Below are positions 1-64,000 of a stretch of 64,000 bases of DNA, piece by piece (position 1 is the first letter of the stretch; every line of letters starts with the position of its first letter). The translations under genes were made by a program, and so were the position numbers. The DNA is from Ochotona curzoniae (Eukaryota > Chordata > Mammalia > Lagomorpha > Ochotonidae). The stretch covers positions 24,218,001 to 24,282,000 of the forward strand of contig NW_024466599.1 in assembly GCF_017591425.1 (NCBI RefSeq), written 5' to 3'. The notes beneath the pieces are model-generated. The model saw only the letters and a program-made list of their open reading frames with translations. It made no database searches and was not told the origin of the DNA.

Positions 1-736
1 ACTATCTACAGTCAGTCCCAGTGCAGGTAGATGATTCTATCACCCTTCATACAACCTTTAGCATATGTCAAGGAATCACATGGCTCTTTGGGACTCACTA
101 TGAGCCTGTAAAACACAGCACTGATTAGTTCTTAATGATCTTGGAGTCCAGGTCAGTGCCTGGAAACAGAACCTCTGGACCTGCTTCATGGTAACAGTTA
201 AGCCATGTGATACTCTACTGTGCATCCTCAGTGGCTGGAGAAGAGAGTTCCCCCAACTGCAGACAAAATGAAGTAGGATTGGATTCTGCCCTGTACCTAG
301 TATGCACTGGTCTTGGTGGTCTGTGGGCTTCAGATATGATCTAGCATTCTTACTTTCATCAATATAGGACAAGGAGTCTCAGACTACCACAGACATAGAG
401 AGCAATTTGAAAGAGTGGAATACCCTATTTTAGGTATAACCTCAGTTTGGGGAATGTTGTAGGATTGAATCAGTACAAACATTCCAAGAGCTGACATGGA
501 GCAAAATTCACCAGAGTTTTATGCTAGTGCAGACATAGCACAAGTATCCATAGTCTCACAGAAAATCACTAGACTACATAGAATTTCTAGGAGGACAAAT
601 GCAATGAAGATATGTTACTAAAATTAATCATGCACTGTGCAGATGATGTCATATACCACCAAGTAAAGGAACTTCTAGGAAAGCATGATCTCACCTAAAG
701 AAAAACAGGATGCGAGAAAAGAAACATCTATTAGTT
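1..736. other. unassigned AT-rich DNA
   Basis: I see no gene, RNA or recognisable repeat here. Reading frames are short and have no recognisable motif. The segment ends at the target-site duplication of the tRNA fragment. Confidence 0.5.
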
Positions 737-737
737 T

Positions 738-752
738 AAAATTCCAAAACTC
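738..752. repeat. target-site duplication, left copy
   Basis: This 15-bp sequence (aaaattccaaaactc) is repeated perfectly at 789-803 and brackets the tRNA fragment. It is preceded by ttt, so the nick site reads TT|AAAA, the preferred L1 endonuclease target. That makes L1-mediated insertion the natural explanation. Confidence 0.85.
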
Positions 753-788
753 GCCCCGGTTGCCTAATGGATAAGGCAGTGGCCTCCT
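753..788 (+). pseudogene. retroposed 5' half of tRNA-Arg(CCU)
   Basis: These 36 nt match the 5' half of mammalian tRNA-Arg-CCT: acceptor 5' strand (gccccgg), D arm with box A (tggataaggc), then the 5' strand of the anticodon stem and the anticodon cct. The copy stops at the last anticodon base. There is no T arm, box B, 3' acceptor strand, CCA or poly(A). Perfect 15-bp duplications flank it, so it is a retrocopy and not a decayed tRNA gene. Two more A residues could belong to either the tRNA (A37, A38) or the duplication. Lacking box B, it should not work as a polymerase III gene. It resembles the described 'tailless retropseudogenes', which are 3'-truncated copies of small RNAs mobilised by L1 without a tail. 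Confidence 0.85.
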
Positions 789-803
789 AAAATTCCAAAA
801 CTC
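789..803. repeat. target-site duplication, right copy
   Basis: Identical to 738-752, directly abutting the 3' end of the tRNA fragment with no A tail between them. Confidence 0.85.
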
Positions 804-939
804 TATGATAAAAATTTCAAAACAGGTATCTTAAGGAATCTGAAGTAAATTCAAAAGAAAAAAGATAAATGATTAAATAATTTAATGAAGACATTTGATA
901 GATGAAAATAATTAAAAAGCAAGCAGAAACCTTTCAACT
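804..939. other. unassigned A-rich DNA
   Basis: A-rich sequence between the tRNA fragment and the HAL1-like LINE. It may be more decayed LINE sequence, but I cannot align it. Confidence 0.35.
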
Positions 940-1966
940 GGCAAGCACAGTTATAGTGCAATCAAGACATCAATAACGGGATAGCTCAAATTACATTGGT
1001 GAGCTCAACAGCAAGTTATTTGAAAATGCGTTGCAGAAGGGGAAAAGGAACCAAGAGGAAAAAAGAATGCTCACAGGAAATAGGGGAAACTATACACAGA
1101 TCAAATATTAAAATTATTGGGATTTAGGAAAGTTTTGAGAATGCTAAAGAGGAAGAAAGCATAGGCAAAGGGATCGTGACGGAGACATTGTAAACTTGAA
1201 GAAAGATACAATCATCTAGATACAGATAGGCTGAAAGTTATTGGTCGGATTTAATCCACTGAAGTCTAAGCCAAACATGCTATAATCAAATTCTCTCAGT
1301 TTGAAGATAAAGGAAGAATTATGCACGCTTCAAAGGACATGAAGAAAACAAGATATAAAGGAGTCCCAATATACCTGGTTGCAGACTGCTCAAAGAAACC
1401 TTACAGGCCAAGGGAGAAGGATAAAACTTACAGTATTGAAGGAAAAAAGATGTTGTCTTCTAAGAATATTGAATTCAACAAAGCTGACCCTCAGTTCTGA
1501 GGGAGAAATAAAGATATATCCAGACTAGCAAAAGCAAGCTGTGTAAACTTACCAGCATCAGATTCTTCTTACAAGACATGAGAAAGGGAATGATTCGAAC
1601 GGAAAGAAATGGATGCTAAAAAGGAAGAATATCAGAAGGTAGCAACTCAATTGTACCAACTGCTAACAGGTTCAGAATGCCTAATATTGTAAGCACAGCT
1701 TGTAAATATTTTTTCTTTAGTATGGAGATTTAAAATGTTAAAGATAGGCAATAAAAATAGTGGTGAAATCTAACATGAAAATGCAAAATATGAGGAGAAA
1801 TGGAGCACAAATGTGTTTATCAAGAATATTTATCTCTGAATTTTCTTTGTGTATTTACTATTGTTTATAATCCATGTTGTTATTCCTTCAAGATAGCTTC
1901 TTATAGCCCAGATATGTTGTTTTGTAACTTCGTGGTATAACTGTAAAGCAAAAATCTATAACAGAG
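940..1966 (+). mobile_element. HAL1-like LINE, ORF1 remnant and 3' UTR
   Basis: The order of landmarks follows HAL1 (half-L1): an ORF1-type segment with accttacaggccaaggg near 1400, aaagctgaccctcagttctg near 1480 and gagggagaaataaag near 1500. A 3' tail region follows, with agcaaaaatctataacag near 1950. Stop codons and indels run throughout, so no protein is made. HAL1 has an L1-like ORF1 and no reverse transcriptase, and nothing like ORF2 follows here. The 3' end is cut by the SINE at 1970. An old L1M fragment is the alternative. Confidence 0.65.
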
Positions 1967-1969
1967 TTT

Positions 1970-2304
1970 CCAAAAAAATTATAATCAAGAGAGACAGAGA
2001 GTCAGAGAGAGGGACAGAGTAAGGGAGAGAGGGAGGGAGGATGAGTAAGAGAGAGAAAGAAAGAGAGAGGGGGAGATATTTTCCGTGCTTTGGTTCATTT
2101 ACCAAATGGTTCACAAAGGGCTGCAGCAAACTAGTCTGCCAGGCTGAAGCCAGGAGCCAGAAGGGGATGTCCTGTGCTGCTTTCCCAGGCACATGAGTGA
2201 GAAGATGAGTCAGAGGTGAAGCAGCTGAGATTTGAACAAGCGCTCATGATGAATGCCAGTGTCATGAGAAGCAGCTTAACGTGCTGTGCCACAGTGTCAG
2301 ACAG
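1970..2304 (-). mobile_element. old CSINE, minus strand, with expanded GA tract
   Basis: Read on the minus strand, this is a decayed lagomorph C-repeat SINE. The plus strand shows ggttcatttaccaaatgg, gctttcccaggcacatgag, then the tRNA-like head ending in gtgctgtgccacagtg. The usual gagagacagagag stretch is expanded into about 90 nt of purine-rich (GA/GGGA) sequence at 1985-2078. Confidence 0.75.
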
Positions 2305-2340
2305 TTGGGATTATGGTGAATCTGTGCATTGCTAAAAAGC

Positions 2341-2790
2341 ATATTTTAATGATACTGGTTCTTCCAACTCATAAACATGGGATGTCTTTCCATTTATTGT
2401 GTTCTCTTTAATTTATTTCACTAATAATTTATGGTATTCATCAATAAGTTTATAGTATTTTTGCTATTTACCTCTTTTGATAATTTTTACAGGTGTTTCA
2501 TTTCTATTAGTTAATGAAATTTATCTGTTACTTTTCAGATGATTCACTCTGGATTTTTGTATGTTGAATTAATATCTTGCAACTTTGATATATTTGTTTA
2601 TTAGTTCAAACCACTTTTTGGTGGACTCTTTCTATTTTCCTACATAAAAGGCCATGTCATCTTCAACCAGAGACAATCTGATTTCCTCTTTCTAATTTGA
2701 ATGTCCTTTCTCTTTTTAAATTGTTCAACTATGATTTCCAGAACTGTGCTAAATAAAAGTGATCAGAGTAGCATTGTGCCAAACCTTAGT
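2341..2790 (-). mobile_element. L1M ORF2 fragment, antisense
   Basis: The plus strand reads as the reverse complement of L1 ORF2: atcttgcaactttgat, ggtggactctttctattttc, gccatgtcatcttcaac and gatttccagaactgtgct, in the order expected for the reverse-transcriptase region. It is heavily mutated with no usable frame, and it abuts a sense L1 fragment. Confidence 0.75.
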
Positions 2791-2799
2791 GAGATCTGT

Positions 2800-3480
2800 A
2801 CAATTTTCTACACTCAGCTTAATGCCCCCCAAAAAAGCACAAGGAGATACACAATCCAGTAAAATTGGTCACCATTACAAAAGACAAAGGTATCAAGTGT
2901 TAGTGTGGATGTGGAGAAAAAGTAATCCTTGCACAATCTTGGTGGACATTTGCATTACTTAGTATAGCCATTGGATAAAAGAGTACAGAGGATCCTTAAA
3001 ACTGAAAATTCTGTCTTTAAGTCAAGTGATATATCAACAAGGGAATTGAAATCCCTCTGTTGAAGAGACATCTGCACTCTGACGTTTGATACAGTACTAC
3101 TCACAATAGCCAAGAATCAGAAACAAACTAAGTATGGATTCACGGATGCACGCATCCAGTAAACATGGCATCTAAATGCAAAAGTATAGTGCTCAGCCCC
3201 AAAAATGGCTTAACTGCCAGACACTACATTAAATGAAATAAGCCAAACACATAAAGACAAATATGACATAACTTCAACTCATATATGGAGTCAAAATAAT
3301 AGTCTTCATTGAAGTTAAAAATAGAAGGGTGGTTATCAGAGGCTGTGGAGGCAAGGGGACGGTTAGGTAAACTGTGCCTATTGAGTACTAGGTTGTAGCT
3401 AGATAGAAAGAAGCTCTGTGAAATCCTTTTGTACCATTGCATGCATGTAAAAAGTACTAAGTATCAAATAGCCAATAAAA
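2800..3480 (+). mobile_element. L1M ORF2 C-terminus and 3' UTR, sense
   Basis: Sense-strand L1 landmarks appear in order: aaagacaaaggtatcaagtg and gtggatgtggagaaaaag (near 2880-2925), gagacatctgcactctgac (near 3065), tcacaatagccaagaatcag (near 3100), and taaatgaaataagccaaac (near 3230) followed by acataaagacaaatatgaca. It is an old, stop-riddled fragment. With 2341-2790 it forms a head-to-head inverted pair of different L1 parts. Confidence 0.75.
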
Positions 3481-3940
3481 TAGCGAGGATTAACTAGATG
3501 GAAATTTAAGGAAGAAAATTATTTAGAGAGAGGAGTACAAAATTTGGAAATTATTTAGCCACAAAGCATTTACTAACTCAGAAGAGGAGGTAAGCAGGTC
3601 TTTGCCAGATTTAAGGCTCAAAGACTAAATTATCTTGCCAAAAGTGAAGTCCCTGGATGAATTTCCCTGACTTGAATTTAGAACATGAGTCTAGGTTTCC
3701 CAAGGCTGAGCCAGAGTAACTCAGTGTTAAAACACGTTGTTCTCAATGTCAAGTAATTTAGGCTATTCAAATTGGATTTAAGGTGAATCCAGAAAGCTAG
3801 CATGTACACATATCAGTGAAGTCAGGTGAAAATTTCCTCTAGTCTGGGGGATAATAACATTATGTTGGATCAAGTTATTTCCATCATTTATTTTCATTTA
3901 CACAAAGTGAATAAATTTCACGTATTTCATGATTCAGATA
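3481..3940. other. unassigned DNA
   Basis: No gene or confident repeat. The first tens of bases may still be L1 3' UTR. Confidence 0.4.
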
Positions 3941-3944
3941 GATT

Positions 3945-4240
3945 TTAGGAGCATGGATTCCTCCCACCATTACCTCTCTTCTGCCCGCATCCCCCACCTT
4001 TTTTCTTTATCCCTCCTAATTTTGAGAAAGGTGTATTTTCATTTCCTTTGGGAATCATAGGATAAGCACACCATTAGTTAAAAATATCAATTCATAGCTA
4101 GCAGAACAACAAAAATCAAGAATCAACCTACTATTCCTCAGGAGTGCAGACAGAGTCCGTCAGCAGTAATCAAATGCCAAGATGCTAATCTCACTCATGT
4201 GGATTAATTTATTTTCTGTACTTTGGGTATTAGTGACCAT
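3945..4240 (-). repeat. dispersed repeat A, copy 1, probably antisense L1 3' UTR
   Basis: This stretch shares ordered blocks with 45150-45440: taggagcatgg, a C-rich tract followed by ttctttat, aatatcaatt.atagc.ag, and ctcactcatgtggattaa followed by gtattagtgacc. The C-rich tract is G-rich on the minus strand, as in mammalian L1 3' UTRs. That suggests an antisense L1 tail of a lagomorph subfamily, but I cannot name it. Confidence 0.45.
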
Positions 4241-4256
4241 AGATCAGGGAGAAGAT

Positions 4257-4374
4257 ACTTGTCTTTTGGGGATTGGCTATCTGACTAATAGAAGATTAAT
4301 ACACAGAATCTATAAAGAGCTCAGGGAACTCAACAATAACAAAATAAACATTAAGGACATGACAGGCTTTTTTC
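4257..4374 (+). mobile_element. L1 ORF2 fragment, 5' part of a split copy
   Basis: Reads as late L1 ORF2: cagaatctataaagagctca, ggaactcaacaataac, then ttaaggacatgacagg. The same L1 resumes at 5436 with catgacaggcctttttcaaa and continues in register, so one L1 was interrupted by the insertion at 4375-5435. Confidence 0.75.
4359..4374. repeat. target-site duplication of the 4375-5435 insertion, left copy
   Basis: catgacaggc followed by a T run here matches catgacaggcc plus a T run at 5436-5450, with one C/T difference. On the minus strand the nick site reads TTTG|AAAA, an acceptable L1 endonuclease target. Confidence 0.7.
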
Positions 4375-5435
4375 CTTTTTTAAAATTCTTTATTTATTTT
4401 TGTATTTTTGACAATATTTACATAGTTATTTAGGGTAAAAAGGTTCAAGGGCTATAGGAAAGTGGGTAAGACTATTATTTCCATATTGTTTCCTTCATGT
4501 TTAAAAGGTGGGTATTAGGGAATGAGCCCACCCAATATCCCATTCTCCCCAGATCCCAGATGTAGGGTATGCTCAGTGGTTCTTGTTCAAGTGGTTTTGA
4601 TAGTTCACCAGTTATGAATCGCTGCCAATCTTGCCAATCCAAGCACTATGAGGTCTTTGAAGAATCCACTGATTGACATAGTCCATCATAGTCTCCGTTT
4701 GCCCTGTATTTTGCTGCCAACATATAGCTGAGGTGGTTGATTGACCTGTTCTGTCTTCTCTTTTTTCTTGGTTAAGGTTCTGAGTCCGTCTTTTCAATTG
4801 GGAATATCTCCAAAAAAACTTTGTCTGAGGTGTTCTCAGACCAGATTGTTGTATGTACTAGCAAGTACTGGGCCCAGCACAGTGCATCGCCCTGATCAGC
4901 TGGTGGTTGTGATCGCTGGATTGGTTCTGTGTTCAGCCCCGACTTCCACTGGAACCAATGGGTGTTGCAGTCCAGTCTGGTTCTGCCCAGCACAAACTTG
5001 CCCTCGCATAAACAAGTGGGAGCTGCAGCCTAGTTGAAACGACCCCACAATAACCCCCACCAGGCCTGCCCTCTACCCTGGTTTGCCAGTATGTGTAGCA
5101 GTAGTCCAATCTGTCCCCCACCCCATTCCACCCCAGCTGCTGTCCTGGTTTTCATGCCCTCCCATGGAAGTGGTAACCCAAGAGGGAGGTGCCCACTATT
5201 TCCCTCCCAGGCGTCTCCCACTCCCAGATTATGCACTCTCCATGTAGTTCTGTGGTTTGACTTGACAGAACTAGCCTCCAGTGCTAGCTTCTGCTAGTTG
5301 ATGCTGTGGCTAAGCCCACACAACCCTCACTCACTCTAATTTTTTTTTTTTGCACTAGTAGGAGTAATCAGCCCAGCCTGGCTTTTCCCTGATCTAGTCC
5401 ACCTGAGGCGTACAGGTGTTGTAGCCCTGCTTAGT
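4375..5435 (-). mobile_element. L1-tail-like GC-rich retroposon, copy 1, antisense
   Basis: A roughly 1-kb GC-rich block inside an AT-rich L1, with its T-rich end (4375-4400) next to the left duplication. It is thus a minus-strand, 5'-truncated retroposon with a poly(A)-type tail. Read on the minus strand it aligns along its length with 10834-12222. Shared segments include cacctccctcttgggttacc, gctacaacacctgt, tcagtggattct in the middle, and tttcctatagcccttga plus aactatgtaaa near the 3' end. It has several short frames (up to 98 aa) but no recognisable protein. I read it as the 3' UTR of a lagomorph L1 lineage; the subfamily is unknown to me. Confidence 0.6.
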
Positions 5436-5690
5436 CATGACAGGCCTTTTTCAAAGGATGAAATTCAAAAGGCCAACAGGCATGGGAAAAAAGGCTTGAG
5501 TTCACTTGCTTTTGGGGAAATGCAAATAAAGACCACAATGAGGTTTCACCTCAACCCAATCAGAATGGTGTCATTTAGAAATCAGGAAACTATAAATTCT
5601 GGGGGAGAATATACCTGACTCCACTGTTGTGACAAGGTAAACTAGTGTAACTATTATGGAAGACAAATATTGACAAATAAGAAAAACATA
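5436..5690 (+). mobile_element. L1 ORF2 fragment, 3' part of a split copy
   Basis: Continues the L1 interrupted at 4374: aaaggatgaaattcaaaagg, gggaaatgcaaataaagacc, acaatgaggtttcacctcaa, then cactgttgtgacaagg. This is the classic C-terminal ORF2 order. The first 15 bases are the right copy of the target-site duplication. Confidence 0.8.
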
Positions 5691-6340
5691 TAGGTATGCC
5701 CTAGATCACAAATAGCAGGCTCATATGGAGAAAAGAGATTTACTGGACATGGATATAGAAAATGAACTTGTAAAACATTCTCCAAGAATAAGAATAATTG
5801 TACAATTGTGTAAAAGCGAAAAGATCTAAAAATTGAAACTTGAGAGATGTGAATAAAAGATAAAATGGAGATGAAAAGGCAATTAACGAATAGAAAGAAG
5901 ATAGATAAAAAGAAACCATCAGGAATGAAACTAAAGAGAAAATACAGAAAGTACAAAGTGAAAAGAAAGAGACCCAGAAAATATGGCAAAAGGTTTTAAT
6001 ATTTATTTATTTGGAAATTCAGGAAACATGAAATAATACAAATGTACAAATGCACAAAATACATTGGGAGACAGAATAATTTTCTAAAAATTTTGAAAAT
6101 TATCAAATAACATTTACATAGTCCATGAATTTCAGATAAAATTTTGAATGCTAATTGGGAAAAGAATAGTAGAAATTAGTGGATAAGGTTAAATTCAATT
6201 GAAGATTCTTGTGAAATGTGGTTTCTTTTCAAGTACAATCTATGAAAATATACCGGGAAAATATCCCTTGTTAAATATGTTAATAAAGTCAATTTTAAAG
6301 AAATATATTTAAAAAAAGAAAAAAAGAAATATATTTATAA
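5691..6340. other. unassigned A/G-rich DNA
   Basis: Purine-rich, A-rich low-complexity sequence. A 111-aa minus-strand frame at 5654-5989 is mostly Phe, Leu, Ile and Ser because the opposite strand is rich in T; it is not a gene candidate. No confident repeat family. Confidence 0.4.
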
Positions 6341-6359
6341 ATGGGTGGTATGCTGTATC

Positions 6360-6800
6360 AAGGGTGAGGCCAGATCCAAATCCTTGGAGGAAGGGGCTGC
6401 CAACCCTTGGGACCCTGTCTCTCAGATTACTGCACATACTAAACATGCTGACTGTGCACAGCAAGCCCTTAGATGTCTAAGCTATCGAGGTGGAAGGAGT
6501 TTCCCTCTGTTTCTCTGATCAAGGAGAGAGGATGTTCTGAGCCCTGTTCCCAGAATAGATACCTGGTTGAATATGCTCACTCAAGGTACCTTTTTATCAG
6601 CTTAGACATCTGGCTCCCCCTAAACACTTCTCTATGTTCATTATTGTATGAAAAATCAAACAAAAGCAATTTTAAAAGCCCAAGTTATTTAACCTAAAGC
6701 CAGTGTGCAATTGGACACTCCACTTCCCTGCATCTTAGTGGGGTCAGTCCTTTCCCATCGCTATTCTTCAAATAAAGTTTCTGTTAGTATTTTACTTGCT
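6360..6800 (+). mobile_element. possible solo LTR of an endogenous retrovirus
   Basis: The composition shifts to balanced GC for about 440 bp. The last part reads like an LTR R-U5 region: a short repeated-looking stretch (tgtgcaattggacactcca, ctgcatcttagtggggtcag) and a polyadenylation signal (caaataaagtttctgtta) at about 6769-6786. I see no internal retroviral coding region, primer-binding site or second LTR nearby. TG/CA ends and a target duplication could not be fixed, so this is tentative. Confidence 0.35.
6471..6611. repeat. 13-bp perfect inverted repeat
   Basis: agatgtctaagct at 6471-6483 and its exact reverse complement agcttagacatct at 6599-6611, 115 nt apart, inside the LTR-like block. 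In an RNA this could form a long-loop hairpin. Confidence 0.7.
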
Positions 6801-6988
6801 TCCAAACTTTTTATTTCAATAAAAAAAGTGCAAAAAACCTACAGAGCTTTGCTGGCAACATATACGTTCTCATGATGTGGTATATTTTCTTTGTGAGTCA
6901 GTTTTGTTTGAACAAATAATGAGAGAAAAGTAATCCCAGCTAAATTTCAATTGGGTGATTTAAAATTAACATGTTCTAAATTGTTCTA

Positions 6989-7302
6989 AAAATTTATTTT
7001 TATTGGAAAGACATATTTATAGAGAAAGGAGAGACAGAGAGAAAGATCTTCCATCTGCTGTTTCACTTCCCAAGTAGCCAGAATGGCAAGAGCTGAGCTG
7101 ATCCTCAGCCAGCCAGGAGCCTATTCTGAGTTTCCTATGTGGTTGTAGGGCTCCAAGGGCCTGGGCCATCCTACACTACTTTCCCTACCCACAAGCAGGG
7201 AGCTGTATAGGAAGTGGAAATAGCCAGGACAAGAACCAGCACCCATATGGGAAGCCAGCACTTACAGGTGGAGCATTAGCAAATTGAGCCATTGCAATGA
7301 TC
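6989..7302 (-). mobile_element. CSINE, minus strand, moderately diverged
   Basis: Full-length order on the plus strand: tttattggaaag tail side, gagacagagagaaagatctt, tttcacttcccaag, agccaggagcc, acaagcagggagct, cacccatatgggaagcc, and the tRNA-like head ending in attgagccattgca. Confidence 0.85.
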
Positions 7303-9044
7303 TCAAAATGTTCCAAAAGTAAATACATGTATTTCACTGTAGTGGGAAGGAGTCATCATCGTCTTGTAGATTGCAAATTTCATATAATTCTGTTTACACA
7401 TATTTTAATGTGGTAGTAAATCAAGGAAAGCAACTCTCAAATCTAGGCTTTTTGCCTTTTTTATTTTTTTTTGTTATTTTATTCTTTGATGGCTATAAGG
7501 ACAGACTGAATGATGTAAAACAGCTTAGAAAAAAAAGTCTTCACTCTTCTCCTATCTTCTCTCGGAAGTTTTAATTAAGAGTGACTGTGGTTGGCATCTC
7601 AGATATTGCCATATGTGAGGAGCGCATATGTAAATGACAAGATTCCCCATATCCCAATTTACTGCTTCTGACTTTGAGACACAGTGTCGTAAAATCCCAG
7701 GGTGACACTGAGATGAAGTTTCCAATTACAGAGTGCAATTGTCTTTCCTGAGCTGCAGACATTAGAGGTTAACCTTACAAATTTCCCACTAGAGGCTTAA
7801 CTAGGAATCAAGTGATGAAAGGAAATAAAAGAAATCTTGCCTGATTTTCATGAAATAACCTCCTGCCTGGCGCAGGCCCATATGACACTTCAGATTGAGC
7901 CTCTCTGAGACCTGGGGAATGAAAGGGAATGATTTTTCACAGGAAGACCACAGTCCTCTCGAGACAAGCTGGGGAGCATTCAGGACAGAAGGAAGCCAAG
8001 GGCTGGGGAGTCCTGCTACGACCCAACACTGATGTCATCGAACCACAGCCAAACCCCTTCTCCACCACCACGTATTAAGAAAGAAATTTGCGTGTGGAAT
8101 GAAAGTTTAAAAAACACGTTTCCTTTTCTGGTGATATTGTTAAGGGAGAGTTAATCTCATTTCTACCACAAGAAAGAACGAAAAAGCATGGATTTTGAGA
8201 TAGGAATTTGCAGGAAATTAGGACCAAGAAAGAAAGAAGAAAAATAAATAAAAATGAAAACAGATGGATATAAAAATTAAAAAGAGAAAGAAAATACTCA
8301 CTGAATATTAGATTTGTATCTGACAATTTCATACGCTTGGATCAAAATATAACAGAAAATTAAAGGAAAAAAATCCTATACTATACTCTGAAAAATTGAA
8401 CTTTTCTTTGCCTCTTTTCTGTTTCTTTAAAACATACTCTTTTTTTTTAACTGCACTATGAAATCAGGTCTTGGGGTTTGAAATCAGCATTGGGGGGTTT
8501 GGCCTATATAAATTCCATCATTTGATCTTAATGTTCAGAATCTTAGGTAACAATGTGAAATTTTGCTCAATTGTCCCAAAGCTATTCTAAGTGACTGTCT
8601 TTATATGCCTAGGGTGATTAATCACAACAGAAGGATCTTATCCTTAAGCAAGGATCCTGTGATGATCCGGGAGAGGAGTCTAGAAAGTGTGGCTACACCT
8701 TTTTGGTGTACCATTCTAACACTGTTATTCCAAGCGTCATTGAAGGGCTCTATATTTTCTTGCCCTCACATTGTGCCTTCTTGCCTTCTGAACCAAGGAA
8801 GGCATCTTTTCCTGTTCATGAAGCTCCAGAATGCATGAGAATCAGTGAATAAGGCTGGCAAGTGGAGGACATTCTCCACCAGGTAGTTTGTGAAAGGATA
8901 GTTGAAAAGGGGAGCGATCACATCTTGAAATCAAGAGAGAAGTGCAGTGATCTGGAGTAATTCCATTCCAATCCCTGCGTAATTCACAGAAACTTGAGTT
9001 AGGAATCCGTGTGACTATCTGGGGGTGGGGGAGTGGGGGGTGGA
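7303..9044. other. unassigned DNA
   Basis: No supportable gene. The segment holds a T-rich stretch (7450-7490), an A-rich stretch (8190-8300) and a G-rich run (9021-9043). Short reading frames of up to 91 aa show no known motif. Confidence 0.5.
9021..9043 (+). other. G-quadruplex-capable G-run
   Basis: Runs of five, five and six G separated by one and three bases, then GG. Splitting the longer runs gives four G-triplets with short loops, the usual G4 pattern. Confidence 0.6.
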
Positions 9045-9300
9045 AGCACATTCCAGGCCAAAGGAGGGAAACAAGCAAAGACCCTAAGTCATGTGGTTGC
9101 TTGGTGGGTTTTGAGACTAGAAATCGTGTGCCAATAGAACACAGCGCTCAAGAGCAAGGGTAACTGATCTGAACTCACAGAAGCAGTGGACCTTAATTGT
9201 GGTCTTTTTAGGTTTTAGAAGGATTTGAGTTTTTACGTGAGGTGGTGAACCTTGGAAGAATTTCAAGAACAAGAGAAGCATAATATGACTTTTGTCTCAA
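9045..9300 (+). repeat. ancient mammalian repeat B fragment (family unnamed)
   Basis: Reads like a widespread old repeat: gcacattccaggccaaagg, aaacaagcaaagaccctaag, then, near the end, gaggtggtgaaccttgg and a purine-rich stretch. A related fragment is recognisable at 57270-57745 and possibly at 40940-41080. I cannot assign the family without a search. Confidence 0.4.
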
Positions 9301-10583
9301 TATTTTACATTTAAGTCATCAGATTCTTTATATTCAGACAAAGTGAAAAGCCACCTGCATTGCCCGTAAGCACTCTGCTGGTGCCCCGGGCCTCTGGGTG
9401 TGCAGCTACTGTTGCTGAAGAGCACAGTCAGAAGCAATAAATGCAGGAGCTGCTGACTTTCTATTTCCTGTCACTTGGGTGACTGCTCCTAAAACACATC
9501 ATAGAAAGCTGAGTGCATGGCTTTGTGCAGTATTGACCACTTCATTTTCCGTATTTTACCTTTGTGCCTGAGTTCACTGACTTTTTCAAGGTTTTAAGTT
9601 AATGGAATTTGATTTTTTAAAAGGACCATGACTGGGTTCTTAATGTCTTTCCTGGTGCCAATGATTTGCAAAGGATTTTCTAATTACATTACTTTCCCTT
9701 GAAATTGCACATTCATTTCACACTTCTACTCTGCAGAGGGATACACTGTAAGCTTGTCTACATACTGACAATATCTAATTAGAAGAAAACCTAGAAAATT
9801 GCTGTTCTGCCTGTATGTTAATAAACGTATCATATTTTTATTCCCCCATCATTCTCTTCTTAAGCATTACTTGTCCATTCGACTGTAAGGAAATACAAAT
9901 TAAAAATTAACTTCTGAATATTTCCCTCTAATGAAGTTGAATAGAAGTGATCTAATTGGCTTTCACTTTGTGAAATTGCGTATAGGAACATACCAGTAGT
10001 GGCATTATTACTACAAACACCTACGAATTTCAATTCAGATAGCATACACTTTGTTGACCTCAGGAGACTTGGATTTCATTTTAGGAAACAAAACTAGTCC
10101 AATTTCATACATTACTCAGGAAGATTACTTCAGGTATCTTGTGCTTTATAATCTTATATGAGGATTTAGTAGCAGTTTGTATTAAGCATAATTAAATTAA
10201 TTCTGATGAACTAGTCTCACATTAACTGGCATCAATTTTTATCATCAGGATTTTGGCTTTTTAAGTTACAGTGTTATTTTTCAGATTAAAAAAATTTGTT
10301 TTAGATATAATATAAGACAGTAACCATGATTGCAAAAAGCAGATAAGATTTAAATTATAACTATTAGTGACATGGAAAACTAAAAAATGGAGTACTCAAA
10401 TACGTTCTTTTTAGTTATTTGTAACTTTTGGACCATGCATAAGAGTTATTACAAAGTGAAGCCAACTGTAACAGTGTTTTTATTATGAGTTTATTTACTT
10501 ATCAAGGTTTATCAAATACAATATTTCATGTGTCATGTAAATGTTTATTCTCAATGTCTGCCATTTTCCTCTGAATTAAGAAA
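9301..10583. other. unassigned AT-rich DNA
   Basis: Nothing supportable: no long frame, no SINE or L1 landmarks, no microsatellite. Confidence 0.5.
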
Positions 10584-10697
10584 TACGAGGGTACCTCAAA
10601 AAGTTAATGAAATTGCATTTTATGAAAAGCCATGTACAGATTTCAAAATTTATTTTGCAGTGCAATAATCTGATGTTTTAATGCCATTTCCCCCCAG
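10584..10697 (+). mobile_element. mariner-like non-autonomous DNA transposon remnant, copy 1
   Basis: Begins tacgagggtacctcaaaaag, which is a TA followed by a mariner-type inverted-repeat start. It continues with tatgaaaagccatgtacag, atttcaaaatttattttgca and atgttttaatgccattt. The same ordered blocks occur at 36922-37440. The 3' half is missing. Confidence 0.55.
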
Positions 10698-10718
10698 ATT
10701 TCTGATTTCTTTTATTTT

Positions 10719-10833
10719 TGTTAAGATTTGCTTATTTTATTTGAAACAGAGATACAGAGAGAGAGAAATGGAGACTGTCGGTCTACTGGTTCACTTGCCA
10801 AATGGTTGCAATGGCTGGGGCTGAGTTGGGGGC
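10719..10833 (-). mobile_element. CSINE fragment, minus strand, 3' half only
   Basis: Shows the tail side and middle of the SINE (tttatttgaaacagagatac, gagagagaaatgg, ggttcacttgccaaatgg, caatggctggggctgag). It then changes abruptly into the GC-rich L1 tail, so the head of the SINE is missing. Confidence 0.7.
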
Positions 10834-12222
10834 AAAGCTGGTAGGGAGGATGTGGTGGGCTTCTCCGCTGGAACACCACTCCCACTGGCGAACATGAGTT
10901 GGTATGCGGGCAGAGCAGACTGGTCACGGCTACAACACCTGTGGGCCTCACGTGAGCTAGATCAGGGAAACGCCAGGCTTAGTTGACTTTCCCTAATGGT
11001 GCAAGCATAAACCAGAGTGGGTGAGGGTTGGTTGGGCTTTGCTGCAGGATCAACTGGCAGAAGCTGGCACTGGGGGCTAAAGTTAGACTGCAGAACCACC
11101 TGGAAAGTGCATGTTCTAGGAGTGGGAGTAGAGCCAGTAGGGGAAATGGTGGGCACCTCCCTCTTGGGTTACCACTCCCACTGGAAAGCATGAAAACCAG
11201 GACTGGGGCAGCAGTGGCTGGGCAGGTGTGGGCTGGATAGTGAGCATGGTTGGGTTGAACTAGGCTTCAGTGCCCATCAACATGTATGAGAGCCAAATGG
11301 GATGTGGAACAGATTGCACCAGTCTGTCATACATACTGGAAAGCACAGGAACCAGGGCAGGGGGTGGGCCTGGTGAGGGTTATTGCAGGTCACTCCAACT
11401 ATGGTGCAGCTCCCACTAGTTTGTGTAAGAGCCAAGTGTGTGCTAGGCAGAATCAGGCTGTACTACAACACCTGTTGGCTCGTATGGAAGACAGGGCTGG
11501 AAACAGAATGGACACAGCAATTGTAGCTAACAAAGTGCACTTGGGCAGATTTGGGCAATGGACTGTGCTGGACTCTCTACTGGCAAGCACTCACGAGAAT
11601 CATGTCTGGGATCACCTCAGATGAAGTTTTTTTGGGGATGCCTTCAGCTGACCTGCTGATCTCAGAATACCAAAAATGAAGGTTCCATGATCTGACCATG
11701 GAGTGCGTATGTTAAAGCTAAGCCTCCTCAGAGGCTCAGACAGAGCAGTGGACAGCATATCCAGGTGCACATAAAGGATATGAGGATATGGCAGTCCATT
11801 GGAACCTGCAGAGGATACCTGGTATCACAACAGAGAACAGGGGACAGAACAAATTGATATCTCCCCCAGCAATGTGTTGACAGTGAAAATCTGGGCTAAC
11901 GAAGACTCTAAGGTAGACGATGTCAGCCAGTGGATTCTGGAGAGATTTCACTGTACTTGGAAGAGGCAATATTGGCAGCAATTCAGAACTGTTGAACTAT
12001 CAAAAGCACTTGAGCAGTGTGCTTGGAGCATGATCCATGTCGGGACCCTGGGATGGGTAGGAGGCTGGGTGGTGCTTCTCCCTTTAACTCTCCCTTTACC
12101 CCAGATACAGAAAAAAAAAAATAATAATGTGGAAACAATGGTCTTACTCACTTTCCTGTAGCCCTTGACCCTTGATGCCTTAATCAACTATGTAAAGATT
12201 ATCAAAACAAAATAATAATTAA
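10834..12222 (+). mobile_element. L1-tail-like GC-rich retroposon, copy 2, sense
   Basis: Sense copy of the repeat at 4375-5435, about 300 bp longer at its 5' side. Shared blocks: tacaacacctgtgggcctca, tagatcagggaaacgccagg, cacctccctcttgggttacc, aaagcatgaaaaccaggac, ggtgagggttattgcagg, agccagtggattctgga, actttcctgtagcccttgac, and caactatgtaaagattatc before an A-rich tail. An A10 run with ataataat sits at 12111-12127. Frames of 112 aa (11286-11624) and 120 aa (11799-12161) lie inside it; neither shows a known domain. Probably the 3' UTR of a lagomorph L1 lineage. Confidence 0.6.
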
Positions 12223-14067
12223 AAAAACCTATATACTTGATATTATGTCAACACATTCGTATACTACTAGAAAGTTGACAAGTACATGATCCTAAAATTT
12301 GATAGAGTGGAAATTGAAGCAAGTGGTTATAGAACAGAGATGGATTTGGAATTTCTGCATTGACACTTTGGGGAGGTATTTCAGTGAATGACTTGTAAGT
12401 ATTAATAGAAACTATACATCAGTAAATGTTAGTCTCTGTAAGCCTCCTCTTCTGATTTGTTAGTGACTTAAAGGAGATATGAAATATTATTATAAAATTT
12501 CATTATGTAAATGCCTAGGTAGGATCACTATATTTTGTGTTAAAATTTAAGGGAATTTATCCCTAAGTATTCCAGTGATTTGTTTTCCGTAAAGCTCTTT
12601 CACTGGCTATTTTTTCTTCTAATCAATTTTATATTGATTTTTTCCAGCTTGACTGAAACAATCATAAAATAATGCATTGTGTATATTATTTTAACTAGTA
12701 CTAGACAACAGGCATATTTAAAATTTTTTGTTCGAATCATGAACATGTCATGTAAATGATTGTATAGACTACCAATGTGTACCTGTCAGTCTGAGATGCA
12801 CTGACTTTGATTTAACACCTGGGAAACATGGTCTAATTAGTCTTCCTCTCATCTTTTTGATGTAAGTCAATAAAGAGACATGCCTCTGAATTCTAAAAGA
12901 AATAACTACTTTTAGTTATCCAGAAGGGTGTGGAGCTCACTCAGTTCAGTCAATGTTCTCAAGGGTCAGGGTCGTGCAATCGAGAGCTCTTCGAGGATGA
13001 TAGAAAGGTAGGAGATGATAGGACAATTGAAAAGACATGTGTGCCTGTTCAAAATGACTTCTCAAATGAAAAGTAATGAAGACTAGTCTTGGTAATGCTT
13101 CAAATGAAAACCTGATAGTGATTTTGTTTTTTGTATGGCACTTTGGTCTAACAGTATGACATAGAAAAAGAGGGATTTTGTCCTTACTCATATGTGCCGC
13201 TGTCATAGTGACCAAGAGAAGATATTATAATTTGTGGTGTATGTGAAATGACTTTATTAGATCACAAAAACTGTGCTTTAAGATTTGAAGTTGTGGCTGT
13301 ATGAAAAGAAGAAATGATCAGGGCTGTTTCTTACGTGGGTAAGAGTCAAGGGGGTGGAAACAGTGTGAGGAACAATTTTGAATTCTGCGAAGAAATGTTT
13401 CTGAAAGTTCTAGCTATATCCTGGGGCTGTTCCATTAGAGGTCTAGTTCTGATTCTCTTTCAAAAAGCAGCAGAAACACTCTTTAAACCAAGAAATGAAT
13501 TGAGCTTGATAATCTGTGAATTTCTCTCTTTAAGAATCTAAGAAATTTGTTAGATATGGTTAATTTTTTTTCACTTAAATTAATATATCAAATAGATTGT
13601 ACTAGACATTTCCAAGGACACATTTCTAAAACAAGTTTAATTCAGAGTTCGGAAGTTTTTAATGATATTCTAATAACTCCAAATTGGTCATAAATTTTTC
13701 TGAAAGTCTCATGTTAGAAAACAACTTTTGACATAGAATTTCTGTTCTGTAGAGAGTTTTGTTCTCATAACTAAGCATTGAGAGACCCAAGCCATTCATC
13801 ATACTTGGTAAGGACTTTCTTGGGATGGAAAATACAACTGTGTTGGTAACTTTAGAAAATGTGACTGAATAAAAAAATAATGTCCAGTATACAAGCTGTT
13901 CTCAGTATTTTTCTACAATCCCTGATAAAGCAAGAATGCATATTTTTAAAGCACAGTTTTGAAATATTGAATGTTTCTTAATAATTAAGAAAGTATAATG
14001 TGTTAGTGCTAAACATGTTGAATATAATTGGTACTAGATAGGATAATGTTTAAGTGAATAAGTAGAA
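12223..14067. other. unassigned AT-rich DNA
   Basis: No gene, SINE, L1 or LTR landmarks that I recognise. Longest frame 89 aa, without motif. Confidence 0.5.
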
Positions 14068-14466
14068 TATTAGTTTATTTTTTAAATCTAGAGCAGAATA
14101 CCTGAAGCTGAGCAAATTTATAAAGAACAGTTATTTTTAGCTCACGGTTTTGGTGGCTCAAGCCCAAACCTGGGTTAACTCATTGGTTTGGTCTCTGGTA
14201 GAAGACTTACAGCATGAGGCATCATGGCGAGACACAAATGAAGGAGAGACCACATTGATAAACAGGCATGTAAAGGAGCAGTTCAGAGTTTGGGGTCATA
14301 ACCATTCAAGATTATGGAGCACCGAGGTCTTTAGCATTACCGTAATTCCACTGGGGACTTAGAATGCCTTATTAGATTTGACCTTAGCACCTCTGCATCT
14401 CCATAATTAAGATCAAAATTTCAACACATGCAGCTTTGGAAGACAAAACACATCCAAATCACAGCA
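14068..14466 (-). mobile_element. MaLR solo LTR (MST/MLT1 type), antisense
   Basis: Reverse-complement LTR landmarks: tattagtttattt at the 3' end, aatacctgaagctgagcaaa, tttataaagaacag, ttagctcacggttt, then caaaatttcaacacatgc and aatcacagcag at the 5' end, which reads ctgctgtgattt on the minus strand. Length and order fit the MST/MLT1 group of mammalian LTR retrotransposons. No internal region is attached. Confidence 0.7.
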
Positions 14467-16733
14467 GTAGCATGCAGTAAACAGTGTCTAACTAGGTATT
14501 TCCACTTTCCCTAGGAAATAGTTACTGATGGTCATTCATAATCATGCTATGACCATGATGTCTGGAATATTTTGATCCTTTCTAATACAACTGAGACACT
14601 TGGGGGATGAGTTTGAAAACAGTGGTGAAGTTATTGCTACCCTAAGAAACTGTAGAACAGGCTCTTAGTGAGAATAGAGGATTGTATAATCCGTTGCACG
14701 TCATGTGATTCTGCACCCATTATTGCTGGGTCACAGTGCCAGGAAAGACTTATTTTATATTGCTGAAGTGTATTTTCGATGATAGCTTTATTTAAAGCAT
14801 ATTTAAAAGCAATTTAAGTAAAGTGCATGGCAAATGGGGAGTTATCAATATAAGGACAATTCTTATATTTCCAGTAAAGATTTTGTTTTATCACAAATCT
14901 CAGATGAAGTAGCATATACTGTTTTATGGAAATATGCTCCAGCAGGTGAAAAAGACAGTGGTGATAAAATCATGTACTTCTATGTCTGTAGGAATACCCA
15001 ATCAAAATCACTAAGATATCCCTTCTTTTTCTGAAAGTTATCATATTTCTGAGAATGAGATTATAATTAGAAGTTTCCTGAGTACTGTTAGATAAAAGTA
15101 GCAATATTATTTAAATCATTAAATTATCCTACAGTATACACTTAGAACTCTATTAATAATGTGTGTACAGCTTTTTATAATATGGATAGTCTTTCTTGGT
15201 TAAAAAGGGAGGGTATTTATAATTTGTGACCCAGTATTCTCATGGGACTAAGAGTCATTTGGACATGAAGGTAACCCTCAAAGAGAATTCCATTTTACAT
15301 GTACACGTTCAAGGATGAGATGTGAGCAAGATTTTCTCCAGCAAGACCAGAGCATATGTAAATGATTATATATGCTTGGTGCTACTCATTTCCCCTTGCT
15401 GAATCTTCTCTCTGGATCTGAAGCTTGGCACTCCTAGTTTATTAAGGAGTTCTTTGGCATTCCCCAGATAAGTTTCTGTGATACACTATCCTCTGAGAAC
15501 TCAAAATTATAACGATTACAGCTCTTATAACTGCTCAGCACCAAACAATGGCAAAAGCTTGTGAAATTGCCAGTCTCTCCTAAACATATGTATTTTTGTA
15601 GTACAAAAAGAAATAATTTAGTTGTTTCACTCAACTCTCAGTACCCCAAACCTAATATTGTTCACATATCAGTCTATAACTATCATGGCTGACATGGCTT
15701 GATCACATTAGTTCCCATAAACTTTAATTGGCTCCTATTTGGAGTATTGTTCTAAATGCTTTTTATCAATGACACTGTTGTAGAAGCTCTATTTTATTTT
15801 AAATTTAACATTAATTTTTACTATGTTATTTAATATCCTTTAATTTTGATTTTGGATGAAGCTATGGTTCATCTGTCAAAAATCAATGGCAATTTGATAA
15901 AAATAAATGAAAGCAGTATTTCACTATGTTTTTTTTTTTCCAGGTGTAAGGATCAAATTCATACTAAGCATCTGACTACAAAGCTTTTTCAAAGAATATA
16001 GTTAATGCATAAAGAAATTGTTCTTTTGACACCAGAACAGAGACTGTGTTGACAGTTCCTTAATGAAGATCTCTGGAACAAATCAGTGTTTCCCTGTGAC
16101 ACATCCCTTTCAGGTAAATGTTAAGATTAATTGCTTATATTTAGACAGCCAAAGTGTCAACAGAATTTTTTTTGAATCATGCTATCTAGAGGATAAAAAT
16201 TGCAGTTGTCTCAAGTTAAACAAAAATCTCATTACATTTACTTTTCAATTAATAAAAATATCATAACTTAATATTGTTTAATTCTACTCCTCACTTCCCT
16301 GTCATATTCCAGCTGTCAGGACCTGACTTTTCATTTCCAGTCATCTGACAGCTCATTAGCACCGTCACCAAAAAAAGTGGGAAGGGAAGGAAGAGGAAGT
16401 GTAAATGTGATCCATCAAGTTCACATCTCCATAACACAAGTGGTGAATACTTCACTAGAAGGGTTTAACAGGAAAGGCTAAAATGAAATTTTCACTCTTG
16501 ACAGACCTTGCGGCCTAATTCTACTGCTCTGCTTTGAAGTGTCATGAGATGATTCATAGGAATGTAAGTAGATATATTTTGACTTACCCCTGCCCCCTGT
16601 TTTTGTCCATATAATATACTTTTGGAGTATCAAAGGAACATTGTGTAACCATTGAGGTCATAAAGTATTCCTACTACTTTTTATTCATCAGTTTGATATT
16701 TGCCATGTTGTTATCTTGCTTGCGTTTTTAATA
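14467..16733. other. unassigned AT-rich DNA
   Basis: Nothing supportable beyond short homopolymer runs. A pyrimidine run followed by ccaggtg near 15930-15946 looks like a splice acceptor, but no coding exon follows. Confidence 0.45.
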
Positions 16734-16850
16734 TGTATTTTATTTTTTATTGAAAGTCAGATTTACAGAGAGAAAGAGAGACAGAAAGATCTTGTGTCCA
16801 CTGGTTCACTCCCCAAGCGGCCGCAATGGCTGGAGTTGAGAGCTCATATG
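16734..16850 (-). mobile_element. CSINE 3' fragment, minus strand
   Basis: tttttattgaaagtcagatt, gagagacagaaagatctt, ggttcactccccaagcgg, ccgcaatggctggagttgag; then the SINE stops, so the tRNA-like head is missing. Confidence 0.75.
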
Positions 16851-16921
16851 AAGTCAGGCGTCCCCTGTGGTTTGTGTTGTTTTCTGTTTCCTTCTTTCCA
16901 TTGCTCTTTAATGAATGAGCG

Positions 16922-16951
16922 AAAACAACAACAAAAACAACAACAACAAAA
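16922..16951 (+). repeat. imperfect (CAA)n microsatellite
   Basis: About 30 bp of aacaacaac/aaaaac units. Confidence 0.75.
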
Positions 16952-19900
16952 TACCAGAATTTAAAATGACAGAAATCCTTTCCTCCCTGTATGATTTCTT
17001 CTAAAATTCAATAATTAATCAACTTTAGTTGTTATGCTGTATCAGCATTTGTAAGAATTTCCTATTTTGTGTTCAAAAATTCCGTTTAACACTAAAAATA
17101 ATAAAATACAGAGGATTACGAGGTGGGAACAGAGCAGAAAATCAGAGAGAGAAAAAGAAAAGGAGAGAGAGAGATTTCCTACTGCAAAGTCCATGGGAAA
17201 TATAAAGAAAATGAAAAAGGCAACTCTAAAATTTAAAACTTCTTATTTTCCCTTAAGAAAAGTGACATCACAAAATAAAAATGTGCAAGGAATTAAGAAT
17301 GGGCAGAAGATACAGGAAGATTAGGGTAAAAATGGAGAAATCCTGAAGCTTAAATGAGAATAGTTGATGATTAGAAAATTATCATCTGCTACAAAGAAAA
17401 GCTCTGTTACAAAGTGTTCACACTAACAGTAAAGGCTGAAAGGGAATTGCAAATTATGCTTTTTAGCAAAAGATGGCGAATGAACATCTTGCAGTGTCCA
17501 TTAGTACAAATTTGAGTGAATGAAACTCCTATGAGCTTTGCTTGTCATATTTCCCACAACTTTCCAAGGGAAGGGTCTCCTGAATTAAGATGAAAATTTC
17601 TTCCAATCTTGGGTTTGTGAGGGGAGTCTTCATCTTTCTTTGGCAGTAACCAGTGTGGACCACTCTTCTGTGATTCTGTCTAGAGTAGCAGAAGAGAGAT
17701 TTATGCTGGGAAAGACATTTCTGGCAGAACAAGAATGGTTTCATAAGAAGGAATAAAGTGGAGTCAGATGAGTCCACTTTATTACTGGATTGGATCCGCT
17801 GGATTACTGGCTATCCTGACAATTGTGGTCACTACTGCGTTTGCTAGGATCTTCAGGGTGCTACAGTTTTCAGTGTTCTGTAGAGCAGCTACTATTCCTT
17901 TTCCTTTCTGTAGTGGAAACAGCCCAGTAATATCTTTATGGTCTATGGATTTTGTCAATCAATGATAAGTTCAATAAAAAATAAAAATAGATTGATGTCT
18001 TAAAAACTTTTCTTTGTAGGATTACCAACACATCTTCATTTTGTAAAAATAGAATCTTTCCAAGGTTAGTGCATTGTGAAAAATCACTTCTATGTACTTC
18101 TATGTATTCCGAGATAGAGAACTCAATGTTTGATGCACGCAGGACTCTACAGTGAATCCGATTAATTCTGTCAAAGTTAAGTAAAATAGGTATAAATCCT
18201 ATATAATACAATAGAGAATGACTGAAGAACAGACGCATGAGGCTACAAACTAAAGATTTTTTATTTCAGTAAAAGTCTTTCAAGCCTATAAATATTAAAT
18301 TAATTTTTCTCTTATATGTCCGTGATATAAGACTTTAGAAGTTTTTTTTTATTATGCATGTTGGAATAAACTCCAGACAATTCTTGCTGTTTTAACTGAC
18401 CAAACAGCATGAACATTTTCAGACACCTGTGTGGAAAGATCACTTCCAGCTTGTCTCTCCACATGGAAAGAGGAGAGTTAAAAACATTATCTAATCCATC
18501 ATCAATGAAAGTCAAGATCAACAAGAAAGAAAACATGCAAACAGCAAGCAGGAAATGTGATGCATAATTGAAAATAATGTGGCATATTTGGCTAATCAGC
18601 AATAATGGAAAATCTATTTATCCTTGATTTGTTCACCTAAAAAGTTAAGTAAACACGTAATAAGGTGAGGAATGTGGCTCTACGATTTAAAACATCCTTT
18701 AACAACAGAAATGGAGATTGTTTACTGTTACTTGGCTCTATTTCCAATGAGCAGTAATGACACATAAATTAGAGTTAGGGTTTTTTTTTCTGGCAGTTTT
18801 CTCTCTTTATTTCATATATTCACATTACAGTGAGAGATAAAGAGACTAAGAGGGCTTAGGGTACAAAGCAGGATATTGGTGCAGAAAAACATGAAGAACA
18901 GGACAAATATAACATGAGTGTGTTAATTCAACTCTGACAAGGAACAGATGACCAATTTCAGTAAAATTAACATGCTTTAGCAGTACAATGGTGCTCTTTC
19001 TCTAGCTTGTTACAGTTGACATCAGAAGTTAACAACTGTGTAAAATAAAAAAAAAAGCAATTGTGTAAAATCAAAGCAAACATCTGTATAATAAACTAAG
19101 ATAAAGTAATGACACAATGCAAAATTTTATGCTACATATACTACTAATAAAATTGCATTCACATGGATTAAACTATGTTTAAGAACTGGATGGATTCATG
19201 TTACAGGGAAAGTTAATATTTGATCAATGTGTAATTTAAGTCAGGCAAATATACCAAACATTTTAGGGCATTGTCTTAGAGACATTGTAAACCATGGTTA
19301 TTGGGAAACCTTTTAATTACACTGCTAATCACCTCTTTACTGATTATTTTGGCTAGATAAGTGCTGCCTGCCTCACCCCAACCCCTCAGCTTCTACCCTC
19401 CAGCTCATAGCATTTCTATAAGTACTCTCTCACTTCTGTCCCATCCCAATAGAACTAGAAACGAAATAGTTAGGGACTGGGGGTAGGGGGGATTGCTGGT
19501 CCTTTCCAGTTGTCTTGAAATCACGGTTAGGAAAACTGGGCTATATGACTACACAGATTTCACTTGTAGGGCTAAGATGGAGTAGCCATATTTGGATGAA
19601 ATGAGCAGGGACAGAGTTTAGGCAGGTGTGCAGTAGGAGATGGTTAGAACCATGTGACCCCAGCAAAAAAGAAACACAAAGAAATCTTGGTTCTTGATAG
19701 TTTTTCATTTTTGTTTCACTCCCTGTGAAGTCTGACTCAATTCAATAACCCAAAGTTGTAAGAATCCCTTTCCATTGTTTCAGTTACTTGTAAAGTTATT
19801 TTCTTCACCCGTTCTGGGGCAGGGGGCAAGGTAATGTTTTGCTCAAGGATTTTAAGAGAGTTTTAAGATGTTCGTTTTACTCACAAAGGCAACAGTTCTT

Positions 19901-19975
19901 GCTTATATTTAAATTCAACACGTGGTACTGGCACAACAAAGTCAGTAATTAGAAAAGAGCTAACTTAGATTTGTT
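16952..19975. other. unassigned AT-rich DNA
   Basis: No recognisable repeat or gene. A purine-rich stretch (17120-17180) and two roughly 100-aa minus-strand frames (17936-18238 and 18312-18602) have no known motif. A G-rich run lies at 19471-19492. Confidence 0.45.
19471..19492 (+). other. short G-rich run
   Basis: Runs of three, five and six G within 22 bases; a second possible G-quadruplex. Confidence 0.45.
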
Positions 19976-19978
19976 TTA

Positions 19979-20022
19979 AAAAAAAATATATATATACATA
20001 TATCTGTATCTATATCTATATA
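19979..20022 (+). repeat. AT-rich imperfect microsatellite
   Basis: An A run followed by (TA)n with atatctgtatctatatct variants. Confidence 0.7.
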
Positions 20023-20035
20023 ATTTGGGGGGTGC

Positions 20036-20252
20036 AGGGAGAAAGATTCACAGAGAGCAGGAGAGATAGAAAGATCTGCTCCCTCTCAAAGGTCATAAAG
20101 GTCAGAGCTGAGTTGATCAAGAGCAGGAGTTTGTCTTGGTTTCCCGTGTGTGCACAGACTCAAGGCTTTGGGCCATCTTCTGGGAGGAGTGAGGACAGGA
20201 GCTGGCATCCACATGTGATGCCAGCACTGGCAAATAGGAATTAGCCAGCTCC
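20036..20252 (-). mobile_element. decayed CSINE, minus strand
   Basis: Recognisable by attcacagagagcaggagag, agatagaaagatct, ggctttgggccatcttctg, aggagctggcatccaca and gtgatgccagca. Several blocks between these are lost. Confidence 0.6.
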
Positions 20253-22703
20253 TTCTGAATGTTTTATATCTTTTAATTTTTTTAATTTTTGAAGCTAAAA
20301 TTTAATGAAATATTTTATAAGAATAAATAATTAGAAACAATGTGCATGTCTAAAAGTTAAGGGAATTATTTAAATTATTATAGTATCTCGATTTGGAATA
20401 AATCATATATATATATAGGGTTGAATATATATACACTCTGGTATTAAAATTTCTATATGAAATCTGAGTTGTTTCTTCAGTCTGTTTCATATTATTACAT
20501 ATATACCTTTCATTTTATGCCCAGGTGAAATATAATGAATACAAAATCACTGTATTAGTAGTATTTGAGAGTAAATTTAAGAACATATAATTTATGACAA
20601 AATCTTTTGTAAGTTTGCCTTATTAGTTTGTATTTTATAACATTAATATTATTAAATAAAATCACAATTATTAATTAAAGGAAAGTTGATTTCCTACAGT
20701 ACACTAAGATAATGGTCCTGAGAAAGCTGTCTTGAGACTGTTAAGCATCTGATATATACGGTAGGAATATGGTAGTCATGCAGATATTTGGAAAAGCAAA
20801 GGTAAGCATTGGTTGAGGAAATACGGGTGTACAGTTTAAAACCACAATGAAAAAGATCAGTTTACCTACAATACAATTAATCCAGCTGTAAGTATTGAAA
20901 CTGTGGCTATTATATTTCTGTGAAGGTTTTTTTTTTTAAAGTTACTAATTACATGCCCATCAGAATAATGGAAAGTATAATTATCCTCATTGTGCTTAGT
21001 GACATCGAAACCTCTATTATTCCCTGATTGGAGCTGCATAATTGCATATAATTGCTGCTACTATGTTGTCTGTTCAGATATAGCTTTGCAAAAATTACTT
21101 ATTTTAATTAAACATGTTTAGGTGTTTAAGGTTTGGTTTGCTATCATAACCAAACACACTCTATTTAAATGTCATAATGGCTTATACATCTAACTGTACC
21201 TAATCAGTTTCAACTGACCACTTGTTCAACTGTAGATTATCTGACCTTATCCACTTAAAACCGATTATGTGAAATTTTTTAAAAAGTTTGATCTATTTTC
21301 TTTTCAAAGACCTACTGCTGAAAGTAATCCTAAAAATATATATTTTTAATAAAGATGCTGGTTTTTAATTTAGAGATAGTCTCTTTGGGAAAATAAATGC
21401 CTAAAGTCTTAATGAAAATAAGACATGCTAGAAGCCATCTATTTTAAATATGACATAAAGAGGCAAACATGAAGAGAACTGTTTGATGCTTTTATCAATG
21501 TTGTGTTTCAGAAACCTTACCATCAGCAATCAGCAACATAACCTGTTCAGAGTAGTCGGCTGGAACTGATTCCGTTCCTCTCACAAATTCTGTAAATATG
21601 GCGTCAAAACTCATGAAACACATACCCCTTTCTATTCTTCTCCTCCACTAGTAAGACATACTCAGTTTGGAATCCCCTTCTTGCACACTAAGCTACACCT
21701 GAAGTGGCTGCCAGCGTGCTAACCCCCTTGTGGCACTGTTTATTCATCTAGGTATGGCTCACAGGTGTGTTAGTGTTGTCACTATTGCTCCTCTTCTCCA
21801 CACATACCTATGTGGTTGGTATTGCCTCTTGGAATCAATCAAATCTGTCTTAGGTAGGTTAATATCATTAGTTTATGCTGCTTACAGTATCTTGAGCAAC
21901 TTTCACTCAAGCTAGCAAACATGCAATTTCAGATTTCCCATTTACATCCAACAAACCTGTGCATTTTGCTGCATCTGTGGCTCACAAAAAGCCAGATATG
22001 CAGAGTATAATGGAAAGAAAAACAGGCCCAGGACTAACACTGCTAAGAGTGAAACAACTTTTAATATACAATTCACATAATCATCTATTTAAATCTGACC
22101 AAAAGAGCATTGTTCACTAAAGGACTTGGTGAGAGATACATCGATAACCATGCGTCCAAATCTAAACTCATTTTCTGTCCAAGTGTTTCCTTTCAAATGC
22201 TTTTGTTTTGCTTCTCTGTCCTTCTTGCTATGTGTTTCCGTCTTGTAAATGTAGTTTTCTGGTTTCTGGACCTGTATGGTAAGAGTCCCCTATTTTTACT
22301 TTCTTTCTCCCTCTCTTGCACATCTATGTTATGCACAAAGTTCATGATTAATTCCTCTATAGAGAGCATAGAGCTGCTTCTTCCTCTCATGTCGAATGAA
22401 TTCTCACCATTTAGTTACTTTGAACATGCATACCTTCCTTCCCCACTGTTTGTCCTGCTGGAAGTCCCAAATTGAATGCTATATTTGTCAAGGTGTCCTC
22501 GCTCATTAACCACATCTGAAGGCAGACTTTTAACCTTTGCTTACTCTCTCTAATGGATGCTCCATTTTATATTATCCTATAATTTCAAAGTTCTTTTGGC
22601 CAAGTAGTTATTCTAGGTGTGATACTTATATGTCACAAAATGCAACATCATTTTCGATTTCACAGTTCGTAGGATGCAAATGTAAAACTTCCTTTTAATA
22701 TTT
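20253..22703. other. unassigned AT-rich DNA
   Basis: Contains a short (TA)n run at 20406-20417 and a 121-aa plus-strand frame at 22110-22475, rich in Phe, Ser and Leu with no recognisable domain. I do not call it a gene. Confidence 0.45.
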
Positions 22704-22865
22704 CTTAAAGATTTATTTATTTACTTAACTTGAAAGGCAGTTCAGAGAAAAGGAAGGAGAAAGGGGGTGTAGTAAAGAAGGAGAGAGAGATGTGCAGCTG
22801 GTGTCCACACGGGATGCTGAAATTATAGGTAGTGACTTAGCCAGGCATCGTGAGCTGGCCGCAAG
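22704..22865 (-). mobile_element. decayed CSINE, minus strand, internally deleted
   Basis: taaagatttatttatttac tail side, tgaaaggcagttcagag, a purine-rich block, then tgtccacacgggatgctg and a head remnant ending in agctggcc. The middle of the SINE is missing. Confidence 0.6.
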
Positions 22866-23349
22866 AATCTCTTTTAATGATTTAATATAAGAGTTGGATG
22901 TAAAACACTGAGGAAATATACATTGGTCATGTTACTTTAGTCTTCTTCAGATAAAATAAAAAGATCGGCTGAAGAACTTCTCCATATGTAATCATTTTTT
23001 TCGTTTATGTAGCTGATTAGACTTGATATAATATTTACAGAAGATGGTAATGAAAACAGACAGCATTGTTTCCAAATAATGAAAATCTTATTTAAGTAGA
23101 AGCATATTCATTGTCAATATTTTATGTCTTCATAATAAAAATGCTAATTATAGCTAAGGCTATTCTTTAAATGGGAATTTAAACGATGTAGCTAAATACA
23201 ACCTTGGAAACAAAATCTGTTTTTCATTTTAAAAAGATAAATATGTAAGACTAATAGAAAAACTCTTAAAGAGGTAAATATTTGTATTAAACTTTTTGAC
23301 CCATATAAAAATGAGAACATGTTCCTTCTACATTATTCTATTTTGTGGG
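22866..23349. other. unassigned AT-rich DNA
   Basis: Nothing recognisable. Confidence 0.5.
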
Positions 23350-23500
23350 AAAAGCTGTGGGCTGTCACTCACTGCCTTCCCACGCCACAAGCAGGGAGCT
23401 TCATGCGAAGCTGGGCTGCCAGGATTAGAACCAGTGCTCATGTGGAATCCTGGTGAGTGCAAGAGGAGGACTTTATCAGCTGGGCTACCACACTGGGCTC
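23350..23500 (-). mobile_element. CSINE 5' half, minus strand
   Basis: ccttcccacgccacaagcag, gggagcttcatgcgaagc, gccaggattagaaccagtgc and the head ending in accacactgggctc. The 3' half and tail are absent. Confidence 0.75.
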
Positions 23501-25260
23501 AGTTTACTCTTATTTAAATAGAGTTTTCCTTAACTTCAGGAATTATTTGAGTCTTTAATATTCAAAGGTATTATGCTAATTAATTGCTCTACTGAATTTA
23601 TCATTCGGAGCAAGTCCATTGCTCTCAACTTCTTTATTACCTCATTTACCTCCTACTAAGGCAAGTGAGGTGTTTGTACTTCCCTGAGAGTTAGCTGTTA
23701 TTTGCTTCTGCCCATTGGACCTGTGTCATGAGATAGCATCCTCAAGCAATAAATTAATGCTCGTTAAGTCTTATATTCCAGTCTCTTAATTAAGCACATT
23801 CAAAATTCTGTCCTGGGAGCATTTTACTGGCATTTGCCAGTGTGTATGTCTGGTTGTGTTTTGCTGTTCTGTGCTTGTGTTTTCCAAGTTTTGAAGCAAA
23901 TAGCTTCCCCATGCTCTACTCCCTCCACTGTCCTGATCAGGCCCATCAGGTTCACAGCAGGCATTTTCCTGGAATTCAATCTTAATTGTTGGCGTGGCAA
24001 AATGGAATGGAGGATGGATGTGGGACAGGCCTTGGGAGCCACCTGTTGCCTTGAAGGGCATGCAGTTCTTCAGTGTTGGCCAGCACTATGTAGATTCTAA
24101 CAATTATAACATCTCCTGAGGACACATGGGCAATTTCTGCGTGCCCAGGGAGTTAAAGATTGTTTGAAGAATATATACATTTTCAAATGTTTTCCTGTCC
24201 TGTGTTTTGAATACAAAATTACGCCATTGAGTTTTTGAACTTTACATAATAGAGATGCGATGGCTGGATGTTCAAGTGCCGTTGAAGTTGGCAACACTAC
24301 CAATGAAGTCATCTGGTGGCCATTGTAACACGGCTGTACTCCCACTACAGAAAACAAGAGCGTGTTTGGGAGCTACCCTGGAGGCTCTCTGCCTTCTCCA
24401 CTTGCCATTAGGTGCTTAATAGCCCTCCATTTCTCATTAGTTTGCATGGTATTAGTGAGATTTGGTAGTTATCAATGTATTTCACTCTCATTGTGGGCAA
24501 TATTCCATAATTTTCAAATAACTATATCATTGTACATGACACACAATACCCCTCTACTAGTACATTTTCTTAGAATGCCATCAGTTAAGAATAGTTAAGC
24601 ATAGCTCCATGCACACTTAGATCAAAATCTAAGATGCCTTCTGCAGGACTTCTGAGTTACATTGATGTTACTTAGTGGTTCCTCTTATCTGATGTGTTTG
24701 GACTTCAAGATAAAATTGCCTCCCATGCTTTAGCACATGTAATAATAAATCACTCTTGGAGACATTACAATTAAAAAAAAAAACTTTTGAAGTGATGAAA
24801 AATTTCTGCAGGGTAGGGTCTTTTAGGATACTTTTATTTTTTATCAAGAATATATGGTCTGCTGTTTATTCCCCAAAAATGTAAAAGATAAATTCTAAAA
24901 CAACAGAAATTACTTTCCGGTCGAGTCGCCTATCAGCTATGTCTACTCCCCAAATGTAAGGATCCAGCCACCAGCTCCGATAGCTAGTAAGCAAGCAAAC
25001 ACTTGTAGTTTGTTAAACAATTAGAAAACAGGAATTAACTTTCCTTGAGACAATGCAAACACCAAAAGTGAAGCTGTTCCTGATGATTCACACTTTTCTG
25101 AGTGGTTTGAAAGAATTGTCTTAGAAGGTAAACATCACAAGAAATAAGAGAGCTATCTGGGTACAACCTTGAAAAGCGATGTTTGACAGAGTTGCATGTT
25201 TAGAGGCTGAGGTATGTCATGCACAATCAGAACGTAAATGTGTCTTCTAAGAATGCTTTA
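23501..25260. other. unassigned DNA
   Basis: Slightly less AT-rich at 23780-24350. Frames of up to 91 aa; no known motif, no repeat landmark. Confidence 0.45.
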
Positions 25261-25338
25261 GGGGCTGGCATTGTGGTGTTCAATATAAGTCTGCTCCTTG
25301 CAATAACAGCATCCCAAATGGGTGTCAGTTCCTATTCT

Positions 25339-25352
25339 GGTTGCTTCATTTC
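25339..25352. repeat. target-site duplication of the nested SINE, left copy
   Basis: ggttgcttcatttc here against ggctgcttcatttc at 25695-25708, one mismatch in 14. Confidence 0.8.
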
Positions 25353-25694
25353 TTCTTCTTCTTTTTTTTTTTTTTAAAGATTTTTTTTAGTTTTTATTAC
25401 AAAGTCAGCTATCCAGAGAGGAGGAGACAGAGAGGAAGATCTTCCGTCCGATGACTCACTCCCCAAGTGACCGCAACAGCCAGTGCTATGCCGATCCGAA
25501 GCCAGAATCCAGGAACTTCTTTCAGGTCTCCCATATGGGTGCAGGATCCCAAAGCATTGGGCTGTCCTCAACTGCTTTCCCAGGCCACAAGCAGGGAGCT
25601 GGATGGGCAGTGGAGCTGCTGGGAATTAGAACTGGCACTCATTTGGGACCCTGGTGTGTTCAAGCTGATACTTTAGCCATGCCACCAGGCCCAA
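25353..25694 (-). mobile_element. CSINE, minus strand, nested inside an older CSINE
   Basis: Full length. The plus strand shows a T-rich tail side, acagagaggaagatcttccg, ccgatgactcactccccaag, atgggtgcaggatcccaaag, ttcccaggccacaagcaggg and a head ending in gccatgccaccaggcc. Both target-site duplications are visible in the host SINE. Confidence 0.9.
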
Positions 25695-25765
25695 GGCTGC
25701 TTCATTTCCATTTCAGCTTCTTGCTCATGGCCTTGAAAAAGGAGCTTAACAAAGCTTAAGTGTCC

Positions 25766-25960
25766 GGGAAGGCAGTCAAGGACAGCCCAAAGCTTTGGGA
25801 CCCTGCACCGCGTGGGAGACCCGGAAGAGGCTCCTGGCTTCGGATCGGCATAGCATCGGCCATTGCGCTTACTTGGGGAGTGAATCATCGGATGGAAGAT
25901 CTTCTCTCTGTCTCTCCTCTCTGTATATCCGCCTTTCCAATAAAATAATAATAATAAAAA
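25766..25960 (+). mobile_element. young-type CSINE 3' half
   Basis: Near-consensus young sequence: agtcaaggacagcccaaagc, tgggagacccggaagaggc, ggcttcggatcggcatagc, ggggagtgaatcatcgg, ctctgtatatccgcctttcc, then an (AAT)n/A tail. Its first base follows on from the position at which the old 5' half stops. Confidence 0.85.
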
Positions 25961-26390
25961 AATACTAAACTAAAATAAATATCACAGTTCTCTTGAATTC
26001 TAGTGTCAGGGAAGCGTGTGACATTTTCTGAGTATTTCCCTGCCATGTTTCTCACAGACTCAAGGGTCTCACTCTCCATGGATAGCAGAGGAATCATCAA
26101 TGTAGAAAACTCTTCAAAAAAGCTTAATTATTTGGGTTCCTTACAGTCATTCATGTACATTTTCAAGTAGCATATGATATCTGATCTTTCCTCTGTCTTC
26201 TCCGCAGTTGACTTGAAGTCTGTAAACATTTTATAGTGCAGGCATAAAAGGCCGGTTAGAAGCACAGATGGTTTGTGTAGGATTTCTAAAATATTGAGTT
26301 TATGCCACACATTGGCTTAGTAGTGAAGGTGCCAATTAGGGCATGGATATCCAGTGTTGGAGTTCCTTGTTGGATATTGCATACCATGCG
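25961..26390. other. unassigned DNA
   Basis: No recognisable gene or repeat. Confidence 0.45.
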
Positions 26391-26533
26391 AGATAGCAGT
26401 GATGGCTCAACTGGTTGGGTTCTTGACATCCATGTGGGAGAACTGGGGTGAGTTTTTAGCATCCGGTTTTAGCCCTCTGGCTGTTGGAAGACATTTGGGA
26501 ATAAGCCAGTAGGTGAGAACTCCCTGTCTTTTG
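26391..26533 (+). mobile_element. old CSINE 3' half, plus strand
   Basis: atggctcaactggttgggt, gacatccatgtgggaga, agccctctggctgttgg and gacatttgggaataagccag match the 3' half of the older lagomorph SINE type. The head is missing. Confidence 0.65.
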
Positions 26534-26577
26534 TTCTCCAAACCGGAACTTCCTCAAAACTCATCAATTTTATTTTT

Positions 26578-26826
26578 TTTAAATCTTGAGCTTCACATTT
26601 TATTTGTTGGAGAGAGTCAAAGAGACATGCAGAGTGAGAACTGGCTCACTTCTGAGTGCCCACAGTGCTGGGGGCTGGGTCAGGGCTGAAGTACAGTATC
26701 TAAGAACTCAGTGCAAATCTGCCTTGTGGTTATTCAAGAACCGACTGGCTGACCTATCCTCTGTTGCCTGGCATAGTCTGCATTTAGCAGGATGTTGGTC
26801 AGGGGTTGGAAACCAGGCTCTTTGAC
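26578..26826 (-). mobile_element. old CSINE, minus strand
   Basis: ttggagagagtcaaagagac, gctgggggctgggtcagggc, catagtctgcatttagcagg and gttggaaaccaggctcttt follow the order of the older SINE type, strongly mutated. Confidence 0.6.
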
Positions 26827-27502
26827 ATATTAGACAGAGAATACTCCTAGCAAAGGATAGTAGTAGAAAGAGATGCTCCATCTGGGAACAGGAGTTCTGT
26901 GGTGGAATGAACTGCGTATTATGTGGGCTTGCAAACTGACACGGAACCAGTTGAGCCTGGATATGAACATCCAATCTGCTGAAAGCCATTTTCCTCCAAG
27001 TACCCTGATGCTGAATAGCAACTGAATGTTGTCTAGGTTCCAAACAGCGCAAATGAGATGCCCACTAACAGTGCCACTTTTCCATGGCATGAATTATATT
27101 TTACTTATATACTTGTCTTTTGGTCACAATTCAATGTGAACTCCAGTGAGATATTTTATTATTTGCATTTAGAGTTTTTTTCAGGAATATTCTCATCTGG
27201 TATGAAAAGGTAGATAGACCTCTTTCTTTTTTTATCTTTTAGGAGTTCTTTTTGCTTCATATTCAATTTTTATCTCTTTAATCCACTGAGAGATGTTTTC
27301 TCCTATTTTGTCTTCTAGGTCATTGATTTAGCTGTTCTTTTATCTTAGTTCTTTTATCTTAGTTGTTAAACTATACAGTGTTATATCAACCTGATAGAGT
27401 GCTACATTTTAACTTTTGTGAGTTCTGTTATTCATGTCAAATTCGAGCTATCAATTATTTCTTACATGTGTCCTGTCCACTATTTTTAAAAATAACTTTA
27501 AC
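26827..27502. other. unassigned DNA, T-rich second half
   Basis: 27160-27480 is T-rich and may be antisense L1; I could not anchor it. A perfect 14-bp tandem duplication (gttcttttatctta) is at 27334-27361. Confidence 0.4.
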
Positions 27503-27822
27503 GGGCCCAGTGCAGTAGTGTAGTGATTAACGTCCTTGCCTTGCACTTACCGGGATCCCATATGGTTGCTGGTTCAAATCCCGGTGGCCCTGCTTCCTAT
27601 CCAGCTCCCTGCTGTGGCCTGAGACAGCAGTTGAGGACTGCCCAAAGGCTTGAGACTCTGCACCCATATGGGAGACCCAGAAGAGCTCCAGCCTTCTGGC
27701 TTCGGATTGGCTCAGCTCCAGCCATAGTGCTCACTTGGGGAGTGAACCATCAGACAGAAGATCTTCCTCTCTGTCTCTCCTCCTCTCTGTATATCTGCCT
27801 TTCCAATAAAAATAAATAAATC
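27503..27822 (+). mobile_element. CSINE, full length, plus strand
   Basis: gggcccagtgcagtagtg head, ttcaaatcccggtggccctg (box B side), ccagctccctgctgtggcc, tgcacccatatgggagaccc, acttggggagtgaaccatc, agatcttcctctctgtctct, then the aataaataaatc tail. Flanked by a short direct repeat, aactttaa. Confidence 0.9.
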
Positions 27823-27836
27823 CTGAAAAAAAACTT

Positions 27837-28470
27837 TAATAAAAAATATAAAAATTACATGTATTTATAGAGTACTAGATGATGTGTTGATACATGTGTA
27901 TATTGCATAATGTCTCATCAAGATAAATATATCTTCTTGAATATTTAATATTTATCCATAGTCAAATACTAAAAATTCTCTTTTTTATAGAAAGAAGCAT
28001 TAAGCACATTAGCATTTCTGTAGTTTCCCTTCTGTGCAACGGAATCCTGGACTTTCTTACTCCTGTCTATAGTTCAGTTATCATCATTGAATGCTTCCCT
28101 CTCCCCTCTGCCCTCTGGTAATTATATTATTAATATCTGCGAGATAACATACATTTTTTGACTCCATTTATGAGCAATGTCATGTTATTTCTTTCTTTTT
28201 TATGCTTGGTTTCTTTCATGTCACATCCTCTAGTTTCATACATGTTGTGTGACGATGTTTAATCCCCTTTTCATGCTGGTATTCCGTGGTGAACATATCC
28301 CAGACTTTCTCTACCCTTTCATCAGGGGATATTCAGTTAGGTTGTTGCCACTTCTTCACTGTTGTGAATAGTACTACATTAAGCATGGGAGTGCAGATGT
28401 TTCTGACAAAATGATTCACTTGCCCTTGGGTATGCACTCAGTAGTGGAATCACAAGTGGTTTCGTTTTTT
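27837..28470 (-). mobile_element. L1M 3' UTR and ORF2 C-terminus, antisense
   Basis: Antisense L1 order: a 3' UTR-like AT stretch (27840-27990), ctccatttatgagcaatgtc, ctttcatgtcacatcctcta, ggttgttgccacttcttcac, gttgtgaatagtactac, catgggagtgcagatgtttc, and gggtatgcactcagtagtgg. Old and interrupted by stops. Confidence 0.8.
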
Positions 28471-29255
28471 TTAGCTTTCTGCGGGTTTACTTCCATGATT
28501 GACCTTCCCAGACACTGAGATAGATGGTTTCATCTCTGTTTCTAGCTCAGTTGGGCTCAAACATAATAGAGGGAATGTGTAGTTGCACTTCGGTTATAGT
28601 GGCGCTTCTTGCCTGTACCTAATCACAGATGTAGCAGCAGGAATGCTGATGATGTCCCAACTGCCATAGTCTCATGATTGGTCCCATTGTTTGGTTTCTG
28701 TTTAAGCATTTTGGTGCTAAGTGGACCAATCAGACAGAGCTTTTGTCACATCGCATCTTTTCCCTCTATCCTGAAGTGGTGCTCTCTATCTTTGCATGTC
28801 AGACTTTTCCAAGGATATACTACTTTCTGCCTTGTGCACTAAGATTCATGATCAGTATCTCCAAGAAATGCATCCCTGACCTACCATGAAGAAAGGATGT
28901 TGCCACTTATCTGTGATGAGATTTTTTATGGTTGAGTTATCTAGCCAAATAGGGAACATTCATTTACATTTGCTGCTTATCCATAAAAAATTATAAAATA
29001 TGATAGTCTTATAATAAAATATATTCATCTATCTGAAAAACCAAATTTCACTAAATGTCTCATATTTGTATTTGCCTAGCATAGTCACTCTACCAGGGCA
29101 TGATGTGCCTAGTTACCTGTACAGTCAGGGTCGATGCAGAAGCTGCCCTAGGGTAATTTTATAAAATAAAGGGTCAGGAAAGCAGTTCTCACCATGTTCC
29201 AAAATTTTATTTTTGTATCTTTCCACTCCTTTTTATATTCCCTTTATTTCATATG
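28471..29255. other. unassigned DNA
   Basis: 28480-28920 has more balanced composition but matches nothing I recognise. No frame longer than 71 aa. Confidence 0.4.
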
Positions 29256-29690
29256 TGGGTACTTCAGAAAGTTTTTGAAAGTATAATAAATATAAGTTTA
29301 AAGGTAGCCATTGTGGGGCAGTAGGTCATGTCACTTTATTGCATATTGAATTGGCTGGTTTTGAGTCCTAGCTCTGCTTCTGCTCTAACTCCTTGCTCGT
29401 GTGCTTAAAAGGAAACAGGTGAGCACCACATGTATGGGTTCCTGCTGTCCACGTGGGGAGACTCAAATGGAATTTCTTGGTTCTTGGTTTTGTCTGCCTC
29501 ATCCTAACTGTTACTTGCATTGAGGTAATGAATCTTCTCCCTTTCAAATAAAAAAGCAAGTCAAATAGTCTTTTTAAAAAATATGTTTATTTTGGTGTAA
29601 GTAATTGAAAATCCATATAATGAGGGATTCAAAGAGTTCATGGCAGTGAGTATTATGAGGAAAACTGCATGCATTTTTACACAAAAATAC
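29256..29690. mobile_element. mariner-like element remnants, copy 2, split by a SINE
   Basis: gtgggtacttcagaaagttt (about 29256-29275) on one side of the SINE, and gagggattcaaagagttcat, gtattatgaggaaaactgca and tttttacacaaaaata (29622-29690) on the other, repeat the ordered blocks of copies 1 and 3. Weak and rearranged. Confidence 0.4.
29301..29562 (+). mobile_element. old CSINE, plus strand
   Basis: agccattgtggggcagtagg head, ggctggttttgagtcctagc (box B side), tgctgtccacgtggggagac, aatgaatcttctccctttc, then an A-rich tail. Older SINE subtype. Confidence 0.65.
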
Positions 29691-29699
29691 TCTCTTCTT

Positions 29700-29985
29700 C
29701 TTTATTTTCCTTGAATTGAGGGACACTTAGAAGGAAAGAGATGGGCAGACAGAGCTCCCTTCTGCCAGTTCACTTCTCAAGAACTGAGAAGTCCAGGGTT
29801 ACAGTCATGAGTTGCTGACTCACTCCACATGTCCAATATGGGTGGCAAGACACAACATCTTCATTCATCAACCTGCCTGCTGCCTCCCAAGGTCTGTGTC
29901 ATCAGGAAACTAGAATTTGGAGTCAGACTAGAAACTCAACAACACTCATATGAGATGTGAGAGTCTTAACTGGCATATCAGTTTC
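29700..29985 (-). mobile_element. old CSINE, minus strand
   Basis: gaaggaaagagatgggcaga, ttctgccagttcacttctca, gctgcctcccaaggtctgtg, actcatatgagatgtgagag and a degenerate head. Heavily mutated. Confidence 0.55.
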
Positions 29986-30534
29986 TAAATCAAAAAGTCA
30001 CCATTGAACTTATCTCTTCATTCATATTTTCCCCTAGCTTTCTGAAGTGTCCTTGTGTTCTACACAATAATTAAGACCTCGTGAACTGACCTAGCAGGCA
30101 AAAGCAACTGACATAAAAGTTTCCACATAAGAAGGATATGCTTGTGGATTTAATTAAACATTTTGATTTCTTTTTCACATCAGTGATTTTCTTAGGTAAT
30201 AAAGCAAAATCTAGCTGCAAGCTATTTTTTTAAGGAACACATTTAAAATGAATAATTAAACAATTAAAATAAAGTGATATCAAACAAAGAGAACATTTTA
30301 AAAAGGGAGTGAAAATCGATATAAGGCTGTAGGAAATTTAAGCCTAATGTCACTAACCAAGATAAAAAAGTGCGTACTGTAATCATGACAGCACAGTTTA
30401 TTAGCAAAATATATTAGCTATAAGTTTTCACTTCACAATAATTCTGGTTTAAAATCACAAACATAAGAGATGCAAGCAGTCTGGATACACAAAGAAAAAT
30501 TGTGTTGTTTGTCTTTTGCTTACGGGGTTAGAGA
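29986..30534. other. unassigned AT-rich DNA
   Basis: Nothing recognisable. Confidence 0.45.
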
Positions 30535-30900
30535 ATGAGGATTACTCTTACATTTTACTGATGGAAATATAAATGTTATGAAAAGTCAGAATAGCAAATG
30601 TGCAGCATCTATTAAAATTGAACTTTCACAAATCTTTTGACCCAGCAACCTCATTAATACAAATCTTTTCTGTAGCAAGGAATGCATAAATAGATTAGGT
30701 CAGCTAGACAGGAATGCCTACTTCAGTGCTGTTAGCAATGATGTTATAGAGATCAACCAACCAAATACCACAATATGAAAGTAGGTCAAATCTATTCCTA
30801 CCAAAGAATGTACCTCAGCTGAAATAACGCAAGTTACAGCAGTTGTTGGATGGCAGAGAAAATCAGAACTCAGGAAATTAAGTAAGCATTCCCATTTCTT
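30535..30900 (+). mobile_element. old L1M (L1MC/ME type) ORF2 C-terminal fragment
   Basis: tgatggaaatataaatgtta, atctattaaaattgaacttt, cttttgacccagcaacctca, then tcagtgctgttagcaatgat and aaccaaccaaataccacaat follow the C-terminal ORF2 order of old L1s. Boundaries are approximate. Confidence 0.6.
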
Positions 30901-31049
30901 TCCATTTTATACCTCACTTCACGTATAAATTTGTAAAGGGTTGAATGAATAAACACGAATCAAAATATGTATTTTCAGAGTGGTGGGCATGAGGGGCAGT
31001 CAGAGTGGAAAGGGAGGACAAAACTAGAGGAGGAAGTTACTCATAAAAA

Positions 31050-31690
31050 ACAAAAAATAACACACCAAGAAAGACCAAGTAGAGAAACATCAGACTTCTC
31101 ATTAGAAACCATCGAGGCGGCCAGAAGAGAGTGAGCAGCTGTATACCAGGTCTTACAAAGCATAAATAAATAAATACGCCTACCAACTAACATTATTCTA
31201 CCTCATGATGACATCTTTCAGAAATTAACAAGAAATAAGTTATTTTCAAGATAAGCAAAAACTGATGGAATTCACCACCACGCAATCAGCCTTACAAGAA
31301 ATTCTGGAGGGACTCCTATGTTAGAAGTGAATATCATGTCACAGCAAAAATAAGTTACAGAGAAAGTAGAATTATAATCAGTCAACAAAATGACAGATGA
31401 CAGTTCTTACCTATCAGTATTCACCTTGAATATAAATGGATTAAATTCTTAACCAAAAGATTTACTTGGCTGAATGTAGAAAACCCCAAGACATAACTAG
31501 CTGTATGCTGTCTAAACACATTCACTTCACAAAGATACACACAGGAAGTAAAGAGCCAACGAAATCAATGGATAATGGAAACTAAAAACAAAATGAGTAG
31601 CTATACTCTTATCAAAGCCTACAATCAAAAACTGTAAGAGGAGACAAATTTGGATATTTTATTTGTATAAAATGATCAGTTTAGCAAAAG
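31050..31690 (+). mobile_element. L1 ORF1 end, spacer and ORF2 endonuclease start
   Basis: Sense L1: catcgaggcggccagaagag, ttcaccaccacgcaatcagc, cttacaagaaattctgg (ORF1 end), then attcaccttgaatataaatg and gattaaattcttaacc. The latter correspond to the N-terminal ORF2 endonuclease motif around ...TLNxNGLN. Then ggaaactaaaaacaaaatga and atcaaaaactgtaagaggag. All frames are broken. Confidence 0.75.
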
Positions 31691-31699
31691 GGTATAATC

Positions 31700-31980
31700 A
31701 CACATGCACACCTGCACTTGAGATCACACACTGTTGGTGGGAATGTAAGATTGTGCCCACTAGGTAAAACAGCATGATTAATACTCCCTCCAAGACCTGA
31801 AGTAGCCTTGCTATATGTGTGACTACATCAGTTGAAGAGATAAATGGTGGTAGATAAAAATACATGTGACTGGGTGACATCATCTTGGATGAATTAGGCC
31901 AGACACAGAAAGACAAATATCATGTGATATTTCTTATCAATGGGAGCTAAGATTTGAAAAGAAAAAAAAAAGTAAATTAA
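31700..31980 (+). mobile_element. L1 ORF2 C-terminus and 3' UTR start, same L1 with an internal deletion
   Basis: cacactgttggtgggaatgt, tgactgggtgacatcatctt, gaattaggccagacacagaa, agacaaatatcatgtgatat and atgggagctaagatttg are the ORF2 end of L1. It follows the ORF2 start within tens of bases, so most of ORF2 is deleted. Ends in an A-rich stretch. Confidence 0.8.
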
Positions 31981-32139
31981 AAAAAGAAATTCTCATGTGT
32001 CGCTTCAGATATACTTTATTTTGAACTTTGTGTTTTTATCAAACCAGGGGTTAACATATATACTATTAGAATTTTAATCATCTAAGATTATTTTTTATTA
32101 GATACATTGCATTATGTGACACAGTTTTATAGGTACTGG

Positions 32140-32180
32140 GATTCCCCCCACCCCTCCACAAACCCTCCCCCCATGGTGAA
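32140..32180 (-). other. G-rich tract in L1 3' UTR (C-rich on plus)
   Basis: Runs of C (six, four, three and six) here are a G-quadruplex-capable tract on the L1 sense strand. The same tract is present in the L1 tail at 50930-50966. Confidence 0.65.
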
Positions 32181-32940
32181 TTCCTCCACCTTGCTGCATT
32201 GCCACAGTTCAAGTTCAGTTGAGATTCTTTCATTGCAAGCCTATACCAAGCATAGAGTCCAGTATGTTATTGCCTGGATAAGTTCAACAGCTTCTTGGGG
32301 AGACCTTCTCTGGTCTGAAGGTAGAGCCGGCAGAGTATCATCCCGATCAATTAAAAGCCCCAACATAACATCAGCAACAATTTATAATGTTATGGAACTA
32401 GTGGACATAGTATTGAGTAACCAATATGTTAAAAAAAAATCCAAGTTCTTAACCACATTCTGTGACTTCTTCATTGACATTTCGATTTTAGTTTATATAC
32501 AACTGGGTTCTATACATCTTAAAATGGCTCTGGATTACTATTCAGCTGTCTCGTGTCTATTTTCATTGTGGTTTTTGGCTTTTTATAGTGTTGAAGCGTA
32601 ATTTTGCTGAACTTGGCTTTTTTTTTTCGGGAACTTTAGACTGGCTTATAACTCTAACCAGACATATGTTAACATTTTAGGTGCAGAACAGTGTTAAGGA
32701 GGGGTGTGCAGAGGAATCTTCCATGCCCTAGAGAGGAGTAACTAATCTTTGTGTCCCACCTAGTAAGATATAAGTGAGTCCACACTGACCACTTCCTGTC
32801 TGATTCTAGACTTTCCTTGTTGAGTGAAAGACATCTTTCCATTATTGCTTATAGACTTTTTGTATATTCTTGCCAACAATGGTGTCTTTAGTTTTTGCTT
32901 GCTGAACTCTTTTTTTCCCCTTTTAAGATTGAAATGTTAT

Positions 32941-33270
32941 GGGCCTGGCACAATAGCATAGTGGCTAAAGTCCTCACCTTACATGCACCAGGAATCCATG
33001 TAGGCACTGGTTCATGTCCTGGCTGCTCCACTTCCCATTCAGCTTCCTACTTGTGACCTGGGAAAGCAGTCAAGGATGACCCAAAGACTTTGGACCATGC
33101 ACCAGCATGGGAGACTTGGAAGAAGCCCTGGATCCTGGCTTCAGATAGGCTCGGCTCTTGCCACTTCAGCCACTTGGGTAGTGAACCAAGTGGAAAGTCT
33201 TTTTCTCTCCTTCTCTCTGTGGATCTGACTTTCCAATAAATAAATAAATGAATAAATAAATAAATAAATC
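32941..33270 (+). mobile_element. CSINE, full length, plus strand, inside the antisense L1
   Basis: gggcctggcacaatagcata head, gcactggttcatgtcctggc, gggaaagcagtcaaggatga, agcatgggagacttggaag, ctgtggatctgactttccaa, then (AAAT)n tail. Diverged flanking direct repeats (aagattgaaatgtta and aaggttaaaatactt) are possible. Confidence 0.9.
33232..33270 (+). repeat. (AAAT)n SINE tail
   Basis: Expanded aaat units with one aatg variant. Confidence 0.85.
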
Positions 33271-34018
33271 TAAGGTTAAAATACTTTAATTTTTATTAAT
33301 ATAAACAGAACAGATTCCACATAGTAAAAATTAAATAGATACAATTCTCAGAAAACAACTGTATTTCTGCCCCTCTTGCTCCAACTCCGTCAGTCTACCA
33401 CCTTGCTTCCTTATTATTTTCCTGTAAATATGGCAAATACATTACTTTATTCCAATCTGTACTCATAAGCTTAACTCATCACTAACAATAATAATAAAGA
33501 AATAAAAAGTAGGAAGAATACAGTTCTACAAGGTATAAATGGTGTCTAAAAATGCTAATTGTATCAATTATCACACGTCAGGGAAAATAAGATATTTGTC
33601 TTTTTGAGACTACCTTATTTTACTAAACATAATGGTTTCTAGTTGCATTCGTTTTGTCACAAAAGACACAATTTCATTCTCAGATCCATTGTACATTTTG
33701 CATTGTAGTCTGTAGATAATGTAATAAAGGGATCTTATTTCACATTTGTATATTTAAATCCAATTTTCCTAATACCATTTGCTGAAGAGACTGTTCTTTC
33801 TCAGGGATGATTTCAGCTTATTTGTCAAAGCTTAGTTAGTTGTACTTGTGTGGGTTTATTTCTGAGGTCTTCCCTTCCACTGCTCTACATATTTATTTTT
33901 GTGCCAGTACCAGGTCATTTTGACAACTTCCCTATAGTATGTCCTGAAATCTTTTTTTTTGTGATCTCTTCAGCTTTGTTTTTGATGCTTCGTATTGCAT
34001 CCAGGCTTAGCATGAGAA

Positions 34019-34064
34019 TTTTAGCTTTATATTTTAGCTTTATATTTTTTAGCTTTATATTTTC
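34019..34064 (+). repeat. tandem triplication of a short AT-rich unit
   Basis: Three copies of ttttagctttatat, with spacing variation, inside the antisense L1. Confidence 0.8.
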
Positions 34065-34283
34065 TAGATGTAAGGAATATATTTTTGCTACTTTGGGATC
34101 ACATTGAATCTTTTCATTGTTTTGGGTTCTTTGGACATTTTAATTGTGTTATTTCTTCTAATCCATGAACATGGAAGATTTTTCCTTTATATAATTGTGA
34201 GTATGTGTGTCTTCTTTTACTCTTTATTAGTGGAATATTAACATTTACATAAAGTATAAATTAAGCATATATTGTCTCAAAAA

Positions 34284-34400
34284 TTGAAGAAAAAAGGAGG
34301 AAATGAAAGGAAGGAGAGATGGTGTGAGAGAGTAAGAGAAAGATAGGTAGGGAAGGAAAAGAAAAGGGAAGAGAAGTGAGTCATCAGAAGGGAGGTAGGG
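34284..34400 (+). repeat. polypurine tract
   Basis: About 115 bases that are almost all A and G (aaggaggaaatgaaaggaag and similar), with few pyrimidines. Possible triplex-forming DNA. Confidence 0.7.
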
Positions 34401-35439
34401 AGGTTCCAAGGTGAAACATCATAATCTTCGGATTGTATGTATGAACTACATTGAATCTGTTCTCTTTTACATTAATATCACATTAACATAAAATTCATGA
34501 GAATTGTATTGTAGCAATTATCATGCATTTATGATCTTGAGAATCTAATGTGTTAATACATTCTTTCTAAAAATTGTAAACTGGGGATCTTTAGGACTAG
34601 TGCCCACCTCCATATTCAACCCATGCAGCAGTATGGAAACAATCCTACAGGTGCTTGCTGGGACAACACAGAATTGCACCTGTAAGGTAGGCCAGGGTGG
34701 AGACACTGAGGGCTTTTGAGATTGGCAGAGCAAGTGCTTCAGGTCTCTTCAGGTCAGGCTGTGCACCTGTGGGAATACGCAAGAGCCAGGGCAGTACTGA
34801 GGCCAGGCCAGGAGGCAGAGTCAGCCCCAGAGGCCTCCCATCTCTGAATATGACCCTCGTGTGTTTGTGATTAACAGCAGCAGCAACAATAACAAAACAT
34901 ATGAAAAAGGTACAAAAAAGTAGAAAGGTAAATCAAATCACATGGCTTTTGGTCCAGCACCTTTTAAACATAGCATATTATCAAAAGGAAATTTTTAACA
35001 TGGCATAAAGATAATACATTGCAAAAAAGGAAATACAATACAATCTAAATAGTAAGCCAAATAATATTTCCCATAGGATGAAGAATTTATCATGGATTGG
35101 AAAAATCAGGAGAGAATCCCTTGAAACTATTAGGATAACAACTAGGTTTCTAAAACATTTAAATGGGAGTAAGGACACTAAAATTATTCCATAATGAATC
35201 TAAAAAGAAACACAACATCCTGTCATTTCCTGGAAGTGTCAGAGCGTTAAGTTTTTATGACAGTATCTGTTTCTAATGCATGATTCTTTGCCAAATAAAC
35301 CTACATCTTAGGTGCTTACTCTGGGAATAAAGACTTACTCAGCATCAGAATTGATGTAACCAAATAAGAGATAATATTTTTGGAGTATTACTGTGATCTC
35401 GACACTTTTAAATTTCCTTTTTTATCCTTTTAATTCTTC
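34401..35439. other. unassigned DNA
   Basis: A somewhat GC-richer patch at 34600-34860, then A-rich sequence. No gene or repeat landmark. Confidence 0.45.
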
Positions 35440-35590
35440 AGTGATTATGGTACTTCTATTATGCTTTCTTAAGATAACAAGACTTAAATTTCAATTAAGC
35501 TATTAGCTTGCTGAGAGTCCTATTGCTAGTGAGTGGTAGAAGTGAGATTAGAACCAGGTCTCATAATCACTTCACTGCTACTTTTAATCA
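35440..35590 (+). mobile_element. MIR SINE fragment, plus strand
   Basis: agctattagcttgctgagag, cctattgctagtgagtgg, tagaagtgagattagaacca and ggtctcata match the MIR core and 3' side in order. Confidence 0.65.
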
Positions 35591-36270
35591 CAATAAAGTT
35601 ATCAGGCGAAATTAGAGTGGCCATTCCACTGGGTGTGGAAATAGCTTCATTCCATGAGAGTGAATGCTCAGAGATATTTGTAAAAAGATTCTGAGCATAT
35701 AAAATGACTTCCCACAGCATCAGAAAAATTCCTTCAAGATCAGTGGTAATTAGTAACAGGGAATTTAGATGTATTCACTAAATAGTGTGTTGGGAATGTT
35801 CTAGCATGCACGTGGCATATGTTAGTACTCGCTGTAGAATTTACACAACTGTCAGATCTTGGGAGAGCTCATATTTAAATTAGTTTAAAACAAATGGCAA
35901 TTTAACTTTTCGTGAGCTGATGAGTCAAGCATTTTGGTAACATGAGCACAAATGAAATCTGCAGCTCAGCTTTGGTCTTAGATACAAATAATATATTTAA
36001 TATAAAATAAGCTTAGCGGCCTTTGGCTTACTAACAAAAGAAATATGTAGTTTTCTGTTACTTGCCACCATTTTAACACATAGTTGCTGTAATAATGAAC
36101 TTTAATTTGTTCAAAGATTTTTTAATTAATGAACCTTGCTGAATGATGTTTTTAAGATCATTGAAAACATGAACCTTATGATGTATGAATTCCTGGTTGA
36201 AAGGATGGGCAAAGGAAAGTGGATGTGTCCTAATATAGCTAATTGTAAACTCAGGCCTTAAGATTTGCTT
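35591..36270. other. unassigned AT-rich DNA
   Basis: Nothing recognisable. Confidence 0.45.
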
Positions 36271-36528
36271 GGGGTTTGTGTATGGCATAATGATTAACAC
36301 TAGAGACACTACCTGGTACTACTTTCAGAGTCAGCTTCTTGCTTAGGCCCTGAGAGGCAATAGATGAAGGCTGAAGTAGTTGGGTTCCTGACATCCACAT
36401 ACAACACCTAGTTGAAGTATCCGGCTTCTGTTGCAGAGTGACTCAGCTCTAACTGTTATAGGTATTTGAGGGAATGAATGGGTGAAAGAGATTTATTTCT
36501 ATTCCTTCTTTCCCAATAAATAATTAAA
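36271..36528 (+). mobile_element. old CSINE, plus strand
   Basis: gtttgtgtatggcataatga head, agtcagcttcttgcttaggc, cctgacatccacatacaaca, atttgagggaatgaatgg, then ataaataatt tail. Confidence 0.6.
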
Positions 36529-36547
36529 AACAAACAAACAAAAACAA

Positions 36548-36870
36548 GGGCCTGGTGTGGTAGTCCTGGAGCACTGGTGTGGTAGCCAGAGTTTACTCGC
36601 ACTGGGATCCCAAATGGGCATCAGTTCTAATTCTGACAGCTCCATTTCCCATCCAGCTCCCTGCTTGTGGCATGGGAAAGCAGTTGATGAAAGCCCAAAC
36701 CCTGGGACCCTGCATGTGTGTGGGAGACCTGGAAGAAGTTCCTGGCTCCTCGCTTCAAATTGGCTCAAATCTGGCTGTTGTGGCCACTGGAGGAAGAATC
36801 AGTGGGTGGAAGATCAGTGGAAGGCTCTCCTCTTTGTTTATTTGATTTTCCAATAAAAATAAACATACAT
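36548..36870 (+). mobile_element. CSINE, full length, plus strand
   Basis: gggcctggtgtggtag head with a local duplication (ctggtgtggtag occurs twice, about 36551 and 36575), tcccatccagctccctgctt, tgggaccctgcatgtgtg, tgtggccactgg, ttttccaataaaaataaac tail. The duplication lengthens the box A region. Confidence 0.85.
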
Positions 36871-37022
36871 ATATATATTTAAAATAGAATTGTTTTGCTA
36901 TAAAAACACATATAAATACATGTGGATACTTTAAAAAGCTTATGGATACAAATTTTGAAACCCATTTTTATCTGGACTCTTCAAAAAAATCATGGACAAT
37001 TGTCTATTATGAAAAATCTAGC

Positions 37023-37042
37023 CATGTGTTTCAAATTCTTTT
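37023..37042. repeat. perfect 20-bp target-site duplication, left copy
   Basis: catgtgtttcaaattctttt, identical to 37374-37393. Confidence 0.95.
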
Positions 37043-37373
37043 TTTAAAAAAGATTTATTTATTTTTATTACAAAGTCAGATATACAGAGAGGAGGCGAGA
37101 CAGAGAGGAAGATCTTCCGTCCAATGATTCACTCCCCAAGTGACCACAATGGCTGATGCTATGCTGATCCAAAGCCAGGGACCAGGAATCTCTTCCAGGT
37201 CTCCCACGCATGGGTGCAGGGTCCCAAAGCATTGGGCCGTCCTAAACTGCTTTCCCAGGCACAAGCAGGGAGCTGGATGGGAAGTGGAGCTACTGGGATT
37301 AGAACTGGTGCCCATATGGGATTCTGGTGCGTTCAAGGCGAGGACTTTAGCTGCTAGGCCATGCCGCCGGGCA
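37043..37373 (-). mobile_element. CSINE, full length, minus strand, inside the mariner-like element
   Basis: taaaaaagatttatttattt tail side, agagaggaagatcttccgtc, ccaatgattcactccccaag, cccaaagcattgggccgtcc, acaagcagggagctggatgg and a head ending in gccatgccgccgggc. Both 20-bp duplications are intact, so the insertion is fairly recent. Confidence 0.95.
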
Positions 37374-37440
37374 CATGTGTTTCAAATTCTTTTGCACCAT
37401 AACTAACTTATGTTTTAATTCCATTTATACTTACTTTGTG

Positions 37441-40400
37441 AAACAATGTGTACACACACACACATGCTTGTGCACTTTTAAAAATATTCTAGCTTCTCCT
37501 GTTTTTTTCACATATAATATCCAAATAGGCTTTGTTGCAATATTAGGTGGCATTGTCATTACTAGCACTGGTGTAAATAGACAAACTCATGAATTCAGCT
37601 TAATTCAACTTACTGAGCGTAGTCTGTTCTGGATACAAATTGGAACAAAATACCCCCTTAGTTTTGCTCAAAGAGGTGAAAAAGCTTAAAGACATAAAAG
37701 GCTCATATAATGATCAGTAAGTTTTGTAACCAGATCATTCCAAAACCAAGAGCCACACAAGGGCCTGGAGTGATTTTCAAAAATAGAATTGCCACCCAAA
37801 GAAAATGGGTGATTTTCAATCTGAACAGTTGCTGTAAGACACAGATTTATCCATGCCATCGTTCAATACGGCTATTAACTAAAATTTTGTATCTTTCATG
37901 GCAAACTAAAGTGCTTATATTTAAATAAAGATTAATGCTATAAATTTATCATCTCTTTACTGATACTCCAACCCAGTGCATATCAGTTTTAGAGCAGGTG
38001 AAAAACTCACTTTTGTGTGTGACAAGGTATTAACTGAATCATCCTACTCTTGTATTCTGGTATACCAGAGCAGAGACTTTGGACCAGAAATGAACATCGA
38101 AAATTTTTCTTTCCTTTCATTGGCCAGATGTCTTTAGACCCAAGCCTACCATTAGTCCTGTGCACAGCCATGCCTGGCAGTTCTAGAAAATTAGCTTTCA
38201 CATCATCCTTGTTCTGGCCTCAGATACTGTTATATCAGATGGTGAAAGGACACACTTCACTGAAAACTGAAAAATAATTCATTAGATTCCTCTGCACCCA
38301 CAAAGGTTGAAGAGCCTGAGAGAGGCAGCTTTGAGGCAGGTAGCACCAAGGGTTGAGAATGAAGGGAGATCATATAGTTCATAAAAGTGAGTATTCTCTC
38401 AGGACAGCTCTTTGATCACTGGTCAGAAAATAATTAGCCTCAAGTGTTCTGGTGCATAAGAGCCATGAAAATGTTCACTCTGCAGTGTGCTTACTGTATT
38501 CTTTATTAGCATGCTGGCATCTCAGTATTTTTAATTATCCAATCTCAATTCCAATGTACTAAATTGAAAATAGTTGAGAAAAATTTTCTGAGTGGAGTGA
38601 GGATGTTAAATGAACTTTGAGATTCTACTGTCCTAAAAATGTTAACCAGTGCATTGTCCAAGACTGAACTATTTGTTTAGAATATATATTTTTTTAAATG
38701 AAAATGCCAAGCAGGCTTTATAATGTATTCTATGTATGTTTTATAATTTAATTTTATTACCATTTTCCATGATATAACTTTGTAAACAAAGGGCTTTCCC
38801 CCTTTCACGCTTCCAAGCCCATTTTCTCATCCCACTATTTTCCTCCTGTTGTTACAGTAGTAGAGTCTTTTACTAACAGTTACAAGTCTAGTATTTTGCT
38901 GTGTAAAATGTATCATGGCATTGCAGGTATAGGCAATGGTAGAAAATCTGGGATCAAATTGTCAAGTTATATTTAATAGCTTCACTAAGAGTCTCTGTAT
39001 CTTAAATAGCTTCTTCCAGTCTGTACCATTGTATTCAAAAATCATAGTACAACATGGCCAAGTAGCACAAACCTTCTGTAATGGTTGAATGAAAAGTTGC
39101 TCGTGTGGCATAAGTTCTTTTCTCTTTTATACATGAAGCACATTTTTGTAACAATAGAACATATTACAGTTCTAGAAAATTCAAGGAATTGTCTACAAAT
39201 AAAAGAAAGAAAGAAAATTGTTCCCAAGATTCTCACAACCTAAGAAAATAAGTCACAGAAAGCACATTTTGATTTATTCATATTAAACATATTTTACAGT
39301 TTTAAAAAGAAATTAGGACCAGCTATCTTTATTTATAATCTCTATGATTTAGGGAAATAAACACAGTATATTTTCTCAGACTTTGCCTAATGTCAAAAGC
39401 AAATGTTTCAGAAAGTCTTACAAGGTTTCATGCAAATTTAAACATGATCTGAAATATCATTGTTATATATTTTTAAGTGTTTGATTATTAGCAAAAAAAA
39501 TCTATGAACCGATTACTCACACACCTCCTCATCTTTTTAATGTGAAATTAGTTTTGCTGTATTACATGTATTTTTCTTTAGCAGGTTGATCCATTCCTGG
39601 AAATTATCTTCAACACTCTTATGATGGCTTCATTGTCTGCATTTTGTTTGCTGCACACATAATGTAGTCCTAGCACCAATCAATGAGTTTCACATGCATT
39701 TGTTTTACTGTGCTTTTCTGCTGTGTAATAAGGATCATCTCACAGCAATGGAAGGAAACAGTTGCATGACTCCGTTCCTAGCTGTAAGGCTGTAAGGGAC
39801 TTTTGGGACAGATGACAAAGATCAGATGTTGGTTTTAGGACTTTGGGGGCTTTTGGTTTCAAAGCTCAGCTTTTCTTACTAGGAAACAGATGGCAGGAAA
39901 ACTTTCCAATTGATATGGCTGTTTGTTAACTCCCTATGGAAGAAAACAGTTACTTTGATGAGTAGTATTTCTTTGTTTCTTATGAAAGATGTTAACAATT
40001 TCTTAGATAGAATTCATATTCCTTTTATTCCAAGCTAATTGACAGCTGACTTTGCTCACAATGACATCAGGAATAATTTTAGTTCCCAACTTGCTTACAA
40101 CCAAGGGAACTGTTTTGCTGGGTTCTTTCTGTTCAATGAGATGCAAAAAAAAAAAAAAATCACTTCTGAATTTATTAGGAGTTTTGATTCCCATTATGGA
40201 TTCTGTGTATTCCCCACATTATTATGAAATGGGAAAAAGAAGGAGATGGGAAATGGATACAGAGCAGCCACTTTGTGACCATAATTGTTAAAGCCATGCC
40301 CTGTGAATGTCCAACGGAAACATAAAGTATCCTGAAGCATTAATGGCATTTCAAAGCTCTGATACCTGTCCTAAACTATCTGCATTTTGCTTTCCTGATA

Positions 40401-42449
40401 TGAGACAAAAAAAAAAGATCTTTTATTTCCTGAGGTCATTCTAAGCATACTTGTGAGACAGTCTGTGCATAACTTAGTGGTGTTGGTGGTAATGTGAGAA
40501 CTGAATAAAATATGTATTATCCTTTTTCACAAAGTTTGCATCAATCAGGTATTTAATTATTGTCTTCCTGTTGTTTTGTTGAACTGTTAAGCTCCAACAC
40601 AGAATATTGCATGAATAAGAATCAATTTTATTTAAGATCTGCACATGAGCTCAAATTTTTTAACTAGACACTGGAAATATAAACGTTTCACAGAGTAGTC
40701 TCTCAAGGAGATAGGTATGAGAGGGCTAAAGATACGTAAAATCTTGCAGTACGGTTTAAACTACCATGGTGGCTCTAAGGCATGCTTCTCAAGTAAAAGA
40801 GTTGTGTCAGTTAGAAAGGAAAGAAAGGAGAGAGACTTCAAGCATTCAAGGAACCGAAGCAGTAGGTGAAAAGAAGCTCAACCTAAAAACAAAACACCAT
40901 CCAGAATGACACAAACAGTACAGTACTGATCTAATCAGAAGGAATCCTGATTCATTTTCAGATTGGAATTTTGTCCTCAAAGCAATGGAGACTCTTTGAA
41001 GATGTTAAATCGGTAGAGGTTACAGTTGGTGGTGATACAGAAATCAATGTAACAGATATGAAAAATACGCTGGAGAGAAGTCCAGAGTGAAAAAGCCCAA
41101 TTAATGCACAGTGGTGATGATTCCACTGAGAAATGACAAAAATAGGGTGGGAGGTGCGAAAGAATAAAAACTAGAGAAGATAATAGTGACATATTTCTTC
41201 ACCAATTTTATATGAATGCGAGTTTGGAAGAAGTTTAGAGTGTGACTGAAGCCTAGTGTCATAAAATCTCTCACTACAGAATGTTCCAGGGCTATATTTT
41301 AGTCCACTGCACTTTGCTATAGATGATATGCAAATGAGGATTAATTATAAGGAAAGAATGCATGCCAAATTCCAGAATGCAAGTTTTTTTCAAATCTGGT
41401 TTTTTTACACTGATTTGTAGTTAATAGTTTTAAGCAGTAAAATATCCCTTAATAGGTAAAGAAATAAACTGATAAGCCATAGTATATCCATAAAACAGAG
41501 TATTTCTTGATAACAAAAGTAAATGAATGAAGTCATACATTTACAAAAAGAAAACAACAACAAGTAAGAAATGTACTTACCATTTTTTTCAGTGAGTACA
41601 GTCAGTCTGAAAGGGTATCTGTTATCGGATTCCAATTTTAGGGCATTTTGAAAAAGGAAAACTTTAGCTACAGTCAAAAGAAAGGTAATTTTCAGAGACT
41701 TGGAAGTAGATTAAACAGACATGAGCAGGTCATTTTTAGGTTGGTAACACATGACGCTGTTATGTTGAGTACATGACATTTTGTATTTCTCAAAGCAAAT
41801 AGAATTTTAGAATACAAAGAATGAAGCTTAATGCAAACAACTCCAGACTCCAAATATTAATAATTGCAGCAAAAACACAGCAGTTCCAATGCAACATTGT
41901 TATGCAGTGTAAGATATTAGTGGTAAGAGATACAGGGTGTGAGAAACTTTACTTTCTGAATGCCTTTCCATTAACCTCTGTTAATCTAAAAATAAAGTTT
42001 ACTTGGAAAAGAAACTTCTTGAAATAAAATATCAGAAAAATAATAGATTATTGGAAATATATTTTGTTAAGTCAGAAATTTGGAGGGCCTTTAGTTTTTC
42101 CGTTTCCCTTTTATCAAGGAATACAAATTTCTACAACTCCGTTTTTCCCATTTAATTATTTCTGATCAGATAAACAATTCTGTTCTGTAGAGGGCCCAGC
42201 ATATGCATTTGTATCTGACTCCAAGGGATTTTCCTCACGACTTAGTGAATTATTTGTAAGGCTCTATGTGGCCTCCCCATTTCACACTCTGTTTCTTCAG
42301 ATACTTCAGTGAGAGCCTTGTAAGTATTTGTGAATCATAAGTAGTCTATACTACAGGATGTTACCATGGCATCCAGTACAATTCAACTCAGAACAAGGGA
42401 AAGCAACCCATGGAGCAGCTGACTTTTTTTTTTTATAAAAAGTTGCCTC
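37441..42449. other. unassigned AT-rich DNA, about 5 kb
   Basis: No gene supported. Small features: a short (AC)n run at 37452-37463; a C-rich stretch followed by AT-rich sequence at 38790-39060 that might be an antisense L1 3' UTR; an A15 run at 40145-40159; and 40940-41080, which may be ancient repeat B. Frames do not exceed 104 aa and show no motif. Confidence 0.45.
42437..42449. repeat. 13-bp target-site duplication, left copy
   Basis: aaaaagttgcctc, repeated at 42796-42808 after the SINE tail. Confidence 0.9.
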
Positions 42450-42795
42450 GGGCCTGGCACCTTGGCCTAGCAGCTAAAGTCCTTGCCTTGAACGCACCAG
42501 AATCCCGTATGGGCAGCAGTTCTAATCCCGGCAGCTCAACTTCCCATCCAGCTCCCTGCTTGTGGCAGGGAGAAAAGCAGTCCAGGGAAAGCAGTTGAGG
42601 ACGGCCCAATGCTTTGGGACTTTGTACCTGCGTGGGAAATCTGGAAGAGGTTCCTGGTTCCCAGCTTCGGATCTGCGCAGCACAGCTGTTGCGGTCACTT
42701 GGGGGAGTGAATCATCGGACGGAAGATCTTCCTCTCTGTCTCTCCTCCTCTCTGTATATCTGACTTTGTAATAAAAATAAATAAATCCTTTTTTA
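42450..42795 (+). mobile_element. CSINE, full length, plus strand
   Basis: gggcctggcaccttggccta head, gttctaatcccggcagctca (box B side), ggacggcccaatgctttggg, tcacttgggggagtgaatca, cggacggaagatcttcctct, aataaaaataaataaatcc tail. The consensus gggaaagcag segment is partly duplicated (gagaaaagcagtccagggaa), adding about 16 bp. Confidence 0.95.
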
Positions 42796-43017
42796 AAAAA
42801 GTTGCCTCTACACAGAAATTTGGGAGCTACTCATTGTTCTGCACTGATAATTAAGACTTCCAGCTGATTTGAATCTTAACTACTTGTTTCAGAAATAAGG
42901 CAAAAAAGTAATAAATGTGTGAAGCACCCTGAAAATCATAGGTACAACTTCTCTCAAAGCTACTAGTTTTAAAACGATGTCAGTGTGTATCCCCTTAATG
43001 TTCTTGTCTCAGTTGAG

Positions 43018-43135
43018 TTGCCAGATTTAGCAAACAAATATACAGGATGTCCTCCTGTATTTAGATATTGGTGGATAAATTTACAGGTTACCCAGTTTTA
43101 TCTGCGTCAGATATTTTAAGTGGTAAATATAACCC
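43018..43135. repeat. ancient repeat fragment, possibly a DNA transposon
   Basis: ttgccagatttagcaaacaa followed by atatacaggatgtcc resembles a mammal-wide palindromic repeat (ccagatttagcaaa...acaggatgccc). I cannot name the family from memory with certainty. Confidence 0.3.
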
Positions 43136-43336
43136 AAAGGCATAGTTCTACTAAACTTTTTTTTGTTTGAACTTCAAGTTTAATTAAACATCCTGTATAT
43201 GTTTATTTCTCAACACAGCCACATAGGAAACCTTTGGTGGGTTCCCAATACAATGACAAAAGTCATATTTGTTGCAGGGTTTTGTGTAACCTGAGAGGAT
43301 GATATGTAAGCACAAGGAATTAGATTCATTTGTTTT

Positions 43337-43660
43337 TTTTTATTAAGAATTATTTTATTTTTATTGGAAAGGAGGATATACAGAGAGAGGAGAGACAGAG
43401 AGGAAGATCTTCCGTCCAATGATTCACTCCCCAGGCAGCCACAACGGCTGGAGCTGAGCCAATCCGAAACCAGGAGCCTCTTCCAGGTCTCCCACATGGG
43501 TGCAGGGTCCCAAAGCATTGGGCTGTCCTCAACTGCTTTCCCAGGCCACAGGCAGAGAGCTGGATGGGAAGTTGAGTTGCCGGGATTAGAACTGGTGCCC
43601 ACATGGGATTCTGGTGCGTTCAAGGCGAGGACCTTAACCACTATGCCATTGTGCCGGGCC
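43337..43660 (-). mobile_element. CSINE, full length, minus strand
   Basis: tttttattggaaaggagga tail side, agaggaagatcttccgtcca, gctggagctgagccaatccg, cccacatgggtgcagggtcc, gccgggattagaactggtgc and a head ending in ccattgtgccgggcc. Near-matching duplications: gattcatttgttttt at 43323 and gattcattcattttt at 43662. The 152-aa and 104-aa frames over it are SINE artefacts. Confidence 0.95.
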
Positions 43661-43835
43661 CGATTCATTCATTTTTGAAGGACATTGGTATTTGAGCATC
43701 ACAGGGATGTGTACAATCACATGTATACTCAGCATGAAATAAAGAATTCTATTTTTGAATAATTAGTTTTGGTTATATAATTTCAAACTTATGCTTACCT
43801 ATTTACGGAAGTATGTTCCTGAGGTAGGTAAGTAG

Positions 43836-43837
<2 letters not shown>

Positions 43838-43887
<50 letters not shown>
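43838..43887 (+). repeat. (GT)25 microsatellite
   Basis: Fifty bases of uninterrupted GT. Confidence 0.98.
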
Positions 43888-43890
<3 letters not shown>

Positions 43891-45149
43891 CCATCCTCCT
43901 GTGGTGTCAGCATAATAAAACTGAACTCTAGGTTTGTTTACTTAGGTGCATGCACTATAAGCCAACGAAGCCATTCAGAACATTAAGCGCACTAATCTTG
44001 GTTTTGTTGTGCTGTAACATGACTGCTGTCTAAAACGGAGCTCCTGCAGAGATTCCTCAGTCTCCATTTACCTGCCTCAATTGATTTCAAATGGCATCAG
44101 TACAGTGGATGTTTATAAGTTTACTCCAATCCTGTAATCCACTTGATTCTCAGAGGCCCTTTAATTTATCAGGCCGTCTCTAGAATAGAATCAGTAAACT
44201 AGAGGCATTTATAGAGGGTATTGAGAGAAGTGCCCCACTCACTAATCAACAGTTGACCACCTTCTTAAAGGACCACCCCCTCGCTTCTCTTCTGATTCTT
44301 GTTTATTTTATGAGGGAGATCAGGAGGTATGTGGCATGTCACTTACGCCTGCATCTACGTTCAGCATATAGTTCTCCTCCGTCCCTATTTTCACTGTGGT
44401 TTACCATTCTTTGGCAATCACTTTCCCATTTGGATAACATCATTGCCAGATTGTTAATTGTAAAAGTTAGCTGAGAATTGCTTTTCCCCAAATCTGATTC
44501 AGCTAATACTTTAAACAATTTAATTAGCCATGCTTTTCGTTTCCAACTTAGTGACAGGACTTTGCATCATACTCAGTGTTCAAGGGATCTAGCAGGTCTC
44601 TCAAGTAGCTTTGGGGCTTCCCTCAGAATGTACCTTAACTTTTCCAGCAGCATAGGCTAAAGTTTACCAATTTAATCAAACTTTTTAAAAATTTTCAAAT
44701 CTTAATCTAACTCTGTCATACATGCAATAAAGTGTACAGTAATTAATGCACAGATATACTTTCACTAACAAGATATAAATGAATTTTCACCAGTATTTCT
44801 AACACCTACACACTTTTTGTTGTGCAGTAGGAATAACTACTGTGTTTGCTTTTAACTGTGTAAGTTGGTTGTGTGAAGCCTGCATTCTTTTGTATCTAGT
44901 CAGTTTTAATCAACATTGTTTACTTAATCTGTACTGTATTATGAAATTGTAAGTTCATGAGAAGTGCTGTGTAATGTGGAATTTTATAAATACATCACTG
45001 TTTATTCATGCTTTCACCAGTTGGTAGGCATTTGGGTGGTGATACTAAGAAAATTTGCTTACCTGTCCTGATGAATACCACGCATTTCTTTTTTTCTATG
45101 AATTATTTATATGAAGTGAACACCTTTCACATACTTAACAATGAAAAAT
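43888..45149. other. unassigned DNA
   Basis: No gene, SINE or L1 landmark. Frames of up to 73 aa, without motif. Confidence 0.45.
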
Positions 45150-45440
45150 GTAGGAGCATGGTGATACTTTCAATTTTATCTACCTTCCCCAGCAAGCTCC
45201 CCTCCCACCCTCCTCCTCCTTTCTTTATTTTTTTGAAAAAATACAATGACATACTTTCATTTAGGTTTACCATCACAGGCTTTACACTACTACGTTAGGT
45301 AAAGATATTAATACACAGCAAGTAGTGAAGCATCATGTTGTTTCTCAAGACTTTGAGCAAAGTCAGCAAATAATAATCACATCTCAAAATGTCAATCTTG
45401 CTCATGTAGGTTACATTTTTTTTTTGACTCTATGTATTAG
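45150..45440 (-). repeat. dispersed repeat A, copy 2, probably antisense L1 3' UTR
   Basis: Shares ordered blocks with 3945-4240: taggagcatgg, the C-rich tract (cccctcccaccctcctcctc) followed by tttctttat, gatattaatacacagcaag, and cttgctcatgtaggttac followed by gtattagttacc. G-rich on the minus strand, as in L1 3' UTRs. Confidence 0.45.
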
Positions 45441-45850
45441 TTACCTCAAATTGGGAGCAAATTCCACCAGTGTTTGACAATGTTCCAGGACCAGCCTCCT
45501 ATGGACTAGCCTCCACAGCAGAACAGTGAACGTCCTTGGAGCAAGCACCCCTATTGCAAGCATCGTGGCATGTCTCGTGGAGGTTCCACTAGTGTTAGAA
45601 ACTAGATGAATGGATACTGGGACCCTGCCAATGCATTTACAGGGGAATCTGATAGATACTGCCCTTCTTCCGCTAAGACTCCCAATAGTGGTTACCAACA
45701 GTCTTAGCTCAGTGCTCCCAGGACTAATCTGATTATTCAATTGGAGATTAGCAAAATTTTAAGTGAGGTGCTGGGCAGGGCGGACCACAAGAAGCCCAGT
45801 GAGGTTGTGGAGGATACCCAAGAACCAAAACAAGAATGCTGCAAATGCTC
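45441..45850. other. balanced-GC block of unknown origin
   Basis: More GC-rich than its surroundings, directly continuing repeat A. It carries a 99-aa minus-strand frame (45441-45740) without a recognised domain. It may be the upstream part of the same antisense L1 tail; no equivalent follows copy 1. Confidence 0.3.
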
Positions 45851-47751
45851 TAAAATGAAATGAACATGTTCTGATTCAATTTTATAAGTAACACTTATTT
45901 TATTTAAAATTAAAATTAATTTTGCTGGGCCTCCCTAAACTTTTAAGATGGTAGATTTATATTTTAGAGTATATAAATCTTAAGAAGTTAGTTTCAGTTT
46001 TAGAGTTTTGAACAAAAAGCCATGCAGTATACAGAAACAATCAAGGTGCTTGAATCAGTTGTCTTAGACTTGATTCAAGCTACCCAAACTCCCTATGAAA
46101 CAGTCATACCAGCAATTTAATTTGCACACTTCGTAACAGAATCAAAATATGATGTTTTATCCCTTAGTAATAACTAATTGGCTATACTTGTATAATATCA
46201 GGACAAAGTCTTCAGTTATCTGGATGTGTAGATAAATCTAAGTAGATTCATTGTAAACAAATTTATTCAAGAACTACTTATGGTCAACTCTAGAAATCCT
46301 TATACAATTCTTAATATCAGTAGACTATATATAGTCCAGAGGTTAACTCAAGTACAGGCTCTGTAATTTCCATTCAGATAACCCATTGACGTTACCGTCC
46401 GTCTGCCTCCTTCTGGCATCCCTGACTATTTTCCAGTTATAAAATTTGCACAGCATCTCTTTTGAACAGTCTACACTGACAGCTTCTCAAGTAGTGTTTA
46501 TTCTGCCGTCCATGTTTTTTCTTTCGCTCATTTTACCTTCCCAACACACTGTCTTTCATATGCAGTGCCCATATTGTTTCTGCTTGCTTTTATTTACCCC
46601 TTCTTCTAATGTAATGGAGGCATAGCTTAACCAAAATTTTAATTATACTGCACAGCACAATAAAATTAATTTCTCAGAGACTTAAAATGGCTTTCCCTAA
46701 TGAAGTGGCTTTCAGGCTGCCTATAGGGGTAGCACCCTTGTAATGGTCCCATATGGACTCCTGCCATGTGCTCACTATGCTGGATGCTGGCTATTGTTTG
46801 GTATTTCCTGGGGCTCAGGTGACATACTCTTGGAGGTATCCCAAGTAGTTTTGCTCTATTAGATAGCTTCTCCTTTGTTTATTTTTTCATCTTGTATGTG
46901 TCTACACTGGCTCCACTATCAGATAGTAATCTAAAATAAACATTTTTGCTGTAAATTTAATAAATAAAGATACAACATTATAAGGAAAGCTTATCTTTCA
47001 TCCACTATGATGATGGACTCAAGTTAGCAAGCCTCTTTCTTATTCTCTGAGGGAAAAAAAACATATTCCCTGCAAGTCCCAAAGCCTCATGCAACTTAAA
47101 TTTTCTGTGACCTTAACCAACAGTTTTTCATGCTTGTTTTCAGGGTTGTCAGAATCTGTTTCTCATAGAGACCCAACACAAATAGTCAGTCTTAATCTTG
47201 ATATGTGTCATGGTTGATTTCACTAGATTTCCTGATAGGCTTAAAGAATGCTACATGCCAGCTTATAGGCAGACAGACGTAATGAATATGGAAACATAAA
47301 GTGATTAGGTCATTATTTATTCTTCACTGGAGAGGAAAGACACCTGATTGAAAAAAATCAGGAAGATGCAAAATGTTCCATATCAAAGCCAAAATTACAA
47401 ATGATATTTCAAAAGAACTGAGTGTCCTCCATCGAACCTGTAAATTCCTTCATTGCCTGTTGTCAACATTTATAATTTAAAATCTTCACTTCTTTTTTTT
47501 TCCCAGATTAAACTTCGTTTTCTAATATGGCAATCAATTTTTTGCATCCCTTTGTTTACAGTACTTACCTCATAAACATGAACAGTTAAAACTGCTTAGA
47601 GAAAACTCGAATCCTGGGGTAACTGGTGTTCACTTGAGTTTGTGGTCATGATCCTTAGAAGGAGATCACATTGTCCAGCGACGTTGCCACAATACCTTGT
47701 TTTTGGCTTATCCTTCTATCCATTTAATACTTTACTTATCATTCCATTCAT
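45851..47751. other. unassigned AT-rich DNA
   Basis: Nothing supportable; 46380-46900 is slightly more balanced in composition. Confidence 0.45.
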
Positions 47752-47766
47752 TTACCTTCACTTCTA
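47752..47766. repeat. perfect 15-bp target-site duplication, left copy
   Basis: ttaccttcacttcta, identical to 48571-48585. It is followed directly by a T-rich stretch (ttttttttattttg). Confidence 0.9.
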
Positions 47767-47811
47767 TTTTTTTTATTTTGATTTTCTTCAGCGACATATT
47801 AGTCATTCAGT

Positions 47812-48044
47812 ACCTTGTTAACTTCATAGCATTGTTAATTTCTTTTTTCCTCCTATTGTTGATTTTGTTTTGTGGCTTTTCATTTAAGGGGATGTATGAT
47901 AACTGTGTGATGCAGACTATCATATCCAGTATCATGTTATTTAACATTATGGCATTGTAAATTGCTATTTTTCTTCCTGTTGTTGATTTTGTATTGTGGC
48001 TTTTCATTTAAAGTAACTGTGTAATGGAGACTGTCATATCCAGA
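47812..48044 (+). repeat. tandem duplication inside the L1-tail module
   Basis: Two units, 47812-47929 (118 bp) and 47930-48044 (115 bp), each run from ...ttaacttcatagcattg (or ttaacattatggcattg) to catatccag. The homologous copy at 58411 has only one. Confidence 0.8.
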
Positions 48045-48478
48045 GGTGAGGATACAATGCAATATGCATCTCTACTTCCAGACCAAAGATGGACTCCCAG
48101 TGAAACTGTCAACTATATCTTGACAATAGGACACTGGGCTGTCTGCCATCATCCATGCTCGCAATGATGGACATATAACTCTGTATGGGGAACTGTACTT
48201 TAGTAATTTTATAGGTGAACTCAGTGAGCAGGAGGGGAAATCCCACGGTCCATGGAACTGTATCATAAAAATCATAATGATAATAATAAAAAAGTAAAAT
48301 TTGTTTTTAAAAAAAGTAAATCTAATTGAGTAGAAAAGAAATCTAAACACTTCCAAAGAAGTAGCTATAACTAAGAACTCAGTGAACACAAAAGCTGGCA
48401 GGTTGAATCCCAAGCATCTAAACATCTGGCCAACTTGCCAAAGTGTGTTTATGGAGCATAAATAAAAAACAAATAGGG

Positions 48479-48570
48479 GAGCCTGGCACGACAGTGTAGT
48501 AGTTAAAGTCCTCGCCTTGCACTAGCTCTCTGCTTGCAGCCTGGGAAAGCGGTCGAGGAAGGTCCAAAGC
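48479..48570 (+). mobile_element. CSINE head fragment with internal deletion
   Basis: gggagcctggcacgacagtg, tagttaaagtcctcgccttg, then a jump to agctctctgcttgcagcctg and gggaaagcggtcgaggaa. The region between box A and ccagctccctg is missing, and there is no 3' half or tail. Confidence 0.8.
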
Positions 48571-48585
48571 TTACCTTCACTTCTA
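48571..48585. repeat. perfect 15-bp target-site duplication, right copy
   Basis: Identical to 47752-47766; abuts the truncated SINE head. Confidence 0.9.
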
Positions 48586-49599
48586 ACTGAAGACTTTGCT
48601 GTTTGTTTCATTGGGAGTATAGAAGCCACAAAAGGGAACCTCTTAATTCTTCCAAACTACCTTCTCTACCACTGCACAAATCAGGGTCAGGTATTTCTCT
48701 GCCAGCCTCCTTTTACAGTGGATGGACTCTTCCATTACCCACTTTTCTGACTCAAGAATCCTGCTCACACCCTCATTCCTTTCACCCAGGGCAGTGGCAG
48801 AGGACAGTCTTCAGATACCGTTCAGAGAGCTGCCTAGACATTTTTACTTCCCCAGATTATTTTTTTTTTGAACCTATTCCATCTAGCTACTTGTCCATGC
48901 CCAAAGCTGAAACTCCTATCACGTTCATTCATGGGTTTATCATTTATTGTTAAAGTTATTGTTCTGTTTTCATTTTTTCATCTCCTTGTTTAGATTTGTT
49001 CATCTATTTTGGACACAGGTTAAGCCACTTGAAACTTTTTCACTAGGCATTAGGACCTCATTTTCTCAGATCTTGCTACTTGTCCTTGGTCTCCTTTGCT
49101 TTATCATCCCCTTCCACCTGATTTATACATATATGTTGCAACGTTTTATTCATTGCAGTTAGAGGATCTCTATCAGGAGTGGTTGAGTAAAGCACAATTT
49201 GATTTCTTGTTGTCCAAATTATACTCTGAACTTCAAGATTTCTCCAACATGTGGTGACTCACCTGGACTCAAGCTTCAGTTGTCACAACTGATGTGTTGT
49301 CCCTTGCCTCCACACCTGTTTGCCCTCAGCATTTCCTTTTTAGCCTGTGACTCTACCATTGATCCTGACACTCATGACAGAATCCTCCAATCATCCTGCT
49401 GCCCACTTTTATCTCCTATCTCGTATTAACACTTTCCATATACAGCACTTGCAAAATATACAAGTCATTGCAAGTGTACCACCTTGAAATGCATCCAAAG
49501 TCAGAACATTTGTGCATTTTTGTACAAGGTATTGGGATTTCTTGACTAGACTTTGTACCAAGTTATACTCCTTCCTGTTTTTTGTTTTTCCAAACCGTT
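48586..49599. other. unassigned pyrimidine-rich DNA
   Basis: T/C-rich with several short plus-strand frames (up to 116 aa at 48603-48953) lacking motifs. Part may be more of the L2 that follows. Confidence 0.4.
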
Positions 49600-50075
49600 T
49601 TCTGATTATTCTCCACACAACAGTCTAAAATATAAAACATGGTCTTTGTCTTCGTGGCTAATAACTATCCAATGGCGTCTTGTCAACTCCTGAGGCAGCT
49701 TCATTTGGTAATTGATGCTCTATTCTCTGTTCTGAAATCTTCAGCATTAGTGGCTTTCTTTATATCTTCTGGATCATTATAAAGCATTTTTGTCCTAGGA
49801 CATTTGTATCTTATATGCACTGAATCATGAATACGGAAATGTTTGCTTTATTTTATCCATGGTTAAGTCTCAGATTTGCTTTTCAGCCTATGTAAAATAG
49901 CGCTCCTCATTGGGCTGTTCTCCTTTTGTCAGGGCTACTCCTCATTCTAGAGCATATATATTCATGGAGTTTTATCTTTCTTACCTTTATAACTACAGGA
50001 TCATAAAATGCCTATTAGGCAGGGCTGAGTTTTGTTTATCATTCTATCTCTAGCACATATAACAAGATGCAGGAC
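49600..50075 (+). mobile_element. L2 LINE 3' end, plus strand
   Basis: Ordered old L2 landmarks: tattctccacacaacagtct, aactatccaatggcgtctt, taggacatttgtatcttata, tgtaaaatagcgctcctcat and, at the end, ggcagggctgagttttgttt with ctatctctagcacatata. Highly diverged, as expected for L2. Confidence 0.6.
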
Positions 50076-50570
50076 TAAGGAGGATAAACACTCAGAGATA
50101 AGATTAAAGAGAGAGGGATGGGGATCCAGAGGATGTGGTGAGAGAGGATTGCTAACTGAGCTGCAACCTGCAGCTTTTATATCCCAGAAGAGCCTTGTCA
50201 GCATTAATGCTGATGTATCTTCTGGGCCATCAGGAGGCACCTGCAGAGCAGGAGGGTGGAGAAAGATAGGATGTGCCTCTGGGTACTCAAGGTCTTTGAA
50301 CTTGCTATCAACAAGAGAGAGAGAACTTTCATCTCCCAGCAGACTGACTTCATCCATAGCACTTGGCATGGCCTTGGGCTTGGTTTAGACAGCACAGATT
50401 TTATCACATGGCATTACCCTGGGGAAGTTTCCATTCCAAAACTCCTAGTTCATATCCTTCTCCTTCCATCTCAAGCTGCATAAATCTTTTTTCTGGTGGC
50501 CCCAGCCACTGACAATTTTTCATCAATAAACGTGCTAAATACCTTAGTGGATGACTCCATTGGTATAAAA
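50076..50570 (-). other. LTR-like or promoter-like block, minus strand
   Basis: Balanced GC. On the minus strand it reads gggatataaaagctgcaggt (TATA-like, near 50187), then a pyrimidine-rich leader (catccctctctctttaatct), with about 380 bp upstream, as in an LTR U3-R-U5. A 122-aa minus-strand frame (50001-50369) runs through the TATA box and into the L2, so it is unlikely to be real. Neither TG/CA ends nor duplications were found. Confidence 0.3.
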
Positions 50571-50857
50571 AGAACTGATGATTCATCCAAAAATGGGCAT
50601 GGTCTTATTAGAGTCACTGTAAGCTAACAAGATGAATTCTGTGCTTGTCAAATCAAATCTCCTTGGGAAGGGAAAGGATTGTTTTTCCTTGCGAAAATTA
50701 GTTTAAAGTCTATCCAGACTGAGGGAAAGGTGGAAGGGAGCAATTCTGAGAGAATCTGGGTATTGGAAAGGTCTAGAAAACAGGAGAGAGGACAGTGATT
50801 CCTCATCACTGACTTTGATTCCAAAGCAGCCTCCAGGCATCCTTGATATCTCCCCTT
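50571..50857. other. unassigned DNA
   Basis: Short spacer with nothing recognisable. Confidence 0.4.
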
Positions 50858-51007
50858 TAGCTTCTTCCTTTGTTTTTTAACGTATTTTTTTATTGCATTT
50901 CAACCTATGACATCCTTTCATAGGCTCCGAGGTTCCCCCGACCCCTCCCCATACCCTTCCCCCATGGTGGATTACTCCACCTTATTGCAGCAGTAGCTTC
51001 TTCTTTG
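50858..51007 (-). mobile_element. 121-bp severely 5'-truncated L1, antisense, with target duplications
   Basis: Insert at 50873-50993 bounded by tagcttcttcctttg (50858-50872) and tagcttcttctttg (50994-51007), one base different in length. On the minus strand it reads aaggtggagtaatccacc, a G-rich tract, gagcctatgaaaggatgtca and an A-rich tail. It matches the 3' terminus of the L1 at 32088 block by block, which identifies both as the same L1 3' end. Confidence 0.75.
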
Positions 51008-52039
51008 ACAGGGTTTCATGGAAGCAAGAAGGCAAGGATCATGCACTCTTGGACTTTCAATATATTTGACAAACTTTGAAAGGATTTATACCACTTTGCG
51101 AATACTTGTGATGTAAGAGCATGACTTTTATTCTTCATTCTATTTTTATAAAGTAAAAATGCGAGAATTAACATAGCATATCTCAAGATGAATTTTAAAC
51201 AGCAATTTTGGAATAAGACTTGTGTACTCACTAAAGCACTTAATGTGAGGATCGCTTATATTCTGTCTCTCTATATGAACTACTACACACATACCTCTAA
51301 GTAGGTAGCCACTGCCTCAAATATGAATCATTCCCTTAATTTCTCTATAGCCTGTGTAATTATGTATTCCTAAAAAATAGTAATTTTAGTCACTCTGAGT
51401 GAAAGAAATATACTGTTATTATCCTTCTGAAGTTTACAATTTTCACTCAAACTGGTATGAAGATGGGCTGCAGTTAGGCATTTTTATACATATATAATCT
51501 GTATGTTCGTGTTCCTGTTTATGACTCCTATCCTTCCTGGGAACTGGCTTTAGCTCTTATTTCATGATAAATCTCAAGGCTTGAGCCGCCAGATGTCAGT
51601 AATATTGAGCAAATATGTATTAAGGGTTTGTGTGCTTTCCTTGTTGCTTTCTGGTTGTTTCTAGAGTCAAAGGATTTTACTAATGTTTCTAGTTCAACAG
51701 TTCACATAAACTGCTTTAAAAACATGTCTGATGTATTATTTCTGATTTCCTTTCTCAGCTTATCCACCTCTAGAGTAGCTTAATCTGCCACATTACTTCT
51801 TTAATTGCAACATCACTCTGAGACTGAATGGTGTGAATCTTAGCGTTATGAGCTTATAAATCATGATAGATTTAAATGGATCCTTTTCAGAGTTAAACAA
51901 TGACTTGAGCTGGTTTAAGTGTTGAGGAGATTCCAGAAGTTGGAAATCTAGGTAATTTATTGTGGCAAAGGCCAGTAGGCTACTCTCCTATACCAGTAAT
52001 GATGCTAAACCGTCTCCATGCACATACTAAGAATAATAC
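51008..52039. other. unassigned AT-rich DNA
   Basis: No gene or repeat landmark. Confidence 0.45.
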
Positions 52040-52185
52040 TTGAATTCATTCCTTTAATGCTCCTAGAAACCTTCTGAAGTGTGTATAGCTTTTCTCATAT
52101 ATTCAGAGTATAAAATTGAAGTAAAAGACTTTAAGAAATATGCTTGAAGTCACACAGAGAATAAATAGAAAAGCTGTAAAATATA
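52040..52185 (+). mobile_element. MIR (or L2-tail) fragment, plus strand
   Basis: ttcctttaatgctcctagaa, accttctgaagtgtgtatag, attgaagtaaaagact and tgcttgaagtcacacagaga follow the MIR core order. Confidence 0.55.
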
Positions 52186-52201
52186 TACAAAGCCTGAAAG
52201 A

Positions 52202-52549
52202 GGGCCTGGCGTGTTGGCCTAATGGTTAAATCCTCATTTTACATGTACCAGTATGCCATATGGCTGCTGGTTCGTGTCCCAGCTGCCCCATTCCCATCCA
52301 GTGCCATGCCTATGGCCTGGGAAAGCAATAGAGGGTGGCCTAAAGCTTTGGGACCCTGTATCCGCACAGGAGACCTGGAAGAAGCTCCTGGCTCCTGGCT
52401 TCAAATCGACTCAGCTCTAGCCATTGCGGTTTCTTGGGGAGTGAATCGGTGGACGGAAGATCTTTCTCTCTGTCTCTCCTTCTCTGTAAATTCACCTTTC
52501 CAATAAGATAGATAGATAGATAGATAGATAGATATCCTTAAAAAAAAAC
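52202..52549 (+). mobile_element. CSINE, full length, plus strand, with GATA tail
   Basis: gggcctggcgtgttggccta head, tggttcgtgtcccagctgcc, gcctaaagctttgggaccct, ttggggagtgaatcggtgga, agatctttctctctgtctct, then (GATA)n in the tail. Likely duplications: agcctgaaag before and agtctgaaag after. Confidence 0.95.
52506..52534 (+). repeat. (GATA)7 microsatellite in a SINE tail
   Basis: About seven gata units between ccaata and tcctt. Confidence 0.95.
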
Positions 52550-53022
52550 ACAACAGTCTGAAAGGAAAAGCAGCTGAAACAGGTCTGTTTACAGAAATTA
52601 CACAGGAAGGGAAAGAAACTAAGAGATAAGATCCCGAAAGAGCAGCCCTTGCAAATTCCCAATGAAAAAAACAGATTATTTTTTCCTTTCCCAAATTAAT
52701 GTCTTAGGAATCTAATCAAATATGACCATATTCACTGTCATTATTGCCTTCTTTTAGGTTGAACAAAATCAGCCAGACTAGGAAACCTAAGAATCAAGTA
52801 CCCTATTGGAGATGTTGAATGACTTGTAACCCTCGGAAGAAACCCTCAGAGAGAGAGGATTGGATGAATGAATTAGATCCAGGTGAATGCAGGTTTGTCC
52901 ATCTGAACAATGATGAGAGTGTAATAAGTTTTAATAGGCCTGTATTAGGGAAAGTATTGGTGGAGTACATGAATAAAGATCTAAAAAAAATCATATAGAT
53001 AAAAAATAAAAAATAAACATTA
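52550..53022. other. unassigned DNA
   Basis: Nothing recognisable. Confidence 0.45.
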
Positions 53023-53333
53023 TGGACAGGGTGCAATAGCATAGTAGCTAAATCTTTGCCTTGCATGCTCTGTATTCCACCTGGGTACCAGTTCATGTCC
53101 CGGCAGTCCTGCTTCTCATCCAGCTCCCTGCTTGTAGCCTGGGAAAGCAGAAGATGTCCCAAAACCTTGTTGAGACCCTGCAACCATGTGAAAGATGCTG
53201 AAGAAGCTCCTGGCTTCAAAAAGGCCCAGCTCCAGCCAGTTGAGTCACTTGGGGAGTGAAGCAGCAGACAGAAGATCTTTCTGTCCCTCTTCCTCTCTGT
53301 ATCTCTGCCTTTCCAATAGAAATGAAATAAATG
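53023..53333 (+). mobile_element. CSINE, full length, plus strand
   Basis: tggacagggtgcaatagcat head, ccagttcatgtcccggcagt, tcatccagctccctgcttgt, gtcacttggggagtgaagca, gacagaagatctttctgtcc, ttccaatagaaatgaaataa tail. Moderately diverged. Confidence 0.9.
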
Positions 53334-53451
53334 TTAACGAACAAAAGGCATCAGAGGTTCAAAGGAGAAGAATCACCACTATATTAGAACCTTCACATTT
53401 GGCAATTAGGATCCAAGAATTGGATGCTAAGGCAGGAAAATAGGAACATGT

Positions 53452-53772
53452 GGTGCTGGTGCCGTAGTGCCATGAGCTAGTTTCCACCCTTTGGTGGTAG
53501 CTTCCCGTATGGGTGCCATTTCCTATCCTAGCTGCTATACTTCTGATCCAGCTCTTTGCTGTGACCTTTGAAGGCAAGACAGTGTCTTCAAAAGTGTCCA
53601 TGGGCTTGGCACCCTTCACCCCTATGGGAGACCTAGAGGACATTCTTGACTTTCTGGCTTTGGATTGGTTCAGCTCCAGCCTTTGCAGGCATCTGGGAAG
53701 TGAACTAGCAAATGGAGGAACTTCATTTTGTTCTCTCCTTTTGTCTGTCAATTTGCCTTTCAAATAAAAATA
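53452..53772 (+). mobile_element. old CSINE, plus strand
   Basis: ggtgctggtgccgtagtgcc head, tgatccagctctttgctgtg, cacccctatgggagacctag, tttgcaggcatctgggaag, gcctttcaaataaaaataa tail. The 164-aa minus-strand frame at 53359-53853 is a SINE artefact. Confidence 0.8.
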
Positions 53773-54889
53773 ATAGTTCTTTAAAATGAAGAACATGACA
53801 ACTAAGTTATTAAGATTGCAGTAAATTCTGACTTGACATAAAACTGAAAGCATAATTGACTAACACTTTTACTATCTCTGCCTTACAAAGGGGATTTTTC
53901 AGTTCTGGGGTAGAGGTTTAATATAAAAGTGGTGCTCTTATGGCCACACCAGCTACATATATTTAAAAAGAGCAAGGGACAAGGAGCCAGGTGAACCATT
54001 CGTCAGTTTAATATGTCATTAAAATCAGTCTTGGTTCTATGGCTTCTGTCATTTAACTTAACGAATACATCATTAAAAGGGTCACCTTTCAACAAGAAAG
54101 TGACACTTTATTGCCTTTTGCCCCACCTCCCTGCTCTGTGTTCTCACACTCATTCTTACAAATTTAGTGCTGACAGAAGGGGTGTGTGTAGTTTTTTTTT
54201 TTTTTTCACTTGTAGCAATGACCGTAGCTCAAAATCTTATGAAGAGTACTCAGCACCATGATTAAGCATTTTCACCATGTCAAACAAAATCATAGGAATG
54301 CTTAATTTAGAATAATCTTGCTAGGATGACAACAATTCTTCTGTCATTCCCCATGTCAAAGATTGAGAAACAAAGAGTGGCTTATAAGAAAGTTGTTTAC
54401 AGTAAATGCCATTTATGGCTTCTATTTTAATGAAGTTAAAGATTGTAAGATTATATGCAACATGTCTATACAATCACTGATGAGACAAATACAGGGAACA
54501 GGAAGTTGATGCTAGTAAATGCTCAATTTGGAAGGATATGTATGATGGAGGCTCAAGAGAAAGCGGAGACGTCGTTCACCTCATTGACCCGAGACTTTTC
54601 CAACTCAGCATTCCTTCTTCTTGCATGTGTATGCAGGTGCACAGGACTCGTACACCCAGCATCCACAAAAGGGTGGCAACATGTCAGTGCTGCAAAAGTT
54701 AACAATAACAAAGACCTCCTAGCTTCTCGTTTTGAACATAGCCCAACCATTAAGTGTCATGCGTTACTATAGGGTATTTTGGGAAAATAAAAAACCAACC
54801 CATCTTTGCAAAAACTACGGAAAATTCCTTGAACAAATGAATAGAAATGACCAGGAACAGCTAACTGGTACTTCTGGGGTGATTTAGGA
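53773..54889. other. unassigned DNA
   Basis: No repeat landmarks. A 105-aa plus-strand frame (54455-54772) has no recognised domain; the CpG-containing stretch gcggagacgtcgttcac (about 54560) is the only unusual local feature. Confidence 0.4.
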
Positions 54890-54904
54890 GTAAATGCTAT
54901 TTTT
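54890..54904. repeat. perfect 15-bp target-site duplication, left copy
   Basis: gtaaatgctattttt, repeated at 55233-55247. Confidence 0.95.
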
Positions 54905-55232
54905 TTTTAAAGATTTATTTTTATTATTTTTTCATTGGAAAGGCGGATATACAGAGAGGAGAGACAGAGAGGAAGATCTTCCGTCCGATGATTCACTCCC
55001 CAAGTGAGCGTAAAGGGCCGATACTATGCCAATCCGAAGCCAGGAGCCTCTTCCGGGTCTCCCACGCGGGTGCAGGGTCCCAAAGCTTTGGGCTGTCCTC
55101 GACTGCTTTCCCAGGCCACAGGCAGGGAGCTGGAAGGGAAGCAGGGCTGCCGGGATTAGAACCGGCGCCCATATGGGATCCCGGGCGTGCAAGGCGAGGA
55201 CCTTTAACCACTTGCGCCACCGCGCCGGGCCC
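54905..55232 (-). mobile_element. youngest-looking CSINE, full length, minus strand
   Basis: Best preserved copy, rich in CpG: aagatcttccgtccgatgat, tcttccgggtctcccacgcg, gggctgtcctcgactgcttt, gattagaaccggcgcccata, gggatcccgggcgtgcaagg, and a head ending in gccaccgcgccgggccc. Perfect 15-bp duplications. Retained CpGs imply little time for methylation-driven decay. Confidence 0.97.
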
Positions 55233-55247
55233 GTAAATGCTATTTTT
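55233..55247. repeat. perfect 15-bp target-site duplication, right copy
   Basis: Identical to 54890-54904. Confidence 0.95.
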
Positions 55248-56509
55248 AATGATTGGTTTCGTTTCTTGTAGTATAAAAGCTCCTGGTTGCATTTTTAAAG
55301 TAATCCTGATGGAAACTTTTGGAGGAAAAAGTAAGAGGAGATGATAGAAATGGAGACAAAACAATCAAAATAGGAAGTGGAGAGTCTCCAGCTGAGTCTC
55401 AGGACGGTTGTTGTTCCTTAAAGAGCATTTAACAAGCAGGGCAGTGTCTCTGCCAGGGTTGCTTTGTGGAAAAGCCTCTGCTGGAAAAACAGTTCACGTG
55501 AAAGCAGAATATTAACATTTCTCATTCAGTTTCTCGTTCTTTCTATATTTACCAATTATACTACAATCCAGGATTTATGCTCACAAACACACAGTTTCAT
55601 CATGACTTCCCTTTGTCACTGGCTCAATATTTTGTAAAAACAAAGTGCTTTTTTCCTCAGCATGTAAAAGCAACTTTTTCCCTCTCAATATTGTACTAGC
55701 TAGTATGACTCCACGTTTTGTAAAACATGAAAAAGACAAAAGTTAAAAAAAAATTAATGAAATGCACCCTGTGTCACACGTGGATGACTAATTCTTTCAT
55801 TTGCATAAGAAAAACAGTTATTAAATAGCTAACATTCAGCACATTTTTTGGTTCAGAAAAAGTGTTTACAACCTGTATTGCAACATTTCAGATTCTGCCA
55901 AACTAGCACCAGTTTAAAGGAAAATCAATGAATGTATCAGTTCCAAATGATACTTCCCCCAATGTTCACAAATGTAATTGGACATAGAGAAATGCAGTTT
56001 CCTGAATAACACAAAATTTACTGGAAGAATAACCTTTCTAAAAGTTATAGTTAAACGCAAAGTTAAATGCAAAGTTTTGCTCATACAGAACTGAAAAATT
56101 AGCAAGTATAAACAACAGAATCTAGTGGCATACAGAGAATAGAGAAATACAAGGAAGAGATTATAAAGGAGCTGAGAAGAAACATTTAAAGGATTATCTA
56201 AAAAAAGGAGTTTGAGAAAAGAGCAGACCTACTTTCACACAGAGCACTTCCACCTCAACCAGCATTGGTGAAGTAACCTATCTTAACCAAGTGTAACCAG
56301 AAAAGAACATTTATATATTCACAAATAAGTTTAGAATATAATGTTCTGCCTACACACTTGGAATTTGCTTATGTCTGGGAGGGTCAGAATGCAGAAATCT
56401 GTATGGAAAGTAAAAGGCTAAAATATTTGTGCTTCAGGCTGTTGATCATGACTTCTAATTAATTTTACTTTTATAGTTCATTTTAGAAAAAAATGGATGG
56501 AAACATTTA
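55248..56509. other. unassigned AT-rich DNA
   Basis: No recognisable gene or repeat. Confidence 0.45.
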
Positions 56510-56851
56510 TTGAGTCATTTTTTTATTTTTATTATTTTTTTATTGGAAAGGCGGATATACAGAGAGGAGAGACAGAGAGGAAGATTTTCCGTCCAATGAT
56601 TCACTCCCCAAGTGAGCGCAACGGCCGATACTATGCCCATCCGAAGCCAGGAGCCTCTTCCAGGTCTCCCACGCGGGTGCAGGGTCCCAGAGCTTTGGGC
56701 AGTCCTCTGCTGCTTTCCCAGGCCACAGGCAGGGAGCTGGAAGGGAAGCGGGGCCTCCAGGATAGAACTGGCGCCCATATGGGATCCCGGGCGTGCAAGG
56801 CGAGGACCTTAACCACTGCGCCACCGCGCCGGGCCCTGTTGAGTCATTTTT
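56510..56851 (-). mobile_element. young CSINE, minus strand, with target duplications
   Basis: Insert at about 56523-56838, between two copies of ttgagtcattttt (56510-56522 and 56839-56851). cacgcgggtgcagggtccc, gcgcccatatgggatcccgg, gcgtgcaaggcgaggacctt and gccaccgcgccgggccc are near-consensus. Close to the 54905 copy in subtype. Confidence 0.95.
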
Positions 56852-56854
56852 AAC

Positions 56855-57243
56855 ATATATACGCAAGACTGAATTGTGTCCACCTAAATCCATGTTTAAC
56901 CTTGATCCCCAATATGACTGCTTTTAGTGATAAGATTTTGGGGAGGTAGTAAAGATTGGGTACGATTGTAAGAGTGGGACTTTGATATGAAAGAATTGGT
57001 GATCTTATAAGATCTCTCTGTCTTACACACACACTGTCTCTTTCTCTCTGTCTCTCTCTGCCATGTGAGGACACAGTGAGAAACTCTCTGACCACAAAAA
57101 GAAAAATGGTTCTTTCTAGCTGTTGAAACAAGCAGAACATTGATCTTGAACTTCTTGCTTCCTAATTTGTGCAATTATAAATGTTCATCATTTAAGTCAT
57201 TCAGTTAATGGCATTTTAATGACAGCCTGAATAGACCAAGACA
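56855..57243 (+). mobile_element. MaLR LTR, MLT1A-like, plus strand
   Basis: gactgaattgtgtccacc at the 5' side, ttgatccccaatatgactg, a CT/CA-rich patch (57010-57058), gccatgtgaggacacagtga, gatcttgaacttcttgctt and, at the 3' end, gacagcctgaatagaccaag. Order and length fit MLT1A. Solo LTR; no internal region. Confidence 0.8.
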
Positions 57244-57269
57244 CCACATATGTAATAGAAGTATAACTG

Positions 57270-57745
57270 GAACAGGTGTAGAAAGGTATTCCAGAAATGA
57301 TGAATGGAAGCAGCATCAATCAAGCAGGACAATGGGATTAAAATGAACAAAGGGGAAGTTACACAAGTGTGTGAGAAGGGCTAGGTGCACATTCCAGATA
57401 AACTCTTCCAGGCTATTCTGCTGTTTTTAAGACAAAAACTGTTGAAGAGTTTTTGAGAAAAGTTGCATTATTTAACTCCCATTTTGAAAACATCACTATA
57501 TTAAGAAGAGGTGGAAGATGAAAGATGAGTAGGAGTATTTGTAGGGAGATAAGAGATTATTGCAACAATTCTGAGGAGAGATGCTAATGAAAGCAGTTTG
57601 ATTCAGGATAAATTTTAAAGGTGAAACTAACAGGATATGCTGATAGGTTGGATGTGATGGGTGAGAAAAAAAGAAATCAAGGTTATCCTATGGTTTTGTT
57701 CACGCAACTGAAAAAGTGGTGTGCTAAGTTTCTAGGATGGAAGAT
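57270..57745 (+). repeat. ancient mammalian repeat B, longer copy
   Basis: Ordered landmarks: ggtattccagaaatgatgaa, agagattattgcaacaattc, gataaattttaaaggtgaaa, ctaacaggatatgctgatag, gttggatgtgatgggtgaga and tcaaggttatcctatgg. Family not assigned. Confidence 0.45.
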
Positions 57746-57886
57746 AAGAGCAAAGAACGCCTTTGTATGAAGCAACACAAAGCAAATGATTTTATTAAAT
57801 TTAAGATTTGAACTGATGTAGAACCTCTAAGATATTATGCATTATACCCCACAATTTCAACAAAATTTTCTTGGTGCATATGACAG

Positions 57887-57960
57887 ATGCCTGGATTTGA
57901 ACTCCTGCACTACAAATGCCTGATGCTGTGTCGTTATGTTGCTCCAGTTGCCAGTCCCAC
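57887..57960 (-). mobile_element. CSINE head remnant, minus strand
   Basis: cctggatttgaactcctgca, aaatgcctgatgctgtgtc and gccagtccc resemble the reverse complement of an old SINE head. Short and weak. Confidence 0.4.
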
Positions 57961-58010
57961 TGTCACCTCATGTTCATCTTATGCATGACACCATACTTTA
58001 AGAAATGCAT

Positions 58011-58348
58011 TTTAGAAGATTTATTTAATTTTATTTGAGAGGCGGAATTACAGAGAGAAGGAGAGACAGAGATCGTCCATCTGCCACTCCCCAAATGGCC
58101 CATTGGCCACTCCCCAAATGCCTGCAATAGCCAGAACTGAGGCGATCCAGAGTTAAGATTTAAGAGCCTCATGTGTCTCCCACATGGGTGCAGAATTCCA
58201 AGGACTTAAGCCATCCTCCGCTGTTTTCTCAGGCCATAAGCAGGACGCTCGATTGGGAATGGTGCAGGCAGGGCTTGAACCAGCGTCCATATGTGATGCC
58301 GATGTAACATGTGATGGATCAACTTGCTAAGACATAACACCAGTCCCA
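58011..58348 (-). mobile_element. CSINE, full length, minus strand, with local duplication
   Basis: tttatttgagaggcggaatt, gagagaaggagagacagag, then ccactccccaaatg twice (about 58083 and 58106), cccacatgggtgcagaattc, gggcttgaaccagcgtccat and a head ending in acataacaccagtccc. Confidence 0.85.
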
Positions 58349-58410
58349 GAAACACAAAGATCATACAGTGGCATCATTTCCTTCACAAAGGTTTAGTTTC
58401 TGTTCCAGTT

Positions 58411-58838
58411 CTTCAGCGACATATTGGTTATTCAGTAGCATGTTATTTAACTTCATGGCACTGCAAAATTTTTAACTATTCCTGTTTTTGACTTTTTTAT
58501 GGCTTTTCAATTAAGGAAATGTATAGTAACTGTATAATAGAGACTATCATATCCAGATGTGAGATACAATACAGTATGTATCTCTACTACCAAATCAAAG
58601 GTGGAGTCCCAATGAAACTGTTAATTATATTGACAATAGGATGCTGGGCTGTCTACCATTGTCCATACCTACAGTGTCAAGATACACTTAAATAGCAGAA
58701 TGCTGGACTTATGACAGCCTATGAAGGACTATATTATTGTATTTATATAGGGGAATTCAGTGGGGAGACAGAATATGATGAGGGGGTAAAAGAAGTCACT
58801 TAGCCTATGTAATTATATCATAAAGAATAGGAAAAAAA
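58411..58838 (+). mobile_element. chimeric L1-tail module, second copy
   Basis: First part (58411-58505: attggttattcagtagcatg, ttatttaacttcatggc) reads as antisense L1 ORF2. The rest (actatcatatccagatgtg, aaggtggagtcccaatgaaa, gacaataggatgctgggctg, atgtaattatatcataaag) reads as a sense L1 3' UTR with an A-rich end. The same junction occurs at 47781-48300. Confidence 0.55.
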
Positions 58839-59769
58839 CCCCTACAAACCCTAGTACTCTAGCTATAGACTTTCCATTGTATTGTTAGGATCTTAGAAAG
58901 TTTGGGCAAACCTCACCAATAAAGTTATGCTTTTCTTTTTACTTCCCAGGAATTCATATATGCAATCCACAAGAAGTTTTTTTTAAGGTAAGTACAATTA
59001 TCTCTGCTTGTACATGTTTAATGTAAAGGAAATGATTCCAAATACCTTGTTCACTGCAATGTTGGTTCTATCCAACTACACCATTTCCTGATTACATTTA
59101 CATGTAGCTGTTTCACTTCCTAGTCATAGTTACTCCAGCTTGATCTCGATATACAGATGAAATACAGCGCACAGTTAAAACTGCTATACACCATTAAAAC
59201 TGCTGCACTTACCACTCATTGCTGCTAAATGGATGGCATCATTTAATGAGAATATTAATACCATTACTGATAGGTGTATCTTCAATGCACTTAAAATGGT
59301 GAACAGAGTAGCAAGGGAATTGAATTCATTTTATAAACCCTAAAGATAAAAGAACTTTTAGTAAAAAAATTATTGTCTTTAAAATAGCTATATTTTATAT
59401 AACAATATAAAACATGTAAAACCTAATTATTGGACTATGAATGAAAAATACTTGATTATATTAATCCTTTGTTAAGCACAATATACTCTCTTTTCTGTAG
59501 TTTTAGCAGGAAGCTTTGCTTTTGCTCCATAGTCTTATTGACTTTCTGTCCACGTATGTGTACGTAAATGGACAGTTAATTATTGGGTTCCCTGATATTG
59601 GTCTTTGTGTTACTTTAAAGATGTTCCTGTATTCTGTGAAGGCTAATGTACAGACATCCTCCGAAGAGAAGATAACAATAAAAAGTAGTTCCTGAGTCTA
59701 TAATTTTCTTGAGCAATGAGACTGGTTACATTCGCAAAACCTAGTATCTCCCTCTGCCATCATCTACAC
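58839..59769. other. unassigned AT-rich DNA
   Basis: Nothing recognisable. Confidence 0.45.
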
Positions 59770-59925
59770 TTCCATTATTTTATTTAATGCTCTCAATGGT
59801 GCTCTGAGGGATTCAAGGACAATTTTATTGTCCCATTTTACCTTTAAGAAAATGGAAATGCCTGACATCTGCACACAGATAAGGAGCTGAGCTGGGACTT
59901 GTATCCAAGGGATCTGATTTAATCA
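59770..59925 (+). mobile_element. MIR fragment, plus strand
   Basis: tttaatgctctcaatggtgc, ttattgtcccattttacctt, taagaaaatggaaatgcc, ataaggagctgagctgggac and ttgtatccaaggg follow the MIR order. Confidence 0.7.
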
Positions 59926-62724
59926 AAAATATCCTAAGGCCTTAGGAAATATTGTATACTGGGCAGATATATGATGCGAAAACCAGAAAGGATTATAGAA
60001 TTCCCAATGTAGGAATACTCTGAAAGTGAATGAACAAGTGAAGTGAGAGAGCCCAGAAAATTCATGATCATAAACCAGCTGGTTTTATCATAAACATAAA
60101 CCAGTTATGGGGAGGCATTTGAGGTTGTCAGCAATGGGCCTCACTGAAATTAGCTGTTTGCTTTGTTGTTGTTGTTTTTGTTGTTGTTGAAAGCACCAAG
60201 CTCCAGGATGAAAACTCATTAATATCTTATCATATCCTTTATATACATTGTTACACATCACACCTTGTAGAAACCATATCTCTGATGTAATTATGTTATG
60301 CCATAGGAGAAATTATATGAACTGATACATGCTGAACATATTTATCATATATATACAACATTAAACTTGTAATTATTAAGTAAATTGAAAGCATATTGTT
60401 TCAAAAAAATAAAAGCAGGAAGCAGGTGGGAGAGTCTGAAAATGGGAGGCATATAGAATTAAATTAGAATTATCTATGAAATACATGAAATTTTTGTTCT
60501 GTTGTATTCACAGATCAAAATACATACAGGATTTCAAAATGTAAGATTATAATCTGGTAAATTAGAAACAGAATCCTGGGTTTGACATTCACACCTAAAG
60601 AAATCAGTATAAGTTAAAATGAAAGTAGGAAATAGTTTATTTTAAAAGTGAAAGTAGACTTTATTTCTTTTATAGAAACAAAAAAATCATAGTCTTTTTA
60701 TTAGAAAAAAAACATTTTATTTGCAAAGTGTTCATTGTTCACTAGGTACTATAAGTGCTTCTATCATTTTAAAGTATCTTCATAGTAATGTCTATAAATA
60801 GCTTGAACACAGAAACCAAATGAGATGATGAGATGCAGCTTTTCTTACATTATATACATCTTCTGTGACATATTTCACTTGCTAGTTCTGTGCCTGCAAA
60901 CATTGAGAAATCACTCTACTATTTTGACAGAATACAAGCCAGAATCACAGAAAACACTTAAAATTGTCTAAATCTGTCGCATGTAATGTGCTACCAGTAT
61001 ATTTTAACAGTGTATACTAATGCAAAACACACATATTACACATTCAGACATTTACTCTGGAGGATTTATAGCAATGGGAGCAAAACAAATGCAAGATGTA
61101 CTGTATCTAATGCATGCCATTTTAATTTATGTTTTTGTAAGAAATCATTCTTGCTGAGAACCATCAATTTTTATCTGATTCTAGAAAAGCTAAAGCTTCC
61201 AAAGATATTTCCCATTATGAATAGAATGTCCTGGACTATGCATATTTATTGGGGATATAATTGTAACTAGATCTGCCTCAAAATTCTCTTAGTTGGAACA
61301 AAAAGTCACACAGCCCATTGAGAAGCATAGCCACTACTTAAACATGTACTAGATGGTTTCAGAGATGAAGATAAAATTTCAAAATGCTGTGGATGCTCCA
61401 GTCTCTCCATTCTAGACTGAGAATGGCAATTCAATGCAGAGAATACAGGGAGCAAATCCAAAGTGATGCCTCCACGACAAAGAGTGACTACAACAACAAA
61501 GGGGGTACTGTGTGACCAGGGAATTTCCTGAAGAAAAACTTGTGTAAAGAAGTGGAAGGAGCTCTAAACAGCACAGAGCCTTGGATAGCAAACATACAGG
61601 GAGGAACAAAGCACACCACGACCCCTACTCTGGTTCCCTAACCAAGGGGACTGTACTTTGTTTAGAAAAATAATTAGCATGTTTTGTGACCCTCATCATC
61701 ATCCTAGAATGACTGCTTTAACAAGAGAATCTCATATTCTCATTAGCTTCAAATTTAACTGTGGAAGCTGTCCCGGATAATTTCTTTGCTCTGGAACAGG
61801 AATCACCGTTTCCTTCTTCCTGCCAGCAAAGCATCAGACCCAAACTGCTATTGCACAGCCGCTGTTATATTCCAAGCAGAAATGAGATACATGAGGGCTC
61901 CCTGTCCCACCACAAGGCTGCCACACTCAGCAGAGCTGGACCATGCTTGCTGATTAAACATGACCTTCAGAAGTTCTCTTCTGCTTCTTGGGGCTCTTTT
62001 CTGCTTCTTTGAGCAGCTGATATACAAACCCAGAGATCATACCTTCATTAATCTCCTCCTGAATCTCCTAGGACAAGGGGCTAGGACAGAATCTCCATCT
62101 TAACTGACCTATGGAAACTGAGGGTATTCCTTTCCATGCCCTGCAATTCCAGGACTGTGACAGCATGGCTACTCTCTGGGCTAACTTGTGCTCACTTGTG
62201 GGATCCAGAAAGTCCTAACTGTGTTTCTTGCTTTTTAGTCTACTAACCACCAGTCAATAATCAGCATTTTAACCTTTAATCAGCATTTGATCTGTGAGAT
62301 CTGGAGAAGGATCCAGCTGAATTGTGTATCTCTGGGATTATTACTGTTAGTTCTGTAAATCACAAGGACACTCGTGCTTCCTTGTGGTGTTGGAAGAAGG
62401 CCCTATCTTTATTCCTCTGATCTAATCCTACACCCGTTAGTGCTTAATCACCAGTATAATATGCAGTTAACATATAGGACTGGAATGAGGTAACCCTTTG
62501 GATAGCAGCTCTGGGACTATGACTATGGGAGTGTTATCTCAGAGTCACAATAGCGACCTCATTGCATCCTGTAGCTCTCAATCTGTGACAATTTGTTTCA
62601 TAATTCCCAAGGATATCTGTTCTCTCCCTGGGATACAAACAAAACTATCTGCTTCCCACTGATCCTGGCTTATATTTAGTCGTGCACAGTCCCTGGAATA
62701 ACTTGTCATCAAATTGTACAACAA
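59926..62724. other. unassigned DNA
   Basis: AT-rich up to 61380, then more balanced to 62580. No SINE or L1 landmark and no credible gene. An imperfect (TTG)n run lies at 60162-60190. Confidence 0.45.
60162..60190 (+). repeat. imperfect (TTG)n microsatellite
   Basis: ttgttgttgttgtttttg followed by further ttg units. Confidence 0.8.
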
Positions 62725-63600
62725 AGAAGTGGTAAAAGTGCACAACCTCATCTTGATTATCTGAGGGAGACATGCTTTCAGCTTTTCCTCATTATGTATG
62801 ATATTGGCTGTTGGTTTATCATATATAACTATATTTTTGAGATACATCCCTTCTGTAATCCATTTCTGGGGTGTTTAATCTTACCAAATGCTTCTTCTAC
62901 ATCTATATGGCTTTTGTGTCTAATTCTATTGGTGTGATTTATAATATTTATTGACTTGTGAGCGCTGAGCCATCCTTGCGACTGTGGGATAACTCCTACC
63001 CGATTGTGATAAATGATCTTTTTGATATAGTGGTAGATTCTGGTTTTCTTTCACATTTGTGTTTGGTAAGGATATTGCCCTGTACTTTTCTTGTTGTGTC
63101 TTTATTTAAGTTTGCTGTTGGAGTGATGCTGGACCCCCAAAACAAACACAGTTTGACAGAGATCCAGATATTCAGTTTTTAGAATACTTTGAAAGTATAT
63201 TAGAGATAGTTCTTTAAATCTTTTTGGTGGGGGTTTGGGGGATTTAGCAGTAAAGATTTCAGGATATGTGCTTTTCCTTGATGGGAGACTTCATTACTGC
63301 TTCACTCTCATTACTTGACATTTTCACTTGCAACTTTCTGTATTTTCTTGGGTTAATCTTGATACATGATATGTGTCCAGGAATTTATCCCTATCTTCAG
63401 TTTTCCATTTTTTTCAATTGTCCATGACAGTTTCTTACAACCTATTCCATTCCAGTGATGTCAGTTGTAATGTCTTCTTTTTCATATCTAATTTTACTGT
63501 TTTGAGTAAAATTTGCTGAAGGTTTGTCTAATTCATGTATATTCTAAAAAAAAAAACAGCTTTCATAGCTTTCTTGTTTGTTGATGTTTCATACTTTTAG
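62725..63600 (-). mobile_element. L1M ORF2, antisense
   Basis: Reverse-complement ORF2 landmarks in order: gtatgatattggctgttggt, ttgagatacatcccttctgt, accaaatgcttcttctacat, aatatttattgacttgtgag, aaggatattgccctgtactt, tgttgtgtctttatt, then gtaatgtcttctttttcata, gctgaaggtttgtctaattc and aacagctttcatagctttc. This spans the reverse-transcriptase region, with many breaks. Confidence 0.85.
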
Positions 63601-63628
63601 TTTGGAGTATGATACCTGCTGAGTTCCA

Positions 63629-64000
63629 TAGGTCTGGAACTGTGATTGGTGGAGGTATTAATCTACAGATTTCCCTGAGTTCATACCATGGGACCTGGGA
63701 AGGACCTGTCTGTATTCCATTGCTACAAGCACATGACTTCCAGTCCTCGTTCCCCAGCAGTACCTGAATGTCAAGTAAGGGTCTGGGGAATGTCTCTCCC
63801 ACAGCCCCTAGGTCTGAGACTGTGATTGGCTCATTGTGGCCTGAGAACATCTGAAGTTGCTCTGTGGGACCTGGGGAAATCTATGTCTCTATTCCAGTGC
63901 TGAAGATTCCCTCATTTCCATACATGATTTTTGGAATAACCTAAACTTTCAATGAAGGATCTAGGCAAGGTACCCTTACTACACTGCAGTTGCTCAATCC
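63629..64000 (+). repeat. degenerate tandem repeat, period about 180 bp
   Basis: Unit 1 starts at 63629 (taggtctggaactgtgattg) and unit 2 at 63809 (taggtctgagactgtgattg). Both continue with gggacctgggaaggacctg or gggacctggggaaatctatg, then ctctattcca-type blocks. The second unit runs to the window edge. Source family not recognised. Confidence 0.6.

Follow-up and report, generated by a model that had tools for sequence, protein, structure and literature searches.

A tailless retropseudogene of tRNA-Arg(CCU) in the genome of Ochotona curzoniae with its end in the anticodon loop

A short copy of tRNA-Arg(CCU) that stops in the anticodon loop raises the question of whether LINE-1 (L1), the probable copying machinery, used a tRNA that had already been cleaved or started copying inside an uncut one. 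The copy lies in a stretch of 64,000 nucleotides of the Ochotona curzoniae genome (assembly GCF_017591425.1, contig NW_024466599.1, positions 24,218,001 to 24,282,000), here called the window, to which all coordinates refer. As a single locus it matters little, being one more clean example of a catalogued class, and its own interest is low; the question of a cleaved template versus internal priming is of moderate interest.

The layout was read directly from the sequence. Positions 737–803 consist of a 16-bp sequence, a tRNA piece of 35–36 nt and the same 16-bp sequence again. The tRNA piece occupies 753–788 on the forward strand (36 nt, tRNA positions 1–36 in linear count). Position 753 is the first base of tRNA-Arg(CCU), so that the 5' end of the piece is complete, and 788 is the last base of the anticodon. 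The maximal exact direct repeat, TAAAATTCCAAAACTC, stands at 737–752 and 788–803 on the forward strand, the 3' copy following directly on the tRNA piece. Its length of 16 bp results from the T at 737 before AAAA and the T at 788 that ends the tRNA piece being the same letter of the repeat; a 15-bp version (738–752 and 789–803) leaves the first T in the 5' flank and assigns one T to the insert. Over these 15–16 bp the two copies of the target-site duplication are 100% identical, compared to the 8–35 nt and at least 70% identity that define the class discussed below. An oligo(A) tail is not present: the second repeat copy adjoins the tRNA piece, and the AAAA found there also belongs to the first copy. 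Between the duplications there are only the 36 nt, all of them tRNA, and no L1 sequence was co-inserted, which places the locus outside the tRNA/LINE-1 chimeras. With 36 nt of a full length that we take to be about 73 nt, the copy is longer than the minimal 30 nt and its 3' truncation exceeds the lower bound of 10 nt. The sequence, the repeat, the site, the exact 5' start and the lack of a tail are all seen directly.

The tRNA identity was tested against a printed mouse sequence, the 32-nt ArgCCT-2 assay oligonucleotide, which ends at position 32 (PMC8346661). The insert is identical to it at 29/32 positions, with differences at positions 6, 9 and 27, and thus lies above the 69% identity to the source RNA that is asked of the class. 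The next best ungapped place in the window, both strands considered, reaches 23/32 with this fragment, and in 10 simulated windows, one strand each, the best matches were 17–21 of 32. A chance origin of the tRNA match is not reasonable. Further tRNA-Arg sequences served as a lead only: compared with what we take to be tRNA-Arg(CCT), the insert shows 2/36 differences (positions 9 and 27) for one form and 3/36 for another, and compared with the presumed CCG, TCG, ACG and TCT arginine tRNAs it shows 11, 11, 14 and 11 differences in 36. At 761, tRNA position 9, the copy carries a T in place of the G of the mouse assay sequence and of the other arginine tRNAs compared. This T may go back to the source gene, to a mutation after the insertion or to an error in copying. 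As one difference at one locus, the change from G to T does not demonstrate a reverse transcriptase error at a modified base; neither 1-methylguanosine nor m1G is mentioned in the main text of PMC7237682.

ARAGORN and Rfam returned nothing at the insert; with half a tRNA no hit was to be expected, and the empty results do not count against the finding. Rfam gave 0 matches in the window at gathering level, and within 650–900 there were none even with E up to 5. Four weak matches away from the insert appeared at E up to 1, all below their gathering scores. A weak SCARNA7 match at 43729–43925 is probably spurious, since it contains a perfect GT dinucleotide run of 25 copies (43838–43887). Viral contigs scanned for the mammalian tRNA-Arg-CCT core yielded 0 matches.

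Exact 15-mers repeated at a start spacing of 16–150 form 123 pairs in the window, 112 of which are of low complexity and were dropped. The 11 remaining pairs sit at five places, the insert included, and 40 simulated windows passed through the same filter gave none. The other places are 6297 and 34019, both A+T-rich, 58083, a close repeat, and 47870, situated in an imperfect local duplication (47850–48035) with copies 124 bp apart and an 18-bp exact core. This local duplication is unlike an insertion footprint. In view of the four other places the repeat alone would not prove an insertion; the repeat together with a tRNA start at its inner edge does. A positive control with exact repeats of at least 12 bp at a spacing of 20–400, low complexity dropped, gave 13 rows, two of which are this place. 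Four of the 11 others flank SINE-like elements of 316–346 bp with 13–20-bp duplications, two (10877 and 18753) were inspected and found unlike the tRNA-half insert, and the remaining five are the 6297, 34019, 47870 and 58083 places and 25642. The four SINE-like elements of the window (37023–37393, 42437–42808, 54890–55247 and 56510–56851), recognised by eye and presumably similar to lagomorph C repeats, have A-rich or A+T-rich ends, whereas the tRNA piece has no A-rich end. Their duplications of 13–20 bp indicate that the genome has taken up insertions of broadly this type. Full-length L1 duplications peak at 14–16 bp (PMC2912911), and the 15–16 bp at the insert fall within this peak.

An L1-endonuclease-type site, TT/TAAAATT, lies at 735–743 on the forward strand. 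It fits TT/WAAAAWW, the consensus of tailless retropseudogenes for which Noll et al. 2015 (PMC5322556) derived a logo from 1,183 tailless copies, and with the nick moved by one base it fits TT/AAAA as well. On the reverse strand, the first nick would have fallen at the 736/737 or the 737/738 boundary. In the window, 78 sites match TT/WAAAAWW (34 and 44 on the two strands), so that the fit is necessary rather than strong and weak when taken alone. The first-pass annotation had described 36 nt of a tRNA-Arg-CCT 5' half, tailless and in perfect 15-bp repeats; this is confirmed, with the maximal repeat of 16 bp as the only correction. The TT|AAAA site noted there agrees with the L1-type TT/TAAAATT, and the interpretation as retroposition of a 5' tRNA-Arg(CCU) piece, tailless and flanked by target-site duplications, is supported.

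We file the insert as a tailless tRNA retropseudogene made by target-primed reverse transcription with the L1 machinery. A description of the class dates from 2004, and the catalogue of Noll et al. 2015 (PMC5322556) comprises 2,402 human cases. In these tailless retropseudogenes the RNA is cut short at particular positions of single-stranded internal stretches (PMC5322556), and the same single-stranded truncation is known in tRNAs (Schmitz et al. 2004, as cited by Noll et al. 2015). Of nine features considered for the class, seven are clearly present at the locus; terminal complementarity to the target, treated below, and an empty orthologous site complete the list.

The tRNA match runs on beyond the anticodon to position 38, and A37–A38 are at the same time the first letters of the target AAAA. 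The TAA at 788–790 (forward strand) is common to tRNA positions 36–38 and the target, and the template end is not placeable within it. Owing to these shared letters the template may have ended, or priming may have occurred, anywhere in positions 35–38. In the numbering that we assume, all of them belong to the anticodon loop (32–38), a single-stranded region of the RNA. Seven of the approximately 73 tRNA positions lie in this loop, which means that with no preference an end there would be met by chance at about one locus in ten. Terminal complementarity to the target amounts to 2–3 nt. L1 sites usually have a T ahead of AAAA, and the target AAAA with this T could account for the complementarity; since AAAA alone explains A37–A38, the two or three letters are weak evidence for pairing. 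For tailless copies, terminal complementarity of 2–18 nt was given by Noll et al. 2015 (PMC5322556). The first-pass annotation had set the break exactly where tRNA halves end and considered it more than a routine pseudogene on this ground. The break is not exact in this sense, as positions 35–38 all fit through the shared letters, and the further claim is not supported, a single-stranded end being an ordinary feature of the class (PMC5322556). The tailless class predicts ends in single-stranded loops, and this copy is not distinguished by ending in that of the anticodon.

The template was probably a whole or nearly whole tRNA-Arg(CCU) on which L1 primed inside the anticodon loop. An L1-type endonuclease would nick the reverse strand at TTTT/A (or TTTTA/A), and the freed 3' end would pair with UAA(G) at positions 36–39, in the anticodon loop and at its edge. 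The L1 reverse transcriptase would then copy from the pairing site to the exact 5' end of the RNA, and a second nick 15–16 bp away would give rise to the duplication. What we infer here is the enzyme, the use of a whole tRNA as template and priming at an internal position. In the work of Noll et al. 2015 (PMC5322556) on 5S and U2 RNA, convincing oligo(A)-tailed copies of the truncated RNAs were not found, the libraries held no convincing matching truncated RNAs, and internal priming was favoured. Similarly, Doucet et al. 2015 (PMC4476161) propose internal priming for snRNAs, whose copies end in single-stranded purine-rich stretches after a T that is counted in the duplication. U36-A37-A38-G39 resembles such a purine stretch preceded by T (PMC4476161).

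A ready-made 5' half is a possible, though less probable, template: a tRNA cleaved at the U36/A37 step that was available in germ-line cells or in the early embryo and that L1 would have copied from its 3' end with little or no pairing. Angiogenin-type enzymes cut at steps such as U36–A37, and one reading of the insert places its end precisely at U36; this end is, however, ambiguous over positions 35–38, and an uncut tRNA likewise has a single-stranded anticodon loop. Fragments of tRNA-Arg-CCT have been reported from mouse sperm and increase after dexamethasone, and the mouse assay sequence of 32 nt opens at tRNA position 1 like the insert (PMC8346661). These data come from epididymal sperm, for which the authors propose uptake from exosomes, and therefore do not show a half at the time when germ-line insertions arise (PMC8346661). 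Among 21 human tRNA/LINE-1 chimeras with half-length tRNAs the region of 1–37 nt is frequent, and tRNA halves are suggested by the authors as their source (PMC13174262); on the other side, truncated RNAs ending at the tailless end points were not found by Noll et al. 2015 (PMC5322556), whose search concerned 5S and U2 RNA. In primer extension, m3C32 of tRNA-Arg(CCU) stops reverse transcriptase (PMC7237682), and the copy reads through position 32 despite this modification. A tRNA half would carry m3C32 too, and it weighs on both templates alike.

Internal priming and the ready-made half fit the junction about equally, and a single junction cannot separate them. Both mechanisms named in the first-pass annotation, a half as template and priming in the loop, have counterparts in print. 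Published work, as far as it is cited here, leans to internal priming for tailless copies and suggests halves for tRNA/LINE-1 chimeras. Our preference for internal priming follows mainly from this general evidence, the junction not being decisive. It appears rather unlikely that a tRNA-Arg(CCU) half is recorded here in germ-line DNA, a stress-type cleavage product having by itself served as L1 template. If this were true, the solitary tailless tRNA copies of a genome would together form an archive of earlier tRNA cleavage in the germ line. For the question of a cleaved template versus internal priming, Arg-CCU is a fair test case, as it combines the U36–A37 step, a purine stretch to which an L1 primer might pair and a blocking base at position 32 (PMC7237682).

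That the piece stems from a tRNA-derived SINE, or from DNA-level copying of part of a tRNA gene, with a flanking repeat that is secondary or arose by chance, is disfavoured and highly improbable: the SINE-like elements of the window do carry tRNA-like heads, two reverse-strand stretches that by eye lie in SINE-like elements (43655–43624 and 56830–56799) match the Arg-CCT fragment at 23/32 and 22/32 compared to 17–21 in the simulations, and four other short-range repeats of at least 15 bp occur in the window without a visible retroposition footprint, but the insert reaches 29/32, lacks a SINE body and begins with tRNA position 1 directly inside a perfect repeat. Apart from matches of 11 letters, blastn revealed no second copy in the window.

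With 0 differences in 16 bp between the repeat copies, a probable upper limit for the age can be given. The chance of this outcome is (1-2d)^16, d being the divergence per copy. It drops to 0.05 when d reaches 0.085, so that a lower divergence, and with it a younger insertion, is probable. A blastn search of 1–2400 against the window returned only the region itself and showed no internal empty site. Downstream of the insertion, at 1246–1531 on the forward strand, a decayed L1 ORF1-like remnant with an RBD-like and then a dsRBD-like part was detected, a weak observation that serves as context. Its matches to PF02994 (Transposase_22, E 0.013) and PF17490 (Tnp_22_dsRBD, E 0.099) are both below the curated cut-offs and stand in the expected order but in different forward frames; the third forward frame gave 0 families in this search of the forward strand, and the remnant contains many stops. 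The tRNA copy carries no visible sign of function and is most likely neutral.

Compared to known systems, the insert agrees with the tailless retropseudogenes (PMC5322556) in a 5'-complete and 3'-truncated tRNA, the lack of oligo(A), a duplication within 8–35 nt, the TT/WAAAAWW site and the end in a single-stranded loop, may also share their short terminal complementarity, and in the features testable here it does not differ from the class as described in that catalogue. With the L1-mobilised, 3'-truncated snRNA pseudogenes of Doucet et al. 2015 (PMC4476161) it shares the single-stranded end, the purine stretch preceded by T, the duplications and the L1 site, whereas the source RNA is an snRNA there and a tRNA here. 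Similarities also exist to the tRNA/LINE-1 chimeras published in 2026 (PMC13174262), whose tRNA part is typically of half length with the region 1–37 frequent, and which show duplications of 9–19 bp in 8 checked cases. In contrast to these chimeras, in which an L1 copy, mostly in antisense orientation, is attached to the half, the tRNA-Arg(CCU) piece described here is solitary.
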